Source: Actinomycetaceae bacterium zg-1166 (GTDB lineage Bacteria; Actinomycetota; Actinomycetes; Actinomycetales; Actinomycetaceae). Taken from it: a stretch of DNA of 64,000 nucleotides. Numbering within the stretch: position 1 is the first letter of the stretch; the number at the start of each line of letters is the position of its first letter. The notes under the pieces were generated by a model that made no database searches, had not been told where the DNA came from, and saw only the letters and a list, made by a program, of their open reading frames with translations. This document shows positions 1-64,000 of this stretch, in pieces. A program made the position numbers and the translations under genes. The stretch covers positions 992,001 through 1,056,000 of the forward strand of contig CP064953.1 in the NCBI GenBank assembly GCA_015679245.1, in the 5' to 3' direction.

Positions 1-747
1 CGCACCGGGTTGGGAAAGAACATAGCCTGCAACGGCTTCGTCGTGACCGGTGAGGTGGCGAAGTTCGGTGACCCAGTAAGGGTTGGGAAGGAAACGCACG
101 TCCACCACGTTGTCTGCATCCACGGGCAGACCGTACTTGAAACCAAAAGACATGACGGTAACACGAATATCAGATTGGGCTTCGTCGGCAAGGAGAGCGC
201 GCACCTTCCGTGCAAGATCATGTACGGAATACGTGGAGGTATCAATGATCGTATCGGCACGATCTTTCAAAGACTTAAGAAGGCGCCGTTCGGCATGAAT
301 CCCTTCGAGGAGTCGGCCATCTCCCTGAAGGGGATGTGGGCGGCGTACCTGCTCATAGCGCTTGACAAGCACCTCATCCGCGCATTCGAGAAAGAGAACT
401 CGATAGGCCAGAGTGCCACTTTCGCGAAGTGAATCAAGCGTATGAATGAGTTCCGAAAAATCTTTGGAGCGCACATTGACCACGAGCGCAAGGCGTGTGG
501 CGGTGGCGTCTGAAGTGATGAGTCCTGTAAGAGAGCTGAGCAGGACAGCCGGAAGGTTATCGATAACGTACCAGTCGAGATCTTCAAGGGTATCTGCGAC
601 GCGGGTTCGCCCCGCACCTGACATGCCCGCGATAATGAGGACTTCAGGAGGATTACTGTGCGGAAGTCTGGCTTTTTCTTCCTCGCCGGGGATAATTGCC
701 GGGAAGGATCCCGTATGCTCGGTAGGCTCGCTCATACCTTTCATCAT
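1..747 (-). CDS. rapZ: RapZ family P-loop nucleotide-binding protein (RNase adapter / YvcJ-like), C-terminus outside window
   Basis: The reading frame is open from 747 to the window edge, 249 codons of an expected 280-300. It carries the RapZ P-loop GMSGAGRT, followed by the family motif LEDLDWYVIDNLP. Further on, FGFKYGLP and DVRFLPNPYWV are the conserved middle-domain motifs. Proteins of this family bind nucleotides; in enterobacteria RapZ steers sRNA decay, while in Gram-positives YvcJ has GTPase activity and a less clear role. The ATG at 747 overlaps the uvrC stop in an ATGA arrangement, so translation is probably coupled. Further in-frame ATGs at 744 and 735 cannot be excluded. The order uvrA-uvrC-rapZ is usual in actinobacteria, where yvcK and whiA normally follow; those would lie left of the window. 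Confidence 0.93.
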   Translation of the reverse strand, partial: MMKGMSEPTEHTGSFPAIIPGEEEKARLPHSNPPEVLIIAGMSGAGRTRVADTLEDLDWYVIDNLPAVLLSSLTGLITSDATATRLALVVNVRSKDFSELIHTLDSLRESGTLAYRVLFLECADEVLVKRYEQVRRPHPLQGDGRLLEGIHAERRLLKSLKDRADTIIDTSTYSVHDLARKVRALLADEAQSDIRVTVMSFGFKYGLPVDADNVVDVRFLPNPYWVTELRHLTGHDEAVAGYVLSQPGA

Positions 748-2858
748 GCCACAGGGCCGCCACCTGAGGCGGGGCTTGACGAGTTTGCACCACCTAGAGC
801 CTGGGAGATTGCCGCCGCCAGAGCAGGGCCGATACCGGGTGCGGCTGTCAATTCTTCTGGAGTTGCTGCGCGGATCTTCGCCACCGAGCCGAAGTATGTC
901 AGGAGCGCCTTCTGTTTCACCGAGCCAAGCCCTGGGATCGCATCGAGAACTGAGCGAGTCATATTCTCACTGCGTTTCTTGCGGTGGAAAGTGATGGCAA
1001 AACGGTGGGATTCGTCGCGCAATTGTTGCAGAAGGCGCAGAGCTGCCGAGGAACGCGGGAAGATCACAGGGAATTCCTCTCCTGGAATCCACACTTCCTC
1101 AAGGCGCTTGGCCAAGCCAATCACCTGCACATCCGCACCGAGTTCTGCAATAACGCGGGCGGCAGCGTTCACCTGTGGAAGGCCACCATCGACGACGAGA
1201 AGATCCGGCTTGTAGGCAAAGCGAGGCTTCACGGTGAGTACCGATGAGGCGACGTGGGATGCGGATGAGGACTCCGCCCTATCCCCTGTACTCTTATTCG
1301 CCTCGTTCTTATCCCCCTCGTTGTCCGAGGTGGATAGTACTGGCATAGCCGCTGCTTCCTCCTCAGCACCTGCATCGTCCCCCGCAGCACCGGCCACAAG
1401 GCGTGCAAGGCGGCGGCGCAACACCTCATCCATGGCCGCCGTATCGTCAGGGACACCGTTTCCTTCAGATCCGCGCACGATGTAGTGGCGGTAATCTGCC
1501 TTTTTCGCCAGTCCATCCTCGAATACCACCATCGAGCCAACCTGGTGCTTCCCTTGTATATGGGAAATGTCGTAGCATTCAATCCGCAGTGGTGCACGTT
1601 CAAGATCTAGACCCTCGCGCAGTTCTTCAAGAGCTTGCGAGCGCACCGTAATATCGCAGGCGCGCGCGAGCTTATGGCGCGCGAGTGCCTGGGCAGCATT
1701 GTCGTGAACAGTTGCTGCTAGTTGAGCCTTTTTCCCTCGACTGGGTACTTTCAGATGCACCGGACGCCCCCCACGGCGCTGTCTCAACCAGGCTTCGAGA
1801 TCCCTGGCATTCTCCGGGAGAGCCGGAACCCACACTTGGGAAGGAATCGCACTTACTGGTGTATGCGCACGGTCATCCACACTGCGCGAATCAGAACGGA
1901 GAGCAGACGCTTCCTCGTACTTGGGATCTCCATAGATCTGGAGGAGGAGTTCGGCGACGATCTCCCCCCGGCTCATCCCGGAGATTTCCTCACTCACCCA
2001 GCCCCGCTGAGCACGAATGCGCCCCCCGCGCACGTAAAACACTTGGACGGAGGCTTCGAGCTCGTCAGCTTCAAGGCCGACAATATCCGCATCGAGATTC
2101 TCCTCAAAAACCACGACGTTGCGCTCGCTTGCCGCTTGTAGAGCCGCCACTTGATCGCGAAGGCGTGCAGCTTTCTCAAAATCCTCAACCGCGGCCGCTG
2201 CCATCATTTCGCGTCTACGAGCAGCGATCGCCTTACCTGAATCCCCATCCATAAATTCGACGACTTGTTGGGCGATTTCGCGATGGGCTTCCTCCCCCAC
2301 TTTTCCTACACAGGGAGCTACGCACTTGCCAATATAGCCGAGCAAACAGGGACGCCCTGCCCGCTGTGCCTGGTTGAATTGCCCCTTTGTACATGAACGC
2401 ATCGGGAAAGCCGTGAGGAGTTCGTCGAGAATCTGGCGGATAGCCCACACTTTTGTGTAAGGGCCAAAGTAACGCACACCCCGGCGATGGCGCGAACGTG
2501 TGATCCACACCCTCGGGAATTCCTCATGCATCGAGACCGCAAGATAGGGGTAAGACTTGTTATCTCGGAAAACGACGTTGAAACGAGGTTCATATTCTTT
2601 GATCCACGAATATTCGAGTGTAAGTGCCTCAACTTCTGAACCCACTACCACCCATTCCACCGCACAGGCGGTGTGAACCATCTGGCGGATGCGCGGAGAG
2701 AGGGCGTACTCATCCTGAAAATAGCTGGCTAGGCGTGCACGCAGACTCTTCGCCTTACCCACATAGAGAATTCTCCCCTCTTCATCAGAAAAGCGGTAGA
2801 CCCCAGGTTGAGTCGGAATCGTGCCCGGCACCGGGCGATAGGAGGCTGGATCAGCCAT
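744..2858 (-). CDS. uvrC: Excinuclease ABC subunit C
   Basis: UvrC makes the two incisions around a lesion in nucleotide excision repair. The 704-residue product has an N-terminal GIY-YIG nuclease domain (about residues 14-95, GVYRFSDEEGRILYVGKAKS), a UVR motif that contacts UvrB (VEDFEKAARLRDQVAAL), the RNase H-like nuclease domain with ECYDISHIQG and DLLVVDGGLPQV, and a C-terminal helix-hairpin-helix (AIPGLGSVKQKALLTYFGS). Its start overlaps the uvrA stop by one base (TGATG) and its end overlaps rapZ by four. An unusual acidic and Ser/Ala/Glu-rich stretch of about 55 residues (near residues 495-550) interrupts the nuclease domain just before LLVVDGG and makes the protein longer than most UvrC. 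Confidence 0.97.
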   Translation of the reverse strand: MADPASYRPVPGTIPTQPGVYRFSDEEGRILYVGKAKSLRARLASYFQDEYALSPRIRQMVHTACAVEWVVVGSEVEALTLEYSWIKEYEPRFNVVFRDNKSYPYLAVSMHEEFPRVWITRSRHRRGVRYFGPYTKVWAIRQILDELLTAFPMRSCTKGQFNQAQRAGRPCLLGYIGKCVAPCVGKVGEEAHREIAQQVVEFMDGDSGKAIAARRREMMAAAAVEDFEKAARLRDQVAALQAASERNVVVFEENLDADIVGLEADELEASVQVFYVRGGRIRAQRGWVSEEISGMSRGEIVAELLLQIYGDPKYEEASALRSDSRSVDDRAHTPVSAIPSQVWVPALPENARDLEAWLRQRRGGRPVHLKVPSRGKKAQLAATVHDNAAQALARHKLARACDITVRSQALEELREGLDLERAPLRIECYDISHIQGKHQVGSMVVFEDGLAKKADYRHYIVRGSEGNGVPDDTAAMDEVLRRRLARLVAGAAGDDAGAEEEAAAMPVLSTSDNEGDKNEANKSTGDRAESSSASHVASSVLTVKPRFAYKPDLLVVDGGLPQVNAAARVIAELGADVQVIGLAKRLEEVWIPGEEFPVIFPRSSAALRLLQQLRDESHRFAITFHRKKRSENMTRSVLDAIPGLGSVKQKALLTYFGSVAKIRAATPEELTAAPGIGPALAAAISQALGGANSSSPASGGGPVA

Positions 2859-5812
2859 CAGCGCCTGCCACTAACTTTCGTCCGTGCACGCGATTTCGTT
2901 GCGCCACCGGCGTGCGTACCCTCGGTGGCCAACGCTGTTCCATCCGCCAGCTTTTTCGCACGACCCGCAGCAAGGAGAGGTACGAGGAACTGCCCTGTGA
3001 AAGACTCCGGAATTGCCGCCACCTGTTCGGGAGTTCCCTCCGCTACTACTGTTCCGCCACCGGCTCCTCCTTCAGGTCCCATGTCAATGATCCAATCAGC
3101 CGACTTGATGACATCGAGGTTGTGCTCAATGACGATGACTGTATTTCCCTTCTCCACAAGTTCTTGGAGCACGTGGAGCAGCTTGCGAATATCCTCAAAG
3201 TGCAAACCTGTTGTGGGTTCGTCAAGGATATAGACCGTGCGCCCGGAAGAACGTCGGTGAAGCTCGGAGGCGAGCTTGACACGCTGAGCCTCACCTCCCG
3301 AGAGCGTGGTGGCTGCTTGTCCGAGCTGAACATAGCCAAGTCCCACCGATTCGAGAGTGGCAAGGTAGCGGGTAATCGAGGTGATCGGCTCGAAGAACTC
3401 GCGAGCCTCGTGGATCGTCATGCGGAGAACATCGGAGACATTCTTGCCGCGATAACGCACCTCCAGAGTCTCGCGGTTGTAGCGCGAACCATGACACACC
3501 TCGCAGGGCACATACACATCAGGAAGGAAGTTCATCTCGATCTTGAGAGTGCCATCGCCACGGCAAGACTCACAGCGCCCTCCTTTGACGTTAAAGGAGA
3601 AACGCCCCGGCCCATAACCACGTACCTTGGCCTCTTGAGTCTGAGCAAAGAGGGAGCGAATCTTATCCCACACCCCTGTGTAGGTGGCCGGGTTCGACCG
3701 TGGGGTGCGCCCAATCGGTGACTGATCCACGTGCACTACCTTGTCCAGTTCCTCCACGCCCGTGACTGAACCGTGACGCCCTGGCACGGTGTGTGCTCCG
3801 TTGAGCTGGTTCGCCAGGGACTGATAGAGGATCTGGTTGACGAGCGTAGACTTGCCCGAACCTGAGACTCCCGACACTGCTACAAAGCAGGAGAGTGGGA
3901 ATTTCACAGTGATGTCTTTAAGGTTGTTCTCTCGTGCCCCCGAAACAACGATCTGCCGTTCCTTCATTACCTTACGACGTGTGTCTGGTACCGCAATCTG
4001 CCGCTTACCAGAAAGATACTGCCCGGTGAGCGAGCGCTCGCAGGATTCCAAGCCTTCCACCGGCCCGGAATAGACCACCTCTCCCCCAAGTTCACCAGCG
4101 TGCGGGCCGATATCCACTACCCAATCAGCTGTGCGAATCGTATCTTCGTCGTGCTCAACAACGACGAGAGTATTTCCAAGATCGCGCAGCTTCGTCAACG
4201 TAGCGATCAGGCGCTCGTTATCACGCTGATGGAGGCCAATGGAAGGCTCATCAAGCACATAAAGCACACCTACAAGACCCGAACCGATTTGCGTAGCAAG
4301 GCGGATACGTTGAGCTTCCCCACCCGAAAGTGTGGCGGCTCCACGTGCGAGTGTGAGATAAGTGAGCCCCACATCGACGAGGAATCCCAGGCGTAGGCGG
4401 ATCTCTTTGAGCACCTGTGCAGCGATGGCAGCCTGTCGATCGGTGAGAGTGATCTCGTCGAGGAAAACTTTCGCCTCGGCGATCGAGAGCGAGCATAGTT
4501 CGAAGATATTGAGGCCATCGATACGCACGGATAGCACTTCTGGGCGAAGGCGAGCACCTTTGCACGCACTACAGGGAACCTGGCGCATGTAGCCTTCGTA
4601 ACGTTCACGCGACCACGACGATTCAGTTTCCTCGTGTTTACGCATCACATAGGATGTGACACCCTCGAAACCTGTGGAGTAGATCCGTTCACGCCCCCAG
4701 CGGTTGCGGTACTTGACTTTCACCTCGTAATCACGGCCATACAAAATCGCACTGCGAGCTTCTGCGGGCAGTTGCGCCCAGGGGGTATCGACGTCGAAGC
4801 CAAGTTCTTCGCCGAGAGCTTCAAGCTGACGTGTGAAGAAATCCTGGTGACCCGTCCAAGGAGCCACTGCTCCCTGACGCAAGGTGAGGCTTTCGTCGGG
4901 AACGACGAGTTCTGGATCCACCTCAAGATTGGATCCCAAACCGTCGCACTCCGGGCACGCACCGTAAGGTGCATTGAACGAAAACGTGCGAGGCTCGATC
5001 TCCTCAAGAGCGAGTGGATGATCGTTGGGGCACGAGCGCTTCTCCGAGTAGCGGCGCTGACGGGCAGGATCATCCGCGGGGAGATCGACGAGTTCAATCA
5101 CTGCAATTCCATCGGCCAAACGGAGTGCAGTTTCCACTGAATCAGTGAGGCGGGAGCGCACATCCGGCTTTGCCACAAGACGATCGACAACGACATCAAT
5201 ACTGTGGCGCAGCTTCTTCTCTAACTTGGGAGGATTATCCAAACGCACAAACTCACCATCCACGCGAGCGCGAGTGAAACCCGAGGAAGCAAGTTCAGCA
5301 AAAAGCTCCTGATATTCGCCCTTCCTTCCGCGTAGAACAGGAGCAAGTACGTGATAGCGCGTACCCTCAGGAAGTTTTTCCACACTGTCGACAATTTGTT
5401 CCGCGCTTTGCGAACCGATCTCTTCGCCGCATTCGGGGCAATACTGTACACCTGCACGGGCATAGAGAAGACGCAGGTAATCGTAGACCTCTGTCACCGT
5501 TCCTACGGTTGAGCGCGGGTTGCGATTCGTAGACTTTTGATCGATAGACACAGCCGGAGAGAGACCTTCGATGAAATCCACATCCGGCTTATCCATCTGA
5601 CCGAGGAACTGACGAGCGTAGGAACTCAACGATTCCACATAGCGACGTTGGCCTTCAGCGAAGATCGTATCGAAAGCCAGAGAGGACTTACCTGAGCCAG
5701 ACAGGCCGGTAAAGACAACGAGGTTATCGCGAGGAATATCAATCGTGACATCGCGGAGATTATGTTCGCGGGCACCTTGAACATGGATGTGGTTATTCAC
5801 GTGGATTATCAT
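2858..5812 (-). CDS. uvrA: Excinuclease ABC subunit A
   Basis: UvrA is the damage-sensing ATPase of nucleotide excision repair. The 984-residue protein shows both ABC modules: Walker [10 protein letters not shown] near the N-terminus, the CPECGEEIG zinc module, signature [16 protein letters not shown] with [12 protein letters not shown], then the second Walker [10 protein letters not shown], zinc finger CESCRGDGT with CEVCHG, and [15 protein letters not shown] with DEPTTGLH. Length and motif order are normal. It is the first gene of the uvrA-uvrC-rapZ operon and is transcribed away from the YciI-like gene at 5860. The N-terminus [16 protein letters not shown] suggests that a start a few codons inside the first ATG is possible. 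Confidence 0.98.
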
Positions 5813-5859
5813 ACCGAACTAGAACAGAATTTCGAATGTGAGATAGCTATGCTGTGTTC

Positions 5860-6138
5860 ATGACCATCATTGCTGTTGAATACGAATACGACGCTACAAA
5901 GCTCGACATTTTGGCGGCAAACCGCCCAGCTCACCGTGCCTTCTTGCGCGATCTTTTCGATGTGGGCAAGCTCCTGGCTTCTGGCCCCTTGGGATCCAAC
6001 GGAGCGCTCATCGTCGTCGCCGCCGACGATCCCGATGCAGGACTCCGTATGCTCAATGCCGATCCACTGGTAGGCGTAGGCGTGATCGAAAGCCGCATTG
6101 CACGAGTGTGGAATCCAGTTATCGGCCCGTGGCAATAG
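5860..6138 (+). CDS. YciI-like (YCII-related domain) protein
   Basis: A 92-residue protein matching the YCII-related fold: an N-terminal strand MTIIAVEYEY, then the conserved block RPAHRAFLRDLFDVGKLLAS, GPLG, and a C-terminal half with ADDPDAGLRMLNADPLVGVGV and the IARVWNPVIG end typical of actinobacterial members. These are small ferredoxin-fold proteins of mostly unknown biochemical role; some act as dehydrochlorinase-like enzymes or domains. The ATG at 5860 is preferred over the GTG at 5854. It is divergent from uvrA with about 47 bp between the starts, and the mannosyltransferase follows 20 bp downstream, so the two plus-strand genes may be cotranscribed. Confidence 0.85.
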   Translation: MTIIAVEYEYDATKLDILAANRPAHRAFLRDLFDVGKLLASGPLGSNGALIVVAADDPDAGLRMLNADPLVGVGVIESRIARVWNPVIGPWQ

Positions 6139-6158
6139 AGCAACCAGGAGCTGGGATT

Positions 6159-7412
6159 GTGCGCACCACTAGTTCCAACGCCAGAACGATATCGTCCTCA
6201 CCCGCACGAGACGTGATCTGGACGAAGACTCGCCGGAGATTCGCGGCAATCCTTGCACACCCCAATGTCCACCTCGCAGATCGCGCCCTGCCGCCTGCGA
6301 AGGGAATCTCGCGTGCCAGGCTGCGCTGGATGTGGATGTATGGCACGCTTTTGTTCCTCGGGTTCGCGCTCGGGCGCTACCTCCTCCTTATCTGGGTAAG
6401 CGGTAACCTCAACTCTTTTAACTATCTGCGCCTCTGGGACGGGGTGAACTACAGCCAGATCGCCCACTACGGCTATTTCTCACCCGATGGGTTGGCCGAA
6501 CCCGATCCAGACACCTACTATCGGCGTCTCGCCTTCTTCCCTGGACTTCCTGTGCTTATGCGTCTCCTCTACACGGTGGGGATTCCATATACGGCAGCTG
6601 GGATTCTCGTTGCTTGCGTATGCGGTGTGGCAATGACCGTGGCAGTTATGGCGATTGCTCAGCGGTGCGGAGTGAGATCGCGCGGGCAGATAGGAGCTGC
6701 CGTACTCTTCTTGGGTGCACCGCTTTCTCTTACCTTCCAGATGGTCTACACCGAGGCACCCTTCCTCGCCTTCTCTTTGTGGGCGTGCTACTGGATTCTT
6801 CGCAGACGATGGTACACAGGTGCTGCTTTTGTGTGGCTAGCCGGCTTTTTCCGCCTCACTGCAGTGGATCTGTGGCTCGCTTTCGGGATTGTGGTAGGAA
6901 TCTACGCCATGAAGCAATGGCGCGTATGGCTGGCCTGGGCGCTTTCGTGTTCCTCCTTCGCCGGATACGTAGCTTTCGCAAGTGCACACACCAAGGAAAT
7001 CGGTGGCTACTTCGGTCTACAGGCGCGCGGCTGGCATTCCAAATTTGACTTCGGTGCGCACACGTTTTCCTGGGTTGCACAGCAGTTGCGCACCTCCACA
7101 GAATTCACTTTCTTCGTGGCAATCGCCGCCATGATCGCAGCTGTGGTGGTCTGCTTCTGGACCTTCGGGCGCACCCCGTGGATCTTGTGGCTGTTCTCGG
7201 CCGGAGTGGCCGCAAATATCCTCCTCTCTGGCGGCTCGATGCACTCGCGCCCCCGCCTCTTACTTCCCGTTCTTGCAGCGCTCATTCCGATCGTCGGAGC
7301 CTGGGCCGAACGCACCTCCATACGCACACGGGTCATGGTTTACATTCTGTGGAGTGTGTTTGGAGCCTACATCTCTGTTCACATGCTCGTGATCTTCCGG
7401 TGGGCACTGTAA
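6159..7412 (+). CDS. Multi-pass membrane mannosyltransferase, PIG-V-like (GT-C fold)
   Basis: Likely a GT-C glycosyltransferase using polyprenyl-phosphate sugars at the cell envelope. The GTG at 6159 is chosen because AGGAG (6146-6150) lies eight bases upstream; longer in-frame starts overlap the preceding gene and lack a site. The 417-residue product has a cytoplasmic basic N-terminus, about ten hydrophobic segments, and the PIG-V family motifs WDGVNYSQIAHYGY (acidic residue in the first outer loop) and RRLAFFPGLPVLMRL. A second family mark is QMVYTEAPFLAFSLWA. PIG-V proteins add the second mannose to GPI anchors in eukaryotes; actinobacterial homologues are thought to mannosylate lipoglycans or proteins, but the acceptor here cannot be read from sequence. 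It is the last gene before the mobile-DNA region. Confidence 0.85.
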   Translation: MRTTSSNARTISSSPARDVIWTKTRRRFAAILAHPNVHLADRALPPAKGISRARLRWMWMYGTLLFLGFALGRYLLLIWVSGNLNSFNYLRLWDGVNYSQIAHYGYFSPDGLAEPDPDTYYRRLAFFPGLPVLMRLLYTVGIPYTAAGILVACVCGVAMTVAVMAIAQRCGVRSRGQIGAAVLFLGAPLSLTFQMVYTEAPFLAFSLWACYWILRRRWYTGAAFVWLAGFFRLTAVDLWLAFGIVVGIYAMKQWRVWLAWALSCSSFAGYVAFASAHTKEIGGYFGLQARGWHSKFDFGAHTFSWVAQQLRTSTEFTFFVAIAAMIAAVVVCFWTFGRTPWILWLFSAGVAANILLSGGSMHSRPRLLLPVLAALIPIVGAWAERTSIRTRVMVYILWSVFGAYISVHMLVIFRWAL

Positions 7413-7619
7413 ATTCCAGCGGATATGCCATTCTGGCAGGCACCGTAAATCTGATGGGCACCATAAAGAAGTATCCGGGGATACGGCTCAAAGTTGAGTT
7501 GATAAAATTTCCAGCCGGGGCAGGGGCATAACAGTTAGTACGAACAAACTAGCCTCTTAAGTAGCTCGGTAGCTCGTAGTTCAGAGAGGGGTTCAGTCCA
7601 CCGAAACCAGCACCCTGGC

Positions 7620-7913
7620 CTCGACCACAAACTCTTTAGAAGACGGGACGACTCGGCACTCAAAACCTACCTACGAGATCACCAACGCCTATCCGAAAAC
7701 CACATGCGCACCGCCCTGAACTACTTCCTCTACACCCGCTCTATCAACCCTCAGCCCCTGCAGAGCTTCGCGACCAACACACCCAAAACCAACCAGTTCA
7801 AGCCCGAACCCAAGCCCGAGCCCGACGACCCAGCCGAAATCGACACCACCATCAACACCCACACACCCTGGGAAGACAGCCTCAACACCCGAAAAGGCTG
7901 GATCAGAAACTAA
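7620..7913 (+). pseudogene. C-terminal remnant of a transposase-like protein (tentative)
   Basis: An open frame without a plausible start encodes LDHKLFRRRDDSALKTYLRD, then HQRLSENHMRTALNYFLYTR, followed by a Pro/Lys/Glu-rich tail ending in KGWIRN. The pattern of a basic block, HxxLSExHxRxAxxxFxY and a short hydrophilic tail resembles the C-termini of IS256/IS1249-type actinobacterial transposases. No catalytic part remains upstream; 7413-7619 shows no gene. I rank this as a probable relic, not a functional gene. Confidence 0.35.
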
Positions 7914-8156
7914 CGACACACCAGCATCAGACCCACATTTCGTCCATTAACCCACAAAACCGCTTACTGGCAACGAAAAATGCCAATCCCAGCAACACGA
8001 AATGGCCTATACGGGCTTATAGAACTTATATGACAAATGTTGTGGTGGGGTTTTATTCGTTGATGGCTTTGATTGTGCTGGTTGACCATGTGAGGTCGGC
8101 TCAGGTGATGGCTTGGCCCTAGTGTTGGCGGCGGGCTTGGGTGGGGCCTGGGAAGC

Positions 8157-8321
8157 GTGTTCGGCATCGACTCGCTATTCGGCTGGGCATGGGGCGCGTT
8201 CGCTGCCGCCTCGGCGTGGTGGATGAAGGCCCTTATTGCCCTCGCGACACTCGGTAGTGCTGCGCTGTTCGTATGGCTGGTACTCAGGGTGAGCCAGTGG
8301 GTCTACGACGAGCTGCGATGA
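8157..8321 (+). CDS. Small membrane protein, possibly from an integrative conjugative element
   Basis: A 54-residue product starting at GTG, VFGIDSLFGWAWGAFAAASA, with one or two hydrophobic segments (WAWGAFAAASAWW and ALIALATLGSAALFVWLV) and a short polar end (SQWVYDELR). Its TGA overlaps the first possible ATG of the next gene in an ATGA arrangement. Small membrane proteins in coupled pairs like this are common in the transfer modules of actinobacterial conjugative elements. No other transfer gene survives nearby, so that origin is only an inference. Confidence 0.4.
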   Translation: MFGIDSLFGWAWGAFAAASAWWMKALIALATLGSAALFVWLVLRVSQWVYDELR

Positions 8322-8338
8322 GAGAGGAGGTGAAAAAG

Positions 8339-8503
8339 ATGATCCAACCGCAGATCGGCAAAGGAATCATGCTCGGGAAGCCTCGTGCACAGGCTGATCT
8401 CTCGAAGCGTGCTGAACGGCTCGACGGGAGGAAGGTCCGTGAGGACGAGAGCGTTGCCGACTATCAGCGCCGGGTTATCGGCGAGATCGAGAGCCTCGGT
8501 TAG
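8339..8503 (+). CDS. Small hydrophilic protein of unknown function
   Basis: The ATG at 8339 has an ideal ribosome-binding site (GGAGG at 8326-8330, eight bases away), giving 54 residues: MIQPQIGKGIMLGKPRAQAD onwards, with an Arg/Asp-rich middle (KRAERLDGRKVREDESVADY) and a helical end. An upstream in-frame ATG at 8318 would overlap the stop of the preceding gene. It is followed about 45 bp later by a strong terminator, so 8157-8503 probably forms a short operon left over from a mobile element. I do not recognise the family. Confidence 0.45.
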   Translation: MIQPQIGKGIMLGKPRAQADLSKRAERLDGRKVREDESVADYQRRVIGEIESLG

Positions 8504-8548
8504 GGCTCGAAGGAGGGCGATGAACTTGAGCTGTGAGAGAGGGAAGAA

Positions 8549-8582
8549 CCCCGGCCACCAGTGAGGTGGTCGGGGATCTTTT
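8549..8582 (+). terminator. Rho-independent terminator after the 8157-8503 gene pair
   Basis: An 11-base stem (CCCCGGCCACC with GGTGGTCGGGG, one G-U pair) and a five-base loop are followed by ATCTTTT. It lies 45 bp past the stop at 8503. Confidence 0.8.
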
Positions 8583-8605
8583 AAGAGCACCGGTGAAGGT
8601 TCCTC

Positions 8606-8785
8606 TTCCTCTCCGCATTCGCCTCCCTACGAACAGATCCCGCTTCACGTCATTGCTACGACAAGAAACGCCTCGCCGGCAAACGCCATAACCAAGCCAT
8701 CATCGCACTCGCACACCGGCGACTAACCATCATCTACGCCATGCTACGAGAGAGCACCTTCTACGAAACCAACCCACTAAAGTAG
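8606..8785 (+). pseudogene. C-terminal fragment of an IS110 family transposase
   Basis: The frame encodes FLSAFASLRTDPASRHCYDK, then KRLAGKRHNQAIIALAHRRL and TIIYAMLRESTFYE before TAG. This is the typical IS110 C-terminus (DPxSRxxYDRKRxxGKxHNQAxIALARRRxxVLYAMLR). The DEDD RuvC-like N-terminal half is missing; the sequence upstream at 8503-8605 carries the terminator instead. Only the last 59 residues remain, so the element is dead. Confidence 0.8.
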
Positions 8786-8843
8786 CCGCCTAGCTTTGAC
8801 AAAAAGCTACGGCCCCGCGGGCACATCCCCCGAATGGAAATAC

Positions 8844-8884
8844 CGCCAAGGTGGTTGGGATCTTCACTCCCAGCCACCTTGGCG
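8844..8884. terminator. Large inverted repeat, probable terminator for the 8910-10754 minus-strand genes
   Basis: Arms of 17 bases (CGCCAAGGTGGTTGGGA and TCCCAGCCACCTTGGCG) with a single mismatch flank a seven-base loop. It lies 25 bp past the stop of the small Cys-rich gene. A U-rich run is weak on both strands, so an IS end or other palindromic site is also possible. Confidence 0.55.
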
Positions 8885-8909
8885 TAGGGCATCCTGCGAG
8901 AGCTGCTTT

Positions 8910-9068
8910 TTAGCCGAAAATCTTGGACAGGAAGGATGCCCAACCCTCGTTGGTGTGGCCTTGGCAGCGCTCCGACTGGGGAACGCCTGCGAGAGCCTGC
9001 TCAATATGGTTGCCGCAGCCGGCCCAGGTTGCCTTGCCGCATTTTTTGCATGTAACGCGATGACACAT
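8910..9068 (-). CDS. 52-residue Cys-rich (zinc-binding-like) protein paired with the CoA-disulfide reductase
   Basis: The product begins MCHRVTCKKCGKATWAGCGN and continues with HIEQALAGVPQSERCQGH and a C-terminal amphipathic end (SFLSKIFG). The spacing of C-H and CxxC...C...C-x-G-H suggests a small metal site. Short proteins of exactly this type are widespread in actinobacteria as uncharacterised genes, often near thiol or persulfide genes. The GAAGGAC ribosome-binding site sits seven bases before ATG, and the gene begins 21 bp after the CoA-disulfide reductase stop, so it is almost certainly in that operon. Function unknown; a role in metal or sulfane-sulfur handling is inference. Confidence 0.75.
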   Translation of the reverse strand: MCHRVTCKKCGKATWAGCGNHIEQALAGVPQSERCQGHTNEGWASFLSKIFG

Positions 9069-9089
9069 TGTGTTTGTCCTTCTCTGTGT

Positions 9090-10754
9090 TTATTTAACGA
9101 TGACGCCGGCGGCGCCTTCGCCTAGTTCTGCCAGCATGGTGATCATGCCGCCCGAGTGGTTTGCGCACTCAAAGCCAGCCTGCACGAGTTGACGGTGTGC
9201 AAGGTAGGAGCGCATTCCCGACCTGCAGTGAACCGCGATCGGACGCCCGGCAGCGGCCTCGCGAATCTCGTTCATTCGCTCGCGGATTTCGAGGTGCGGG
9301 ATGTTGAGTGCGCCTTTGATGTGGCCCTCTCCTGTGTACTCGCCGCGGCTACGCACGTCGAGGATGAGGTGGTCCTCCCGGAGTTTCTCAAGATCCTTGG
9401 AATGCCATATGTCCATTGTGTGATCGAGGACGTTGGCGGCCATCATGCCGGCCATATTGACCGGGTCCTTGGCAGAGCCGTAGGGCGGGGCGTAGGCCAG
9501 GTCGAGGTCGATGAGGTCAGCCACATTCATGCCTGCCTTGATGGCGGTGGCGAGCACGTCAATGCGCTTGTCTGCGCCATCTTCGCCCACCACTTGCGCA
9601 CCGAGGACCTTGCCATCGACGCCGAAGTGCATCCGCATGTGGAGTTGGGTGGCGCCAGGGAAGTATCCGGCGTGGTTGGCGGGGTGGAGGGAGATGGTGT
9701 GGTGCTTGATGCCTGCCACGGCGAGGGCGCGCTCGTTGGCGCCAGTCATGGCAGCGGTCAGTTTACCGACGCGGACTACCGCGGTTCCGATCGTGGCGGG
9801 AATGGGGTGGGAGAGGTCGCCGGAGATGGCATCTGCCACGAGGCGGCCTGCACGGTTGGCCGGTCCTGCGAGCAGGACCGGGCGTTTGGTGCCGGTGACC
9901 AGGTCGGTGGAGGTGACGGCATCGCCGACAGCCCAGATATGGTTAACGCTGGTGCGTCCGTGCTCGTCGATAATGATGGCCCCGTCCACGCATTCGACCC
10001 CGGCGGCTTCCCAGGTGGCGGTACGGGGGCGGACGCCGGTGGAGAGCACAACGACGTCTACCGCGATGCGCGAGCCGTCCGAAAGGATCGTAATCCCGGT
10101 CCCCTCGCCTTCTTCGATGGCCGTGACGGAGGTGAAGGTGCGCACGTCAATCCCAAGCCGGTCGAGTTCGGCGGTGACGTAGTAGGCGCTCTCCTGGTCA
10201 AGCGGGGGTAGGACGTGGTCGGCGAATTCGACCACGGTTGTCTTGATTCCGCGCATGTTGAGTGCTTCTGCGGCCTCGAGCCCGATGAAGCCTGCGCCGA
10301 TGACGACGGCGGTCTTTGCAGCTTTCGCCATCTCGTCGAGCGTGTGGGCGTCGGAGACGGTGCGTAGCGTGGTCACGCGCGCGGAGTCGATGCCGGGGAT
10401 GGCGGGGCGGAATGCATCCGCGCCGGGCGATAGGACGAGTTCGTCGTAGGAAAGCTCGTAGTTGCCCTCAGGACCGGCAACCTGGACGGTCTTGGCGTCT
10501 GGGTCAAGTGCGGTGACGGTGGAGTTCACGCGGATGTCAAGGTTGAGGGAGGCCTTGAGTGATTCGGGGGTTTGGACGAGGAGCGTGCCGCGATCGGCGA
10601 TCTCCCCGGAGACGTAGTAGGGCAGGCCACAGTTCGCGAAAGAGACTTCGGGGCCCGCCTCGAGGACGACGATCTCGGCGTTTTCTTGTAGCCTGCGCAG
10701 GCGCGCAGCCGCGGACATTCCGCCGGCGACCCCTCCAACAACAACGATCTTCAT
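9090..10754 (-). CDS. cdr: CoA-disulfide reductase with C-terminal rhodanese domain
   Basis: A flavoprotein disulfide reductase fused to a sulfurtransferase (CoADR-RHD type), which reduces CoA disulfide, CoA persulfide and polysulfides with NAD(P)H. The start at 10754 is supported by GGAGG eight bases upstream. Visible features: FAD-binding VVGGVAGGMSAAARLRRL at the N-terminus, the single redox cysteine Cys42 in SFANCGLPYY, NAD-binding VIGAGFIGLEAAEAL, the second FAD motif IWAVGDAV, and a rhodanese domain in the last 100 residues with catalytic Cys510 in AVHCRSGMRS. Length 554 is normal for the fusion class. A CstR-like regulator is encoded divergently and a palindromic operator lies between them. 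Confidence 0.93.
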   Translation of the reverse strand: MKIVVVGGVAGGMSAAARLRRLQENAEIVVLEAGPEVSFANCGLPYYVSGEIADRGTLLVQTPESLKASLNLDIRVNSTVTALDPDAKTVQVAGPEGNYELSYDELVLSPGADAFRPAIPGIDSARVTTLRTVSDAHTLDEMAKAAKTAVVIGAGFIGLEAAEALNMRGIKTTVVEFADHVLPPLDQESAYYVTAELDRLGIDVRTFTSVTAIEEGEGTGITILSDGSRIAVDVVVLSTGVRPRTATWEAAGVECVDGAIIIDEHGRTSVNHIWAVGDAVTSTDLVTGTKRPVLLAGPANRAGRLVADAISGDLSHPIPATIGTAVVRVGKLTAAMTGANERALAVAGIKHHTISLHPANHAGYFPGATQLHMRMHFGVDGKVLGAQVVGEDGADKRIDVLATAIKAGMNVADLIDLDLAYAPPYGSAKDPVNMAGMMAANVLDHTMDIWHSKDLEKLREDHLILDVRSRGEYTGEGHIKGALNIPHLEIRERMNEIREAAAGRPIAVHCRSGMRSYLAHRQLVQAGFECANHSGGMITMLAELGEGAAGVIVK

Positions 10755-10777
10755 TAGCTCATCCTCCATTACTCTAA

Positions 10778-10793
10778 ATACCCCCTGGGGTAT
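10778..10793. promoter_or_regulatory. Predicted CsoR/CstR-family operator
   Basis: The palindrome ATACCCCCTGGGGTAT matches the CsoR/CstR operator class (two AT-flanked C/G tracts around a short centre). It lies 24 bp before the reductase start codon and 87 bp before the regulator start, where it could control both directions. Binding itself is inferred. Confidence 0.8.
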
Positions 10794-10879
10794 AGACTAG
10801 TGGTCTGAGCGCACGCCGCGCAACTAGTTGCGTACACTCAATCGATATGGTTCACAACACACGTGAGGAAAGTGATCTC

Positions 10880-11140
10880 ATGGAAACATCGATGGCGGCC
10901 GAACACCGCAAGGCACTTAACCGGCTTAAACGTGCACGCGGCCAGCTCAACGCCGTGATCGAGAGCGTCGAAAACGGCGGCAACTGCGTCGATGTTATCC
11001 ACCAACTCGCGGCGGTCACCTCCGCCCTAAACAAGGCCGGCTACATCATCATTGCCACCGCGATGAAGAATTGCGTCCTCTCCGACAACCCCTCCACCAC
11101 ACCAGAGGAGCTGGAGAAGGCGTTTTCGGCCCTGGCCTAG
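10880..11140 (+). CDS. cstR: CsoR-family sensor with a CstR-like Cys-Cys pair (persulfide sensor)
   Basis: An all-helical DUF156 repressor of 86 residues when started at 10880, which has GAGGAA 10 bases upstream; an ATG at 10847 would add 11 residues. In the numbering of the copper sensor CsoR the copper ligands are Cys36, His61 and Cys65. Here Cys36 (GGNCVDVI) and Cys65 (MKNCVLS) are kept, but position 61 is Ala (IATAMKNC). Loss of the His is the mark of CstR, which senses sulfane sulfur by forming a di- or trisulfide between the two cysteines. The neighbouring reductase-rhodanese gene is a known kind of CstR target, so I call it a persulfide sensor rather than a copper repressor. Confidence 0.85.
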   Translation: METSMAAEHRKALNRLKRARGQLNAVIESVENGGNCVDVIHQLAAVTSALNKAGYIIIATAMKNCVLSDNPSTTPEELEKAFSALA

Positions 11141-11347
11141 CACCGCGGGTTTGCCGTTACACAACAGGCACACTCAACAGTGCTCGCGTCCGCAAATTCG
11201 TCCTAGCGCCTAGGAGGACAGGGAGCCGACGGCCTCGTCAAGACTCCCGAGTGGTCCGCCGATATTTACGACGTACCCCTCCTGGCAGTGGATCAAGGTC
11301 TGTACTGACAAGGCTTTGAGCCACAACGATTTTCACCACCCGCATGC

Positions 11348-11822
11348 CTATTGCGGGAAACGAAAAATGGCCCCGCCACCACCTCCATACGCCAACAGGT
11401 CCAGCGGCTTGGAGGTCGGGTGGCCGGAGTTCTTTCGTGGCTTGGCGAAGTTCCAGATCGTGGTCTGTTTCCGGTCAGCGAACCACTTGTGCTTTCCTCC
11501 CCGCTTCCACCCGTAGAGCACCGGTTCGTGCTGCCACTGATACGGCGAGCATCCCGGAACGAGGGAGTCTTTGACCCAGATACAGCAGCCCGCGAGTGTG
11601 AAACCGGCTTCGATGAACGCTCTCCGCATGCGCACACAGGCTCACGCGCCAATGCAACGTTCGCTTCACTATCTCCTGAGTATGGGGAGCAGATGTTGAC
11701 AAGTGGCCGGTCACCGGACTCGGCTCGCTGGGCCTTCTTCAACGCCTGATGCGCGGTCGGATTCGCAATCCCTCCTTGTTGCGTGGCGTGAAGTTAATAT
11801 CTGCATAGTCGATGGGGGCCAT
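11348..11822 (-). pseudogene. Decayed fusion of a DUF4406 phage gene with the 3' part of a phage DNA methylase
   Basis: From the ATG at 11822 (GGAGG five bases upstream) the translation IDYADINFTPRNKEGL and, after a one-base frameshift, NPTAHQALKKAQRAESGDRP, LVNICSPYSGDSEANVALAR matches the N-terminus of the DUF4406 gene at 56858-57304. Near 11630 it jumps into the methylase sequence AFIEAGFTLAGCCIWVKDSL, SPYQWQHEPVLYGWKRGGKH, which matches 12433-13687 and 48345-49595, and it ends at KPLDLLAY near 11390. In the complete prophage these two genes are about 8 kb apart, so a large deletion joined them. It is a relic of a second related prophage. Confidence 0.8.
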
Positions 11823-11900
11823 CAGTGCCTCCATTTCCAGAAGGCCCGATATCGACAACTCACCCCGCGCCGGACGCGCGAAAGCGGGAGCCCTCTACCC

Positions 11901-11931
11901 AGAGGGCTCCAAGCAGGGGCGATCTATCCTC
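11901..11931 (-). promoter_or_regulatory. Third, degenerate copy of the 31-bp leader box
   Basis: On the plus strand the site starts AGAGGGCTCCAAGC and ends GATCTAT, matching the boxes at 24401-24431 and 58133-58163 at most positions. It precedes the DUF4406 relic at 11822. Just downstream on the minus strand, AGCCCTCT and AGAGGGCT form a small hairpin. Confidence 0.45.
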
Positions 11932-11989
11932 CCCCGTGCCGTTGAGCTTGAGGCAAGGGCGACGGTCCTCGTAAGCTTGGATTGTGCCA

Positions 11990-12040
11990 ATCATTCAGCC
12001 TGCGTCGGCTTCGGTTAGGAATGAGCTGGATCTCTGCCTG
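11990..12040 (+). ncRNA. Relic of the hairpin RNA that precedes Abi_2 genes
   Basis: The segment TTCAGCCTGCGTCGGCTTCG with GTTAGGAATGAGCTGGATCT lines up, hairpin for hairpin, with the leader of the intact Abi_2 gene at 58380-58438 (CAGCC...CUUCGG...GCUGGAUCUCU). Several stem positions differ while staying pairable through G-U. It lies 50 bp before an Abi_2 coding relic. The promoter -10 seen at 58368 is not kept here. Confidence 0.5.
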
Positions 12041-12089
12041 GAAACGCTTCGTTTCGGCATTTAGCATTGACGAGATGGTCACCGCGGCG

Positions 12090-12180
12090 TGTCAATGACA
12101 GACCCCACGTCAGCAGCCGAGTTCATCTCCCGAGTGAACTACTACCGTCTCTCCGGATACTTCCGTTACGGCTTATTGGC
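12090..12180 (+). pseudogene. Relic of an Abi_2 (AbiD/AbiF) family gene
   Basis: One frame reads RGVSMTDPTSAAEFISRVNY, YRLSGYFRYG, matching residues 21-47 of the intact Abi_2 protein (RGMQVDTDVASQWLSFVSYY, RLSAYWYP). The remainder of the gene, including the HEPN motif, is gone, and the frame upstream is broken by a stop. Confidence 0.65.
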
Positions 12181-12259
12181 CAAAACGAGTTCAACACCCA
12201 CTTTCCCCGCCATACCAACAAACAGGGTTCAGTCCAAACCAACACGTTTTGGCCAATAA
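12173..12259. repeat. Perfect 15-bp inverted repeat (TTATTGGCCAAAACG) with a 57-bp spacer
   Basis: Left arm 12173-12187, right arm 12245-12259, exact reverse complements. The right arm falls inside the small minus-strand frame at 12229-12312; the left arm abuts the Abi_2 relic. It may mark a rearrangement junction rather than a functional hairpin. Confidence 0.6.
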
Positions 12260-12312
12260 CCCTTGATTCCTGCTTCGATGAGTTCGGTGAGTTCCAGATG
12301 GAGTTCGCTCAT
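12229..12312 (-). CDS. Short possible gene or gene start downstream of the methylase relic
   Basis: An ATG at 12312 with AAGGA six bases upstream opens 27 codons, MSELHLELTELIEAGIKGYW then PKRVGLD and TGA. The helical amphipathic start looks like the beginning of a phage protein, but nothing in the complete prophage matches it. It is either a very small gene or the stub of one cut at the inverted repeat. Confidence 0.3.
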   Translation of the reverse strand: MSELHLELTELIEAGIKGYWPKRVGLD

Positions 12313-12432
12313 GACCAGTCCTTTTCGCTCGATTCCCCTAGCCGGGGTGTGGTTTGGTCATGTACATACAGCCATACCTTCCGCCACTTATCCAGCGGAA
12401 TTTACCCTCGTCAGTCACCAATTTTGAGAGGT

Positions 12433-13687
12433 TTAGTCGCTGGCCCGATCGACGTGCTTCACCAGGTCCAGATACGCCAACCGCTCACCGTCACGTTGGC
12501 AGGTGATCCCGGCGGCGTCCCCGGTAGCTTCGGCGTAGCGGCGCAAGATCACCGAGGCGTATTTTTCATCGAGTTCCATGCAGTAGGCGATCCGGTCGGT
12601 TTCTTCGGCAGCCATGAGGGTGGAGCCGGAGCCTGCGAAGGTGTCGAGGATGATCGCGTTGGCCTGGGTGGAGTTGCGAATCGGATAGGCCAACAAGTCC
12701 AGTGGCTTAGATGTTGGGTGGTCGGCGTTACGCCGAGGCTTATCAAACCGCCAGATAGTGGTTTGTTTCCGGTCAGCGAACCACTTGTGCTTACCGCCGT
12801 GCTTCCAGCCGTACAACACCGGCTCGTGCTGCCACTGATACGGGCTCCGCCCGAGCACCAGCGAATCCTTCACCCAGATACAGACAGCAGCCGGAGAGTT
12901 TGAATCCGGCGTCGGTAAACGCTTTGCGGAAGTTCAGCCCTTCGGTGTCGGCATGGAACACATACGCAGACCCGCCTTTCTCCAACACAGCGTTCATGTT
13001 GATGAACGCGGCGAGTAGGAAGTCGTAGAAGGCGGTAGCGGCCATCTTGTCGTTCTTGATTGACAGGCCACCGGAGGATTCGAAGGCGACATTGTACGGC
13101 GGGTCGGTGAGCACCAGGTTCGCGCTCTTGCCATCCATGAGTATCGCGACATCGTCTGGGTTGGTGGCGTCCCCGCACACCAGCCGATGCCTGCCGACAG
13201 CCCAGATGTCCCCGCGCTCGACGAAACTTGCCGCTTCGAGAGCAGCGGTCAGATCAAAGTCGTCGTCCGCCACGTTGTCGTCGTCGAGGGAGCCGATCAT
13301 GGCCTGGATTTCGGCGTCGTCGAAGCCGGTGAGTTCGGCATCGAAATCGCTGGCGTCCAGGTCAGCGATGAGCCAGGCGAGTTTGCTCTCGTCCCAGTCG
13401 CCGGAGATCTTGTTCAGCGCCACATTCAGGGCTTTTTCGCGGGTCTCATCAAGCTCGACAACCACACAATCCACGGCCTTGTGGCCGAGATCGGCGAGCA
13501 CTTTCAGGCGCTGGTGCCCGCCGACCACGTGTCCGGTGGTGGCGTTGTAGATCACGGGTTCGACGTAGCCGAACTCGGTGAGCGATCGTTTGAGTTTCTC
13601 ATACTCCGCATCGCCGGGCTGGAGGTCTTTACGCGGGTTGTAGTCAGCAGGCCGTAGCTCACTGATGGGCATGGGTTTGACCAGCAT
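12433..13687 (-). pseudogene. ParB-domain DNA methylase, frameshifted by a 4-bp duplication
   Basis: The N-terminal half (from 13687) has a ParB-like domain (ISELRPADYNPRKDL, VGGHQRLKVLADLGH) and the methylase motif LTDPPYNVAF; the C-terminal half continues in another frame from about 12885 with VWVKDSLVLGRSPYQWQHEP-type sequence and the SAM-binding motif DTFAGSGSTLMAAE. The frame change coincides with a tandem ACAGACAG at 12880-12887, where the two paralogues (11348 relic and 48345-49595) have a single ACAG. Restoring one unit restores the full 416-residue protein. The start overlaps the SAM synthetase gene by 29 bp, as in the intact operon. An N6-adenine or N4-cytosine DNA methylase by its DPPY motif. 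Confidence 0.85.
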
Positions 13688-14849
13688 GAGTGGTCACCGC
13701 CTTTCGTAGTGATTCAATATGGCTAAACGTGTCCTCCCAGGTTCGCCCCAGGTAGCCGAGGTGCCCGTAAGTCGAATAGTTCGCGTAGCCAGGTGCCCGC
13801 AGTCGGAGCAGGTCGATGATAGCTGCTGGGCGTAGCGGAAACACCGCGCGTGCGGCATCGGTAAGTAGCCAGTCTGGGTGCTGGCCGGTACCGAACGTGT
13901 CAATAGTGAACGCGACCGGATCAGCTTTACCAATCGCATACGAGACCCCGACCTGGCATTCTTCAGCAAGGCGTGCGTCAACAATGGTTTTAGCGATCAG
14001 GCGTGCCATATAAGCCCCAGACCGGTCGACCTTCGAGGGATCCTTACCGGAAAACGCGCCAGCACCATGGGCTGCCAGCCCGCCATGGGTATCAACCATC
14101 AACTTGCGACCCGTCAGCCCGATATCTGCCTTGGGTCCGCCTTCAACGAACCGCCCAGACGAGTTCACCAAGATGACCGTCGCGTCGGTGACGGGTAGGT
14201 ATGGCTGGCATGCTGGCCCGATAATCGCCGAGGTGATTTCACGACGCAGCTCATCGGAATCCTTGAGTTCACTGTGCTGGACCGACACCACCACGCACTC
14301 GATAGCCTGCGGTTTACCTGTGTCGTCGTAGCGCACCGAAACTTGTGCTTTACCATCCGAGAAGATGCCTTTGATGGCGCCTTGTTCACGCGCCGCATCC
14401 AGGCGCTTACAAATTCTGTGTGCTAGCACGAGTGGTAGCGGTAGCCGCTCGGGTGTCTCGGTGCAGGCGTATCCGTAGACCGTGCCCTGATCGCCAGCAC
14501 CCTGCAACGAATAAGCCGACTCATCACCATGCCTGGCTTCCAAAGAAGTCGATACGCCGTCGCCGATATCTTGGGATTGGTGGCGCACCCACACATACAC
14601 TAGGAAACCCCACGGCTTATAGCCGGCAGCGCTGAGTGCTGTGCGTACAGAATCACGGACCCGCACACGAGCTTTCGTGGTGATCTCACCGGTAACGATA
14701 ATCCGCCGACCGGTAGCCATCACCTCAACCGCCACGCGGGCATTGGAGTCCTCGTACAGGATGTCGTCGAGGATCTGATCAGCGACCAGGTCGCAGAGCT
14801 TATCGGGATGACCAACGCAGACAGCTTCAGCAGTCTTCAGCACAGACAT
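13659..14849 (-). CDS. metK: Phage-type S-adenosylmethionine synthetase (first copy)
   Basis: Makes SAM from ATP and methionine. The 396-residue protein has the N-terminal TAEAVCVGHPDKLCDLVADQ, the central GAGDQGTVYGYACTET (GAGDQG ATP motif), and the C-terminal GGLAAHGAGAFSGKDPSKVD phosphate loop, so all catalytic blocks are present. The start at 14849 has GAAAGG seven bases upstream. As in the complete prophage it is directly upstream of, and overlaps, the methylase gene, which suggests local SAM supply for DNA modification. It is about 26 residues shorter than the second copy and only moderately similar to it, so it comes from a related but distinct phage. It may still be functional although its partner is broken. 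Confidence 0.93.
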   Translation of the reverse strand: MSVLKTAEAVCVGHPDKLCDLVADQILDDILYEDSNARVAVEVMATGRRIIVTGEITTKARVRVRDSVRTALSAAGYKPWGFLVYVWVRHQSQDIGDGVSTSLEARHGDESAYSLQGAGDQGTVYGYACTETPERLPLPLVLAHRICKRLDAAREQGAIKGIFSDGKAQVSVRYDDTGKPQAIECVVVSVQHSELKDSDELRREITSAIIGPACQPYLPVTDATVILVNSSGRFVEGGPKADIGLTGRKLMVDTHGGLAAHGAGAFSGKDPSKVDRSGAYMARLIAKTIVDARLAEECQVGVSYAIGKADPVAFTIDTFGTGQHPDWLLTDAARAVFPLRPAAIIDLLRLRAPGYANYSTYGHLGYLGRTWEDTFSHIESLRKAVTTHAGQTHAHQ

Positions 14850-14884
14850 AAGGACACCTTTCACTAGGAGGGGGTAAAACAAGA

Positions 14885-14909
14885 GCGCCCACCCTGAATG
14901 GGTAGACGC
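14885..14909 (-). terminator. Hairpin before metK, followed by a T-rich run
   Basis: On the minus strand GCGTCTACCC pairs with GGGTGGGCGC (two G-U pairs), followed by TCTTGTTTT. The equivalent place before the second metK copy (50900-50919) has a similar hairpin. It could end upstream transcription or act as an attenuator. Confidence 0.55.
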
Positions 14910-14995
14910 AAAAAATAGTTGAGAAAAGCATTTAATTTTTGATTGGCTTCACACCCGCTAAGGAGCCCCTCGGAATTCGTTATGCACTTGAAAAA

Positions 14996-15033
14996 TTTGT
15001 GGGCGTTGACCAATTCTGGTCAACGCCCACAAA
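14996..15033 (-). terminator. Strong rho-independent terminator
   Basis: A perfect 16-base stem (TTTGTGGGCGTTGACC with GGTCAACGCCCACAAA) around a six-base loop, followed on the minus strand by TTTTTC. It closes the two-gene cargo operon at 15056-16547. Confidence 0.9.
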
Positions 15034-15055
15034 CAGATAGAATGACGTTGCGGGG

Positions 15056-15424
15056 CTAAGAAATGTTAGCCCACCACGCCCCACCGTCCTGGCGAGACAT
15101 AAAAATGGAAATCGAAGATATTTTTGAATTCTGAGCCACGATAGTGAAAAAATCTTCCCCTTTTGAGTCGATTTTTTCGATAGTTAGATCACGGGTTAAA
15201 TTATCTTCAATCAGCGTGTCTGCGGCAGTTGGATTTCCAATTATCTTGATAAGTTTGTCACGGTCTCCTGCGTTAGCTGCATCAATAACAGATGCGGCTA
15301 AATTCTTGTGTTCAGTAAAAACAGGTTCTCGCGCCAGTAGCCAGATCGATAAAATGCCCGCGACAAGAACAACGCCCGCTAGGACAGCTACTTTTAGATT
15401 GATTAGGTTACGTGCAGTAGGCAT
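15056..15424 (-). CDS. Membrane-anchored protein of unknown function
   Basis: 122 residues started at the ATG at 15424 (AGGGAG nine bases upstream). A transmembrane segment follows a short basic N-terminus (LINLKVAVLAGVVLVAGILS, IWLLA); the rest is outside and hydrophilic, with a compact mixed alpha/beta look (DAANAGDRDKLIKIIGNPTA, ISIFMSRQDGGAWWANIS). Its start overlaps the end of the amidase gene by 17 bp, so they form one operon. The pair is AT-richer than the phage genes around it and sits between metK and terS, where the complete prophage has nothing. No family recognised. Confidence 0.7.
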   Translation of the reverse strand: MPTARNLINLKVAVLAGVVLVAGILSIWLLAREPVFTEHKNLAASVIDAANAGDRDKLIKIIGNPTAADTLIEDNLTRDLTIEKIDSKGEDFFTIVAQNSKISSISIFMSRQDGGAWWANIS

Positions 15425-16547
15425 AGAAAGTGGCTCCCTGCCAGTCAAGAAGAACTTGATTTAGGCTTCGCCTATAACGATTCCAGCTGTGGTATGTAAA
15501 ATACGGAACATTGTTGTTGAAGTACGAAACCATCATTGTGTGGACTTTTTGGTTTGATCCTCGGGGCTTGACTTGAAGAACATCCCCCTTGCGAAGTTGC
15601 CAAACATTTGAAAGCATGGAGGTTCGGCCGCTGTTGCGAGCAAAAGTTGCCCAATATTCAACGGCCGTCCAAGAACGGCTTTGATTCGACCGGTTATACC
15701 ACCAATAGTTAGCATTTCTGTACCAACCCGACTTGAATTCCCATCCGCCAGCGCGTAATGCTTGACTGACAAAATTTGTGCAATCTCCACCAGATCCACT
15801 GAAAGACCGGTAAGCAGGATTGTAGTTATTCTAGTACCGCTCGAGATAATTGGCCATCGCCGTATAATTGTAGCCGCCACGGGTAGCGATTTTATCGTGC
15901 GCATCCACAGTAACTGGACGGTGCGTAGCCGCTGGAGTTAAATCGGAAAAATTCGCTGAACCAATTGTGTGCGTAAAGTATTCAGAATCTTCTTTTACTA
16001 AGGATTCAGCTTCAGATAGAGGGAGTAGTCCAGTAGGCTCTAAGAATTCGTCACTCGTAAGTTCCCATACCCCTTTTGAGTTCTGGGAAAATGTCATTTC
16101 GTGTTGAGCTGAAAACCCCGTTTCCGTCCCGCTTCCTTCAATAGTGAGAAATGTGGTTTCGGTTGCAATAACCTTTATTTCAGTTGTCGTTTTGGTGAGG
16201 ATGCTGTCAATTGTTGTTTCTGTGCGCGAAGAAGAATATCTCTCACCCAATGATGCGAGTTCTTCGCGATATCTATCAACAGCTAGTGAAAAATCTACAT
16301 CTCCAACTGTCGAGGTAGCAGCGTCGAGAGTGCGGGTGCGATATGGTTCTTGAACAGCAGCATGTCCCTCAACCATGATCTCAGCAGACTGAGCAAAATG
16401 GTCGTTAGCTAACTGAGTTAGAGTCCTTTCGTCAATCGGAGCATCGCCTCCTGGTGTTGCTCCCGCGGAAAGCGTCACTGTGAGGGTCAAGAAAATCGCA
16501 ACTAACACTCCAACAATTTTTGTGTGGAATCGGTTCACACGAGGCAT
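15408..16547 (-). pseudogene. Secreted amidase-domain protein interrupted by one amber codon
   Basis: The start at 16547 (AAGGAG six bases upstream) opens a signal peptide, FHTKIVGVLVAIFLTLTVTL then SAGATPGG, a middle region without a recognised fold, and from about residue 225 an amidase domain of the putative-amidase type (YNYTAMANYLERY, NNYNPAYRSF, GGDCTNFVSQALRAGG, SWTAVEYWA, HTMMVSYFN). A TAG at codon 239 (15831-15833) falls between ERY and NNYNPAY, where family members usually have Trp (YWNxYNPxY), so TGG to TAG is the likely change. Everything downstream stays in frame to the TAA at 15408. The protein is either inactivated or depends on suppression. With the downstream membrane protein it is cargo between metK and terS. 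Confidence 0.8.
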
Positions 16548-16621
16548 CCTTGTCTCCTTGCGCTTGGTGCTCGAAAGCAGCTTGGGCATTTGAGGTGCCA
16601 TAACCAAACATCAAAGTTAGG

Positions 16622-17230
16622 CTACTCTGATATTATAAGGTTTCTTGATTTAAACGGTCGAGATCTGACTCTCAACAGCTGCTCCATAACCTCATCACCA
16701 GGAGCAGCACCCGAATAGTCGGTGGTGCAGTTAGCGCGCACGATGTCGAAAATCTCGTACCAGTACACGTTGGCCTGCTTCCCAAACGACTGCGACATAG
16801 CCACAAAAGGAGACGCAATAGCAGCACCAGTAGTCGGATGCTTACCCAACAGACCAAACTTGGAGATAGCCTGCTCGCACTGCACATAACGAGCAAACGC
16901 CTGCGCATAAGCCTCAATCAGGCGCTTCGACACAAACCGGGTGCAGCCACGCTCATCCAACCACCGCCACGTCTCCCGATAAACAATGTCCGCGCCGAGG
17001 GGTTTACCGTCACGCTGAACCTCAGACAGGTATTCGCTTGGTTCTGGCATGACCTCACCAGCCAACACCGCACCCTCACCAACATCGCCACCCTCAAAAT
17101 CGAAAGGCGCAGCTAGCGGATCCTCAAGACGCGTGGCTGGTAGACCTTTGGCGAGCTTCTCGTTGAGTGGGTCAGGTTTCGCACCAGCTCTTACTCGGCG
17201 GCCACCGCGATTGGTTCCGTCTTTCGCCAC
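16622..17230 (-). CDS. Phage terminase small subunit (first copy), 3' end replaced
   Basis: Starting at GTG 17230 (AAGGAGG 10 bases upstream), the product reads VAKDGTNRGGRRVRAGAKPD and continues with the family core RETWRWLDERGCTRFVSKRL, KFGLLGKHPTTGAAIASPFV, SFGKQANVYWYEIFDIVRAN. It matches the TerS at 50945-51511 nearly throughout. The ends differ: the intact copy stops at MERLLQSR, whereas here MEQLLRVRS runs on into 12 unrelated residues. This places the boundary of the cargo insertion near 16670. TerS recognises the packaging site for TerL. With no TerL nearby it is a leftover. Confidence 0.8.
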   Translation of the reverse strand: MAKDGTNRGGRRVRAGAKPDPLNEKLAKGLPATRLEDPLAAPFDFEGGDVGEGAVLAGEVMPEPSEYLSEVQRDGKPLGADIVYRETWRWLDERGCTRFVSKRLIEAYAQAFARYVQCEQAISKFGLLGKHPTTGAAIASPFVAMSQSFGKQANVYWYEIFDIVRANCTTDYSGAAPGDEVMEQLLRVRSRPFKSRNLIISE

Positions 17231-17292
17231 GAATATCCGGCCTCCTTTCTGGCTCTGTCGCGGCCAGAAAAGCGGCCTCCAAAAATGCGCGC

Positions 17293-17348
17293 GGGTCAAT
17301 ACCCTGTTTGATTCGGGGATTTTGTGCACGGTTGGCCCCGCCCGCTGA
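17293..17348. other. Conserved non-coding block between TerS and HNH genes (candidate cos region), copy 1
   Basis: A 56-bp block, from GGGTCAATACCCTGTTTGAT to GGCCCCGCCCGCTGA, is repeated at 51609-51664 with about 88% identity although no gene is encoded. Its position between the HNH nuclease and terS genes is where many HK97-type phages carry cos. Confidence 0.5.
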
Positions 17349-17478
17349 CCTGTCCGAGCGTCGTAGAGATCGAGAGGCCCCAATCCCCTCGCCAGCGCCG
17401 CCAGGTTCCCCCGTGTCTGCCGATCAGCACCGAGGTGGGCATCGTTGAGGGTCGCAGAACATGCCGCGTCACACGGGC

Positions 17479-17869
17479 TTACGCGTTTTTTGAGTAGGTG
17501 TAGAGGCGGGATTGTTGCCTCCACCGGTTGTCTTCGCGGGCGGTCTTGGACGAGTGGCACGGCTTACACAGCGCTTGCAGGTTCGCCTCATCATGGCTGC
17601 CGCCACAATCCAGCGGAAGAATGTGGTCAACCTCGGTGGCAGGGGGTGACGCGTCCGTCCCGCTCGCACTGTTCACACAACGGGTGGGCTGCAATGTATC
17701 GGCCCCGGATCTTGCGCCACGCGTGACCGTAACGCTTGTTGATCTTCGAGTCTCGTTGGTACTTCCGGTAACGAACGGCTTCGGTGGCCGTGTGCTCGGG
17801 GCAGAAGCGGGTGTTGGTCAGCTCCGGACAGCCCGGCGCTGAACACGGACGCTTCGGCTTTCTCGGCAC
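17479..17869 (-). pseudogene. HNH endonuclease (first copy) with a one-base frameshift
   Basis: The GTG at 17869 opens VPRKPKRPCSAPGCPELTNT, and the frame runs through INKRYGHAWRKIRGRYIAAH, PLCEQCERDGRVTP. There an extra T near 17642 shifts the frame, and the HNH core continues in the next frame as ATEVDHILPLDCGGSHDEAN, LQALCKPCHSSKTARED. The intact version at 51851-52234 lacks the extra base. Phage HNH proteins beside TerS assist terminase at cos. An IS481 element lies 77 bp upstream. Confidence 0.85.
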
Positions 17870-17945
17870 CGTACTCACCGCCCTCCAGGCATTGTCTGGT
17901 TTCAGGACATCGTTCCGTCTTGACTGATCACTCTGACAGCATTGT

Positions 17946-19255
17946 TGTCTCACGTGATCGTTCCGGGGTGTCTCACGTGATCGTTCCGCTTTAGTCGGCA
18001 TCGTGCGATCATGAACAACACACAAAAGAACCGGGTCATCGTCATGGCCATTATCGAAGGAAACATGAGCACCACTGAAGCTGCTCACCGTTTCAAAGTC
18101 TCAACCAGATGGGTACGAAAACTTCTCCAGCGCTACCACGAAGGAGGCTTAGCAGCCGTTGATCCACAATCAAAGGCACCCCGATCAAACCCGCATCAAT
18201 ACACCGATACAACCATCACCCAGATACTGAGCATCCGAGACCAACTCACCAATCAAGGACTAGACAACGGACCACATTCCATCTGGCTTCAATTACCCCA
18301 AGCCAACCGCCCATCAGTAACAACAATCTGGCGCATCCTCAAACGCCACAACCTGATCACACCCCAACCCCAAAAACGACCACGCTCATCATGGATCCGA
18401 TTCCAAGCCGACCTCCCCAACGAATGCTGGCAATCAGACTTCACCCACTGGCCACTAGCAGACGGAACCGACACCGAAATCATCACCTGGCTCGACGACC
18501 ACTCCCGCTACCTCCTGCATGTCTCAGCCCACCCACGCATCACCACACCCATCGTCATCGAAACCTTCACTCATACCAGCGATATCCACGCACTACCAGC
18601 ATCAACACTGACCGACAATGGCATGGTCTACACCACCAAACTCGCCCGCGGAAACCGCACTAACACCCAACCCAACGGCTTCGAACAACTCCTCTGCGAC
18701 CTATGCATTACACAAAAGAACGGCCGACCAAACCACCCCACCACACAAGGCAAAATCGAGCGATACCACCAAACCCTCAAAAAATGGCTACGCGCCCAAC
18801 CACCAGCTGCCACCATAAACGAACTCAACACACAACTAAGCCACTTCCAAAACCTCTACAACACCCAACGCCCCCCACCGAGCCCTCGCAAACACAACCC
18901 CCCACGAGGCCTACAACGCACTACCCAAAGCGCAACCCACCCTAGAAAAAGAACCACACACCTTCTGGCGAATCCGCTACGACAAAGTCGATAAAGGAGG
19001 AAAAATAACCATCAGATACGCCGGAGAACTACGCAAACTCCACATCGGATACAACTACCGAGAACAACGAGTCATCACGCTCATCCACGCCAATAACACC
19101 ATCACCATCGAACGCGAAACAGGCACCATCATTGCCGAACACACCATCGACAAAACCCGAACACACCAACCCAAAAAACGGAACGATGACGCGAGACATA
19201 CCAACACAAAATAAAAAAACATCTCGCGACACAGCCGGAACTATGTCGCGAGACA
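17946..19255 (+). mobile_element. IS481-like insertion sequence with doubled terminal repeats
   Basis: The left end carries TGTCTCACGTGATCGTTCCG twice (17946-17965 and 17969-17988). The right end carries two inverted counterparts, CGGAACGATGACGCGAGACA (19179-19198) and CGGAACTATGTCGCGAGACA (19236-19255). The element is about 1.31 kb and holds one transposase. No clear target duplication was seen; the flanks CATTGT and ACAATG are inverted, not direct, repeats. It is more AT/C-skewed than its surroundings. Confidence 0.85.
18011..19214 (+). pseudogene. IS481 family transposase, frameshifted at a C6 run
   Basis: N-terminal HTH (STTEAAHRFKVSTRWVRKLL), then the rve-type DDE core: CWQSDFTHWPLADG (first Asp), STLTDNGMVYTT (second Asp) and HPTTQGKIERYHQTLKKWLR (Glu). 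At C6 (18871-18876) the frame RPPPSPRKHNPPRG replaces the expected RPHRALANTTPHEAYNALP, which continues in the adjacent frame through EPHTFWRIRYDKVDKGG and HIGYNYREQRVITLIHANNT to a TAA at 19214. One C fewer would restore the whole protein. Either a recent inactivation or slippage at the C run; the catalytic triad lies upstream and is intact. Confidence 0.85.
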
Positions 19256-19593
19256 TCACAATGGTTCTTTAGTGTCAGCAAATGATACAAGCGGCCTGCT
19301 GGGTGCATTTTTCCCAAGGTGGGTGCAATTGTGTGTGGGGTGGGTGCAAATTGAAATCTTTTCTTTGACTAGTACTAAATAAATTATTAGCACAACCATG
19401 TAACTGTGCATAAATATTCAGTTATGAACTAACTAAGACTGCATGATAAACCGAAGTGAAATATAAGTACACCAGAACATCAACGTTGCTTTAACTCCTC
19501 AAGCAGAGTAAATCATCTTCACTCGTCACACCAACCGAGGTTGTGCATTGGATCTAGGATCGCACTTAACAAGGATTCTTATTCATCGTTCTA
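19256..19593. other. AT-rich non-coding stretch with three GGGTGCA repeats
   Basis: No gene is apparent. TGGGTGCA recurs three times with about 21-bp spacing (near 19299, 19320 and 19343), each followed by T- or A-rich sequence. The rest is AT-rich spacer before the abiH stop. The prophage attachment site could be here, but no core repeat can be tested because the other end lies outside the window. Confidence 0.4.
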
Positions 19594-20685
19594 TCAGATA
19601 TCCAAAAAATCTGAACCAATCTTACATATCTGCAATTTAGACAAACCCTCACTCGAAAGAAAACAGCCAGCCTTACTCAAAAACTCTGAGGCTTCGTCTT
19701 CTACATAATATGAAATTTTCCATATGGCGTCAGGGAATTTGTCCGCGATCAATTGGAAATATGGAATATCTACCTCGCCTAGCGAATGTCCGATAACGAA
19801 GATTCGATCAATCTCAGACGAACTGACATCTCTCAAAAACTCTTCAAGCTCCGGTTCTGAAAGCGCTTTTTCAAACTCATTAAGAGTTTCTCCTACATTT
19901 TTTATAAAATCATCAACAGACTCATCCATAGACAGCGCCAACTTGAAGTCAACAACGTTGGATGGATATGAATATATTTGTGTGTCCCCAAACTCATCTA
20001 CTTCAGTTACAACAGGAGGATCATAATATAGGTTTTCTGTGTCAATTATAATATCTTCAGATTTAGTCAAACGACTAGCTACATTCCCCCAAATAGGGCA
20101 GTCAGTTCCGTGAATATGTAAGACGTCGCTTGAATCAATACGGTAAAGATCTTCCACTGTGTCAGTAAAATTAAAAGTTACAACTTTTGAGATATTATTG
20201 AAGTTGAGCAGACGTTTCCTGTCCACTAAGTCGATATTTGCTTGTAATACCATTTTACGTAACCCACATTCGAGGAAATCTCTTATATCAGATAACTCTT
20301 TATCTTCATCTACGAGGTTATCAGCAGAAGGTTTACATGAAGTTACTTGATATATCGCATTATCTACCGCAGTATAGTCGTCACCATAGTTTTCATCTTC
20401 AGGTCCGAACGCATACATGAACGGATTACTATTCTCTTCGTAATATTCTCCAATTAATTCTTGACGTTTATCTATAAACTTTTCTAAAAAGCTAGGAGTG
20501 AATGCGCCGACTCGACTCTCGAAATCACGCCATAACTTCTCGTTATTTTCGAAAAACATTTCATCGACAGTTTTAAACAAGTCGGGATTATCGTTTTTTA
20601 AGATTTCCCGATATGTATATGTATAATCCGTATGGAGACCATGATATAAATCAAATCCATTTCCCAGGATTACTAGACCGGACAC
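19594..20685 (-). CDS. abiH: AbiH family abortive-infection protein
   Basis: A 363-residue protein started at GTG 20685 (GAGGTG upstream). It has the AbiH marks: N-terminal LVILGNGFDLYHGLHTDYTY, a central VVTFNFTDTVEDLYRI followed by VLHIHGTDCPIWGN, and C-terminal DRIFVIGHSLGEVDIPYFQL. The GNGFD, FN(Y/F)T, HIHG and GHSLGxxD motifs resemble the SIR2-like fold of phage-defence effectors, though the AbiH reaction is not established. The gene is clearly AT-richer than the prophage and sits between the recombinases and the IS481 element, at the integration end of the prophage, a common place for superinfection-defence cargo. Intact by length and motifs. Confidence 0.9.
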   Translation of the reverse strand: MSGLVILGNGFDLYHGLHTDYTYTYREILKNDNPDLFKTVDEMFFENNEKLWRDFESRVGAFTPSFLEKFIDKRQELIGEYYEENSNPFMYAFGPEDENYGDDYTAVDNAIYQVTSCKPSADNLVDEDKELSDIRDFLECGLRKMVLQANIDLVDRKRLLNFNNISKVVTFNFTDTVEDLYRIDSSDVLHIHGTDCPIWGNVASRLTKSEDIIIDTENLYYDPPVVTEVDEFGDTQIYSYPSNVVDFKLALSMDESVDDFIKNVGETLNEFEKALSEPELEEFLRDVSSSEIDRIFVIGHSLGEVDIPYFQLIADKFPDAIWKISYYVEDEASEFLSKAGCFLSSEGLSKLQICKIGSDFLDI

Positions 20686-20858
20686 CTGTCACCTCGCGCA
20701 TATAAATCATGTGTTTTAACTACCCTACCAAAGCAACAATACTATTCGTTACCTTTTTTGTTACGAAGAAGTCGCACCATAGCCGGGATTGATTTAACGC
20801 TCCTACTCATCATTTTGCACTAAAACTCTTTGCCCACAAGAGACAGATGAGGGTAGCC

Positions 20859-22412
20859 TCAGTGTTCATCCTTGAAGGTGATGGTGATGGTGCCGTCGGT
20901 GTGGATGGTGGCCTGGTCGATGAGAGTTAGCCAAGCAGTGTCTGAGTATTGGAGGGGGCTTTGGTTTTCTAGGTAGTGGGCGATGTTTTTGGCGGCAGCG
21001 ATTTTCTCATCAGCCCGAGCGATCTCTGCGCTCAGTTCTTGGTAGCGCTTTTCTTGCTCTGCCCTCTCGGTTTCGAGCTGGTGGTATTGCTGGTCGTATT
21101 CGCCGGCGCTGATGGCGTGGTGGGTGGCCAGAGTAATCAGCTGGCTAAGGCGTGACTGAACTTGCTCGAGGTTGGCAGTGATGTTCTGCTGGCGGGTTTT
21201 TAGCTCGTCGATGGCCAGCAGTTTCTTCTCGATCAAGTCCAGTGTGCTTTGTACACCTTTGGTGGTGGCGTAGTGGCTGGTTACTGCTTGGGTGAAGGCT
21301 TCTTGGATGTCTTCTTCGGACACGTGTGGGGTGTTGCAGCGGGTGTTTTTCTCGTACTTGGCTGAGCAGCGCCAGATGTGTTTTTGGTATTTGGTTCCCG
21401 AATGCCACACCTTGCGTCCGTAGGCGCTACCGCATTGTCCGCAGATTACGCGTCCGCAAAACGGGTGCTTGTATGAGGTGGCGTCTTTGGCGTGGTAGGC
21501 AAGTTTAGCTTGCACTAATTGCCACACGTCAGGGGCAATGATGGCCTCATGGTTGGCGTGTACGTAGTACTGGGCGACCTGGCCGTTGTTGGGTTTGATG
21601 GTTTTGGTCAGGAAGTCAGCGGTGTAGGTCTTTTGCAATAGCGCATCGCCCTTGTATTTCTCGTTGGTCAGGATCGAGCGGATTGTTTGGGTGCGCCAGA
21701 TTTGCTTCCCCCTGGGTGTGGGGATTTTATCCCGAGTGAGGTCTTGGGCGATTTGGGCTGGGGAAGCACCTGAGAGGAACTGGGCGTAGATACGGCGCAC
21801 CACCTTAGCCTGCTCCGGCTCAATCGCCAGGTTTCCGTCTTTACCTTTCTTGTAGCCAAGTAGGGATGAGTATGGGACGAGGACTTTTCCGTCTGCGAAG
21901 CGTTTCCTGTGCCCCCAGGTCACGTTCTCGCTAATGCTTCTCGATTCTTCCTGGGCCAGGGAGGACATGATGGTGATGAGCAGTTCACCTTTGGAATCGA
22001 AGGTGAAAATGTTTTCTTTCTCAAACCACACCTCTACCCCGGCGTCTTTAAGACGTCTGACGGTGGTCAGCGAATCAACGGTGTTACGGGCGAAGCGTGA
22101 AACGCTCTTGGTGATAATCAGATCGATTTTTCCCTCCAACGCGTCGCGGATCATGTTTTGGAAGCCAACGCGTTTGGTTGTGGAGGTGCCGCTGATACCT
22201 TCATCGGAGTACATGCCCGCGAACTGCCAAGTAGCACGCGAATTAATCAACTTCGTGTAGTAGTCGATTTGGGTGCGATAGGACTGGACTTGTTCTTCCA
22301 TATCCGTAGACACTCGCGCGTAGGCAGCCACCCGACGCACCATACTGGGAGCCTTGCTACTGCTGCTTTGGGTGGTTTTGGTGGCGGGTATCGCCGTAAT
22401 CGTTTTAGCCAA
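20859..22412 (-). CDS. Large serine recombinase 1 (with long C-terminal coiled coil)
   Basis: Site-specific integrase of the large serine family, 517 residues. The resolvase domain shows VAAYARVSTDMEEQVQSYRT (nucleophile in RVST), MYSDEGISGTST and KSVSRFARNTVDSL. The recombinase domain follows (GYKKGKDGNLAIEPEQAKVV), then a zinc ribbon CGRVICGQCGSAYGRK with WRCSAKYEKNTRC, and a coiled coil (residues about 400-480). The apparent start is TTG at 22412, overlapping the stop of recombinase 2 by eight bases, so the two are translationally coupled. It closes the integration operon. The pair probably works together, since recombinase 2 lacks the coiled coil. Confidence 0.93.
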   Translation of the reverse strand: MAKTITAIPATKTTQSSSSKAPSMVRRVAAYARVSTDMEEQVQSYRTQIDYYTKLINSRATWQFAGMYSDEGISGTSTTKRVGFQNMIRDALEGKIDLIITKSVSRFARNTVDSLTTVRRLKDAGVEVWFEKENIFTFDSKGELLITIMSSLAQEESRSISENVTWGHRKRFADGKVLVPYSSLLGYKKGKDGNLAIEPEQAKVVRRIYAQFLSGASPAQIAQDLTRDKIPTPRGKQIWRTQTIRSILTNEKYKGDALLQKTYTADFLTKTIKPNNGQVAQYYVHANHEAIIAPDVWQLVQAKLAYHAKDATSYKHPFCGRVICGQCGSAYGRKVWHSGTKYQKHIWRCSAKYEKNTRCNTPHVSEEDIQEAFTQAVTSHYATTKGVQSTLDLIEKKLLAIDELKTRQQNITANLEQVQSRLSQLITLATHHAISAGEYDQQYHQLETERAEQEKRYQELSAEIARADEKIAAAKNIAHYLENQSPLQYSDTAWLTLIDQATIHTDGTITITFKDEH

Positions 22413-23673
22413 CGCTTCTCACCTCTCCTTCCACACTCGGGTGACCGTCGCTCTGGTAGCGCCGGATACTCCCTCCCGCCAACTCCACGCACACGCTCCG
22501 GTCGGGGCTGATTGTGATGGCATTGATCCCCGTAATGACAGCTTCCTCATCCCACGCATCGAGGCCGAGGGCGTCTTGGCAGATGTGTTTGAGGACCTCT
22601 TCGCGCACCCTGGGTGCCTGGCAGGGATTGCCCTGGCCACGGGTCGCGTTGTAGCACCACCAGAACTTGTGGCTTGTTCCCGACCTGGTTTTGGTGCGAC
22701 GGTGGAAATGTTTCGAGCACACTGTGCAGGTGATTTTCGAGGTCAACGCCATGCTGCCCCCACTGGGGGTGCGTGCCCGACCGACTTGACGGCGCATGGC
22801 CAGTATCTCTTGGACTTGGTCGAAGAGCGCCGGGTCAATGATGGGCTCATGGGCACCATCAACCACCCACGAATCAAGCTCCCCCTCATTACGTTTAACC
22901 GTGCTGGTGGCCAGGTGGGGGCGGAAGTATTTTTGGCACACAACCCGCCCCGCATACACCTCATTTTCTAGCCACTTGCGCATCGTCTTGCCCCGAAACT
23001 CTCGCCCCCACCTAGGGAGCACACCCTCATCATTGAGCATGTCGGCGGTCTTTTCTGGGCTGATACCAGCCAGGTAGTTGTTGAAAAGGCGGCGCACCAC
23101 CACCGCTTCTTCCTCAATAACAACTAGGGTGCCTTGCTGGTAGGCGTACCCGTAGGGGTGGCGTGAATGTGGGGTGCCATCAGCGTATTTTTTGCGTATC
23201 CCCCACTTCACATTCGCACTGTTCGTCTCGGATTCTGCCTGCGCGAAAGCGGCCAGCAAAGTCAAGAGCACCTCGCCTTGGGCACTGGCAGTATCAATGC
23301 TCTCGCGTTCGAAGCGCACTGATACGCCTAGGCTTTTTAGTTCACGCACTACCTCGAGTAAGTCCGTGGTGTTTCGGGCCAGACGCGAAATCGACTTACA
23401 CAACACCACATCCACCCCACCAGAGCGCGCCAGGGCCATTAAGTCCGCTAGGCCAGCGCGCCCAGTGCGTTTAGTACCAGTTGCTCCTTCGTCTGAGAAA
23501 ATCCCGGCAAACTCCCACCCTGGGGTCGACTCAATCAGGTGCAGATAATAAGAGACCTGGGCAGACAATGACGAGAGCTGGCGTTCATGCTCGGTTGAAA
23601 CCCGCACATACGCCGCCACCCGTAACCGCTCCCCCACGCTTGTCGGGGTAATCACTTCAAGCCTGCCTGCCAT
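22405..23673 (-). CDS. Large serine recombinase 2 (short C-terminus)
   Basis: 422 residues with resolvase domain VAAYVRVSTEHERQLSSLSA, IFSDEGATGTKRTGRAG and CKSISRLARNTTDLLEVV, recombinase domain EEEAVVVRRLFNNYLAGISP, and zinc ribbon TCTVCSKHFHRR with FWWCYNATRGQGNPC. After the ribbon there are only about 60 residues, so the regulatory coiled coil of recombinase 1 is absent. Tandem, overlapping large serine recombinases are known from other Gram-positive elements (ccrA/ccrB of SCCmec is the best-known pair), where both are needed for some reactions. That division of labour is inferred here. Confidence 0.93.
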   Translation of the reverse strand: MAGRLEVITPTSVGERLRVAAYVRVSTEHERQLSSLSAQVSYYLHLIESTPGWEFAGIFSDEGATGTKRTGRAGLADLMALARSGGVDVVLCKSISRLARNTTDLLEVVRELKSLGVSVRFERESIDTASAQGEVLLTLLAAFAQAESETNSANVKWGIRKKYADGTPHSRHPYGYAYQQGTLVVIEEEAVVVRRLFNNYLAGISPEKTADMLNDEGVLPRWGREFRGKTMRKWLENEVYAGRVVCQKYFRPHLATSTVKRNEGELDSWVVDGAHEPIIDPALFDQVQEILAMRRQVGRARTPSGGSMALTSKITCTVCSKHFHRRTKTRSGTSHKFWWCYNATRGQGNPCQAPRVREEVLKHICQDALGLDAWDEEAVITGINAITISPDRSVCVELAGGSIRRYQSDGHPSVEGEVRSVG

Positions 23674-23744
23674 AACCTTCCCCTTGTCACCTCAATCCAC
23701 AACTCTTTGCATCTACCTAAGGGTTTTCTTTGCTTCTTGGTGTT

Positions 23745-23948
23745 TCAATGAACGCTTAAAACCTGCGGGTTATCCACTCCAACGCGCACAAACAACCGCC
23801 CCACCACCGCATCAGGAAACGCCTCGCTCAGCCCCTCCAACACCACACGCGCCTGGTCCTGATCGAGCACTCCCCCACCAACGAGGGCTGCCACAAACTG
23901 CGCCCCCTGCAACAACGCCACCTCGCTGGCCAGGTCCTGACCGCCCAT
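23745..23948 (-). CDS. Small protein between regulator and recombinases
   Basis: 67 residues beginning MGGQDLASEVALLQGAQFVA with a helical, hydrophobic first half and a C-terminal VGRLFVRVGVDNPQVLSVH. The ATG shares a base with the regulator stop (TGATG), so it is coupled to it, and recombinase 2 begins about 70 bp downstream. Small coupled genes here might be excision factors, but this one has no recognisable DNA-binding motif. Family unknown. Confidence 0.6.
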   Translation of the reverse strand: MGGQDLASEVALLQGAQFVAALVGGGVLDQDQARVVLEGLSEAFPDAVVGRLFVRVGVDNPQVLSVH

Positions 23949-24364
23949 CAACGCCGACCACCCTTAGTGCCAAACCGGGCACGGACATAACACGAATGGC
24001 AGCAGTACTTACGACCCTTATTCCCATACGCACTAAAACCCTGCCCACAATGCGCACAAGTGAAGGAATAAATAGCCTGACGATTAAGGTGCTCGGGGTG
24101 GGCATGCCACCAAGCCAAGCGGCAAGTAGCAGAGCAAAACCGGCGACGAGCCACCGGCATGCAAGCCTCAATTTCTTGGCCGCACTGCTCACACACCACC
24201 CCGCCATCCACAGCACTCGGGTTCTCGGTATCGATGCTCTGTCGACGACACAACGATTTGACCGTGTTGCGACTCAAACCCACTTCCAAAGCGATCTGAC
24301 CAAACGAGTGACCCCGACGACGAAGCGCAAACACCTGCTCTCTAACAAGCGCATCCACAGCCAT
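23948..24364 (-). CDS. HTH and double zinc-ribbon regulator (sigma-70 region 4-like)
   Basis: 138 residues from the ATG at 24364 (GGAGG five bases upstream). An N-terminal helix-turn-helix (VFALRRRGHSFGQIALEVGL, SRNTVKSLCRRQ) is followed by two Cys4 ribbons: CEQCGQEI with RRFCSATCR, and CAHCGQGF with RKYCCHSCY. Related proteins are often labelled sigma-70-like because of the HTH, but there is no core-binding region 2, so a DNA-binding regulator of the integration operon is more likely. Its ribosome-binding site lies inside a leader hairpin, which suggests translational control. Confidence 0.75.
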   Translation of the reverse strand: MAVDALVREQVFALRRRGHSFGQIALEVGLSRNTVKSLCRRQSIDTENPSAVDGGVVCEQCGQEIEACMPVARRRFCSATCRLAWWHAHPEHLNRQAIYSFTCAHCGQGFSAYGNKGRKYCCHSCYVRARFGTKGGRR

Positions 24365-24365
24365 G

Positions 24366-24405
24366 CCAACCTCCATACGAGAAAAACTTTCCTGACGTAT
24401 GGAGG
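24366..24405 (-). promoter_or_regulatory. Leader hairpin that sequesters the ribosome-binding site of the HTH/zinc-ribbon gene
   Basis: On the minus strand CTCCATACG and CGTATGGAG form a perfect nine-base stem. The 3' arm contains the GGAG of the ribosome-binding site five bases from ATG 24364. Closed, it should block initiation. Confidence 0.6.
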
Positions 24406-24431
24406 GCTCCAAGCGGCCACGATTTATAACC
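24401..24431 (-). promoter_or_regulatory. 31-bp leader/promoter box, copy 1
   Basis: Plus-strand ends are GGAGGGCTCCAAGC and GATTTATAACC. The box at 58133-58163 has the same length and differs at about six positions. On the minus strand it holds GGTTATAAATC, whose TATAAA could be a -10 element. It lies upstream of a sequestering hairpin in both places. Confidence 0.55.
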
Positions 24432-24523
24432 CCCCACCCCCAAGGCACACAAAAAGCGCCCCCACCCAAACACACAAAGGTGAATGGGCAGGGGCGCATG
24501 AAAAAGGTTGAAGCCCGGCTGTT

Positions 24524-25297
24524 TTAGTAGCCGAGCTTCCGATTCACCAGGGCTTGGACAGCCTTGTAGTTGGCTCCAAGGCGTCGTCGGCGTTCGTCTC
24601 CGTTTCCGAACTCGCCTCGGATGACCGCATCAGCAAGGGCGTTCAAATCCGGCCCGCCAGAGTTGGGCGTGGAGCCGTAGCCTAGGCGCTGGTTCACAAT
24701 CGCCTGCACAGCACCGTACTTCGAACCCAGCCGTCGTCGGCGTTCGTCACCATTGCCATACTCGCCGCGCAGCACCGCGTCCGCCAGTGCGTTCAGGTCA
24801 CCAGAAGGCACGCTTGCATGAGTAGCAGGTGTGGCGTTGCCTCCTCCGCCACCTCCGCCTAGCCAGGGTACGAGCACAGTGGTGGGCGGGTAGTAGCGTC
24901 CAGGGCAGTCCGTAGACGTACAGTCCTTGTGGCCAAGAATGGTCAGCGGCCCATGCTTGGCTTGGAGGTCGCGGATTAGTTCAGCCACGGTGGCTTTATC
25001 CGCGTCGGAGCAGCGGGGGTTGCATTCGATCCCAATGGACTCAAGGTTCTTCACCCAGTTGCCGGCGTGGTAGGCGGTGTTTCCATCTGCGACGAGTTGT
25101 GCGACGCGTCCGGCCTCTGCCACGTAGTGGGCGGAGGTGTTGTTGCCGCCGCGTTCGAACCAGCGGATAGTGCCCTCAAAGGTGGGGTGTTTGGCGGGGT
25201 CATCCCAGTGATGCACCACAATGTATTTGATGCGGTGGCCTTGGCGGCCTGTCGTGAAAGCGGTGGCGTCGTGGGAATGGTCAATCGTGTAAGACAT
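24524..25297 (-). CDS. Endolysin: N-acetylmuramoyl-L-alanine amidase with two CW_7-type cell-wall repeats
   Basis: Cuts the bond between muramic acid and the stem peptide to release progeny. The amidase_2 (T7 lysozyme/PGRP-like) domain occupies residues 1-145, with zinc ligands in KYIVVHHWDD and LGHKDCTSTDCPG. After a Gly-rich linker come two near-identical repeats, DLNALADAVLRGEYGNGDER and DLNALADAVIRGEFGNGDER, each ending in a YxAVQAxVN block, as in Cpl-7 repeats that bind muropeptide. The ribosome-binding site GGAG is eight bases before ATG. No signal peptide, so it depends on the holins downstream in the same operon order. Confidence 0.93.
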   Translation of the reverse strand: MSYTIDHSHDATAFTTGRQGHRIKYIVVHHWDDPAKHPTFEGTIRWFERGGNNTSAHYVAEAGRVAQLVADGNTAYHAGNWVKNLESIGIECNPRCSDADKATVAELIRDLQAKHGPLTILGHKDCTSTDCPGRYYPPTTVLVPWLGGGGGGGNATPATHASVPSGDLNALADAVLRGEYGNGDERRRRLGSKYGAVQAIVNQRLGYGSTPNSGGPDLNALADAVIRGEFGNGDERRRRLGANYKAVQALVNRKLGY

Positions 25298-25330
25298 AGC
25301 AGTTTTCTCCTTGATGTAGTGGATGGGTTT

Positions 25331-25492
25331 TTAGGGTTGGACGATCACGTGCAACCAAATCAGCGCGGTCAATAGCGGGGTGATGGCCTGCTCCCACACC
25401 CACCAGGACAGAACGACCAGGCCAGCAACCATGAAGATGCCGGCCAAAGCAGTGAGGGTGGCTGGCAGGTGGGAGGCGGGTTTAGTCACCAT
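25331..25492 (-). CDS. Small holin-like membrane protein
   Basis: 53 residues, MVTKPASHLPATLTALAGIF then MVAGLVVLSWWVWEQAITPL and LTALIWLHVIVQP: two short hydrophobic segments separated by a Glu-Gln turn. The ATG at 25492 overlaps the stop of the larger holin gene by 11 bases, and the lysin follows. Dual small membrane proteins in lysis cassettes usually include a second holin or antiholin. Assignment rests on size, hydrophobicity and position. Confidence 0.65.
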   Translation of the reverse strand: MVTKPASHLPATLTALAGIFMVAGLVVLSWWVWEQAITPLLTALIWLHVIVQP

Positions 25493-26057
25493 CACCACCT
25501 GCCTCGCCTTCGGGCGCGGGTTTGGTGGTGTGGGCTAGAGGCTTACGCACTTCTGCGATGTTGACTTCAGGGACATGTGGACGAGGCACCGCCACCGGCT
25601 CACTCGTGTCTGTTGCGGCGTGGCGACCGTGGGCCGAGCCCAAAAGACCATCCGCCATGGTGCTTTCACGCTCGGTGAGGGTGGCTAAGGCCTGGCTGAA
25701 CTTGGGTGGTACTGGCAGGCCAAGGACGGTGGCGTTTTCGATCAGGGAGATGCCTTCGTTGGCGATGTAGAAGAAGATCACCGCCCCGCGAAGCACCCCC
25801 ACCCCACCAAGCACGTGAGTGTCCATCAGCTGGGCTAGAGCAACGAAGGCGAGGATGAGCATCTTGCCGAACAGGCCCTTAAACCCAACCGCGCTGGAGA
25901 GTTTTCGGGTGGTGATGGCTGCCATGACGCCGGAGATGTAGTCGGCGGTGATGAAGGCGAGCAGGGTGTAGAGGAGGGCGTCGGGGGTGCCAAACACCCA
26001 ACCAGCCCCTGCGCCAATGATTCCGGCGATGGTGCGTAGATAGTGGTCTAGTGGCAT
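25482..26057 (-). CDS. Phage holin (holin_4 / toxin-secretion holin type)
   Basis: 191 residues with four hydrophobic segments in the first 130 (AGIIGAGAGWVFGTPDALLY, TLLAFITADYISGVMAAITT, FGKMLILAFVALAQLMDTHV, VLRGAVIFFYIANEGISLIE) and a long charged cytoplasmic tail. The TADYISGVMAA and FYIANEGISLIENA motifs are characteristic of the holin family of Firmicute and actinobacterial siphophages. It forms pores that let the lysin out. First gene of the lysis cassette, behind the terminator at 26097. Confidence 0.9.
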   Translation of the reverse strand: MPLDHYLRTIAGIIGAGAGWVFGTPDALLYTLLAFITADYISGVMAAITTRKLSSAVGFKGLFGKMLILAFVALAQLMDTHVLGGVGVLRGAVIFFYIANEGISLIENATVLGLPVPPKFSQALATLTERESTMADGLLGSAHGRHAATDTSEPVAVPRPHVPEVNIAEVRKPLAHTTKPAPEGEAGGDGD

Positions 26058-26096
26058 GAGAAATCAGTTCCTTCCAAGAGAGGTTTGGGCATGAAA

Positions 26097-26128
26097 AAGC
26101 CCCGAGGCTTCATTGGCCATCGGGGCTT
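26097..26128 (-). terminator. Terminator between tail and lysis genes
   Basis: The stem AAGCCCCGA/TCGGGGCTT is followed on the minus strand by TTTTC. The stop codon of the small gene at 26110 lies inside the loop. Confidence 0.8.
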
Positions 26129-26244
26129 GGTGGGATTGTGAGGATGTGGGTTTCAGGTTCCACCAGGGGCGGTGGTTCTGCTTCTTTTGGTGGCGTTAGT
26201 GGTTGAGCAACCACGCCTTCTGGCGGGGTGGGGTCAATCTCCAT
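26110..26244 (-). CDS. Small proline-rich phage protein
   Basis: 44 residues, MEIDPTPPEGVVAQPLTPPK then EAEPPPLVEPETHILTIPPS. Its ATG shares a base with the preceding stop (TGATG), so it is coupled to the DUF1617-like gene. Very short acidic or proline-rich proteins are common in this place in siphophages (XkdX-like position). No domain recognised. Confidence 0.55.
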   Translation of the reverse strand: MEIDPTPPEGVVAQPLTPPKEAEPPPLVEPETHILTIPPSPDGQ

Positions 26245-26678
26245 CAGGGCATCTCCTTCCCGGTGGCTTCCTCCAACGCGTCCGATAGCAGGTCGTAGGC
26301 TGTGGCGTCAGTCCCGGAAAAGGTGCCTGGGTACTCGGCCAAGGCCTTGGCAAGGATGGCGTACTGTTCCTCATACAAGGACGGCACAGTGATGGTTTCG
26401 TTCATCAGCGCCTGGTGTTCGGCCGCGAACTCAGTGGCTTGAGTGGGGTCTTTGAGGGTGAAATCGCCGGCCTCATCCAACAGGATTTCACCGTCTTGGT
26501 CGAGGATGGCGTACTGGCGAGCCAACTCCACCTCACTAACACCGAGCGCCTCTAGATGAGTGAGCAAGGCAGAGTGAAGTTTAGTTCTTGCCCTCGAGGC
26601 TGCCCCGGCTAGTTCTAGCCCATCCAGCATGCTGATGATAGTGGGTAGGCTACTGTTGCAAATTTTCACTTCGATCAC
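26244..26678 (-). CDS. DUF1617-like phage protein
   Basis: 144 residues from GTG 26678, with AAAGGAG seven bases upstream. The N-terminus VIEVKICNSSLPTIISMLDG followed by helices (SRARTKLHSALLTHLEALGV) and the acidic LARQYAILDQDGEILLDEAG resembles the uncharacterised proteins found between tail fibre and holin genes. The assignment to DUF1617 is by pattern and position only. Its start is divergent from a TetR gene, and in its absence of a nearby upstream phage gene it may need its own promoter or read-through. Confidence 0.5.
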   Translation of the reverse strand: MIEVKICNSSLPTIISMLDGLELAGAASRARTKLHSALLTHLEALGVSEVELARQYAILDQDGEILLDEAGDFTLKDPTQATEFAAEHQALMNETITVPSLYEEQYAILAKALAEYPGTFSGTDATAYDLLSDALEEATGKEMP

Positions 26679-26711
26679 AGATCGACTCCTTTCACAAAAC
26701 CACACACAAGA

Positions 26712-26726
26712 TTGCACACTGTGCAA
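26712..26726. promoter_or_regulatory. Palindromic operator, probably for the TetR-family regulator
   Basis: TTGCACACTGTGCAA is a perfect 7-1-7 palindrome between the divergent starts at 26678 and 26747. It overlaps a candidate -35 for the plus strand. TetR proteins usually bind such a site to repress themselves and the adjacent transporter. Confidence 0.7.
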
Positions 26727-26746
26727 GGCTGTGTTACTCTTAGTGC

Positions 26747-27379
26747 ATGGCTAGTTCTCTTGATTCCCCAGACAGAGGCGATTCTCGTGCTCTGATTCTG
26801 GCTGCTGCCCGCGAGCTGGTATTGCAAAAACGGGGTGAGCCGTTTACGGGTGATGAGGTAGCTTCGCTTGCTGGGCTATCTCGCCGCACGGTGTTCAATC
26901 ACTTCGATTCAATGGATGACATTGTGGTCTCCTCGTGCTTAGCGGAGATCCAGCACGCGGTCGAGCAGGTGACACCGGCAGATATGAGTGCTGACCCGTC
27001 AGTCACGGATGCGACTGATGTTTTCCACCATTTTGTTCGCTTGTTAGCTCGTGCAGATTTGGCAGTGGTGAGCGGCTACATTCGCTTAGCGGTTGGCGAT
27101 GCAGCGGTGATGACGCCACGGCAGACCCAGCGTTTAGCAGCTGCTTTTTCTCGCATTGAGGCTGACTTGGCTGAAGTGATGACTCACAGGTATCCCTCTG
27201 CCCCCGCTTTGGATGTTCGCCTGGCGGTCATGAGCGTGATTCACTCACTGGAGTTGGTAGCCGCTCAGTGGCAGCCTGCTGATCCGCTCGATCTCACTGA
27301 TGAAGATTTGCGCCGTTGGAACGTGCTGTTTGAATACGTCACGAATCGAATCGCTATGGGTTACCCATTGCGAGAGTAA
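26747..27379 (+). CDS. TetR family transcriptional regulator
   Basis: 210 residues with the TetR helix-turn-helix near the N-terminus (FTGDEVASLAGLSRRTVFNH, FDSMDDIVVS) and a variable ligand-binding C-terminal domain. It precedes an MMPL transporter in the same direction with a spacing of 190 bp. A palindrome at 26712 lies just upstream. This is the common layout of an efflux operon under local repression, so the likely role is ligand-controlled repression of the transporter. It is plus-strand cargo in a minus-strand phage module. Confidence 0.9.
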   Translation: MASSLDSPDRGDSRALILAAARELVLQKRGEPFTGDEVASLAGLSRRTVFNHFDSMDDIVVSSCLAEIQHAVEQVTPADMSADPSVTDATDVFHHFVRLLARADLAVVSGYIRLAVGDAAVMTPRQTQRLAAAFSRIEADLAEVMTHRYPSAPALDVRLAVMSVIHSLELVAAQWQPADPLDLTDEDLRRWNVLFEYVTNRIAMGYPLRE

Positions 27380-27570
27380 CTGCCTGATGCCTTTGACGAT
27401 TGAGTCGAAGGCATCTTGCCTATAGAGCACTAAAGAAACACCAAGGGACGTTATCAAGTGACGTGCCCTGAGGTTTTTGCACCCTTTTCACTTCTTTTCC
27501 AGCCCAGATGCTCCTGGGCTTGGCTTCGCACACCCTTTTTCGTCCTCTTCTCTTTAGAAAGGTTATGACA

Positions 27571-29880
27571 ATGTCGTTATCATCAATCTCTCGATACTGC
27601 TTGAGGCGGCCATGGCGAATCATCATGTCCTGGTTGCTGATTCTGAGCGTGGCGGTTGCAGCTTTCGCTGGTTTTCACGGGGCTACCACCAATGCCATTG
27701 ACATACCCGGAACCCCGACAACTCAAGTAAGCGACGAACTCTCAGCTCACTTCCCTGACGCAGCAGGAACCTGGGGCACCATCGTCTTTACCACCCGCGA
27801 CGGTAAGCCCTTTACTGAGTCCCAAAGGAACGACATCATCGGGGCGATGAAGAAACTGGGCGATATTGATGGAGTTGCCCAAGTTGTCGACCCGTTCACT
27901 GCCCAGGCAACACTCGATGATGCCGCCGCAAAGGTCGGCGAGGGAAAAACGCAGTTTGAAAAGCTGTCTCAACTATCTGACGAGCAGCGTGCTGCGATGG
28001 GAATCCCACCCATGACACCCGAGCAAGTCGCTGCGATTAAAGCAGGACTTGATGACGGACAAACACTCATTGATGCCGCCAGCAACGCCAACACTGTTTC
28101 ACACGATCAAAGCGCGGCTCTAGGGATGGTCCGATTTAGCGAACAAAGCCTCGACCTACCCGAAGAACTACGCACTGCAGTGATGGACACCTTCACACAC
28201 GCCAAAATTGATGGAGTAGACGTGAACTACTCAGTCGAGATCGCTCGCGCCGTACCCCAACTCATGGGCACCAGCGAAATCATTGGCTTGGTGGTGGCCG
28301 GCCTTATTTTGCTGGTCATGTTCGCTTCCTTCCTCACCGCCGGACTTCCGCTCATCAGCGCACTCACTGGTGTTGGAGTGGGAATAAGCTTCGCACTGGC
28401 CTTCTCATCGCTCGTCGAGATGAACACCATCACCCCAATTTTGGGACTCATGCTGGGTTTGGCTGTGGGCATTGACTATTCCTTATTCATCGTCAACCGC
28501 CACCGCACCATGTACTCACAAGGAATGGATCTTCACGACTCCATCGCAAAAGCCGGTGCCACCAGTGGCCGTGCGGTCGTCTTTGCCGGTTCAACGGTCA
28601 TCATTGCCCTGCTAGCACTCAACCTCACCGGAATCCCATTCCTGGGGGTCATGGGTTCAGTAGGAGCCGCCTCTATCCTCACCGCAGTCCTCGTGGCAAT
28701 TACTCTCACCCCCGCCCTGTGTGGACTACTCGGTGAAAAAATCCTCGGAGAGAAAACCCGAGCACAGCGCACACAACCAGCTGATCAGTCGCAAGCACCC
28801 ACAGCACAACCAATGTCTACCTGGAAAGCCGCGCTCAGCGTCATCGCATCCCTAGGAGTTCTTACCCTGCTGGCAATTCCGGCCACAGACTTACGCCTCG
28901 GTCTACCTGATGGCTCCTATGAACCTGAAGGCAGCACCGCAAACGTTGCCTACCAACAAATCAGTGAACATTTCAGTGACGGCGATAACGCCCCACTGAT
29001 GGTCATTGCCCACCTCCCTCACGCCATTGAGGATAGTGAAGCAGCGACCTACAGTGCCCAAGCCGCGATCACCCACGAGTTGATGGACATCAAGGATGTT
29101 CGCGCTGTCGTTCCTGTCGCAGTCTCATCAGACCGCACGCGGATTGCTTTCAAAGTTACCCCCGCCTCTGGACCAAACGCACAATCAACCATCGATCTGG
29201 TTCATTCCCTACGCGACCACTCGCCCACAGCCATCAAAGCGTCCAGCGGGGACCTAGGTGACGTAGAGTTCGCAGTGGCAGGAAATACCAGCGCCAGCAT
29301 TGATGTGTCCGAAAAACTCGCAGACTCCCTCCCCCTTTACCTTGCTGTCGTGGTGGGACTAAGCCTGGTCATCATGGGAATCGTGTTCCGCTCTGTTCTC
29401 ATTCCCTTGATCGCTTCCGCCGGATTCATCGCTTCACTTGGAGCAACACTAGGCGTGCTGGTAGCCGTATTCCAATGGGGCTGGGCAGCAGACATCTTCC
29501 AACTCACCACACTGGGGCCGATCCCGTCATTCCTTCCCACCGTCATGATTGGTGTGCTTTTTGGTCTGGCAATGGACTACCAACTCTTTCTCACCACTGG
29601 TATGCGTGAAGCACTCGACGAGGGCCAATCACCTCGCCAAGCCGTCGCAAGTGGGAAGAAAGCCGCCGCCACGGTCGTTATCGCCGCAGCCGCCATCATG
29701 GTCAGTGTTTTTGCCGGATTCATCTTTAACGACTCCGCGACCATCAAAGCCCTTGGTATGGCGCTAGCCGTCGGCATCGCCATCGATGCCTACCTCATCC
29801 GCCTGATCCTCATCCCCGCACTCATCCACCTCTGCGGGAAGGGTGCTTGGTGGCCAGCAATCACGCCAGCCACCAAATAA
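27571..29880 (+). CDS. MMPL/RND family membrane transporter
   Basis: 769 residues from the ATG at 27571 (AAAGG eight bases upstream). Typical MMPL layout: one membrane helix (IIMSWLLILSVAVAAFAGFH), a large outer domain, six helices with the proton-relay motif LAVGIDYSLFIVNRHR, then the same again with LFGLAMDYQLFLTTGMRE. The family exports lipids, peptides or drugs using the proton gradient. The substrate is not readable. Flanked upstream by TetR and downstream by a strong terminator. Transporters this large are uncommon as prophage cargo, so it may give the lysogen a resistance or envelope trait. Confidence 0.92.
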   Translation: MSLSSISRYCLRRPWRIIMSWLLILSVAVAAFAGFHGATTNAIDIPGTPTTQVSDELSAHFPDAAGTWGTIVFTTRDGKPFTESQRNDIIGAMKKLGDIDGVAQVVDPFTAQATLDDAAAKVGEGKTQFEKLSQLSDEQRAAMGIPPMTPEQVAAIKAGLDDGQTLIDAASNANTVSHDQSAALGMVRFSEQSLDLPEELRTAVMDTFTHAKIDGVDVNYSVEIARAVPQLMGTSEIIGLVVAGLILLVMFASFLTAGLPLISALTGVGVGISFALAFSSLVEMNTITPILGLMLGLAVGIDYSLFIVNRHRTMYSQGMDLHDSIAKAGATSGRAVVFAGSTVIIALLALNLTGIPFLGVMGSVGAASILTAVLVAITLTPALCGLLGEKILGEKTRAQRTQPADQSQAPTAQPMSTWKAALSVIASLGVLTLLAIPATDLRLGLPDGSYEPEGSTANVAYQQISEHFSDGDNAPLMVIAHLPHAIEDSEAATYSAQAAITHELMDIKDVRAVVPVAVSSDRTRIAFKVTPASGPNAQSTIDLVHSLRDHSPTAIKASSGDLGDVEFAVAGNTSASIDVSEKLADSLPLYLAVVVGLSLVIMGIVFRSVLIPLIASAGFIASLGATLGVLVAVFQWGWAADIFQLTTLGPIPSFLPTVMIGVLFGLAMDYQLFLTTGMREALDEGQSPRQAVASGKKAAATVVIAAAAIMVSVFAGFIFNDSATIKALGMALAVGIAIDAYLIRLILIPALIHLCGKGAWWPAITPATK

Positions 29881-29885
29881 ACGTC

Positions 29886-29929
29886 AAAACGCTGGGGCAC
29901 ACCAACTCAACGGGGTGCCCCAGCGTTTT
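29886..29929. terminator. Bidirectional terminator between MMPL and the tail tip gene
   Basis: A perfect 15-base stem, AAAACGCTGGGGCAC with GTGCCCCAGCGTTTT, gives a T tract on each strand. It separates the convergent cargo and tail transcripts. Confidence 0.92.
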
Positions 29930-29942
29930 CACTCCCCACAAA

Positions 29943-32588
29943 TCACGACAAATTCGTCGACATGGTGGACAGGCCGGTGTTCTTGTAACTCGACCATGAG
30001 ACTCTGCCGCCTCCGATGTCGTGGACTTCTTGGACCCAGCCTTTGTTCAGATAGGTGATGAGGTGGTTGACTCGCATAATCACCTCACTGAGCCGTTTGG
30101 TTATTTGGGTGACCGAGTAGAGGTTGTTATCGGTGACCAAAAAGAGCGCCCCATTGGAGAAGGCGACTTGGGAGTGGGTGTTCTCGCTACACCAGGCCGG
30201 CATCATCGTGCGGTTAATGTTGGAGTCCAGCAGTTTGATGCCGCGCTTGGTTGTTGTCATTACCTTGTTGCCACCTAGGTGTAAATCCACCCCCAGATGC
30301 AAACCCCTAGCGCCCATCACGGAGCCTTTCGGGTCAAGGGTTAAGAGGACGACGTGGTCGTTACTGCCGGCCCCATACGTCCACGCCGCATACGACGCAT
30401 CTTTCGACAACATGGTGTTGAGGCCCTTGACGCTCTCGGGTTTGTTTTTGAATCCTGCTTCACCGATTTGTCCGATGTACTTGGAGCCGTAGTAAAACTG
30501 CAGGCCCGAACTGGAGACTTTGCCGGTGAGGGTGTTGCCGTTGTACCAGCGGATCTCGGTGGGACTAATACGGATGCTCTGGCTCCAGCCGGCTAGGCCG
30601 ACTTGGATGGCATTGGTTGCGAGCTTGTCAGCCGTAATAGTCCTAGCAGCGATGCGCGAAGCAGAAAGTGTGCCGGTGGTGATCTTGCCAGCATCCAAGG
30701 AAGCGATCTTCGCGGAAGTGATGGCCGCATCCCGAATCATCGCACTGGTAATGAAGCCGTTGCGGATGGTGAGCTTTTCCGAAGTAATGCTTCCTGTACG
30801 GATACGCCCGGCGTCTAGGTAGCCTGTGCGGATTTTGCCTGCATCCAGGGATGCGATTTTCGCGCTGTCGATGGTGGCGTCTTTGATCATCGCTCCCGTG
30901 ATTACTGCCTGGTCGATGGTGGTTTTCCCGGTGATGTGAACCTTGGTCCCGTCAATCAAAATCCCCTCGGTGGAGATGTTGATTTGGTTGATGACTTGGT
31001 CTTTCTTCACTCCCTGGGAGACATCATGGTCGAGCCTGCCAATATCAACGAACATGTCCTCAACCGCTTGACGGGCTTTCTTACCAGCGGCGATAGCCTG
31101 CTCGGCCGCCTCCTTCGCCGACTCGACTGCGCCCTTGGTGGTTTCAAGTTCCCGCCCAGCCTCACTCCACGTTAAGTCCGTGGAGATGGGGTACCAGTCG
31201 TAGCGGTTGTTTACCTGCTTATAGATCCAGATTTCTTGCTTCTCACCGTTCTCCTTGAACCACACGTCACCCGGACGAGGATCGAGAGGAGTGTCGGTGC
31301 CGTAGTGGTTGCGGTTTTTACCGTTCGCCGCCACCAACGCCGACTCCGCCGCACTACCAGCGTGAGTAGCCGCATCAAAAGCTTGGTCCGCTCGCGCCAG
31401 GGCGTTGCCTGCCACGGTGGTCAGCGCCCCAGCCTGGGCCGACGCATCAAGGGCCGCACCCATCGCACCGGAGGCAAGGTTGACTGCGCGAGCAGACTGG
31501 TTCGATAGGCGTGGGGTGAAGGAGCCTAGCGTTACCTGCATATACCCCTGGGTGAGGGGGTTGTATTGGTAGGCCACCACCCGCGCACTGACGTCCACCC
31601 CAGCATCCAAGTCCTTGACCGTGACAACGTCGCCGATTGCGACGGTTTCCAAGGCACGCAGATGGGCATATTCCCGTGTTGTGGCGAGGTCGATAAGGTT
31701 TACTGTCCAGGTTCGGGTGGGCTCATCAATATGGTGGAAAGTGAACTGCTGCTTTGCCACCCTGCGCAGCGCACGCTCGGCATCGCGTGGCTCTAACGCG
31801 TCCTCGGCGGTCGCCCCGTTGGGTGTGGAGCGGGATTTGATGTGATCAAACTTCACTACTGCGACCCTGGGGTGCGGATACCGGCTAATTTTTCTAGAGT
31901 CGACCCATTTCTCAGGCAGGAGTAGCCCATCAAACCCAACAGGAACAATCCGAGTCACAACCGTTGAGTAGTCCACCGACGCGGTCGTGGAGATCAGGTT
32001 TTTGCCTGCCAGAATCTGCACCCCATTATCCGACCCGCGCCGAGTGACCAGGGAAAGGTGGGTGTTGTTACGAATCAACTCCCCACCCCATCTAGCCACG
32101 ATCCCATTGTCAAGGTCGGGGTCCATGAGGACTGATGCCACAGATACTCGCACAAGCCTGGCTGAGGCACGATCGCTCATGCTGCTGGTGGCAGTGAACG
32201 GGTGCTTGTACTGCGCCCCGGCCAGGATACGGCCCAGTGCGCCGTTGGCGTCTTCGTTTACGAGATTGGTGTCCAGTAGCAGGTTTGCAGCCAAGTCATA
32301 GAACACATGCTGGGCCGTGACATGAACCAGGTGCTGTTCGCTGGTCTGGAGGTGGTGGATGCGGAAGAACTGGCTACCCAGCACCGGCACCAGGCACCTA
32401 ACCAAATTCCCCACAACCAGGGTATCTGCGCCCCTGGCGGTGAGTGGGTAGTCGAACTCCAGGCAGAAAGCGCCACCGAGCTCTTCGGTGACGATCGGGT
32501 TAATGATCTGGGCATCAAGGACGGCCAAACCATTGTCTGTGGTGACGTCCGTCTTGGGAACAGCGTTTGCTGGGTGTGTGGTGATCAT
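29943..32588 (-). CDS. Phage tail tip / endopeptidase-type minor structural protein
   Basis: 881 residues from ATG 32588 (GGAGG five bases upstream). The N-terminal 370 residues fit the prophage endopeptidase tail family (LDAQIINPIVTEELGGAFCL, VTAQHVFYDLAANLLLDTNL, VGDVVTVKD-like end). The middle holds a coiled region and then short beta-repeats of the form (V)ITGAMIKDATIDSAKIASLD, AGKIRTGYLDAGRIRTGSIT, repeated with AITSAKIASLDAGKITTGTL, as in receptor-binding tail proteins. It ends in a beta-rich tip. The start overlaps the Dit stop by four bases. Likely host-binding; the repeats probably form a trimeric shaft. Confidence 0.85.
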   Translation of the reverse strand: MITTHPANAVPKTDVTTDNGLAVLDAQIINPIVTEELGGAFCLEFDYPLTARGADTLVVGNLVRCLVPVLGSQFFRIHHLQTSEQHLVHVTAQHVFYDLAANLLLDTNLVNEDANGALGRILAGAQYKHPFTATSSMSDRASARLVRVSVASVLMDPDLDNGIVARWGGELIRNNTHLSLVTRRGSDNGVQILAGKNLISTTASVDYSTVVTRIVPVGFDGLLLPEKWVDSRKISRYPHPRVAVVKFDHIKSRSTPNGATAEDALEPRDAERALRRVAKQQFTFHHIDEPTRTWTVNLIDLATTREYAHLRALETVAIGDVVTVKDLDAGVDVSARVVAYQYNPLTQGYMQVTLGSFTPRLSNQSARAVNLASGAMGAALDASAQAGALTTVAGNALARADQAFDAATHAGSAAESALVAANGKNRNHYGTDTPLDPRPGDVWFKENGEKQEIWIYKQVNNRYDWYPISTDLTWSEAGRELETTKGAVESAKEAAEQAIAAGKKARQAVEDMFVDIGRLDHDVSQGVKKDQVINQINISTEGILIDGTKVHITGKTTIDQAVITGAMIKDATIDSAKIASLDAGKIRTGYLDAGRIRTGSITSEKLTIRNGFITSAMIRDAAITSAKIASLDAGKITTGTLSASRIAARTITADKLATNAIQVGLAGWSQSIRISPTEIRWYNGNTLTGKVSSSGLQFYYGSKYIGQIGEAGFKNKPESVKGLNTMLSKDASYAAWTYGAGSNDHVVLLTLDPKGSVMGARGLHLGVDLHLGGNKVMTTTKRGIKLLDSNINRTMMPAWCSENTHSQVAFSNGALFLVTDNNLYSVTQITKRLSEVIMRVNHLITYLNKGWVQEVHDIGGGRVSWSSYKNTGLSTMSTNLS

Positions 32589-33271
32589 TGGTTCCTCCAC
32601 CTAGGTTCAATTACAAGCTGGCTGACCCCTGGGTCTAGTTGGACGTGGGATTTGCCAGGGCGGATGGTTGGGAATGGGCCGGTCATGCTGCTGTTTTGTG
32701 CGACCTGATCCTTACGGCACTCCATGAGGGAACTGTCGACGGTGAGGTGGTCGGAGTCGATTTTCAAGTCCACCCGGTATCCGTTGGTCTCGAAAAACAC
32801 CCTGCCGCTGCCGTAGACCGTGAACACCGGCCTGGCCAGAACGTTCCCAGGATTCGTGATGTTTCCGCTTTTGGTGAGCACAATGTTTTCCACGCCCGCC
32901 AGGTATGCGAAGGGGTCGCAGGTGAGGGTGGTTTGGAACTGACCCATCATGGGCGACACCCGTGTCAGTTCGCTCAGGGTTGCGCTTTTGATCTGGTAGA
33001 ACACGCCTGTGTCATGACGGAAAGCAAGCTGCTTCGCTGAGGTCAACGCGGTGATGGCTTTGCGCCATGCCCCCATCACATCCTGGGAGCGGATGATCAA
33101 ATCGAGAGTGATGAGCCGGTCCGCCCAGCCTTGTTCGCGGGTGAGGGTGCCTTCGCGGCCTGGCACCACAATCTGCTCCACCACCCGCGAGGCAGGACTC
33201 ATCTTGATTGGTGATGCGAGGTGCAGGTTCAGGTCCCGGCGAGCTTGGATGGTTCCATCGAGTGTAAACAC
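32585..33271 (-). CDS. Distal tail protein (Dit, sipho_tail family)
   Basis: 228 residues from GTG 33271 with GGAGG ten bases upstream. N-terminal belt-like sequence (ASRVVEQIVVPGREGTLTRE, LITLDLIIRS) and the conserved C-terminal GYRVDLKIDSDHLTVDSSLM followed by PGKSHVQLDPGVSQLVIEPR WRNQ end match phage Dit proteins, which form the hexameric hub between the tail tube and the tip. Located between tape measure and tail tip, as expected. Confidence 0.88.
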   Translation of the reverse strand: MFTLDGTIQARRDLNLHLASPIKMSPASRVVEQIVVPGREGTLTREQGWADRLITLDLIIRSQDVMGAWRKAITALTSAKQLAFRHDTGVFYQIKSATLSELTRVSPMMGQFQTTLTCDPFAYLAGVENIVLTKSGNITNPGNVLARPVFTVYGSGRVFFETNGYRVDLKIDSDHLTVDSSLMECRKDQVAQNSSMTGPFPTIRPGKSHVQLDPGVSQLVIEPRWRNQ

Positions 33272-33292
33272 GGGGAATCACCCTCCTTCTCT

Positions 33293-35959
33293 TTAGTTGA
33301 TGGCAAGTAGCGGGTTGCGGCGGGCTAGTCCCGCCAGACTGGTGTCAATGCGGGGTGCGAGGCGGCCGACCAGGGTGCCGTCATCAAGCACCACCCGAAT
33401 ATCCATCCCACGAAGTAGAGACGGCACGACTGCCTCCACAACAGACTGAACACTCTCCGCCGACAAAACAGCAGGCGGAGCAGTTGGAAGAGTCAGCGCG
33501 CTACTCACCTGGTCGAGGGCGGCGAACTGGGCCTGGGTCTTGACATCCACTGGCACGTCCAGACCTTCGGTGAGGCTGGTGAAGGCGGCGTCGATATCAG
33601 ATGCCATCTCGTTGGCGGCTTTGGTGGCGCGCTGGGCGTTATCGTCGATACCAGCAGCGAGACCGCGTGCGAGCATTTCACCAGCCCACGCCATCTTCCT
33701 AGACGGGGAATGAATCCCGAAGAATGACGTGATGCCATCCCAAATACTTGAGGCCCAAGAAGACACCTGGTTCCATAGCCATCCGGCCAGGCCTTGGATA
33801 CCGTTCCACAAGCCCCGCACCAAATTCCCACCCACACTCACCATCTGACTAACGCCCTGACCAAACGCCGAGACAATCCCAGAAACAATCTGCGGAATCG
33901 CAGAGACGATCGTGGAAATGATCGTGGGCAGATTGCGAATGAGCGCGGTGAGCAGGGTGACCCCGGTCATCATCAGCTGCGGAATATGGCTACTGATCGC
34001 GTTCAACACGCTGCTGATGATCCTAGGGACGGCGGAGATAATGGTGGTGATGATCGTCGGCAACGCTTGAATCAATGCGACGAACAGTTTCACCCCAGCA
34101 TCAATGAGCAAAGGCAGTGCCCCGAGGACGGCGTTGATGATCGCATCGATAATCTGCGGGAGCGCAGCCACGATCGTCTCAATGATCGTTGGGAGGGCTT
34201 CTACCAGACTGGTGAGTAGGGTGATGCCGGCGTCGATGAGCTGCGGGATCGCACCCACCAAAAACTCCAGCAGCGAGGTAATCAATGCCGGTAGTGCCTC
34301 AATCAGGACCGGGATGGCTTCGATAATGCCCTGCGCCAAACCCGTCACCAACTGCAATGCCGCATCCAATAAAAGCGGCAGGTTGTCAATCAAGGCTTGG
34401 ACGATCCCGACGATTGCCGCAATAGCAGCCGGAATCAACTGAGGTAGTGCCTCACCGATCCCACTAGCCAGGGTGGCGACCATGGTGGCGGCCGCCGTCG
34501 TCAGCTCGGGCAGCAACTGCAGGATTCCTTGGACGAGGGCGATGAGTAGTCCGGTTGCGGCCTCGGTAATAGCAGGCAAAGCCTGAATCAAACCATCAGC
34601 CAAACTGGTGACAATCCGCAAGGCCGCATCCAAGAACGCCGGCAATTGCTCTGAGATGAAGGCGAGGGCTTCTTGGATGACCTGACCCAAAGCGGTGATC
34701 AGCCCATCCACACCATCCTTCTCAAACGCTTCGGACAAGGCACTTACCCAGCCGTTGACCATCGGCATCACCGAGCCCGACAGCATTTCGGTCAGCCCAC
34801 CAGCCAACTGGCCTTTCAAATTGGCGACGCCATCTTGAAGTGTGGAGAGTTGCCCGTTGAAGGTTTTGGATTGATTCTCCATCGCCCCATAAAAACGCCC
34901 ACCCTCAGCCGTAGCGCTTTCGAAGGCCTCGGCGACCATCTCAGCGCTAATCGCTCCCTTACTCATCTCCTCCTTGAGCTCACCAATGCTCTTGCCGGTC
35001 TTACGGGAGATTTCTTCGAGGGGGTTGAAGCCAGCGTTGATCATCTGCATCAAATCCTGGCCCGTGAGTTTGCCCGCGGATGAGATCTGAGCAAACGCCA
35101 AAGACAAAGAGCTAAATTTTTCTTTGTCACCCTGGGCTACGTCCCCAAGCATCCCCATATACTTCTGCGCATCCTGCGCGCTGATGCCAAAGGACATGAG
35201 GGTGCGGGTCGCATCAGCCAAATCCTGCATCCCATACGGCGTACTTGCTGCGCGGGCTTTGAGGTCGGCGACGAGCTTGTGGGCCTTAGCCTCATCACCA
35301 AGCATCGTAGTGAACGACGCAGTGTAGGACTCCATCGTCGCGTTGTATTGGACCCCCTCTTTCATCGCGTCCACGAACCCACGGCCTACGGCCTTGATCG
35401 CACTTCCGATAGCCTTGACCCCAGCAACGATGGCCTCACTAGCGAGGTTGGCTTTCAACACGTCACCGAAGGAGAGGGCTTTCTTGCCGCTGGTGTCCAT
35501 CTCGTCGCCAAGATCGTCAACCGCGTCTTCTAGGCGGCCAGTGTCTTTAGCGGCATCCCGTGCGTCATCCCCAGCATCATCAGTCGCGTCACCGAAAGAC
35601 GAGAGGGCTTTGTTGTTGTCCTCCAACTCGCCCTCAAGGTCAGCCAACGCCGCCTTCGCATTATTCAGCTGCGTCTGCCACGCCAAAGTGCGCCGGTCAG
35701 TCTCCCCGAAGTTCGTGGCCGCGTTTTTCAGGGCTGCTTCGAGGGTGTTGATCTTGTCCTTCTGGGCGCTGATTTGCTCGGCTAACACTTTGCCTTTGGC
35801 GGCGTACTTGGCCTGAGCATCATCACTGCGTTTGAACTGGGCATCAACCAACTTCATCTCAGAGCCGAGCAGGCGGAAAGACGCGTTGATCTCAGTGATC
35901 GCCTTCTTGAACTCCCGCTCACCCTGGAGCGCGATCTTCAGTCCGAAATCTTCAGCCAT
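33293..35959 (-). CDS. Tail tape measure protein
   Basis: 888 residues. N-terminal coiled coil (residues about 30-130, EQISAQKDKINTLEAALKNA), then the tape-measure core GMQDLADATRTLMSFGISAQ, and a long repetitive hydrophobic part with about 30-residue units such as LIDAGITLLTSLVEALPTII and LLIDAGVKLFVALIQALPTI. The C-terminus has WNGIQGLAGWLWNQVSSWAS and FGIHSPSRKMAWAGEMLARG, the usual end motif. Length sets the tail length (roughly 130 nm by the usual rule of about 0.15 nm per residue, an inference). Confidence 0.93.
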   Translation of the reverse strand: MAEDFGLKIALQGEREFKKAITEINASFRLLGSEMKLVDAQFKRSDDAQAKYAAKGKVLAEQISAQKDKINTLEAALKNAATNFGETDRRTLAWQTQLNNAKAALADLEGELEDNNKALSSFGDATDDAGDDARDAAKDTGRLEDAVDDLGDEMDTSGKKALSFGDVLKANLASEAIVAGVKAIGSAIKAVGRGFVDAMKEGVQYNATMESYTASFTTMLGDEAKAHKLVADLKARAASTPYGMQDLADATRTLMSFGISAQDAQKYMGMLGDVAQGDKEKFSSLSLAFAQISSAGKLTGQDLMQMINAGFNPLEEISRKTGKSIGELKEEMSKGAISAEMVAEAFESATAEGGRFYGAMENQSKTFNGQLSTLQDGVANLKGQLAGGLTEMLSGSVMPMVNGWVSALSEAFEKDGVDGLITALGQVIQEALAFISEQLPAFLDAALRIVTSLADGLIQALPAITEAATGLLIALVQGILQLLPELTTAAATMVATLASGIGEALPQLIPAAIAAIVGIVQALIDNLPLLLDAALQLVTGLAQGIIEAIPVLIEALPALITSLLEFLVGAIPQLIDAGITLLTSLVEALPTIIETIVAALPQIIDAIINAVLGALPLLIDAGVKLFVALIQALPTIITTIISAVPRIISSVLNAISSHIPQLMMTGVTLLTALIRNLPTIISTIVSAIPQIVSGIVSAFGQGVSQMVSVGGNLVRGLWNGIQGLAGWLWNQVSSWASSIWDGITSFFGIHSPSRKMAWAGEMLARGLAAGIDDNAQRATKAANEMASDIDAAFTSLTEGLDVPVDVKTQAQFAALDQVSSALTLPTAPPAVLSAESVQSVVEAVVPSLLRGMDIRVVLDDGTLVGRLAPRIDTSLAGLARRNPLLAIN

Positions 35960-35998
35960 GAGCGCGTACTCCTCTCAGACAGTAGGCAAGGTGGAAAA

Positions 35999-36487
35999 AT
36001 GATTTGTATGAGTGATGAAACGGTCCCTTTTGTCTCCAATCTGGAGATGGCAACTGTGATGGTGTGTCTCCCTGCGCACCTGCCTTTGTCTGATGAGTAT
36101 GAGCAGCAGGACAGACAAGATGATGCTTGGTGGGAATCACAGCGGGAGCATTGGATTAGCTGGTTCTACTCCCGCGCATGCAAGGGCGGTTTTCCTGGGT
36201 ACGTCGCTAAAGAGGGGTGGCTCGATGCGGGAAAAACCTACGGAGGCCTGCAGTGTCCCGCTGCTCTCATCTGGCTTGCTGAGGCCTTCGGCGTTGACGA
36301 GAAGACCGTGAGTGAAGCTCGAGACGCAGGACTGAAAGCACTGGCACAAAAAGCTCGTACTGCAACTAGATGTAAAGCGATTCGTGATGTGATCCCTTGG
36401 GCCACCATTGCTCCGTTGGCCCGTAACCTCGTCGACTCGAAAAACATTAAAGTTGAGCCGTCTCGCCATATTCTGGAGCAGTCTTAA
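35999..36487 (+). CDS. Plus-strand cargo gene of unknown function
   Basis: 162 residues from ATG 35999, with AAGGTGG four bases upstream. The protein is soluble, rich in Trp and acidic residues at the start (DDAWWESQREHWISWFYSRA) with a Gly/Tyr block (GGFPGYVAKEGWLDAGKTYG) and a helical end. It is wedged between the tape measure gene and the tail chaperones, opposite to them, and its TAA overlaps the TAA of the GT chaperone by two bases. The position and orientation suggest cargo expressed in the lysogen, but no family is recognised. Confidence 0.65.
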   Translation: MICMSDETVPFVSNLEMATVMVCLPAHLPLSDEYEQQDRQDDAWWESQREHWISWFYSRACKGGFPGYVAKEGWLDAGKTYGGLQCPAALIWLAEAFGVDEKTVSEARDAGLKALAQKARTATRCKAIRDVIPWATIAPLARNLVDSKNIKVEPSRHILEQS

Positions 36488-36698
36488 ACTCCAAACGGAA
36501 TTACGTCATCAATGAATGTCTCCCGCACCGGGGTCGCGGTGCCGCTGTGTTGGCGGTGGCATTCGATCAGGTCGAGTAGGAGGCCGAGCGGGGTTAGCCA
36601 GGTTTCCGCCTGCCCCAGCCCGAGAATGGTGGTTCCCCAGTGGAGCAGGCGGATAAATGTGGCCTCATCGCCCTCTGCTACTCGACCGGCTGGTCTTT
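36484..36698 (-). CDS. Tail assembly chaperone, T-part (made only as GT fusion by -1 frameshift)
   Basis: There is no own start. After a -1 slip at 36696-36702 the frame continues RPAGRVAEGDEATFIRLLHW, GTTILGLGQAETWLTPLGLL, LDLIECHRQHSGTATPVRET and IDDVIPFGV to a TAA at 36484. The fusion would be 204 residues: 134 from G and 70 from T. As in lambda gpG/gpGT the long form binds tube subunits and the tape measure. Confidence 0.85.
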
Positions 36699-37097
36699 TC
36701 CCACCGGCTCCTCAGAGACAACCTCACGGCGGGTGCCATTGACCAGTGCGGCTGTGATGGCCTCTCGGTAGTCCGCAAGGTCGGCAGGACACGTCAGCAG
36801 CTCCACCAGGTCCTCGGTGAGCAGCTCTTGCTTGTCATCAGGATGAGCAAAGTTGTGGATCTGGATGCCCTGGTTAGCTAGCAGGGTGACGATCCAGATG
36901 ATCTCACCCAGCGCCTGGTCCATGTCCTCACCCGTGAGGAGTTTTTCACCGAGCTGGTCTAGGCCCCCGTAGCGGGCGGCAATCTTACGAGTAGCCCCCG
37001 TAGAAAGCACGAGGGTGTACTCACGGCCGGCGATGGTCACGGTGGCGGTACGGCCCTCAAGTGAAGGGTTTTCTTCAACAATGCTTGTTGTGCTCAT
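36678..37097 (-). CDS. Tail assembly chaperone, G-part
   Basis: 139 residues, MSTTSIVEENPSLEGRTATV, with a beta-rich start typical of these chaperones (TIAGREYTLVLSTGATRKIA) and helices (EDMDQALGEIIWIVTLLANQ). Located between the major tail protein and the tape measure, which is diagnostic. It carries the slippery site near its end; the short form ends EEPVGKDQPVE. Confidence 0.88.
   Translation of the reverse strand: MSTTSIVEENPSLEGRTATVTIAGREYTLVLSTGATRKIAARYGGLDQLGEKLLTGEDMDQALGEIIWIVTLLANQGIQIHNFAHPDDKQELLTEDLVELLTCPADLADYREAITAALVNGTRREVVSEEPVGKDQPVE
36696..36702 (-). promoter_or_regulatory. Programmed -1 frameshift site GGGAAAA
   Basis: In the G frame the codons are GTG GGA AAA, giving the X XXY YYZ heptamer G GGA AAA, the same class as the GGGAAAG of lambda G/T. 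The -1 frame is open from there to 36484 through the T-part. Confidence 0.85.
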
Positions 37098-37123
37098 TGG
37101 TTCAGGTTCTCCTTCTTTCTTGG

Positions 37124-37711
37124 TTAGGCCTTGGTGATGGTGGGTTCGTAAACCTTGGTGTACCAGGCGGTAATCGTTCCGCTCTTAACACCAGCAGCAT
37201 CTTCGGTAACTTCGGCCTTCCACGGGTGCAGGCCGTTCTTCTCGGCCTTGTTGCGTCGCATGATCGTCCCCTCAATCGAAGGGGTCGCAAAGCTAATGCT
37301 GTCACCCTTGGTATTGAGGGATGTGGCTGGCGGTGCGAACTTCACGCGGTAAAGCCAAAAATAGGTGTACTTGCCGTTTGAGCGGCGGGCGCGGAATGCG
37401 ATCGCGACCGGCTTTGCCCCATCCTCACTTGTGGCGACCAGGACCTTATTGTCATCGAGCGTGCAGCCGGTCAGTTCAGCAGCAACCTCGGGCTTCAAAT
37501 CGTCAATGCCCAAAGTCAACGTGCCGGATTTGAATTCCTTGACAACCTCACTGGCCCCGTCGTCGGCGTACAAAATAGCCTCTGCTAGTTCAACGGAGAG
37601 TTCAGCACTGATGGCTTTGGCAAGGGGTTTGGGGGTGGCGTAGGTTTCTTCCCCTTCGGGGTTTTCGGTGATGGTTGCGTAGTAGAGCTTGTCAAGACCA
37701 ATCGTGGCCAT
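37124..37711 (-). CDS. Major tail protein (phi13-type)
   Basis: 195 residues, MATIGLDKLYYATITENPEG with the conserved ISAELSVELAEAILYADDGA and VKEFKSGTLTLGIDDLKPEV, then a long loop and NGKYTYFWLYRVKFAPPATS. These are the marks of the phi13-like siphophage tail tube proteins. GGAGG six bases before ATG. Expected location upstream of the chaperones. Confidence 0.93.
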   Translation of the reverse strand: MATIGLDKLYYATITENPEGEETYATPKPLAKAISAELSVELAEAILYADDGASEVVKEFKSGTLTLGIDDLKPEVAAELTGCTLDDNKVLVATSEDGAKPVAIAFRARRSNGKYTYFWLYRVKFAPPATSLNTKGDSISFATPSIEGTIMRRNKAEKNGLHPWKAEVTEDAAGVKSGTITAWYTKVYEPTITKA

Positions 37712-37754
37712 GAGTGTCCTCCTTCAAAGACGGGTGGTCGGGTAAATACAAGGA

Positions 37755-37782
37755 GCCCCACCTGTTCTTTGGCAGGTGAGGC
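37755..37782 (-). terminator. Stem-loop between tail completion and major tail genes
   Basis: A ten-base stem, GCCTCACCTG with CAGGTGGGGC on the minus strand, and an eight-base loop. The following TCCTTGTATTT is not a clean T run, so it may pause, process or protect the mRNA rather than terminate. Confidence 0.5.
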
Positions 37783-37814
37783 AAAACGAAAAACAGGCAG
37801 TAGTGGCCCGGCGG

Positions 37815-38153
37815 CTAATGCGGGTCTACTGCTAGAGCTACTTCAACGGCGTAATGGTGGTAGCCGGTCTTGGGGTCGTGGCCGATGTAGCGGCGCTCAG
37901 TAATCGTCAGGTCGTTTTGGCGTAAGAGTGGTAGGAGCCTGTGGACTAGGGGCAGGTAGTTTTCTTGGGTGAACAGGTTGATTCTGACGTATTGGATTTC
38001 GACGCCGGGCTGGTTGTCGGCGTGCAGGTCGTAGACGTCCACTAGGGGTAGGAGGACGGCGTAGTCGCTGGCTGGTAGTGCTGGCCAGGTGCCGGTGAAC
38101 ACTTCCATGCCAAGACGGCGAAAAACACTCACCAAAATCTCTAAACACTCCAT
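37815..38153 (-). CDS. Tail completion / terminator protein (DUF3168-like position)
   Basis: 112 residues with an N-terminal helix (MECLEILVSVFRRLG) followed by beta strands and RINLFTQENYLPLVHRLLPL. Size, fold pattern and location between the HK97 gp10-like gene and the major tail protein fit a tail terminator. Start is five bases after the gp10-like stop, so it is translated from the same message. Confidence 0.7.
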   Translation of the reverse strand: MECLEILVSVFRRLGMEVFTGTWPALPASDYAVLLPLVDVYDLHADNQPGVEIQYVRINLFTQENYLPLVHRLLPLLRQNDLTITERRYIGHDPKTGYHHYAVEVALAVDPH

Positions 38154-38157
38154 GGGC

Positions 38158-38586
38158 TCACCTGGCCCTCATCCGGTTTTGCAGGACGTGCTTCATTGCC
38201 TCAAGGCACGCCCGCCGACTCGAGGCACGCGCGGGGCGCAGGAAAGGGCGGGGCGTTTGCCCGGCCTTGCCGTATTCGAGGACGTTGGCGATCAGTGCGT
38301 TGGGGCGTCCATCCCTACGGTTCTCGGTGAAGCCGACTTTCACGTTGTGATCACCCTTGCGGTCCACTTTCGCAGGGCTCAAACCCAAAGCGCCCAGCAA
38401 CTGCCCAGTGGAGCGGGACTTGCCCTTGGTATTCCCAATGGCTGCGGACAAGTTCGCGCGGACCCGTTCTTCTACGACCTGGCCGCCAGCGGTGACGGCC
38501 TCGTCGGCAATCTCGGGCATGGCTGTGGTCAGGTGAGCGAACTGTTCCAATGTTTTGGTGGGCATTTTGATTTGTGTCCTAGCCAC
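38158..38586 (-). CDS. HK97 gp10-like head-tail protein
   Basis: 142 residues from GTG 38586, with GGGAGG six bases upstream. The sequence shows AGGQVVEERVRANLSAAIGN, GFTENRRDGRPNALIANVLE, YGKAGQTPRPFLRPA and a basic C-terminus, as in HK97 gp10 family members (the YGTxxxxPRPFLRPA pattern). Overlaps the head closure gene by eight bases. Acts at the head-tail junction. Confidence 0.88.
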   Translation of the reverse strand: MARTQIKMPTKTLEQFAHLTTAMPEIADEAVTAGGQVVEERVRANLSAAIGNTKGKSRSTGQLLGALGLSPAKVDRKGDHNVKVGFTENRRDGRPNALIANVLEYGKAGQTPRPFLRPARASSRRACLEAMKHVLQNRMRAR

Positions 38587-38911
38587 GATGCACCTCCCTC
38601 TTAAGGAACAAGACCAGGTAGCGGCCCCTACCTTTGACGTTTTCAATCCCGGTAATGGTGAACAGTTGCCCATCAGCAACGACTTTCTGACCCGTGAGAG
38701 GGACCAAGCGTGGTTGGGTACGGATCCGTGCGATTGCGTCTACTTGTTCGAATCCGGCCAGGTTTGCCCACCGGGTGGTAGCAGAACGCTCCTCAAAGAC
38801 CCCACGACAGGTAAAACCCGCTAGGGCAGGTTTTGTGTAAAAGCCTTGGCGGTCACTGTTCACCATGTCGTCAACAAACAACAACTCGGTGCGGAGCAAT
38901 CCCAAACCCAT
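38579..38911 (-). CDS. Phage head closure protein
   Basis: 110 residues, MGLGLLRTELLFVDDMVNSD, followed by a beta-barrel-like sequence (IRTQPRLVPLTGQKVVADGQ, LFTITGIENVKGRGRYLVLF). The LFTITGIENVKGRGRYL block is the usual end of head-closure proteins in this cluster. Upstream is the connector, downstream the gp10-like gene. A GTG one codon earlier is also possible. Confidence 0.8.
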   Translation of the reverse strand: MGLGLLRTELLFVDDMVNSDRQGFYTKPALAGFTCRGVFEERSATTRWANLAGFEQVDAIARIRTQPRLVPLTGQKVVADGQLFTITGIENVKGRGRYLVLFLKREVHRG

Positions 38912-38937
38912 CACTGCTCACCCCCTCCCTTTGCTTT

Positions 38938-39267
38938 TTAGACTTTCCAATCCCGATCCAAAATCAACAGCCGGTTCACTGCCTCCCACACGCGGGCGGC
39001 TGCGTGCGTGTTATCAGCGAAAAACCCGCCGGTTGAGCCGTCCCTGGATTCGTAGAAGTGGGTGGCCAGCATGATCACCGCACGGTATGTCGACTCCGAC
39101 AACGGGTGATTCTCATAGTGGCCTGAGGGTAGGTGTTGGTAGGAGGTGGCGTAGTCCAATCCCGCCTGAATCAACTCACCCAAAAGCTCATCATCCTGAC
39201 TGTGCTCAAGGACGAGGTTCGCCTTGAGCGCCTCGATGAACTGGGCTTGGTTAAACGCGCGTGCCAT
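38938..39267 (-). CDS. Head-tail connector protein (phage gp6-like)
   Basis: 109 helical residues: MARAFNQAQFIEALKANLVL, ELIQAGLDYATSYQHLPSGH and YRAVIMLATHFYESRDGSTG. The pattern of four helices with a central HFYESR motif fits gp6-like DNA-packaging connectors. It is placed directly after the capsid gene in the phage direction. Confidence 0.85.
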   Translation of the reverse strand: MARAFNQAQFIEALKANLVLEHSQDDELLGELIQAGLDYATSYQHLPSGHYENHPLSESTYRAVIMLATHFYESRDGSTGGFFADNTHAAARVWEAVNRLLILDRDWKV

Positions 39268-39308
39268 GGCTTTACGCCACCCCCTTCTCCAACTAGTCGC
39301 GAGCCTGG

Positions 39309-40523
39309 TCAGGCTTTCTGGGTCAGCACCTTGACGGCTTCGGGCAGGATCAACTTGCCGTCGACGCGTTGGGTTGCCATGAACCCCACCTGACCAGTGG
39401 TCGCAAACAACTCATTCAAACGCTTGAAAGAGCGGCCAGCGCGGTCAGCAATCCAGTAATAAGACAAATCCCCAAAGGCCACTGTCTTCGCCCCGGCCTT
39501 AATCTCCGGCACAAAGCTGGAGGTATAAATGGGGCGGCCTAGGATCATGTCCGGAGCCCCTGCCGTCAGGGCGGGCTGCCACAAGTACTGGCCCTGGTTA
39601 TCCTTAAGCTTCCGAATCGCCTTCACCGTAGAGTCGTTGGTCAGCCACACGGCGTTCTTGCGATACGGAGCACGGAGCGCATAGAACAAATCGATGAGTT
39701 CGTCTGCGGTGATCGCGGTCTGGGCTGCGGCCTTGAGGCCTTCTTCTGCTCCGCCGGTCTTGTGGAAGATACCGGTGGGCTTATTAGACCCATCCCCAAC
39801 AAGGAACGCTTCTTCTTCAGCAGCACCGATACGACGGCCGAACTCGTTTGCCAGGTAGGCCTCGATGTTGAACGCAGAGTCAGCCAAGAGCTCTTCGGAG
39901 ACCTTGATGAAGGTGGAGAGTTTATAAGCACCCAGCGTGACCTGCTTGAACGCTTCGTCAGATTCTTGGACTGCTGCCCCTTCATCAAGCCAGTTAGCCT
40001 TACCGTGGGTCGCCACGACGGGGATCTTGCGATCCCCACTGGTGGTGGTAATCCGCTTAGCCAGAGAACGAATAATGTTCTCCTCGTTGAGCGCTTCGAC
40101 CAAAGTGCGTTCAAACTCGTCAGGCACCAAGTAGCCGCCTTCAGTGTCAGCGCCTTCCTTCAAGGCGTTACGCACTTCGAAGGGGTTGGTGGCCATACGC
40201 ATGGCATTCCAAAAATTCTCGCGGTATTCATCCGTAGCCCGGAACGGCACCACCTTATGAGGCTCTGGGATGACGGTGCCTGGGGTCATCGCCAAAGGCG
40301 CAGCGACCGGCTTAGAGAGCTGGGCGTCGAGTTCGGCGGCGCGTTCTGCTCGGGCGATCTCGCGACCGAAGGCTTCGATTTCGGCTTCCATACGAGCGTA
40401 AGCCTCATCATCCTCAGCCGTCAGGATCCCGTTGTTGGCGCTTTGGCGTTCAGTGAGGAAGGCCTTGGCCTTCTCCCACGTCTCGGCACGCCGGGTTCGC
40501 AAATCATTGATAGTGGTAGTCAT
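39309..40523 (-). CDS. Major capsid protein, HK97 fold
   Basis: 404 residues from ATG 40523 (AAAGG upstream). The first 100 residues are a coiled scaffold-like delta domain (TWEKAKAFLTERQSANNGIL, RMEAEIEAFGREIARAERAA) removed by the protease. The capsid domain begins near GTVIPEPHKVVPFRATDEYR and includes EGADTEGGYLVPDEFERTLV and VGDGSNKPTGIFHKTGGAEE, typical of the HK97-like family. It ends at TQRVDGKLILPEAVKVLTQK. Follows the protease by a 60-bp gap with a stem-loop. Confidence 0.95.
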   Translation of the reverse strand: MTTTINDLRTRRAETWEKAKAFLTERQSANNGILTAEDDEAYARMEAEIEAFGREIARAERAAELDAQLSKPVAAPLAMTPGTVIPEPHKVVPFRATDEYRENFWNAMRMATNPFEVRNALKEGADTEGGYLVPDEFERTLVEALNEENIIRSLAKRITTTSGDRKIPVVATHGKANWLDEGAAVQESDEAFKQVTLGAYKLSTFIKVSEELLADSAFNIEAYLANEFGRRIGAAEEEAFLVGDGSNKPTGIFHKTGGAEEGLKAAAQTAITADELIDLFYALRAPYRKNAVWLTNDSTVKAIRKLKDNQGQYLWQPALTAGAPDMILGRPIYTSSFVPEIKAGAKTVAFGDLSYYWIADRAGRSFKRLNELFATTGQVGFMATQRVDGKLILPEAVKVLTQKA

Positions 40524-40561
40524 GGTGTGTCCTTTCAAAACACGAAGGGTGGGTATAAGAA

Positions 40562-40590
40562 AAGCCCCGGCGCGAATAGCGCTAGGGCTT
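40562..40590 (-). terminator. Stem-loop between protease and capsid genes
   Basis: AAGCCCTAGCGC pairs with CGCGCCGGGGCTT imperfectly, followed by TTTTC on the minus strand. It overlaps the protease stop. A partial terminator or processing site would adjust the ratio of protease to capsid. Confidence 0.55.
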
Positions 40591-41343
40591 CAAGGAATCG
40601 AGGGCGGATAACAGGTCACTGACCGCGCGACCAGTAGGTGGCGGGTCAGGCTCCGGTTGCTTCTGGCTGATGGCGTCCAACAGTGAGTTCGTGACGGCAC
40701 GGCGAGAGAACACCATCGCCGCCACGGGCTTGTCGGGCTGTGCGGCCGGGAACGGACTACCGGGGCTGATGAGGCCGTCTGCGAAGCCCAGCTCAATGGC
40801 TTTGTTTGCGTCCATCCAGGTCTCCGCATCCATCAACTCACTGAGCTCCGTGCGGGTCAGGTGGCTGCGCAGTTCGTAGGCGTTCAGGATTGATTCTTTG
40901 ACTTCGGCGAGCATGTTGATGGCCCGGAGCATCTCGTCTGAGTCGCCGATGGCGGCGGTCATGGGGTTGTGAATCATCAACATCGCCACCGGGCTCATGA
41001 GCACCTCGCTGCCTGCCATAGCGATGACAGATGCGGCTGATGCGGCGAGGCCGTCGATTTTCACGGTGACGTGGCCTGGGTAGTCCATGAGCATCGAATA
41101 AATCTCTGCAGCCGCAATCACATCCCCACCAGGGCTGTTAATCCACACGATGATGTCACCGTTACCGGAGAACAGCTCGTCGCGGAAGGCAGCTGGTGTG
41201 GTTTCGTCCCCGAACCAAGACTCCGGCGCAATCGGCCCACGCAGCTCTAGTACGCGCTTACCATCCGGTGCGGTGGTGTAATCCCAAAAACGCCTGGCAC
41301 TATTCAAGGTTTTCGGTGTGGGGTCGGCTCTTGTTGCTGTCAT
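40582..41343 (-). CDS. Prohead protease, ClpP-like serine peptidase
   Basis: 253 residues from ATG 41343 (GGAGG six bases upstream). ClpP motifs: IIVWINSPGGDVIAAAEIYS, the Ser nucleophile in DGLAASAASVIAMAGSEVLM, and the His in AMLMIHNPMTAAIGDSDEML. The C-terminal part after residue 200 is a hydrophilic tail. It trims capsid delta domains during maturation. The start overlaps the portal gene by 44 bases. Confidence 0.93.
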   Translation of the reverse strand: MTATRADPTPKTLNSARRFWDYTTAPDGKRVLELRGPIAPESWFGDETTPAAFRDELFSGNGDIIVWINSPGGDVIAAAEIYSMLMDYPGHVTVKIDGLAASAASVIAMAGSEVLMSPVAMLMIHNPMTAAIGDSDEMLRAINMLAEVKESILNAYELRSHLTRTELSELMDAETWMDANKAIELGFADGLISPGSPFPAAQPDKPVAAMVFSRRAVTNSLLDAISQKQPEPDPPPTGRAVSDLLSALDSLKP

Positions 41344-42637
41344 CTGCATCCTCCTCGCTTTCACTATTGATGTCGTTTTCTTGTGCTGGTTGGGTGTCCC
41401 GCATCTGGCGGTGCGTGTAGTAACTACCCGCCTGGTTGAGTGGGAGCATGTTGCCGTTAACCAGGTAAAGGTCCCCGCCATCCTCAGTTGGAATCAAATC
41501 CAAGTTTTCGAGTTGGCGGATATCGTTGGCGCTCATCCACCCGTTCTGCCGAGCAACCGCATACCCCTGCATCCGCGACGCGTAATCCCCACGCAACAGG
41601 CCCTCAAGGTTGAAGGCGATCGAATACTTCTCCCGGTCAGCCCCGGTGAGCAGGGTTTTGGTGAGGGCTTGTTCCCACCTGATCACCCAAGGGTCAAGCG
41701 TGTACTTCACGAACTCAAGCGACTGCTGCTCAATGTTGGAGAAGGATGATTTTTCGAGGTCGCCGACCATGTGCGGAGGCACCCTAAAGATTCTCGCGAT
41801 TTCGTTGATCTGGAACTTGCGGGTCTCCAAGAACTGCGCCTGCTCCGGACTAATCCCAATCGGCGTGTACTTCATCCCCTCCTCGAGTACCGCGATCTTG
41901 CCCGCGTTCTCAGACCCGCCGAAGGTGGACTGCCACGATTCGCGCACCCGTGCTGGGTCACGAATCGTGCCCGGATGCTCAAGCACCCCACCGGGAGCGG
42001 CACCGTTAGCGAAGAACCGTGCCCCATACTCCTCACAGGCCAGTCCCATACCGATCGCGTTACGTGCCATCTGAATCGGGCTGTAACCAACCAGGCCATC
42101 AAACCCGAGGCCTGGGATGTGGAGGACGTCGGCTGGGGATAAAACAACCACCGGTGGTTTACCGGTGGTTTGAGGACGATACGTGTACCTGAGTAGCCCG
42201 GTGTCTGGATCCCTATCGACGATCATCTGCGATGGTAGTAGCGGGTATAGGCCGATGACCTCACCGCGCCCGTTCCTGATGACTTGGGCATAAGCATTAC
42301 CCCACAGCAGCAAGTGGGTCATGAGGGTCTCGCGGAACACAAACGAGGTCATCTCCGCATTCGGCTCATCATGCAACACCCGATACAACGGATGGGTGGT
42401 CGCTCGTTCGTTGCCACCCGTGCTGCCTTCACGCTGCTGATACAAGTGCAACGGCAACGAAGCGACAGCCTCAGCCAAGATGCGCACGCAAGCGTAAACA
42501 GCGGTCATCTGCATCGCCGAGCGCTCCGTCACCGACTTACCCGAAGACGTGGGAGATGCGAAGAACTCGGTGTTCGTCAGCGACCAACTGTTTGTCGGTT
42601 CGGGTGGTTTGAGGCCGAGCCAGGATAGAAAGCCCAT
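41300..42637 (-). CDS. Phage portal protein (HK97 type)
   Basis: 445 residues from ATG 42637 with AAAGG eight bases upstream: MGFLSWLGLKPPEPTNSWSL, then AVYACVRILAEAVASLPLHL, THLLLWGNAYAQVIRNGRGE, HIPGLGFDGLVGYSPIQMAR and FQINEIARIFRVPPHMVGDL. These are classic HK97 portal blocks. The end is an acidic Ser/Asp/Glu tail. A relic of its 5' end survives at 43290-43345. Confidence 0.95.
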   Translation of the reverse strand: MGFLSWLGLKPPEPTNSWSLTNTEFFASPTSSGKSVTERSAMQMTAVYACVRILAEAVASLPLHLYQQREGSTGGNERATTHPLYRVLHDEPNAEMTSFVFRETLMTHLLLWGNAYAQVIRNGRGEVIGLYPLLPSQMIVDRDPDTGLLRYTYRPQTTGKPPVVVLSPADVLHIPGLGFDGLVGYSPIQMARNAIGMGLACEEYGARFFANGAAPGGVLEHPGTIRDPARVRESWQSTFGGSENAGKIAVLEEGMKYTPIGISPEQAQFLETRKFQINEIARIFRVPPHMVGDLEKSSFSNIEQQSLEFVKYTLDPWVIRWEQALTKTLLTGADREKYSIAFNLEGLLRGDYASRMQGYAVARQNGWMSANDIRQLENLDLIPTEDGGDLYLVNGNMLPLNQAGSYYTHRQMRDTQPAQENDINSESEEDADDSNKSRPHTENLE

Positions 42638-42662
42638 GCGTTTGTTCCTTTCAGGGAGGACA

Positions 42663-43169
42663 ATGGAAAAGGAAGCAGCGTGTTTTAGTGAGGTGGTGAG
42701 TCTGGTGTGGTGGCTGGTAGGAGCCGTACTTGTGTTGTTCCTTTGGCATGAGGTCGAGGAATGCCGAGTTTTGCTGCCATGGCTGCACCGCAACCGTGAA
42801 CACCTGCCCGCACCGATGAAGAATCTGAGCCTCCAACCGGCAGCATTCACACTGATCGCCCTTGAAGAGTTGACGCTCTTGAGCGTGATCTCACTGTTTT
42901 TGCCGCTGGTGTGGTTTACGGCCGCCACGATTGCTTACGGATTTCACCTCACCGTTCATTGCGTCCAGATGCTTGTGACCTACCAGCGTGGCTGCTTCCT
43001 GCCTCTGTGGTCTGCCCCCATCCAGTTGCCAATCGTGGCACTACTGGCATGGGGTATGTACCATCACCACAGAAGCGGTTTGCTGACCGCCAGCCTCATG
43101 ATGATCGGCGTCATGGTATTGAACCTGGTGCTCATGCATGCTCTGACTGCCCGCCTACAACAGCAGTAG
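42663..43169 (+). CDS. HXXEE domain membrane protein (plus-strand cargo)
   Basis: 168 residues from ATG 42663. The first membrane segment ends in the motif HEVEE (LFLWHEVEECRVLLPWLHRN), the mark of the HXXEE family; three more hydrophobic segments follow (FTLIALEELTLLSVISLFLP, IQLPIVALLAWGMYHHH, LMMIGVMVLNLVLMHALTA). Function of the family is unknown. It is plus-strand cargo between portal and terminase and its TAG lies against a duplicated TerL 3' end (43155). Because phage transcription runs the other way it probably has its own promoter and is expressed in the lysogen. Confidence 0.75.
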   Translation: MEKEAACFSEVVSLVWWLVGAVLVLFLWHEVEECRVLLPWLHRNREHLPAPMKNLSLQPAAFTLIALEELTLLSVISLFLPLVWFTAATIAYGFHLTVHCVQMLVTYQRGCFLPLWSAPIQLPIVALLAWGMYHHHRSGLLTASLMMIGVMVLNLVLMHALTARLQQQ

Positions 43170-43345
43170 CCCATGGCTGTCATAAACGCTCTCACTAGTT
43201 GGGCCTGCGCCGCATCTAATCGCCCGGTCTAGGCCCATAATGGTGGCCACGACCTTGTCAATCTTCTCGGTTCTCTTTTCTTTGTTGGGTTTGACGCCGA
43301 TTCGGGATAGGAAGCCTATTTCTTGCCTTTCTGGGATAATTGGCT
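43155..43345 (-). pseudogene. Chimeric relic: portal gene start fused to terminase large subunit end
   Basis: On the minus strand the first 50 bases (GAAAGG, then GGCTTCCTATCC and TCGGCGTCAAACC) match the ribosome-binding site and first codons of the portal gene, with ATA in place of ATG. From the shared TCAAACC on, the sequence encodes KPNKEKRTEKIDKVVATIMG, LDRAIRCGAGPTSESVYDSH and GLLLL before TAG at 43155, matching the last 45 residues of TerL. It lies between the two cargo genes. Confidence 0.85.
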
Positions 43346-43367
43346 AAACAAAGATGGAGGTGTTGCC

Positions 43368-43688
43368 ATGGCCAGTGATGAGTCGTACTTGGAGTACGTT
43401 CTTGACTTGCTCTCCGAGGTTGAGCAGGTGTCGAGTCGAAAGATGATGGGCGAATATCTGCTCTACACAGGCGGTATCCTTTTCGGCGGAATCTATGACA
43501 ACCGCTTCATGTTGAAAGACACGCCCGCCGCTCGAGCACTTCTCGAACAGCCCATGCTGGAATCCCCATATCCTGGCGCGAAGGACATGGTTGTCGTTAA
43601 TACCGATGATTCCGGGCAGATTGCCGCAACCATCGCAGCCATGCTGCCCGAACTACCCAAACCCAAGTCCCGAGCTAAGAAGCGCTAG
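43368..43688 (+). CDS. TfoX N-terminal domain protein (plus-strand cargo)
   Basis: 106 residues from ATG 43368 (GGAGG seven bases upstream). The sequence ASDESYLEYVLDLLSEVEQV, SSRKMMGEYLLYTGGILFGG, IYDNRFMLKDTPAARALLEQ and PYPGAKDMVVV is the small TfoX N-terminal fold found across Gram-positives, which lacks the DNA-uptake regulator half of enteric TfoX. Role unknown. Ends with TAG overlapping the TerL stop by two bases. A possible -10, GATAAT, lies about 30 bp upstream within the portal relic. Confidence 0.85.
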   Translation: MASDESYLEYVLDLLSEVEQVSSRKMMGEYLLYTGGILFGGIYDNRFMLKDTPAARALLEQPMLESPYPGAKDMVVVNTDDSGQIAATIAAMLPELPKPKSRAKKR

Positions 43689-45295
43689 AGGAGGAGTAGA
43701 CCGCGTTCGTCGTAAACCGACTCGCTGGCTGGGCCTGCGCCGCATCTAATCGCCCGGTCGAGGCCCATGATGGTGGCGACGACGCCGTCGATTTTCTCGG
43801 TGGATTTTTCTTTGTCGGGTTTGATGTTCCCGGCGGGGTCTTGGCGGATGAAGATGTTGTCCATCATCCACCGCAGAACCGGGTGACCATCATGGGCCAG
43901 CTTGCCCTCCAAGACCAGCTTCATCAGTTCTTTGGTTGGTGGGCTCATGTCTTTGAAGCCTTGGCCGAAGGGGACGACGGTCAGGCCCATGTGGTCGAGG
44001 TTTTGGGTCATTTGGACTGCGCCCCACCGGTCGAAGGCAACCTCCCGCAAATCGTAGGTTTCAGAGATTTGCTCGATGGCTTGTTCAATCGCCGCATAGT
44101 GGACCACGTTCCCTTCAGTGAGGTTGAGGTGGCCTTGGCGTGCCCAGAGGTCGTATGGGACCCGGTCACGCAGGACGCGGCGGTCAATGTTGTCTTCTGG
44201 GATCCAAAAGTGCGGGAGGACGAAGTAGGGTTCTCCGGCCTCGATGGGTGGGAAGACTTGGACGAACGCCGTGATATCCGTGGTGGATGACAGGTCGAGG
44301 CCGCCGTAGCAGACTCGGCCCCGCAGTTGCTCCGGCCGGAAGTCGCGCTTGCATGCGTCCCACGCTGTCATGGGCATCCACCGCACGGATTGTTTCACCC
44401 ACTGGTTCAATCTGAGTTGGCGGAAGGAGTTTTCCTCGGCCGGGTTTTGCTTTGCACTCTCACAGGCCGCACGGATCTTGTCGATGTCGACCGTGATACC
44501 CAGGGACGGGTTGGCCTTGGCCCAGACGGTTTCGTCGGTCCAGTCATCATCGGTGTCTGCACCGTAAATGATTGGGTAGAACGTGGGGTCGATCTTCCTG
44601 CCTTCTAAGATGTCCTGGGCTTTTTGGTGCGTCTCATAGCAAATGCTGTTCGTGTCTGACCCGGCTGTGGTGATCAGAAAATACAGGGGTTGGGTGCGGG
44701 CATCCCCGGAGCCTTTGGTCATGACGTCGAATAGGCGCCGGTCGGGCTGGGTGTGCAGCTCATCAAAGACAACGCCGTGAATGTTGAACCCATGCTTGGA
44801 ATACGCCTCAGCCGAAAGGACCTGGTAGAAGCTGTTGGTGGGCTGGAAGACGATCCGTTTTTGGCTGGCGAGGATTTTGACGCGGCGGGACAGTGCGGGG
44901 CTGTTGCGGACCATGTCTGCTGCGACCTCGAACACGATGGAGGCTTGTTGGCGGTCTGCTGCGCACCCGTAGACCTCGGCGCGCTCCTCACCATCCCCAC
45001 ACGTGAGCAACAGTGCCACGGCTGCGGCGAGCTCGCTCTTGCCCATCTTTTTCGGGATCTCAACATAAGCGGTGTTGAACTGACGGAACCCATCAGGTTT
45101 GAGGGTGCCGAACAGGTCACGGATGATCTGCTCTTGCCAATCAATGAGTTCGAAGGGTTTGCCGGCCCAGCGGCCCTTGGTGTGGGTCAGTGCCTGGATA
45201 AACGCAACCGCGTAATCAGCAGCCTTACGGTCGTAGTGGGAGCCGTCTGCCATGAAACGGGTCGGCTCATAGTTCTCAAGGCGACGCATGGCCAT
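43685..45295 (-). CDS. terL: Terminase large subunit
   Basis: 536 residues. The ATPase half has a Walker A-like VEIPKKMGKSELAAAVALLL, Walker B with catalytic Glu in GVVFDELHTQ and the coupling motif LYFLITTAGSDTNS; the nuclease half has acidic residues in CYGGLDLSSTTDITAFVQVF, EVAFDRWGAVQMTQ and EKSTEKIDGVVATIMGLDRA. It cleaves concatemers and packs DNA into the prohead. The terS gene lies about 5.6 kb away, separated by a methylase-MetK module and four small genes, an unusual distance. Its last 45 codons are duplicated at 43155. Confidence 0.95.
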   Translation of the reverse strand: MAMRRLENYEPTRFMADGSHYDRKAADYAVAFIQALTHTKGRWAGKPFELIDWQEQIIRDLFGTLKPDGFRQFNTAYVEIPKKMGKSELAAAVALLLTCGDGEERAEVYGCAADRQQASIVFEVAADMVRNSPALSRRVKILASQKRIVFQPTNSFYQVLSAEAYSKHGFNIHGVVFDELHTQPDRRLFDVMTKGSGDARTQPLYFLITTAGSDTNSICYETHQKAQDILEGRKIDPTFYPIIYGADTDDDWTDETVWAKANPSLGITVDIDKIRAACESAKQNPAEENSFRQLRLNQWVKQSVRWMPMTAWDACKRDFRPEQLRGRVCYGGLDLSSTTDITAFVQVFPPIEAGEPYFVLPHFWIPEDNIDRRVLRDRVPYDLWARQGHLNLTEGNVVHYAAIEQAIEQISETYDLREVAFDRWGAVQMTQNLDHMGLTVVPFGQGFKDMSPPTKELMKLVLEGKLAHDGHPVLRWMMDNIFIRQDPAGNIKPDKEKSTEKIDGVVATIMGLDRAIRCGAGPASESVYDERGLLLL

Positions 45296-45396
45296 GGCCT
45301 TACTCCCTTCCTAGTTTGGTGGTTTGCGGCAAGTTCTCTGTACGGGAACTGGCTGGACTTCCCGCCGTGTTTAAGTGATTGCAGGGCATAGAAAAG

Positions 45397-45417
45397 GCCC
45401 CACCAACTTGGCGGAGC
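45397..45417 (-). terminator. Small terminator-like hairpin before terL
   Basis: On the minus strand GCTCCGCC pairs with GGTGGGGC around a five-base loop, followed by CTTTTC. It separates the small-gene cluster at 45481 from terL. Confidence 0.55.
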
Positions 45418-45480
45418 GTCCATCTGGTGAAAAGAGGGCCAGCCCGCCCGACCTCGGAGTGGGTCTGGCTAGTGGGCCGC

Positions 45481-46056
45481 TTAGGCGTTCTTGATTGCCC
45501 AGGTCAGGGCTTCTGGGTAGCCTTCGGCGCGCATCCGGTTGAAGTCGAAGCCTTCTTCGTTCCAGGTGGCTAGCTGGTAGGTGCCACCGGGTTGTTTGGT
45601 GTAGATGGCGGGGACTTTGCGCCACCCGGTCGCGTTGGCCCAGGTGGTGTAGATCAGCGCGTACTTGTCGCCTCCGATTGGGATCCAGACGTTGTCGATG
45701 CCGTGGGTTCCCACCCGGCCTGCCTCGTCTTCATCGTTGATGGTTTGTGGGGCGGGGTCGATGACGTGGTAGTCGGCTTCGCTGTAGACCTCTTCGCTTG
45801 GCACTACCTTGGTGATGCCTCGGTTGTGTGCAGCGTCCAGGCCTGCTTCGAAGGAGTTCTTCATCAGCCGCAGCAGCGTGGTGACGCTCATTTCCGCCCA
45901 GTCGAAGCCATCGGAGCCCCTCGATAGGAGTGTGTCAATGCCGGCGTATTCGTCAGCGATAGCGATGTCTTCGAGCAGGCGGCGCAGCTCCCCGGTGCTG
46001 ATGACCTCACTCTTAGTGGCCTTACCGGTGGTCTTGGTGGTGTTCTTGGTGTTCAT
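45481..46056 (-). CDS. Phage protein of unknown function
   Basis: 191 residues with a Lys/Thr-rich start, then helices (LRRLLEDIAIADEYAGIDTL, VTTLLRLMKNSFEAGLDAAH) and a beta-rich acidic second half (VWIPIGGDKYALIYTTWANA). It has no membrane segment or recognised motif. It is the last of four small genes that each follow a copy of a conserved intergenic element (here 46112-46194), so they probably share regulation. AAAGGG lies eight bases before ATG. Confidence 0.65.
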   Translation of the reverse strand: MNTKNTTKTTGKATKSEVISTGELRRLLEDIAIADEYAGIDTLLSRGSDGFDWAEMSVTTLLRLMKNSFEAGLDAAHNRGITKVVPSEEVYSEADYHVIDPAPQTINDEDEAGRVGTHGIDNVWIPIGGDKYALIYTTWANATGWRKVPAIYTKQPGGTYQLATWNEEGFDFNRMRAEGYPEALTWAIKNA

Positions 46057-46111
46057 CGTGGTTACCCTTTCGCTCTCTCAGGGGCTTGTGCCCCTGTGCT
46101 CTTCGTTGTGT

Positions 46112-46194
46112 AACCATTAAGGCTTAGAAACACACTCTTATCCAGTCGTTTCCCCTTGTAAATGCAGGGAAAACTAGCGGTGTATATCTCTAAC
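46112..46194 (-). repeat. Intergenic element E, copy 1
   Basis: Minus strand: AGAGATATACACCGCTA, 29 bases, CTGGATAAGAGTGTG, then TAAGCCTT. The spacer contains a hairpin (GTTTTCCC with GGGGAAAC). It lies 56 bp upstream of the gene at 45481-46056. Confidence 0.75.
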
Positions 46195-46295
46195 CCAGCG
46201 CCCCGAACAGGCCCTGGTGTTGGGTGTAAAAAGACCGCAGCCACCAAGCATTGGGTGGTGCGGTTTGTTCTCGCGGTTCTGCCTGTCTAGGCGGG

Positions 46296-46574
46296 TTAGT
46301 GGGTGATGGCCCAGGCGATCGCCGAGCCGTTGTCCGCGAAGTACTCATCCGAGGCAGCAAGTAGTTCGAGGGCGCATTGGCTGGCGGAGCGTGCGTCCTC
46401 ACCCCAGCCGGGGATCGGGGTTTCGACCAGGCGGTAGGTTTCGGCCTGCCAGCCGTTGTCCTTGCCGCTCATGTAGCGGTAGGTGGCGACCAGGATACGG
46501 TTCCCGTGTTGGAGGATGATGCGCTGGGCGGTGGTCTCGGCCAGGGTCTCCATCGTGGTCTTGGTGGTGTTCAT
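46296..46574 (-). CDS. Small phage protein of unknown function
   Basis: 92 residues, MNTTKTTMETLAETTAQRII, then a compact beta-rich stretch (LQHGNRILVATYRYMSGKDN, GWQAETYRLVETPIPGWGED) and a helix (ASQCALELLAASDEYFADNG). Preceded by element E copy 2. The shared MNTxxTT-type start with the genes at 45481 and 47210 suggests a common translation-leader sequence. Confidence 0.65.
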   Translation of the reverse strand: MNTTKTTMETLAETTAQRIILQHGNRILVATYRYMSGKDNGWQAETYRLVETPIPGWGEDARSASQCALELLAASDEYFADNGSAIAWAITH

Positions 46575-46615
46575 TGTGCTTGCCTTTCCTTGCTCCCTGG
46601 CGTGTTCCAGGTGTT

Positions 46616-46697
46616 ACAAGTAACGCTCTGTTTCACACTTATATCCAGCCCAAAAGCCGCTTAATAACAAGGTTTTTCTAGAGGTGTACCTCTCTAG
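46616..46697 (-). repeat. Intergenic element E, copy 2
   Basis: Minus strand: AGAGAGGTACACCTCTA (itself a small hairpin), 30 bases with AAGCGGCTTTTGGG, then CTGGATATAAGTGTG. It starts just after the stop of the gene at 46694 and ends 42 bp before the gene at 46574. Confidence 0.75.
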
Positions 46698-47023
46698 TTC
46701 ACGGCCCGGGTTTGGGCGTGGGCGAAGCCGATGCAGTAGGCGTCAATGAGCATGGCACGCAACTGAACCGTGTCGATTTCGAACGGCCCGAGCTCCTCAC
46801 ACCTAGTTGGGGTCAGGGTGATGAAGTCAGGTTCGTAGTCCTCGCAGATAACTTCGAGGGCACGGATTACTTCAGCGGGTGCTTGGCCTTGCTCGGCGGC
46901 GTACCAGGCAGTTGCCCACTCTGGCAGTCCCAAGCGGGCCAGCCCCTCAGGCAGCCCGCTGTCGGCCTGCATCGGGGCGTATTCGGTGGTCAAGGTGGGT
47001 GCGGGGATGGTTGCGGTGGTCAT
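46694..47023 (-). CDS. Small phage protein of unknown function
   Basis: 109 residues, beginning MTTATIPAPTLTTEYAPMQA, with helices (LPEGLARLGLPEWATAWYAA, PAEVIRALEVICEDYEPDFI) and a C-terminal RAMLIDAYCIGFAHAQTRAV. Preceded by element E copy 3. Soluble, acidic; no family recognised. Confidence 0.65.
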   Translation of the reverse strand: MTTATIPAPTLTTEYAPMQADSGLPEGLARLGLPEWATAWYAAEQGQAPAEVIRALEVICEDYEPDFITLTPTRCEELGPFEIDTVQLRAMLIDAYCIGFAHAQTRAVN

Positions 47024-47081
47024 TGTTGTCTCCAGTTGTCTCGGTGGTCAGCGGGTGCTGGCCGGTGGTTGTGTCAACAAC

Positions 47082-47160
47082 AATCAACGCTTACTTCCAC
47101 AGTTATATCCAGCCCAAAAGCCGCTTATTCACCGGTTAAAAGTAGCGGTTTGCATCTCTT
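47082..47160 (-). repeat. Intergenic element E, copy 3
   Basis: Minus strand: AGAGATGCAAACCGCTA, 30 bases ending AAGCGGCTTTTGGG, CTGGATATAACTGTG and TAAGCGTTGATTGTTGTTGA. It sits between the DUF4314 gene and the gene at 47023. Confidence 0.75.
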
Positions 47161-47209
47161 GCAAAACACCAACCAGCACCCGCAGATGTGGGCGCTGGCC
47201 AGCGGTGCT

Positions 47210-48139
47210 TTAGAGGAGCGTGTAGGAGTCCTCCCCAGGAACTAGCCCCAGGGTGGAGCCGTTATCCCAGTTCACATGCAGCGTCCCAAGGTCGTCAACA
47301 TGGTTGATGATGCCCTCCGCGCCTGGGGTGAGGGTGGTGTAAGGGTCACTCGTGTCCTCGAGGCGGATCCTGCGCCCCACCAGCGACGGCTTACCAGAGG
47401 GTTCATCTTTTGGTGGGGTGCGCCAGGCAGCCGACCCAGCCAGGTCACCCATCAACGTCTTGCGCAGGGCTTTGTGTTCGGGGCCGATGAATCCCAGGCG
47501 GAGCAGGAAGCAGCGCATCGCATACCTCGGGTTACTTTCCTCCTTAGGCTTGGCGGTCACCCGTTTGGCTTCCCTGGCCATGGTGAGCATCGCACCAATC
47601 AACTCGGTGAGGGCATGGGCCTGGGCTGGGGTGCAGGGGCGGGCAATCCAGGGCATCCGCACTTCATCGTCAGTGATCTCGATGGGCAGTTCCTCAAGGT
47701 CCAGGGCAGCCTGAATCAGTGGGCCCTTCGCACTCACCAGCGCCTTGAAGCGCTCCAGGGCGGCATCGGTGAGGGTGGTGCGTGGGATGGTGACCGTGAG
47801 TCCGTCAGCTACCAACTCTTCTGGCTCTACTTCGGCGGGTTTGGTGGTGCGGGGTTGTTTGGTTTCGAGCCAATGGCGTAGGTCGAAGAGGTTGTCTGGG
47901 TAGAAGTCATCCTCCCCAAGCAACCCCAGCAGGTCGCGCACATCCTTCTTAGAAGGCCCCTTCCCCTCCCACCTGATCGTGCCGTTACGGGCGAGGATTG
48001 CGGGGCCGACCTGGTACTCATAACTGGGCGCTCCCAGGTACTGAGCCTTAGTGTCGTAGAGGGCTTGGAGATTACTGACGATCGTGGAGCGTTTACCAGC
48101 CGGCAGGTCATAGTTGAAGGTGATTGTCTCAGTGTTCAT
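47210..48139 (-). CDS. Phage protein with C-terminal DUF4314-like domain
   Basis: 309 residues from ATG 48139, GGGAG seven bases upstream. The first 260 residues are unrecognised, with a helical DNA-binding-like region (LVSAKGPLIQAALDLEELPI, TPAQAHALTELIGAMLTMAR). The last 55, LVGRRIRLEDTSDPYTTLTP, GAEGIINHVDDLGTLHVNWD and NGSTLGLVPGEDSYTLL, fit DUF4314, a small beta-barrel common at the C-terminus of element proteins. It follows element E copy 4. Confidence 0.75.
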   Translation of the reverse strand: MNTETITFNYDLPAGKRSTIVSNLQALYDTKAQYLGAPSYEYQVGPAILARNGTIRWEGKGPSKKDVRDLLGLLGEDDFYPDNLFDLRHWLETKQPRTTKPAEVEPEELVADGLTVTIPRTTLTDAALERFKALVSAKGPLIQAALDLEELPIEITDDEVRMPWIARPCTPAQAHALTELIGAMLTMAREAKRVTAKPKEESNPRYAMRCFLLRLGFIGPEHKALRKTLMGDLAGSAAWRTPPKDEPSGKPSLVGRRIRLEDTSDPYTTLTPGAEGIINHVDDLGTLHVNWDNGSTLGLVPGEDSYTLL

Positions 48140-48173
48140 GGTTGTTCTCCCTTGTGGCTTGCGGGGTTTTTCT

Positions 48174-48262
48174 GTCAACAACATGAACCCTTAGAAACAC
48201 AGGTTTATCCAGTCCAAAACCGGCTCAAACGCTAGGAAATGTAGCGTTCTAGAGCACACCTC
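48174..48262 (-). repeat. Intergenic element E, copy 4
   Basis: Minus strand: AGAACGCTA, a hairpin (AACGCTA/TAGCGTT), GAGCCGGTTTTGGACTGGAT, then AAACCTGTG, TAAGGGTTC and TGTTGTTGACA. It is the most divergent copy at the 5' box but keeps the CTGGATA spacing. Confidence 0.7.
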
Positions 48263-48279
48263 GAAGTAAGGCTTTGGCT

Positions 48280-48314
48280 GCCCCAGATAAGTGGTGGCAT
48301 CACTTATCCGGGGC
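48280..48314. terminator. Inverted repeat after the methylase gene
   Basis: Arms GCCCCAGATAAGTG and CACTTATCCGGGGC (one mismatch) around a seven-base loop, 31 bp past the methylase stop at 48345. No T run follows on the minus strand, so it may be an mRNA 3' end stabiliser rather than an intrinsic terminator. Confidence 0.55.
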
Positions 48315-48344
48315 CAAAAAGCCAGCCAGTTCCCACACAGAGAA

Positions 48345-49595
48345 CTACCCCTCACCCTCGTCTGCGGCGTCAGGTTGGGCCTGCTCGAATGAAAGTTCTT
48401 GGCCGTCGCGCATGACCTTGATGCCGCTGGTAGCCCCGGCAAGCTCGCGGTAGCGGTTGATGATGACATCGGCGTACTTCGGATCGAGTTCCACCAGACG
48501 TGCTACGCGCCCGGTCTGCTCAGCAGCCACCAAAGTAGAACCAGACCCGCCAAAGGCATCAAGAACGATCTGATTGCTCAGAGAAGAGTTGAGGATTGGG
48601 TAGGCGATGAGCTCGACCGGTTTCATCGTGGGGTGGTCCGTGTTCTTACGGGGCTTATCAAAACGCCAGATGGTCGATTCTTTGCGCCCGGTGTACCACT
48701 GGTGGCGGCCTTTCTTCTTCCACCCGAAAAGTACCGGCTCGTGCTGCCACTGATACGGGCTCCTACCCAGCACAATGGACTGCTTGACCCAAATACAGCA
48801 GCCTGAGAGGTAGAACCCAGCGTCGTCGAAGGCCTTACGGAACGCATAGCCCCCAGTATCAGAGTGGAAGACGTAAATACTGGCGTCGTCAGCCATCACA
48901 CTCGAGACAGCGGTGAAGGCTTTGGTGAGGAAAGCGACGAAGGAGTCGTTATCCATATGATCGTTAGCGATTTTGCCCGCAGACCCCTCATAGTTGACGT
49001 TGTAAGGCGGGTCAGTAACCACCAAATTCGCCTTCTCATCACCCATTAGGGCTGTGAAGGTGTCTGGGTCGGTGGAGTCCCCAACAATGAGGCGATGCCT
49101 GCCGAGCTGCCAGATGTCCCCAGTCTTACTCATGGCGGGTTTGGCTAGTTCTGCCTCGACATCGAAATCATCCTCTTCGATTCCACCGGCCAGTTGGTCG
49201 CGGAAGAGTGCGTCGACTTCAGCGGGGTCGAAACCCGTCAGGGTCACGTCGAAGTCCTCAGCCTGCAAGTCAGCAATCAACAAGGCCAGTTTGGACTCAT
49301 CCCACTCACCCTTGACCTTATTGAGTGCCACGTTCAACGCTTTTTCTTTGGCCTCGTCTAAATCGACGATGACGCATTCGATTTCGGTGTGTCCGAGTGC
49401 GGTGAGTACTTTAAGGCGCTGGTGACCACCCACCACACGCCCGGTCGCCTGGTTGAAAATGACAGGTTCGACGTAACCAAACTCCTCAACCGACCTCTTC
49501 AACTTTTCGAACTCGGGGTCACCAGGTTGGAGGTCTTTGCGGGGGTTGTAGTCCGCCGCCTGAAGATCAGCGACCGCAATCTTCTTGATATTCAC
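48345..49595 (-). CDS. ParB-domain DNA methylase (N6-adenine/N4-cytosine type), intact copy
   Basis: 416 residues. ParB/sulfiredoxin-like N-domain (IAVADLQAADYNPRKDLQPG, VVGGHQRLKVLTALGHTEIE) joined to a methylase with VVTDPPYNVNYEGSAGKIAN (catalytic DPPY) and SAM-binding DAFGGSGSTLVAAEQTGRVA. The start is a GTG overlapping the MetK stop by four bases. Such proteins protect phage DNA or alter its expression; the target motif is not predictable. Two related relics lie at 11348 and 12433. Confidence 0.93.
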   Translation of the reverse strand: MNIKKIAVADLQAADYNPRKDLQPGDPEFEKLKRSVEEFGYVEPVIFNQATGRVVGGHQRLKVLTALGHTEIECVIVDLDEAKEKALNVALNKVKGEWDESKLALLIADLQAEDFDVTLTGFDPAEVDALFRDQLAGGIEEDDFDVEAELAKPAMSKTGDIWQLGRHRLIVGDSTDPDTFTALMGDEKANLVVTDPPYNVNYEGSAGKIANDHMDNDSFVAFLTKAFTAVSSVMADDASIYVFHSDTGGYAFRKAFDDAGFYLSGCCIWVKQSIVLGRSPYQWQHEPVLFGWKKKGRHQWYTGRKESTIWRFDKPRKNTDHPTMKPVELIAYPILNSSLSNQIVLDAFGGSGSTLVAAEQTGRVARLVELDPKYADVIINRYRELAGATSGIKVMRDGQELSFEQAQPDAADEGEG

Positions 49596-50860
49596 TGCCC
49601 AGCCTCCTCAGTGGTTTCGCCGTGGCAGGTCTTGGCGTGATCGATAACGTGGGCTTTGAGGTTCCATGAGCCAGTGCTGCTTTCCCACCCGGGGTACGCA
49701 CCATTGACCCCACCGAAGTGCCCGTATGCGCTGTAGCGGGCGAAACCGGGGTTACGGAGTTTGAAGCGGTCAATGATCGCTCCCGGCCGCAAACTGTAGA
49801 ACTCCATCAATGCCAGGCGAATATCCTCATCCGTGACCTCTGGGATGTGGGTGCCGTGAGTGTCAATGTCGAAGGCAACCGGATCGGCCTTGCCAATCGC
49901 GTAGGAAATGCCGACCGTACACCGCTTAGCAAGACGGCCCGCCACCACCTGCTTAGCAAGGAAACGCGCCATATAAGCACCCGTGCGGTCGACCTTGGTC
50001 GCATCCTTACCAGAAAACGCTCCACCGCCATGGGGTGCATGGCCCCCGTAGGTGTCAACCATCAACTTTCGACCCGTCAGGCCCGTGTCTGCTCCCGGGC
50101 CACCCTTGACCAACCGGCCCGAAGGATTCACCAGGACGGTAGTGTATTGGAGGGTTTCGATACCGATCGCCTCTAAGGCTGGGGCAACAATCTTGGAAAT
50201 GACTTCCCGGCGCAGCTCCTCCAGGTCTTTGGCCGCATCGTGCTGGATGGATATGACGACGGTGGGTGCGGTAATCGGCGTGCCATTCTCATCAACCGTG
50301 AGGGTGACTTGGGCTTTGCCATCCGGGCCGATACCAGCAATGGTTCCTTGCTCGCGGGCTTGGTCCAGGCGGGCGCAAATCTCATGCGCTGCAACCAGTG
50401 AGGCGGGAAGGAAATCCTTGGTGGCATCAGTGGCATACCCATAGACCGTTCCTTGGTCGCCAGCACCGAGGTCGCTAAACGCCCCGGCCTGCTCCACGCC
50501 ACCATCTCGGGTCTCCAACGCTGTGTCCACCCCACCAGCAATATCGCTGGACTGCTTCGTGACGTTCACTGACACGAGGTATTTCCACGGCTGGTAGCCG
50601 AGCCGGGCTAGGGTCGAGCGCACCACCTGACGGATCTTCACTTTGCCGTTGCAGGTGATTTGCCCGGCAACGGTGATGAGGTGGTTGGAGGCCATAACCT
50701 CCACCGCACACCTGGAGGCTGGGTCTTCCCAAAGACACGCATCGAGAATCTCATCGCTAATCCGATCACACACCTTGTCAGGGTGACCAGCACAAACAGA
50801 CTCACTGGTCTCTAAGCGGATGGCGGGTGGGCTGTATGGGGTGAGAGCGGTTGAAGGCAT
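49592..50860 (-). CDS. metK: Phage-encoded S-adenosylmethionine synthetase, second copy
   Basis: 422 residues from ATG 50860 (AAAGGA upstream). Motifs: ETSESVCAGHPDKVCDRISD, GAGDQGTVYGYATDATKDFL, DTYGGHAPHGGGAFSGKDAT, all catalytic blocks present. Its gene is coupled to the methylase by GTGA. The arrangement implies it raises SAM for the methylase or makes the phage independent of the host supply. Two prophages in one window carry this pair in the same order, which argues for selection on the pair. Confidence 0.95.
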   Translation of the reverse strand: MPSTALTPYSPPAIRLETSESVCAGHPDKVCDRISDEILDACLWEDPASRCAVEVMASNHLITVAGQITCNGKVKIRQVVRSTLARLGYQPWKYLVSVNVTKQSSDIAGGVDTALETRDGGVEQAGAFSDLGAGDQGTVYGYATDATKDFLPASLVAAHEICARLDQAREQGTIAGIGPDGKAQVTLTVDENGTPITAPTVVISIQHDAAKDLEELRREVISKIVAPALEAIGIETLQYTTVLVNPSGRLVKGGPGADTGLTGRKLMVDTYGGHAPHGGGAFSGKDATKVDRTGAYMARFLAKQVVAGRLAKRCTVGISYAIGKADPVAFDIDTHGTHIPEVTDEDIRLALMEFYSLRPGAIIDRFKLRNPGFARYSAYGHFGGVNGAYPGWESSTGSWNLKAHVIDHAKTCHGETTEEAGQ

Positions 50861-50899
50861 GGTTAGTCCTTTGAGTTTGGTGGGCGGAAAACAGGAAGA

Positions 50900-50919
50900 C
50901 CCCCACCAAACGGTGGAAG
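50900..50919 (-). terminator. Hairpin between terS and metK, followed by T-rich sequence
   Basis: CTTCCACC pairs with GGTGGGGG around GTTT on the minus strand, then TCTTCCTGTTTT. It corresponds to 14885-14909 before the other metK copy. Confidence 0.5.
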
Positions 50920-50944
50920 CCAAAAAGAAGTGGGAGCGAGGGTT

Positions 50945-51511
50945 TTATCGGCTTTGCAAGAGCCGTTCCATCGGATCCGTTGGGAGGGGCGTGTAGTCGG
51001 TGGTGCAGTTGGCTTTGACGATGTCGAAAATCTCGTACCACAACACATTCGCCTGCTTCTGAAACGACTGCGACATAGCCACAAACGGCGAAGCAATCGC
51101 CGCACCAGTGGTCGGGTGCTTGCCGAGCAGACCGAAATCAGAAATGGCTTTTTCGCATTGGATGAAGCGGGCAAAAGACTGCGCATAGGCTTCAAGTAGA
51201 CGTTTGGAGACAAACTGGGTGCAGCCCTTATCGGCCAGCCACTCCCACGTCTCCCGATAAATCTCATCAGCACCCAAAGGCGAACCATCACGCTGCTGCG
51301 CCGCCAAATACGCGGACGGCTCGGGCATATCAACACCAGCCAGGAGCGCACCTTCGTCCGTGTCCGTGCCGGTGAAGTCATACGGCTCAGGCGGACCATC
51401 AACCGAGAGCACCCTCCCGGTGCGGCCATCGGCGAGCCGGTCTGCTAGGGGTTCGGGTTTGGAGCCTGCGCGGACGCGGCGTCCGCCCCTGTTCGTGCCA
51501 TCACGAGCCAT
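50945..51511 (-). CDS. terS: Terminase small subunit
   Basis: 188 residues from ATG 51511, chosen by alignment with the first copy; an ATG four codons earlier is also possible. MARDGTNRGGRRVRAGSKPE, then RETWEWLADKGCTQFVSKRL, FGLLGKHPTTGAAIASPFVA and FQKQANVLWYEIFDIVKANC. The P27-like small terminase recognises the packaging site. HNH upstream and candidate cos block between them. Confidence 0.88.
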   Translation of the reverse strand: MARDGTNRGGRRVRAGSKPEPLADRLADGRTGRVLSVDGPPEPYDFTGTDTDEGALLAGVDMPEPSAYLAAQQRDGSPLGADEIYRETWEWLADKGCTQFVSKRLLEAYAQSFARFIQCEKAISDFGLLGKHPTTGAAIASPFVAMSQSFQKQANVLWYEIFDIVKANCTTDYTPLPTDPMERLLQSR

Positions 51512-51608
51512 ACGATCATTCACCTCCAGTCAGGGGGGTTTGGGCGTTAAAACGCGAAGAAACCCGCACAAAGGCGGGCCAGAAACGTGCGGGTGGGAAA
51601 AGCGAAGG

Positions 51609-51664
51609 GGGTTAATACCCTGTTTGATTCGGGGAGTTTGTGCGCGAGGGGCCCCGCCCGCTGA
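51609..51664. other. Conserved non-coding block between TerS and HNH genes (candidate cos region), copy 2
   Basis: Runs from GGGTTAATACCCTGTTTGAT through TCGGGGAGTTTGTGCGCGAG to GCCCCGCCCGCTGA and matches 17293-17348 at about 49 of 56 positions. It encodes nothing obvious in either place. Terminase-proximal position supports a packaging role. Confidence 0.5.
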
Positions 51665-51719
51665 GAAGCCCCAAGGCTGTAGAGATCCGAAGGCCCCTAC
51701 CCTCTCACTGTGGTCGGGG

Positions 51720-51725
51720 TAGAAT
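51720..51725 (+). promoter_or_regulatory. -10 element of a probably leaderless transcript
   Basis: TAGAAT lies six bases before the ATG at 51732, the spacing expected if transcription starts at or next to the initiation codon. Confidence 0.55.
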
Positions 51726-51731
51726 TAGGAC

Positions 51732-51854
51732 ATGACCCCTGAATCGAACCTTTCGAAGAAAGAGAAAACCCCTAGTTTTTATTGGGCTCTCTTTGGAGCT
51801 GGTATCGGCGCACTGCTGGGCCTATTGGCATACATCCACAACTGGCTCGGCTAA
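51732..51854 (+). CDS. 40-residue membrane peptide (plus-strand cargo)
   Basis: MTPESNLSKKEKTPSFYWAL, then FGAGIGALLGLLAYIHNWLG: a basic N-terminus and a single Gly-rich membrane helix. It is plus strand among minus-strand genes, has a -10 directly before the ATG and no ribosome-binding site, and its TAA overlaps the HNH stop. Size and layout recall small lysogenic membrane peptides such as superinfection-exclusion or toxin peptides, but that is only an analogy. Confidence 0.6.
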   Translation: MTPESNLSKKEKTPSFYWALFGAGIGALLGLLAYIHNWLG

Positions 51855-52234
51855 AACCCGTAACCATAAGCTTTTGCCCGCCACCTATCCCCATCACGAG
51901 CAGTCTTCTTGGAGTGGCAGGCCTTGCACAACGCCTGCAAGTTAGTCTCGTCGTGGGTGCCGCCATGCTGTAGGGGAATAATGTGGTCAACCTCGGTTGC
52001 TGGGGTGATCCTGCCGTGCTCCTGGCAGTGAGCACACACCGGGTAGGCGGCGATGTATCGGTTGCGGATCTTTCGCCACGCATGGTCGTAACGCTTGTTG
52101 ATCGCTGGGTCGCGCCTTGACCTGTAGTCTTTGGCTTCTGCTTGCTCGAGGTGGGAGTGCTGGTCGCAGTAGCGGGTGTGGGTCAGGCCTGGGCAGCCAG
52201 GATGTTTACACGGGTGCGCTGGTTTTCTTGGCAC
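51851..52234 (-). CDS. HNH endonuclease
   Basis: 127 residues from GTG 52234, GGAGG eight bases upstream. Cys pairs CKHPGCPGLTHTRYCDQH and CAHCQEHG flank the HNH core TEVDHIIPLQHGGTHDETNL then QALCKACHSKKTARDGDRWR. HNH proteins next to terS stimulate cos cleavage by terminase in HK97-like phages. A frameshifted relative lies at 17479. Confidence 0.92.
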   Translation of the reverse strand: MPRKPAHPCKHPGCPGLTHTRYCDQHSHLEQAEAKDYRSRRDPAINKRYDHAWRKIRNRYIAAYPVCAHCQEHGRITPATEVDHIIPLQHGGTHDETNLQALCKACHSKKTARDGDRWRAKAYGYGF

Positions 52235-52258
52235 TACTCCCACCTCCACCCCAGGTAC

Positions 52259-52301
52259 GGCGAAGCCCCAGCTTCCCGAGGTGGGGTGCTGGGGCTTTGC
52301 C
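52259..52301. terminator. Strong stem-loop between HNH and sigma-like genes
   Basis: GGCGAAGCCCCAGC and GCTGGGGCTTTGCC form a 14-base stem with one mismatch. It ends the transcript from the upstream replication genes or insulates the HNH-terS message. Confidence 0.7.
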
Positions 52302-52385
52302 TAGTAATCAACCACTTACAGTATGACAGGCCCAAACACTGGTTTCCATCGCAAGTTTCGGACACTTTCCAACGCTTGGGTTCAC

Positions 52386-52847
52386 TTAGGCTGTCTTCCC
52401 GTACAGGGCGTGGGAGAGTTTTTCCAGCGCCCGGTTTTTCTTCCGGTACGCGCTGTCGCGCTCTACGTAGAAGCGCTCACACACCTGGTCAACACACTCT
52501 TCGCGGCTTCCTTCGGTGAGGAAGAAGGCTTCGAGCACGAACCGGTCGTCCTCGGACAGGACTTCCCAGGCGGGTAGGAACCACGCCATGTACTGGCGCG
52601 CTTGTACGTAGCGGGCTCGGTACAGGTCGATACGGTCTAAGGTGGCGGCGATGCGGCGCTCGCCGGCGTGGAGGTCACCTGATGGTGGGGTGCCATCCAT
52701 CCTGGGGCTAGCGGGACTGGCTAGGTCATCGTAGGCGTCTTTGACCTGCTGGTCAGTGGTCTCGATGACCTGTTCCATCACAGCGAAGTCCTGCAACGCG
52801 GCGATGGCTGCCTTGCGGGTGTCGAGGTATTTGGTCATCACATGCAT
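52386..52847 (-). CDS. Sigma-70-like / ArpU-type phage transcription regulator
   Basis: 153 residues. The C-terminal half WEVLSEDDRFVLEAFFLTEG, SREECVDQVCERFYVERDSA and YRKKNRALEKLSHALYG reads like sigma region 4 (RVLELRF, then helix-turn-helix with a basic recognition helix), the pattern of ArpU/RinA/DUF1492 activators of late genes. The N-terminal half is helical. Start shares a base with the SNF2 gene stop (TGATG). As the last early gene before the packaging genes, it is the best candidate to switch on late transcription and possibly to act on the element E repeats (inference). Confidence 0.75.
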   Translation of the reverse strand: MHVMTKYLDTRKAAIAALQDFAVMEQVIETTDQQVKDAYDDLASPASPRMDGTPPSGDLHAGERRIAATLDRIDLYRARYVQARQYMAWFLPAWEVLSEDDRFVLEAFFLTEGSREECVDQVCERFYVERDSAYRKKNRALEKLSHALYGKTA

Positions 52848-54202
52848 CAGTGGTTCTCCTTTAGTTCGGTGGTGACCGCGTCAATCAACGCAGCCTGAGT
52901 CATGTCCTTCGCCTCCAGGGCTTTAAGGACGGCTTGGTCGAGAGTGTTGTGCGTGGCGAGGTGGGTAATAGTCACAGGGTTTGGCTGGCCTTGCCGGTAC
53001 AGGCGGGCGTTGGTCTGCTGGTACAGCTCCAAGCTCCAGGTCAGCGAGAACCACACCAACAAATGCCCGCCGGTTTGGAGGTTGAGTCCGTGCCCAGCTG
53101 AGGCCGGGTGAATCAACGCGAGCGGAATCTGACGCGCATTCCACGCCTTGATGTCCCTGCTGGTCTTGAGCTCCCGAGCCTCAGGGAAGCGCTCGCAGAT
53201 GCGGGCGGCGTCGTGTTTGAACCAGTACGCCACTAGCAGGGGCTGACCGTTCGCCGCCTCCACGAGGTCTTCAAGCGCGTCGAGCTTGCGGTCGTGAACC
53301 TCGATCACATTGCCGTGTTCGTCGTAGATCGCACCAGAGGCGAGCTGCAAGAGCTTGCCGGAAAGGGCTGCGGCGTTCGCGGCGTCGATAACCTGCCCAT
53401 CCAGGTCGAGCACCATCTCGTCCCGCAACCGCTCATACGCTTCGCGCTCCCTGTCATCCAGAGTGACGTCAGTGGTGGTGACCGTGAGTTCGGGCAATTG
53501 GAGGTGGTCGGTGGTGCGCATCGACAACGTGATGTCACCGATCGCGGCATAGATTTCGTCCTCAGCACCCACGCGGGGTTTGTAAGTGAAGATCTGCATG
53601 CCGTTGCGTTTGTCGGGGGTGAACCAGCGGTTGCGGTAGTGGGAGATGAACCTGCCGAGACGCTGGCCTTCATCCAGCAGACGGAACTGCGCCCACAAGT
53701 CCATCAACCCATTCGAGGCTGGCGTGCCGGTCAGCCCCACGATCCGGTTGATTTCCGATCTCACGGTGGTGAGGGCTTTGAAGCGCTGCGCCCGGTGATT
53801 CTTGAAGCTGGAGAGTTCGTCGATGACGACCATGTCGAACGACCACGCGCCACCGAGCTGTTTGACCAGCCAGGGGACGTTCTCCCGGTTGATGACCGTC
53901 ACCATCGCGTTCCTGGCGAGGGCGTCTAGCCGATCCTGCTTTGCGCCGATGGCGATCGCAATCGTCAGGCCTGCGAGGTGATCCCATTTCGCTGCCTCAG
54001 TGGGCCACGTGTCTCGGGCGACGCGTAGTGGGGCGATGATCAACACCCGCCGCACCAGGAAGGAGTCCAGCAGCAGGTTCCAGATCGCCGTCAGGGTGAT
54101 GACGGTCTTGCCGAGTCCCATCCCGAGCAGGATCGCGGCCTGCGGGTGGGTTTCGATGAAGGCGGTGGCCTGGGCTTGGTAGTTATGCGGTGTGTAGCGC
54201 AT
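52847..54202 (-). CDS. SNF2-type DEAD/DEAH helicase
   Basis: 451 residues from ATG 54202 (GGAGG six bases upstream). Motif I in AILLGMGLGKTVITLTAIWN, motif II DELS in FDMVVIDELSSFKNHRAQRF, motif III LTGTPASNGLMDLWAQFRLL, and C-terminal LIHPASAGHGLNLQTGGHLL with RLYRQGQPNPVTITHLATHN. Phage SNF2 helicases in this replication module are thought to remodel DNA or protein on replicating phage DNA. Overlaps the VRR-NUC gene by 20 bases. Confidence 0.95.
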   Translation of the reverse strand: MRYTPHNYQAQATAFIETHPQAAILLGMGLGKTVITLTAIWNLLLDSFLVRRVLIIAPLRVARDTWPTEAAKWDHLAGLTIAIAIGAKQDRLDALARNAMVTVINRENVPWLVKQLGGAWSFDMVVIDELSSFKNHRAQRFKALTTVRSEINRIVGLTGTPASNGLMDLWAQFRLLDEGQRLGRFISHYRNRWFTPDKRNGMQIFTYKPRVGAEDEIYAAIGDITLSMRTTDHLQLPELTVTTTDVTLDDREREAYERLRDEMVLDLDGQVIDAANAAALSGKLLQLASGAIYDEHGNVIEVHDRKLDALEDLVEAANGQPLLVAYWFKHDAARICERFPEARELKTSRDIKAWNARQIPLALIHPASAGHGLNLQTGGHLLVWFSLTWSLELYQQTNARLYRQGQPNPVTITHLATHNTLDQAVLKALEAKDMTQAALIDAVTTELKENH

Positions 54203-54461
54203 CGAGCACCTCCTCAACGCCAGCCAGACTGTCGACGACAAGCACGCTCATGCCGTGATCCTTGAGCTGCCTGATGCGGCGGTTTTGGATGGGGCGTGGG
54301 AGGCGTCCGGGTGCTTTGAGTTCGACGAAGATGACGCGTCCGCGATGGATGCAGATGCGGTCTGGAACCCCTGCGGTGCCGGGGCTGGTGAATTTCCAGC
54401 ACAGGCCACCGATTGCCTCGACGGCTTTTTTCAAGTGTTGTTCGATTGCTTGCTCGTTCAT
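54183..54461 (-). CDS. VRR-NUC domain nuclease
   Basis: 92 residues, MNEQAIEQHLKKAVEAIGGL, with the PD-(D/E)xK-like core: FTSPGTAGVPDRICIHRGRV, IFVELKAPG (catalytic ExK) and QNRRIRQLKDHGMSVLVVDS. It is the short stand-alone VRR-NUC common in phages, which cuts branched DNA. Placed beside SNF2 as in many Gram-positive phages. Confidence 0.93.
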   Translation of the reverse strand: MNEQAIEQHLKKAVEAIGGLCWKFTSPGTAGVPDRICIHRGRVIFVELKAPGRLPRPIQNRRIRQLKDHGMSVLVVDSLAGVEEVLDALHTA

Positions 54462-54483
54462 CGTTGTGTCCTCTCTTGTGAGA

Positions 54484-54588
54484 GGCCCATGACGACCTAT
54501 GACGATGCGATATGGACTTTTCCTAAGGGCTATGTTTTCTGCCCTATAGCAAACTCACATATGGGTCGTCATAGGTCGTCATAAGGCC
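54484..54588. repeat. Inverted and tandem repeats with core TCGTCATAGG
   Basis: The left arm reads GGCCCATGACGACCTATGAC (54484-54505) and the right arm TCGTCATAGGTCGTCATAAG (54566-54588); they are reverse complements except one base. Each arm holds two copies of TCGTCATAGG or its complement. About 60 AT-richer bases lie between, in the only sizeable gap of the replication cluster, next to the primase-helicase stop. Confidence 0.75.
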
Positions 54589-54596
54589 CGTCTGGC

Positions 54597-56861
54597 TTAG
54601 TTGTCGAACTCGTTCTTCAAGGCCAAACCGTGGACGAACATGCCGTGCATCGTCTTTTTACGTGTGAAGCCGTGGTGTTCGACGGTGGCGTTGAAATCGA
54701 CCATGGGGCGCGCCCACCCTGATGTGGACATCGCCCACGCCCGATAGGCCTGATACAAATCCCCAGCCCGCTCCGACAACCCAGGATCGAGGTCGCAGTT
54801 GGCGTCAAGGAACTGGGCGAACCAGTTGTTTTCCTCCCGATACGCCGCTGATGCCTCCACCACTCGGGCAGGTGCCTTCAGGTGGTAGTCCTCGGCGTGG
54901 ATGAGGCGCGCGCCCTCCATAATCCAGGTCAAGATCGCCCCGCCTGCCTGCTTGTAGAGGTAGTCGGCGTAGTTCTTGATGTCGCTGTCGCCTTCGATCT
55001 TCGCCTCGAAGGGGATGACAATCAGCCGCCGCCAAATACCTGCGTCCATCGCACCCACCCTGGGCAGATGGTTCGTGTACAAGATCAGGGTGTGGGAGGG
55101 GGTGAAGGCAAACGGTGCCTTGTACTTCTTCTCCGCATAAATCTGATCGGTCGAGGCGAGCTGTTTGACCACGGAGGTGGACATGCGCACGCCTTCCTCA
55201 GACTCGGCGGAAATGATCAGCCGTTTGCCTTTGGCCTCAGCCAGCTCCGGTTTAACGTTGCGCATCCCACCGATCGTGAGCACATCAGCGCTCATGTTGC
55301 CCGCGTAGGTGCCCAAAACTCTGGCAATGGTGTTCCAAAACGTGGATTTGCCGTTACGGCCATCCCCATAGGCGATGACCAGCGCCTCGACGAACACCTG
55401 CCCGATCGCGGCCAGGCCGACAATGCGCTGCACATAGGAGATGAGCTCGGCATCGCCCTGGAAGAACACCTCGAGGGCTTCCTGCCACAGGTGCGCACCG
55501 TCGGTGCCCGGGTCGAGGCTGGTCTGCTTCGTCACCAGATCGGCCGGGTCATGGTCGCGGCGCGATATGGCTCCGTGGCGCAGATCGTAAGTGCCTGATG
55601 GGGTGTTGAGCAGGTACGGGTCGGCATCGAGCTGCTCGGGGCTGGTGAGCAGCATCGGGCGGGCCTCTTTCAGGCAGTTTGTGATCGACCGCGACTCCCT
55701 GCGTTTGAGCGCATAGGCCACATACGCTCTCGCGTCCTCAAATGCCGCGAATGCGTCGCGTTGGGCTTGGGTGAACATGCCTTGGGCTTTCGTTTTGGAC
55801 ATGGAGGCGAGCACCATGTCGGCACCGGTCGCGGCCATTTGGTCTTTCGCGTCCTCGAGCAGTGCGTGTGCCTCGGCGAGTTGGCGCTCAGTCAGTTCCT
55901 GAGCAACAGCCTGGGCTGCGGGCGCGGACTCGTACCAAACACCCGCGTAGTACACGAGCCAATCGGTCGCCTCCGAATACCGCAACGTGTCAGGATACGC
56001 CGCTTTCAGTGCTTGGGCTTGGCCAACATCGCTATAGTCCCCGGGCCGCACCGACCCCAGGCTCGCCTCGTACTCGTCGGGTGGCAGATAGCCCGGTTCG
56101 GATTCGACCCCCTTGGCGAAGCGGGTGGCCGAGCGCCAGATCGCCTCCACCTCCGCCTCCGGCAAGGGTGGGTGGCACCTCGCAGCCTTGCGATCAAACA
56201 GCGCTCGCGCCTCCGGTGTCATGCCGAGCCGGATTAGGAGCTTGCCTGCGAACCTGGACAGGGTGGCGTTACGCACCCCCTCCTCGATCGCCTGCGTGCC
56301 CTCATCCCACTCGGCGAACAACTGCTCATCGAGGGCATCGGCCAGCCACTGCTCAATCGTCGAATCACCTTCATGGGAGATGACCTCGGGTGCAGGGTGG
56401 CCGTAGATGAACCGACCCGCATCCACGGCGTTTGGGTCGAAAAACTCGAACCTGGCAGCGAGCTGCTTCTTCAGCCCCGCATAGGTCTCGGCATCCGTGA
56501 CTGGCGTGATTGGGAAGTAGACGTGGAAACGCGGCCGCGCCGACTGCGTGCCCTTCGCCCGCATGTGGTTGCGCGACGTGGCGGTCATGAACCCCACCCC
56601 CGGCAACAGTCCGGCAAGAGCTTCTGGGGTGACCCACTCGTCGGGACTCTCGCTGTGGGAGTTGTCCACGTCCATCACCAGACAGTCCGAGCTGAGGAAA
56701 TTGGCTGATGAGCGCCGCCCGCCCTGATACTCACCCGCCACGTGATCAAGGCTCGCGACCGCATCCAGGTCAGCCACAGTGGCGACCTCGTGCCGGTTCG
56801 GGTAGACGATGTTGTTCTGCTGGCCTGCGACAGTGGCGGTGTACATGGTCATCAATGTCAT
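54597..56861 (-). CDS. Phage primase-helicase (PriCT/D5 N and SF3 helicase)
   Basis: 754 residues. N-terminal archaeo-eukaryotic primase-like part (SSDCLVMDVDNSHSESPDEW, ARPRFHVYFPITPVTDAETY, DAGRFIYGHP), a PriCT-like helical stretch (RNATLSRFAGKLLIRLG), then a D5-type superfamily 3 helicase with Walker A YGDGRNGKSTFWNTIARVLG, Walker B-like AKGKRLIISAESEEG and motif C HTLILYTNHLPRVGAMDAGI. It opens the origin and primes replication. Its start overlaps the DUF4406 stop by four bases. Confidence 0.93.
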   Translation of the reverse strand: MTLMTMYTATVAGQQNNIVYPNRHEVATVADLDAVASLDHVAGEYQGGRRSSANFLSSDCLVMDVDNSHSESPDEWVTPEALAGLLPGVGFMTATSRNHMRAKGTQSARPRFHVYFPITPVTDAETYAGLKKQLAARFEFFDPNAVDAGRFIYGHPAPEVISHEGDSTIEQWLADALDEQLFAEWDEGTQAIEEGVRNATLSRFAGKLLIRLGMTPEARALFDRKAARCHPPLPEAEVEAIWRSATRFAKGVESEPGYLPPDEYEASLGSVRPGDYSDVGQAQALKAAYPDTLRYSEATDWLVYYAGVWYESAPAAQAVAQELTERQLAEAHALLEDAKDQMAATGADMVLASMSKTKAQGMFTQAQRDAFAAFEDARAYVAYALKRRESRSITNCLKEARPMLLTSPEQLDADPYLLNTPSGTYDLRHGAISRRDHDPADLVTKQTSLDPGTDGAHLWQEALEVFFQGDAELISYVQRIVGLAAIGQVFVEALVIAYGDGRNGKSTFWNTIARVLGTYAGNMSADVLTIGGMRNVKPELAEAKGKRLIISAESEEGVRMSTSVVKQLASTDQIYAEKKYKAPFAFTPSHTLILYTNHLPRVGAMDAGIWRRLIVIPFEAKIEGDSDIKNYADYLYKQAGGAILTWIMEGARLIHAEDYHLKAPARVVEASAAYREENNWFAQFLDANCDLDPGLSERAGDLYQAYRAWAMSTSGWARPMVDFNATVEHHGFTRKKTMHGMFVHGLALKNEFDN

Positions 56862-57304
56862 AGGGCGACCTCCTCAAAATCGGCCGAAAAATACTTCACG
56901 GGTAGGTCGAGGTGGTGGGCCCACTCGATTTCGGCGCGCATCCCCACCGATACCCGGGCTGTATACACCCAGATCGCCTCACACTTGGACAGCAGGACGC
57001 GGTTGAAAAACATCGCCAACTCCCGCTCAGATGGGTCATCATCGTTCATGAATTGGGGGTAGTGCAGGTGAGGTGCCAACGGAATCTTGCACTTAGCTAC
57101 GGCATACGCACAGAACGCGCGCGCCACCACAAGATTCGCGTCCACGTCACCCGAATAGGGTGAGCAGATATAGACCAAGGGCCGGTAGCCATACTCAGCC
57201 CGCTGCACGTTTTTCAGGGCTTTGAACGCTGTCGGATCCGGGTAGCCCTCTGTGTTGCGGGGCGAAAACCCCACATCCAGGCTCGACAAAACAGTGGCAG
57301 TCAT
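56858..57304 (-). CDS. DUF4406-like protein (nucleoside 2-deoxyribosyltransferase fold)
   Basis: 148 residues. RPLVYICSPYSGDVDANLVV is the usual opening strand and loop of the fold, followed by KCKIPLAPHLHYPQFMNDDD, CEAIWVYTARVSVGMRAEIE and a final strand. Members are predicted to act on nucleotides or their sugars; a role in phage DNA modification or NAD metabolism is not proved. Overlaps the antirepressor and primase genes by four bases each, so it belongs to the replication message. Relic at 11348. Confidence 0.88.
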   Translation of the reverse strand: MTATVLSSLDVGFSPRNTEGYPDPTAFKALKNVQRAEYGYRPLVYICSPYSGDVDANLVVARAFCAYAVAKCKIPLAPHLHYPQFMNDDDPSERELAMFFNRVLLSKCEAIWVYTARVSVGMRAEIEWAHHLDLPVKYFSADFEEVAL

Positions 57305-58071
57305 CGAACATCACCGCCGTTTTGCTCAATCACGGGCAGCAGGCCGAGCTGGTTTTTCAGCAGGTCGTAGATGAACAGGCGACCCTTTTGGGTCCAGTAC
57401 ATGTGGGTGCGGGTTTTACCCTCGTCGTACTCGTGGGTTTTGGACTGGGTGTATCCCTGCTCGGCGAACCGTGCGTAGAGGAACCAGCGTCCGGATTGGC
57501 GAAACTGCACACCCTGCTCATGCAGGATCTGATTCATCCGCTTCGCGCTCAATCCGTAGTCTTTGGCGATCTCGGTCGTGGTCAGCAACGAGTCTGACTG
57601 CAACACGATGTCGTAGTAGGAAATCTTCGGCGCTGCTTCGAGAAGGGCTTGTTCTGCGGCCAGCCGCTTGGCTCGCTCGGCACGTAGCTGGACGATCGCC
57701 CGCTCCAAAAACTCGTCATTGTCCAAGAGTTTGTCGATCGCGTACATGCCAGTCCGGCGGATCGTGGGCAACACCTCATCAACCACCCAAACCTCGAACT
57801 GCTGCGCCGCCGGGAGCTTGGAGGACATGATGAGCCGGTACAAGTCACCTTCGGTGATGAAGCGGGCTTCCTGAGTACGTCCCAGCGCATCGACGATGGG
57901 GTAACGAAACGGAACCCCACGACAATGACCCTGAATTGCCTTGTTGGTATTGGTGTATCCGAGTGCGGAGGCGACGTCCCTGCCACAGAAATAGACCGTG
58001 CCCTCCTGCTCGATGGTGCGGATCGTTCCGAAGGCATCATTCGTGAATGCCTGGAGAGTATTGGCAGCCAT
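57301..58071 (-). CDS. Phage antirepressor (BRO-N and KilA-C/ANT domains)
   Basis: 256 residues from ATG 58071, AAGGAG six bases upstream. The BRO-N domain (MAANTLQAFTNDAFGTIRTI, VYFCGRDVASALGYTNTNKA, EARFITEGDLYRLIMSSKLP, VVDEVLPTIRRTGMYA) is joined to a C-terminal ANT domain (LLTTTEIAKDYGLSAKRMNQ, RWFLYARFAEQGYTQSKTHE, WTQKGRLFIYDLLKNQLGLL). It counters the lysogenic repressor or a defence switch. Its leader has a long hairpin that covers the ribosome-binding site. Confidence 0.93.
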   Translation of the reverse strand: MAANTLQAFTNDAFGTIRTIEQEGTVYFCGRDVASALGYTNTNKAIQGHCRGVPFRYPIVDALGRTQEARFITEGDLYRLIMSSKLPAAQQFEVWVVDEVLPTIRRTGMYAIDKLLDNDEFLERAIVQLRAERAKRLAAEQALLEAAPKISYYDIVLQSDSLLTTTEIAKDYGLSAKRMNQILHEQGVQFRQSGRWFLYARFAEQGYTQSKTHEYDEGKTRTHMYWTQKGRLFIYDLLKNQLGLLPVIEQNGGDVR

Positions 58072-58076
58072 GATCG

Positions 58077-58136
58077 GCTCCTTCCTAGGAAGCCGACAGA
58101 TGAACAATGCGGAAAGTTATGGCTTCCTACCAGGAG
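58077..58136 (-). promoter_or_regulatory. Leader hairpin covering the antirepressor ribosome-binding site
   Basis: On the minus strand TAGGAAGCC pairs with GGCTTCCTA around a 26-base loop, and flanking CTCC and GGAG extend the stem over the AAGGAG site. A nine-plus-four base stem with the site in its 3' arm, as in the leader at 24366-24405. Confidence 0.6.
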
Positions 58137-58163
58137 GGCTTCGAGCAGGCTGGATTTATAACC
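58133..58163 (-). promoter_or_regulatory. 31-bp leader/promoter box, copy 2
   Basis: Plus-strand ends are GGAGGGCTTCGAGC and GATTTATAACC, matching 24401-24431 at about 25 of 31 positions with no gaps. On the minus strand TATAAA could be the -10 of the antirepressor promoter. Between 58164 and 58342 I see no supported gene. Confidence 0.55.
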
Positions 58164-58342
58164 ACACACCGAAAACTGGGTTGGCACGGCTCTGAGCTGT
58201 GACATAACCTGGATGGCAACATGACCGGTTCCGCTACCCACCGAGGTGGGAGTCCAGGGCCGGTCTTCGTTGTTCTCAACCAAGGTCACCGGGGTGTTGG
58301 AGCCGCAACCGCAACCTGCGCCTGCGGAATCATCTTCCTGTT

Positions 58343-58373
58343 GACTCCCGGAGCATCGATCGAGCTATACTTG
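58343..58373 (+). promoter_or_regulatory. Promoter of the Abi_2 hairpin RNA and gene
   Basis: TTGACT (58343-58348) and TATACT (58368-58373) are separated by 19 bp. Transcription from it would start close to 58380, at the base of the hairpin. Confidence 0.65.
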
Positions 58374-58379
58374 ACTCAA

Positions 58380-58438
58380 TCGTTCAGCCCGCCTCGACTT
58401 CGGTCGGGAGTGGGCTGGATCTCTATTCAGGGTCGGAG
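58380..58438 (+). ncRNA. Hairpin RNA upstream of the Abi_2 gene
   Basis: CAGCCC pairs with GGGCTG, and within it CGAC and GTCG are capped by a TTCG tetraloop. The same architecture recurs before the Abi_2 relic at 11990-12040, with substitutions that mostly keep pairing. A structured RNA ahead of AbiF-type genes has been linked to toxin control in related systems; here it could act in cis as leader or as a separate short RNA. Confidence 0.6.
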
Positions 58439-58443
58439 CCAAC

Positions 58444-59391
58444 ATGAGCAAGCCGGTAAAACGAGCAGCGACAATCGCTCAACACATCGATCTGCTACGT
58501 TCTCGCGGTATGCAAGTCGATACCGACGTCGCATCACAATGGCTTAGTTTCGTCAGCTATTACCGGCTATCAGCGTATTGGTATCCTGCCCGACACGTCT
58601 CGGCACACGACGTACGCCAAGATACGTTCACACTGGGCACTCGTTTCAGTGATGCTGTTGCGCTTTACGAAGCAGATCGCAAACTACGTGCACTTGTGCA
58701 TGACGGAATGGAACGCGTCGAAATTGCGATGCGCACCCGCATAGGGGAAGCGCTGACCGCAACCGACCCACTCGCTTACACCGATCCGCAACGGTTTCGC
58801 CCGACGTTTAACCACAAGAAATGGATGACGACACTCGACAAGCGCATCAACCGTGCAGGCAGAAACAATGAAGCAATCAAGCATTACCGAGACTCCTACG
58901 ACAGCCAATACCCGTTTTGGGTACTAGCTGAGGTGCTCGATTTCGCTGACATTTCACGCCTTTACGAAGGATTACCGGCATCTGACCAGCGAAAAATCGC
59001 CGAGGACATGGGACTCGTCATCGACTTGACAGCACTGTCGAAAAACCAGCAACGCAAAACCAAACTCCAATCACCGCTCGTGCGATGGATGGAACAACTG
59101 AGTATCGTCCGTAACTTCTGTGCACACCACGCCAGGCTGTGGAACAAATCCTTCGCCCCGGCACCGACAGCAGCATTACGAACGCTCCCACAATTCGCGT
59201 CGCTGCCCCTCGGGCAAAGCGGACAAATATTCGGTGTCCTCACTGTTATGGCGGGGCTCATCCGCGTCACATCGCCAGGAACAACCTGGCCAAACAAAAT
59301 CAGCAGCCTCATTAACAACGAGTTCTTAGCAAACCCTCTTGTCAACCCCACCAGTTTGGGCCTACCAGAAAACTGGAATCACAGCTTCTAA
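58444..59391 (+). CDS. Abi_2 family (AbiD/AbiF) abortive-infection protein with HEPN motif
   Basis: 315 residues from ATG 58444, GGAG five bases upstream. N-terminal Abi_2 blocks: HIDLLRSRGMQVDTDVASQW, FVSYYRLSAYWYPARH, then EADRKLRALVHDGMERVEIA, MRTRIGEAL. The C-terminal half holds QLSIVRNFCAHHARLWNKSF, where Arg223 and His228 form the R-x4-H signature of HEPN ribonucleases. The protein is therefore a likely RNase toxin that stops growth on infection. Plus-strand cargo between the antirepressor and the DNA polymerase; its stop is three bases from the polymerase stop. Confidence 0.9.
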   Translation: MSKPVKRAATIAQHIDLLRSRGMQVDTDVASQWLSFVSYYRLSAYWYPARHVSAHDVRQDTFTLGTRFSDAVALYEADRKLRALVHDGMERVEIAMRTRIGEALTATDPLAYTDPQRFRPTFNHKKWMTTLDKRINRAGRNNEAIKHYRDSYDSQYPFWVLAEVLDFADISRLYEGLPASDQRKIAEDMGLVIDLTALSKNQQRKTKLQSPLVRWMEQLSIVRNFCAHHARLWNKSFAPAPTAALRTLPQFASLPLGQSGQIFGVLTVMAGLIRVTSPGTTWPNKISSLINNEFLANPLVNPTSLGLPENWNHSF

Positions 59392-59394
59392 CTG

Positions 59395-62289
59395 CTAATC
59401 CTTACGATAAAAGTCGCACTCATACCCATCAGCTGCGAGCGGCAACCCCGCCGCCCAGTCAGGCACGGTGGCCATAAGACCACAGATCTCCTCAACGCTG
59501 GCGGTGGTGGTTTCGACAACGATCTCGTCGTGGACGTGCATCACGATCCGATGCCCAGCCTCGGCCACCTGGTGCATGCCGTAGACCAGCAGGTCGCGGG
59601 CAATGGCTTGGACAATGTTCTCAGTGAGCTTGCCACCATAGGTCTCCAGAGTGCCCCATTTCCGTCCGGTAGCCACGCCGTCGTAGACGATCGAGGTGCC
59701 GCCGAAACGGTTCTCCCCCAACCTCGGTTTCACATACGCGAGCCTGCGCCCAGATGGCAGCTCGATGAAGAAGACCCCAGATTCGACCGAGAACGTCAGC
59801 GAGCCAACGCTGGTGGCATGGCGGGTAGCGATCGTGTCGATGGCTGCTTGGTTGATTTGTGCCCAGAGGTTGACGATGTTGGGATTGGCTGCCCGCCACG
59901 CATCCACCAACGGCTGCAACTCATGCTCTGCTAGCCCCATCCGCAGAGCACCCATAGCCTTCAGCGCACCGATGCCGCCTTGATAACCGCAGTTGTGAAC
60001 GAGGTGTCCCGATACGGTGTAACGGTGATGTTCTCCGGCATGCCGTAGGTCATAAACTCGAGCCTGGCCTCGATCAATGGCCACGCCTTGTATCGGTGTT
60101 TGACTGCTGTGCGGGCATCGTTGATGATCTGGTCTCGGGTTTTTCCAGTCGAGAGTTTGCGCGTGACGACGCTTTGCGCGTAGGGCCAGTAGCGTTGCTC
60201 CAAACGAGAAAACACTGTGTTTCGGCGGTTGCCAATGTTCGCCTTGCGGTCGACGAATCGTAGATTGCCCGGCTCGTAATGACCGTTGGTATCGATACGA
60301 TCCAGCTCCAGTTCCTCGCTCGCATCGGGCAGATTGTCCAAAATCCATAGTCCTGCTTCCTGGATGGAGGAGAACCTGAATTCGATTCCACGCCCGCCGT
60401 AGGATTCCCATTGTTGATCGTTGGGGTTGGTGCAGCGTTGCTTGGCGGCGGTCAGTCTGCGATCCAGCCAACGCGGAATGTGTGGAAGATCCTTCTCGGA
60501 ACAGTTCTGGCACCCTTTGGATCGCCCGCTTGTCAGTGCGCCGAGATTGATCCATTCGATCTTGCCACAGCCAGTGCAGCGTGTTTCGACGTAGCAGTAA
60601 TTCCAGTTTTTCGACCATCGTTTTTCGGGGTTGATGATCTGCACCCACCCGTATTGGGTGCCGACCATCTCCGGTTTGTAGGAGATGTGCGCCGCTGGCG
60701 GCAGCTTGCCCGAATAGTATTGGCTCCGGTTGCCATTGAACCCACACGAGGTGATCTGGCGTGGCGATAAGTCCTTGATATTCAATGACATTGCGTATTC
60801 CTTGATAGATCAGTCCTTCATGAGCGACAAAACTGTTTCCGTCCCACACTTTGTGACTGCAGGTGACCTGTTCGATAGGCACTTCTCCGTGATCGGTGAG
60901 CACCAGCTGGCCTTGAGCAATACACGCCAAGACTGCGATCTTGCCTTTCTGCCGCAGGTCGGCGTTGATACCGTGTTTTTCGACAGGGACGCCAAACATC
61001 CTGCTCGCGGTCTCGCAATACAAGTCCTTGCCTTCCTCGAACGCGCGCAGCGTCGTGGTTTCACCTGCGAGCCAGGCGATCACGCGAGCCTCAATCGCAG
61101 AAAAGTCAGCGACAACGAACCGGTTCCCCGGCGCGGGGATGAAGGCGGTGCGGATCAGCTGAGAGAGAGTGTCTGGAACGGAGTCGTAAAGCAGCTCGAT
61201 GGATTCGAAGTTTCCTGCTTTAACGAGTGCGCGGGCCTCATCGAGGTCTGGGAGGTAGTTGCGGGGCAGGTTTTGGACTTGCACCAAACGGCCAGCGAAC
61301 CTGCCCGTCCTCCCAGCACCATAAAACTGCAGCAGACCTCTCCCCCGGCCATCAGCTCCGGCGACGTGTTGCATCGCCTCATACTTCTTGACCGAGGATT
61401 TGGAAAGTTCGCCGCGCAACTCCAAAGCCTCACGCACATCTCCCGTCGCTGTTTCGAGGGCGGTGGCGACTTCGGCTTTGGCCAAGGAGGTCATGTGACA
61501 ACCGTGATCGATAAGCCATTGTTTGAGTTGGATCGGCGAGTTCGGATTCTCCAACCCGGTCAGTTGCTGGGCGCGCTCGAGTGTGGCAGCGCGGTGCTGC
61601 CGGTCGCAGGCCACAGCATTATCCACAAGCACCCCGTCGAGCAGGATCCCGGTATCGTTGATGGTCTGATCTAAGGCGTAGGTGTCCCACTCACTCTCGG
61701 GCATGGGGAAAGCGGCGAGACGCTCGTGAATCGCCAACTCCACTTCCACGTCCCGCCGGTTGTATGCCTTAAACGCCTCCCAACCAGCAGGATCAGACTC
61801 GGGCGGGTTCCGTGTGGCTCCGCCATTGAGCACAGTGGCCTTGACTGGGGTGCAGAACTGGGTGATGAGCTTCCGACCCGCCGCATCCTTCCGCACAGGA
61901 AGTTTCAGGACGGCGGCCACCTGCTCCAGGCTCATCGGCAACCCCAGATAGGCCGACCACACCATCGTGCACCGCCACTGCCCAGGATCTAAAAACCGCC
62001 GTCCATCCATGAGGTGAGGGTGATGGCAGGTCAGCCAGGTCGATAGGCAGAGGCGTTCAAAAGCTGCGTTGAACGCCCACTTCCTTACGTCCGGATCCAC
62101 CAACGCTCGCAGAATCTCGTCTGGTAGTTCTTCACCGCAGGCCAGATCAACCACCTCCACCGGGCCGCCGTCGATGGAATAGCCGAACAGCAAAACATCA
62201 AAGCCGGGATCTTCAACATACGGGTAGACCCCGGATTTCGTGAGATTGACGGGCGAGAATGTTTCGAGATCGGTAAATAGCTCACGCAT
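59395..62289 (-). CDS. Phage DNA polymerase (family A) containing an intein
   Basis: 964 residues from ATG 62289 (AAGGAG eight bases upstream); 653 after removal of a 311-residue intein. The 3'-5' exonuclease domain starts LFTDLETFSPVNLTKSGVYP (DxE) and includes WAFNAAFERLCLSTW and AYNRRDVEVELAIHER. Polymerase motifs: A, FVVADFSAIEARVIAWLAGE (near 395); B, LRQKGKIAVLA joined to CGYQGGIGALKAMG across the intein; C, RIVMHVHDEIVVETTTASVE. It belongs to the phage group next to DUF2815/DUF2800. The intein sits inside motif B, so the polymerase should be inactive until splicing. Confidence 0.93.
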   Translation of the reverse strand: MRELFTDLETFSPVNLTKSGVYPYVEDPGFDVLLFGYSIDGGPVEVVDLACGEELPDEILRALVDPDVRKWAFNAAFERLCLSTWLTCHHPHLMDGRRFLDPGQWRCTMVWSAYLGLPMSLEQVAAVLKLPVRKDAAGRKLITQFCTPVKATVLNGGATRNPPESDPAGWEAFKAYNRRDVEVELAIHERLAAFPMPESEWDTYALDQTINDTGILLDGVLVDNAVACDRQHRAATLERAQQLTGLENPNSPIQLKQWLIDHGCHMTSLAKAEVATALETATGDVREALELRGELSKSSVKKYEAMQHVAGADGRGRGLLQFYGAGRTGRFAGRLVQVQNLPRNYLPDLDEARALVKAGNFESIELLYDSVPDTLSQLIRTAFIPAPGNRFVVADFSAIEARVIAWLAGETTTLRAFEEGKDLYCETASRMFGVPVEKHGINADLRQKGKIAVLACIAQGQLVLTDHGEVPIEQVTCSHKVWDGNSFVAHEGLIYQGIRNVIEYQGLIATPDHLVWVQWQPEPILFGQAAASGAHLLQTGDGRHPIRVGADHQPRKTMVEKLELLLRRNTLHWLWQDRMDQSRRTDKRAIQRVPELFREGSSTHSALAGSQTDRRQATLHQPQRSTMGILRRAWNRIQVLLHPGSRTMDFGQSARCERGTGAGSYRYQRSLRAGQSTIRRPQGEHWQPPKHSVFSFGATLLALRAKRRHAQTLDWKNPRPDHQRCPHSSQTPIQGVAIDRGQARVYDLRHAGEHHRYTVSGHLVHNCGYQGGIGALKAMGALRMGLAEHELQPLVDAWRAANPNIVNLWAQINQAAIDTIATRHATSVGSLTFSVESGVFFIELPSGRRLAYVKPRLGENRFGGTSIVYDGVATGRKWGTLETYGGKLTENIVQAIARDLLVYGMHQVAEAGHRIVMHVHDEIVVETTTASVEEICGLMATVPDWAAGLPLAADGYECDFYRKD
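59961..60791 (-). CDS. HNH homing endonuclease nested in the intein, in a different frame
   Basis: Up to 276 residues from ATG 60791 (AAGGA seven bases upstream); another start is ATG 60668. Zinc-ribbon cysteines at 72/75 and 94/97 (RCTGCGKIEW, GCQNCSEK) precede the HNH-type region WLDRRLTAAKQRCTNPNDQQ, SYGGRGIEFRFSSIQEAGLW, LELDRIDTNGHYEPGNLRFV and DRKANIGNRRN. Codon use (mostly G or C at the third position) and motifs show it is the real coding frame from about 60665 to 60070. The intein frame across this stretch is a shadow rich in Arg and Gln yet has no stop. It would cut intein-free polymerase genes. Confidence 0.8.
   Translation of the reverse strand: MSLNIKDLSPRQITSCGFNGNRSQYYSGKLPPAAHISYKPEMVGTQYGWVQIINPEKRWSKNWNYCYVETRCTGCGKIEWINLGALTSGRSKGCQNCSEKDLPHIPRWLDRRLTAAKQRCTNPNDQQWESYGGRGIEFRFSSIQEAGLWILDNLPDASEELELDRIDTNGHYEPGNLRFVDRKANIGNRRNTVFSRLEQRYWPYAQSVVTRKLSTGKTRDQIINDARTAVKHRYKAWPLIEARLEFMTYGMPENITVTPYRDTSFTTAVIKAASVR
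59992..60924 (-). other. Intein in polymerase motif B
   Basis: Block A starts CIAQGQLVLTDHGEVPIEQV with Cys1; block B is GLIATPDHLVWV (Thr, His); blocks F and G are VYDLRHAGEHHRYTVSGHLV then HN with Cys as the first extein residue (N/CGYQGG). Intein residues are 456-766 of the precursor. All splicing residues expected for a class 1 intein are present. No LAGLIDADG block is seen; the endonuclease is the HNH frame nested within. Confidence 0.92.
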
Positions 62290-62317
62290 GAGGGCATCTC
62301 CTTGGCATAGACATGTG

Positions 62318-62361
62318 TGGCTGGGAGAACACCCCAGCGTTGATCGGTGTTCTCCCAGCCA
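62318..62361. repeat. Perfect 16-bp inverted repeat between two phage genes
   Basis: TGGCTGGGAGAACACC and GGTGTTCTCCCAGCCA around a 12-base loop, between the small membrane gene and the polymerase. On the minus strand no T run follows, so it may be an operator or mRNA stabiliser rather than a terminator. Confidence 0.65.
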
Positions 62362-62372
62362 AGGTTGATGGT

Positions 62373-62582
62373 TTATGGGTTGGTGGGCGTGCGGTACTGC
62401 TCGCACTCAGCCTCGGTATCGGCGATGAGCTTTTCTAGCCGCTTGCGATCGCGGCGGATCTTCCACCGCTCGGCAATCACAGAGGCGACCTCCATAAGAG
62501 CCCAGCCAACGACAGCACCCACGAACATAGCCACGACGGTGGTGGCGTTTGCGGACAGTGCTGCTGCATAACACTCGTTCAT
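62373..62582 (-). CDS. Small membrane protein with coiled-coil tail
   Basis: 69 residues, MNECYAAALSANATTVVAMF, one membrane helix (VVAMFVGAVVGWALMEVASV) and a charged helix (RWKIRRDRKRLEKLIADTEA). GGAG seven bases before ATG. It lies between DUF2815 and the DNA polymerase. Function unknown; the topology resembles small phage membrane proteins that anchor replication or exclude other phages. Confidence 0.65.
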   Translation of the reverse strand: MNECYAAALSANATTVVAMFVGAVVGWALMEVASVIAERWKIRRDRKRLEKLIADTEAECEQYRTPTNP

Positions 62583-62599
62583 GATGGTTCTCCATTCTT

Positions 62600-63151
62600 C
62601 TAGTTGAGAAAGTCGTCGGATGCTGCGAAGCCACCAAAGTCGGATTCTGCGCTGACCCGGTTGCCACCGAGCGGCTCGCCGTCGCGGAGCTTTTGGATAT
62701 TGCCCAGCCCGCAGGCAATCCCCTTGTTCCCATTCGTGTTGAACGCATAGAAGGAGACGGAGACGCGGGCGTAGCAGCCCGAGTAGACCTCGCTCGCGTC
62801 GAGGATCGGCTGCAAATCGGCGTCAACGACTTGAGGTGGCGTGGTGGAGTTGGCGTTGACGAACATCGCGTTTTCATATGCTTCGTCGTCACGCTCGGTA
62901 TCCCCGTCGCGCAGCGGGAGCTTGAGCGCGGCCTTGTTGGGGCGCTTGCCACCGAACTTGCCGATCCCCGCCTCGATCGCAGCGTCGATAGCCCGCTCGA
63001 TCCTGCCCAGAGTGTCGGTGTCACTCTTGGGGATGATGAGGCTGACCGAGTACTTGGGCTTACCGCCCTGAATACTCTTGGCTTCGAAAATGTTGGCATA
63101 CGACAGGCGGACCTCATTGGTGACCACACGGGTCGGATTCGTAGTAGACAT
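62600..63151 (-). CDS. DUF2815 phage protein (ssDNA-binding-like)
   Basis: 183 residues: RVVTNEVRLSYANIFEAKSI, QGGKPKYSVSLIIPKSDTDT, LRDGDTERDDEAYENAMFVN, VYSGCYARVSVSFYAFNTNG and GIACGLGNIQKLRDGEPLGG. This is the DUF2815 pattern, an OB-fold family found beside phage polymerases and thought to coat single-stranded DNA. The acidic C-terminal end (SDFGGFAASDDFLN) is like that of SSB, where it recruits partners. Confidence 0.9.
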   Translation of the reverse strand: MSTTNPTRVVTNEVRLSYANIFEAKSIQGGKPKYSVSLIIPKSDTDTLGRIERAIDAAIEAGIGKFGGKRPNKAALKLPLRDGDTERDDEAYENAMFVNANSTTPPQVVDADLQPILDASEVYSGCYARVSVSFYAFNTNGNKGIACGLGNIQKLRDGEPLGGNRVSAESDFGGFAASDDFLN

Positions 63152-63176
63152 GCTTGTCTTACCTTCTTTCTATTGT

Positions 63177-64000
63177 TTACTTGGTTGAAATTGGAGTGAA
63201 TTCGTTGGCTGCCGACTGGATCTCCAGTGCTGGCCTCTTATCGGACTCAGGAACCAGAGCAGGCTTGCCTGCGGGTTTGACCACCAGGTCCCCCAACAGT
63301 TCGGTGAAGCGCTTCTTACCCAGTTGTTTTTCCAGCGCGGTGATGGTTTTGATCTTGCGATCCCAAATGTCGCTCACCCCGCCAGCCTCAGCCGCCTTGG
63401 CGACAGCGGACTCGTCGGAGTATTTGCGGATGGAGCGGCCGGCGACGAGCTTGAAGCCCGACCACCGCTTGCCCTGATTCACAGCCAACGACAGCGCGTA
63501 GGCCTCCACGTCAGCCGCCCAGGCTTTCAGCTGCGGTAACTGGGCAAGCACGGTCGCGATTTCGTCGTCGGTCAGTTCAGCTGGTGGGGCAAACTCGTGT
63601 CTAGCAATGGCAAGGTTCGCCTCAGCGCGCGTTCGGCAGGTGGGTGCGAGTTTGCAAAACCGGCACCACTCACCAGACGCAAACTCACCATCACCGCTAG
63701 CAGCGAGTATGGCGGTTGGTTTCACGACCTCGGCCGCCCACGCCTCCAACTCAGTGACCGATACGTGCCAAGTGGAGATGTTCGCCCGCCTGGGCTGGTA
63801 GATCGTCACCGCCGCCTCGTCTATGTCATAGAGCAACCCGAATGCGTTCAGAGCGCCCAGGGCGTAGAGCATGAGTTGCGGGTTGTTCTCGGCGTCGACC
63901 ATGACGCCTTGGCCGTATTTGAGATCGATGATGTGCAGGACCGGTTCGGTGATGATGACGCAGTCGCCGGTGCCGAAGCCGCTCGGCACGACATGGCTGA
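63177..64000 (-). CDS. DUF2800 phage protein (PD-(D/E)xK nuclease-like), N-terminus outside window
   Basis: At least 274 codons in frame to the window edge; families of this type are about 370 long, so the start lies to the right. HIIDLKYGQGVMVDAENNPQ with LMLYALGALNAFGLLYDIDE contains the D-x-K of a RecB-like nuclease core, and FASGEWCRFCKLAPTCRTRA holds four cysteines typical of the iron-sulfur cluster of such nucleases. The C-terminal part is helical. Works with DUF2815 and the polymerase in replication or recombination. Confidence 0.9.
   Translation of the reverse strand, partial: SHVVPSGFGTGDCVIITEPVLHIIDLKYGQGVMVDAENNPQLMLYALGALNAFGLLYDIDEAAVTIYQPRRANISTWHVSVTELEAWAAEVVKPTAILAASGDGEFASGEWCRFCKLAPTCRTRAEANLAIARHEFAPPAELTDDEIATVLAQLPQLKAWAADVEAYALSLAVNQGKRWSGFKLVAGRSIRKYSDESAVAKAAEAGGVSDIWDRKIKTITALEKQLGKKRFTELLGDLVVKPAGKPALVPESDKRPALEIQSAANEFTPISTK

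Follow-up and report, generated by a model that had tools for sequence, protein, structure and literature searches.

An HNH endonuclease reading frame nested out of frame within a family-A DNA polymerase intein

Inteins and out-of-frame HNH endonucleases described so far

Inteins have been described as full-length, with the nuclease in frame, as mini-inteins or as split inteins (e.g. PMC7765530). In canonical bifunctional inteins the endonuclease lies between block B and block F of the Hint domain and is an in-frame domain of the same polypeptide. The element studied here lies in a stretch of 64,000 nucleotides from Actinomycetaceae bacterium zg-1166 (contig CP064953.1), called the window below, to which all positions refer. 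It shares with the canonical elements the Hint blocks and the place of the endonuclease between them, but it does not meet the criterion of a bifunctional full-length intein, an in-frame endonuclease domain, as the endonuclease stands at +1 or +2 in all full-size relatives.

Is there any described system in which the nuclease is hidden in another frame? The ShiLan domain and the Pacc40 insertion (Arsenault, Gosselin and Gogarten 2025, PMC11855218) come close, and for the Applejack methylase an announcement of 2025 (PMC12613952) refers to the same layout as in ShiLan. As in our locus, the insertion leaves the host gene open and hides an HNH in another frame, and the distribution is sporadic. 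However, ShiLan is found in a DNA methylase, lacks splicing motifs and is presumed to remain part of the protein, whereas the insertion in our polymerase can be recognised as an intein. A GTG start was proposed for ShiLan with no ribosome-binding site found, while start and Shine-Dalgarno (SD) signals are conserved in the family of the window element. Thus one criterion of a ShiLan-type element, an out-of-frame HNH in an open host gene, is met, while the other, absence of a self-splicing domain, is not met since the Hint domain is complete.

Closer still is phage APSE-1, where P45/P46 (NC_000935) form a DNA polymerase intein enclosing a +1 gene annotated as 'HNH endonuclease' in RefSeq. Unlike the window element, it is inserted elsewhere in the polymerase and belongs to another clade of both HNH and intein; its annotated HNH start is downstream of a conserved GTG. 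No description of the layout of APSE-1 was found in the papers covered. Similarly, the 'intein-containing DNA polymerase precursor' of Jerseyviruses (Salmonella phages such as vB_SalS-S10 and T102) holds a complete out-of-frame HNH ORF, but at +2, in a clade of its own and unannotated. Free-standing phage HNH endonucleases (PHROG 374 and 3377) have the same HNH core and zinc ribbon, but are separate genes and not nested. In the literature searched, no description of an out-of-frame nuclease inside an intein was found; two works that might report one, Gorbalenya 1998 'Non-canonical inteins' and Gosselin 2025 (bioRxiv, on actinobacteriophage inteins of 'non-canonical architecture'), were outside our coverage. 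Parts of the arrangement are therefore already in the public record (APSE-1), and out-of-frame HNH genes are known elsewhere (ShiLan); the intein-nested layout itself is likely to be new and widespread.

Anatomy of the intein and the nested frame

The host gene is a family-A phage DNA polymerase gene on the minus strand (59395..62406; Pfam DNA_pol_A, 7e-22), as are all features given below. Its intein-interrupted ORF has 1003 codons and is open throughout. The start may be GTG 62406 or ATG 62289, giving a spliced product of 692 or 653 aa, so that the 653 residues of the original prediction hold only with the latter. The spliced 653-aa polymerase aligns contiguously with intein-free homologues, at up to 88% identity. 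The neighbouring genes encode an Enc34-type ssDNA-binding protein, a DUF2800/PD-(D/E)XK protein and a BRO/KilAC antirepressor, and together with the polymerase they form a prophage replication module in this 1.92-Mb single-contig genome.

The intein (59992..60924) has 311 aa from Cys1 to the terminal His-Asn, and is inserted between ...KIAVLA and CGYQGG in the region of polymerase motif B. The splicing blocks in the polymerase frame are CIAQGQLVLTDHG at Cys1 (60924), TPDHLVW, VYDLRHAGEHHRYTV and LVHN/C (59992). Blocks A, B, F and G are invariant among 17 aligned inteins, and C1, T55, H58, D292 and N311 are invariant in the alignment (A3). With an intein alignment as input, AlphaFold confidently folded residues 1-90 and 280-311 as a Hint domain (pLDDT 90-96 for residues 1-80, 73 for 81-90, 84-93 for 280-311), while pLDDT was below 50 for residues 93-279. 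Every top Foldseek match of this model was an intein or Hint domain, e.g. NpuDnaE and Mtu RecA (E 2e-3, prob 1.00). Searches of Pfam and NCBIfam left the intein unmatched, and its sequence profile had no convincing match among solved structures. The criteria for an intein are met by block A (Cys1), block B (TxxH), blocks F and G (His-Asn), the Cys at +1, the conserved host site and the Hint fold; protein splicing itself is inferred.

The intein frame can thus be divided into three parts. The N-terminal splicing region, residues 1-92 (60649..60924), is defined by pLDDT, Foldseek and conservation beyond the HNH constraint. The C-terminal splicing region with blocks F and G, residues 280-311 (59992..60087), is dual-coded with the HNH C-terminus. 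Between them residues 93-279 (60088..60648), about 185 codons, are pure filler in the intein frame and make up the HNH coding core in the +1 frame.

The HNH endonuclease ORF (59961..60791) is in the +1 frame relative to the polymerase, starts with ATG and encodes 276 aa. It matches PHROG 374 (2e-22) and PHROG 3377 (2e-18), and is 53-74% identical to its relatives. It carries LDRIDTNGHYEPGNLRF and a zinc ribbon, C72-x2-C75 ... C94-x2-C97 (60501..60578), which is invariant across 22 aligned HNH proteins. The nuclease core, residues 112-190 (60222..60458), reads YGGRGI ... LDRIDTNGHYEPGNLR ... N and is supported by an alignment to PacI and by the residues invariant in the 22 sequences (G132, R134, G135, I136, D164, R165, I166, N176, R178, N188); an Arg stands where the first His of the motif is usual (D-R-I-D). 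The predicted structure has a mean pLDDT of 75, with disordered N- and C-termini, which are the parts overlapping intein blocks. In VIA-align the PacI HNH matched over residues 105-190 with a Z of only 5.4, a weak fold match, and Foldseek gave no meaningful match, which leaves sequence families and motifs as the basis of the HNH assignment. Pfam and NCBIfam did not match the protein either, and no solved structure was convincingly matched by its sequence profile. The PHROG matches and the invariant core show that the criterion of an HNH core with zinc ribbon is met, while nuclease activity is inferred.

Most of the original prediction for this region held. It had claimed perfect splicing blocks in a polymerase frame open through 59992-60924, and over the same bases an HNH protein with zinc ribbon in another frame; both are confirmed. 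Its database search of both frames, now done, leads to PHROG families for the one and to Hint folds for the other. Its two-frame stretch of about 600 bp must be corrected, for the ORFs overlap over 800 bp of the intein and 31 bp of the C-extein.

Conservation, selection and start signals

Is this layout a peculiarity of one genome? Full-size relatives with an HNH region were collected, and 106 non-identical inteins remained, near-identical copies being counted separately. Both the intein frame and the HNH core are open in all 106; the HNH offset is +1 in 103 and +2 in 3, and none is in frame. Because ranking by the full intein frame might favour the out-of-frame layout, a second search was added, using an alignment of HNH-less or HNH-deleted mini-inteins with essentially splicing-domain information only. 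It gave 74 non-identical relatives, where each identifiable endonuclease of a full-size intein is at +1, the others being mini-inteins, and no in-frame nuclease was found among the 74. A lone +2 match near the mini-intein L284 was also seen in this search, and it probably belongs to a neighbouring element. The original prediction would have been refuted by relatives with the HNH in frame, or by stops in the intein frame of relatives. The former did not appear in either search and the latter not among the 106; the exceptions to the open frame lie outside that set, namely L151, which has lost a single base near intein codon 43, and L217, a damaged APSE-type copy whose frame changes several times.

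Searching phage records with both proteins (tblastn) gave Streptococcus phages Javan101, 104, 107, 113, 255 and PhiSdyV1524 and Gardnerella phage vB_Gva_AB1, with matches spanning nearly the full length of both frames at 54-56% identity for the HNH and 38-40% for the intein frame. In the database annotation of these Streptococcus and Gardnerella matches the polymerase stands alone. Other relatives, drawn from IMG/VR and one genome per species, come from Corynebacterium, Actinomycetaceae, Gardnerella, many Bacillota, and Spirochaetales and Synergistaceae MAGs. Among the annotated records inspected, the HNH gene is present in APSE-1 and absent in Streptococcus, Gardnerella, Caulobacter, Shewanella and Jerseyvirus. 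The two-frame layout is real and conserved across more than 100 related phages and bacteria; annotations almost always miss it.

Trees of the splicing domain and of the HNH both separate three clades. The clade of the window has the HNH at +1 and is inserted mostly at polymerase motif B. The second, with APSE, Caulobacter and Shewanella phages, is also at +1 and is inserted at ENxxQA. The third, with MR14, Vibrio 97.13, EBPR siphovirus 2 and the Jerseyviruses, is at +2. The HNH of this third type has matches in 166 phage records, of which 145 bear the name of a Salmonella phage, and the frame was checked in five of the 166; for the MR14 HNH no relative was found in IMG/VR.

Which frame is under selection? 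In a stop test, the HNH peptide was fixed and codons were resampled by the usage of the same gene over the HNH-only stretch of the intein frame. From 2.4 to 19.4 intein-frame stops were expected per locus (9.3 for the window locus), and none was observed in 16 loci, the window locus and 15 relatives, an outcome well outside chance. In a two-way recoding test with 14 sequences (82 pairs with less than 66% HNH identity), intein columns 1-103 and 288-307 are conserved far beyond the level imposed by the HNH (z 14-36 and 21), while columns 104-287 are near that level (z -0.9 to 4), as is the identity of the filler. For the HNH frame, conservation exceeds what the intein imposes over columns ~61-307 (z 23-39), but not over columns 1-40. 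In columns 288-307 each frame is conserved beyond the constraint of the other, with z of 20.7 and 31.7. These contrasts indicate dual constraint on about 43 codons on the N side and 20 on the C side, about 60 in total, whereas the middle is constrained only as HNH plus the avoidance of stops. The original view of the middle as open but not meaningful for the intein, and meaningful for the nuclease, is thus upheld by recoding, stop tests and pLDDT, with these flanking codons as an addition. It should be noticed that the z values are too large, since pairs were treated as independent; more generally the relatives are not independent, which inflates both z and P values. The regional contrast is not explained by that.

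The HNH start codon lies inside intein block B, usually with an SD site. In the window an SD-like AAGGA (60799..60803), inside the intein coding sequence, precedes ATG 60791 by 7 nt, which confirms the ribosome-binding site that had been predicted there; the duplex has -4.0 kcal/mol, a value equalled or bettered by 0.9% of recoded sequences. An ATG stands at intein codon 45 or 49 in 84/90 relatives and is absent in 6/90. When the intein peptide was recoded synonymously, ATG was expected in 3.5 of 15 representatives and observed in 13 (P 3e-8 if independent). Several relatives have a perfect AAGGAGGT upstream of the HNH ATG, built from the Lys-Glu-Val codons of the intein; in a few relatives the SD is weak. 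It is possible that SD and start are partly by-products of the conserved intein peptide (KEVIxY). Most relatives examined have a +1-frame stop directly before the HNH start (codons 43-47). APSE-type elements have ATG or GTG at codon 68 behind an SD-like sequence, with an HNH-frame stop just upstream (codon 61). The invariant HNH Met42 was considered as the start and rejected, as no SD precedes it and HNH-frame conservation begins upstream (about intein column 61). Internal initiation is inferred to be the best reading, and frameshifting less likely, in the absence of expression data. The separate translation proposed originally is thus supported by conserved starts with SD sites, with no experimental demonstration.

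Explanations of the layout and the inferred mobility of the element

The explanation that we hold to be very likely, with a probability of about 0.83, is that the element is a mobile mini-intein and that a homing endonuclease gene, nested in it in antiphase, is translated separately. Its anatomy, conservation, constraint on both frames, start signals, empty site and decayed copies are shown, while splicing, separate translation, DNA cleavage and homing are inferred. In this scenario about 90 N-terminal and 32 C-terminal residues of the polymerase frame would form the Hint protein-splicing domain, and the ~185 residues in the middle would be disordered filler, kept solely so that the frame stays open to the C-extein. 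One base on, a separate zinc-ribbon HNH endonuclease would be made from the internal start and SD inside intein block B. Splicing would turn the precursor into an intact polymerase. Intein-free polymerase genes would be cut by the HNH protein at the insertion site, and repair of the cut would copy the whole element in.

One rival is programmed ribosomal frameshifting, by which the HNH would be made as an N-extein/intein-N/HNH fusion and not be separately initiated. In its favour, the HNH shares its mRNA with the polymerase but is shifted in frame, frameshifting can be stimulated by SD-like sequences, and in some loci no stop interrupts the +1 frame from close to the intein start onwards. However, the +1 stop right before the HNH start in most relatives examined leaves almost no room for it, start codons with SD recur at fixed positions, and clades at +1 and +2 would require different shifts; we regard it as unlikely. 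It is equally unlikely that the HNH frame is a degenerate relic without active nuclease, the element being functionally a mini-intein with a frozen insert. Early HNH stops in L133, the nearest relative, and in L047, deletion of the HNH core in several relatives and a sporadic distribution that could be old speak for it. Against it, the HNH is the more strongly conserved frame over the middle, its zinc-binding and core residues are invariant, and its core is open in every full-size relative.

Could the layout come from sequencing errors, or from two recent frameshifts that compensate each other in an otherwise ordinary bifunctional intein? Inteins with an in-frame HNH do exist in general, and the deletion in L151 shows a single-base change. 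But the 106 full-size relatives, which are non-identical and come from independent assemblies and phyla, share the layout with none in frame, and selection acts on both frames, which makes this rival very unlikely. Recent compensating frameshifts are refuted; an ancient origin of this kind remains possible. In each of the three clades the layout goes far back, so insertion cannot be distinguished from a very old compensating pair, and the original claim that an endonuclease gene entered a mini-intein out of frame is not shown. Phage group I introns often contain HNH genes, and a self-splicing intron with an ORF might be supposed in place of an intein. It is all but excluded: an Rfam search gave no match at E up to 1, the extein frame is open throughout in all full-size relatives, and the intein blocks are perfect and the predicted fold is that of a Hint domain, so neither a ribozyme core nor an interrupted host frame, the criteria of a group I intron, is present.

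A nuclease uncoupled from the intein polypeptide, yet encoded in the same bases, amounts to a fourth intein layout. In it the splicing domain and the nuclease need not co-fold, and the nuclease could be expressed at its own rate. A bolder reading, which we favour only by a narrow margin, is that of a widespread, uncharacterised mobile-intein architecture, with a nested and independently initiated nuclease gene in the Hint loop and coding overlap at both ends. With two offsets (+1 and +2) in at least three clades, it would stand beside the bifunctional intein as a stable alternative, and a nuclease would lie hidden in many phage polymerase inteins which appear nuclease-free or whose nuclease is unknown. 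The element also offers long overlapping genes, sampled in depth and cleanly divided into two modes, one of about 60 dual-constrained codons and one of about 185 codons read in one frame and kept stop-free in the other, which makes it a good test case for the origin and upkeep of overlapping genes. It further exposes a blind spot of gene callers, by which the nested HNH is mostly missing from the annotated records inspected, APSE-1 excepted.

Is the element mobile? An exact intein-free DNA junction was found in L214, and genome G129 has an intein-free polymerase 88% identical to that of the window, with an unbroken alignment. In 200 genomes of the host family the polymerase was present in 44 and the intein in 3 of these 44, all with HNH at +1. 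Sporadic presence and the close intein-free homologue are the sole support for the homing criterion, and cleavage and transfer are inferred. Divergence of extein and of HNH is correlated (r 0.78) with no clear recent homing seen, blastn on exteins being too insensitive; this comparison demonstrated no recent transfer between distant hosts. An apparent case of recent transfer (66% vs 99%, L168 vs Gardnerella) was rejected, as it came from a scaffold gap of Ns. The pattern of decay fits a homing cycle, itself inferred, with the nuclease as the first part to degenerate. In the nearest relative a nonsense codon lies late in the HNH and the intein is intact, and in five mini-inteins (L043, L124, L178, L179, L180) the HNH core is deleted while the first HNH residues are kept in the +1 frame.

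Nuclease type and reading frame

Six related loci (L288, L289, L291, L295, L298 and L303) carry full-size inteins with the HNH endonuclease at +1 relative to the polymerase and intein frame, while their HNH sequences are nearer to the MR14/EBPR type, the clade of MR14, Vibrio 97.13, EBPR siphovirus 2 and the Jerseyviruses, which elsewhere sits at +2. It is possible that the nuclease of these loci has been exchanged between frames. There are also hints of another, second intein-like element inside the same gene in four relatives, L028 (at 2949), L149 (at 2004), L170 (at 3090) and L301.

Damaged and rearranged copies

The nearest relative, L133 of an Actinomycetaceae MAG (JAUNVG010000019.1, 4001-4822), has a premature stop in the HNH, 3' of the catalytic core, and its intein frame is intact. 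L217, of the APSE type, shows several frame changes in the polymerase/intein region and seems to be a decaying copy. The related locus L014 is rearranged at 3780-4850: polymerase and intein lack their initial portion, and in its place stands an ORF similar to a sigma-like HTH protein. This ORF runs directly into the HNH frame, so the HNH is fused to another gene there; the remaining intein and the C-extein, the polymerase part after it, are still open.

Prophage neighbourhood

Between the polymerase and the antirepressor, on the strand opposite to the polymerase gene, lies an abortive-infection-like Abi_2 gene (window 58444-59391, + strand; Pfam 1.6e-50), which appears to be prophage cargo. 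ORFs lying side by side within the prophage region (window 48345-50923, - strand) appear, on reading their translations by eye, to encode a ParB-like/adenine-methyltransferase protein and an S-adenosylmethionine synthetase.
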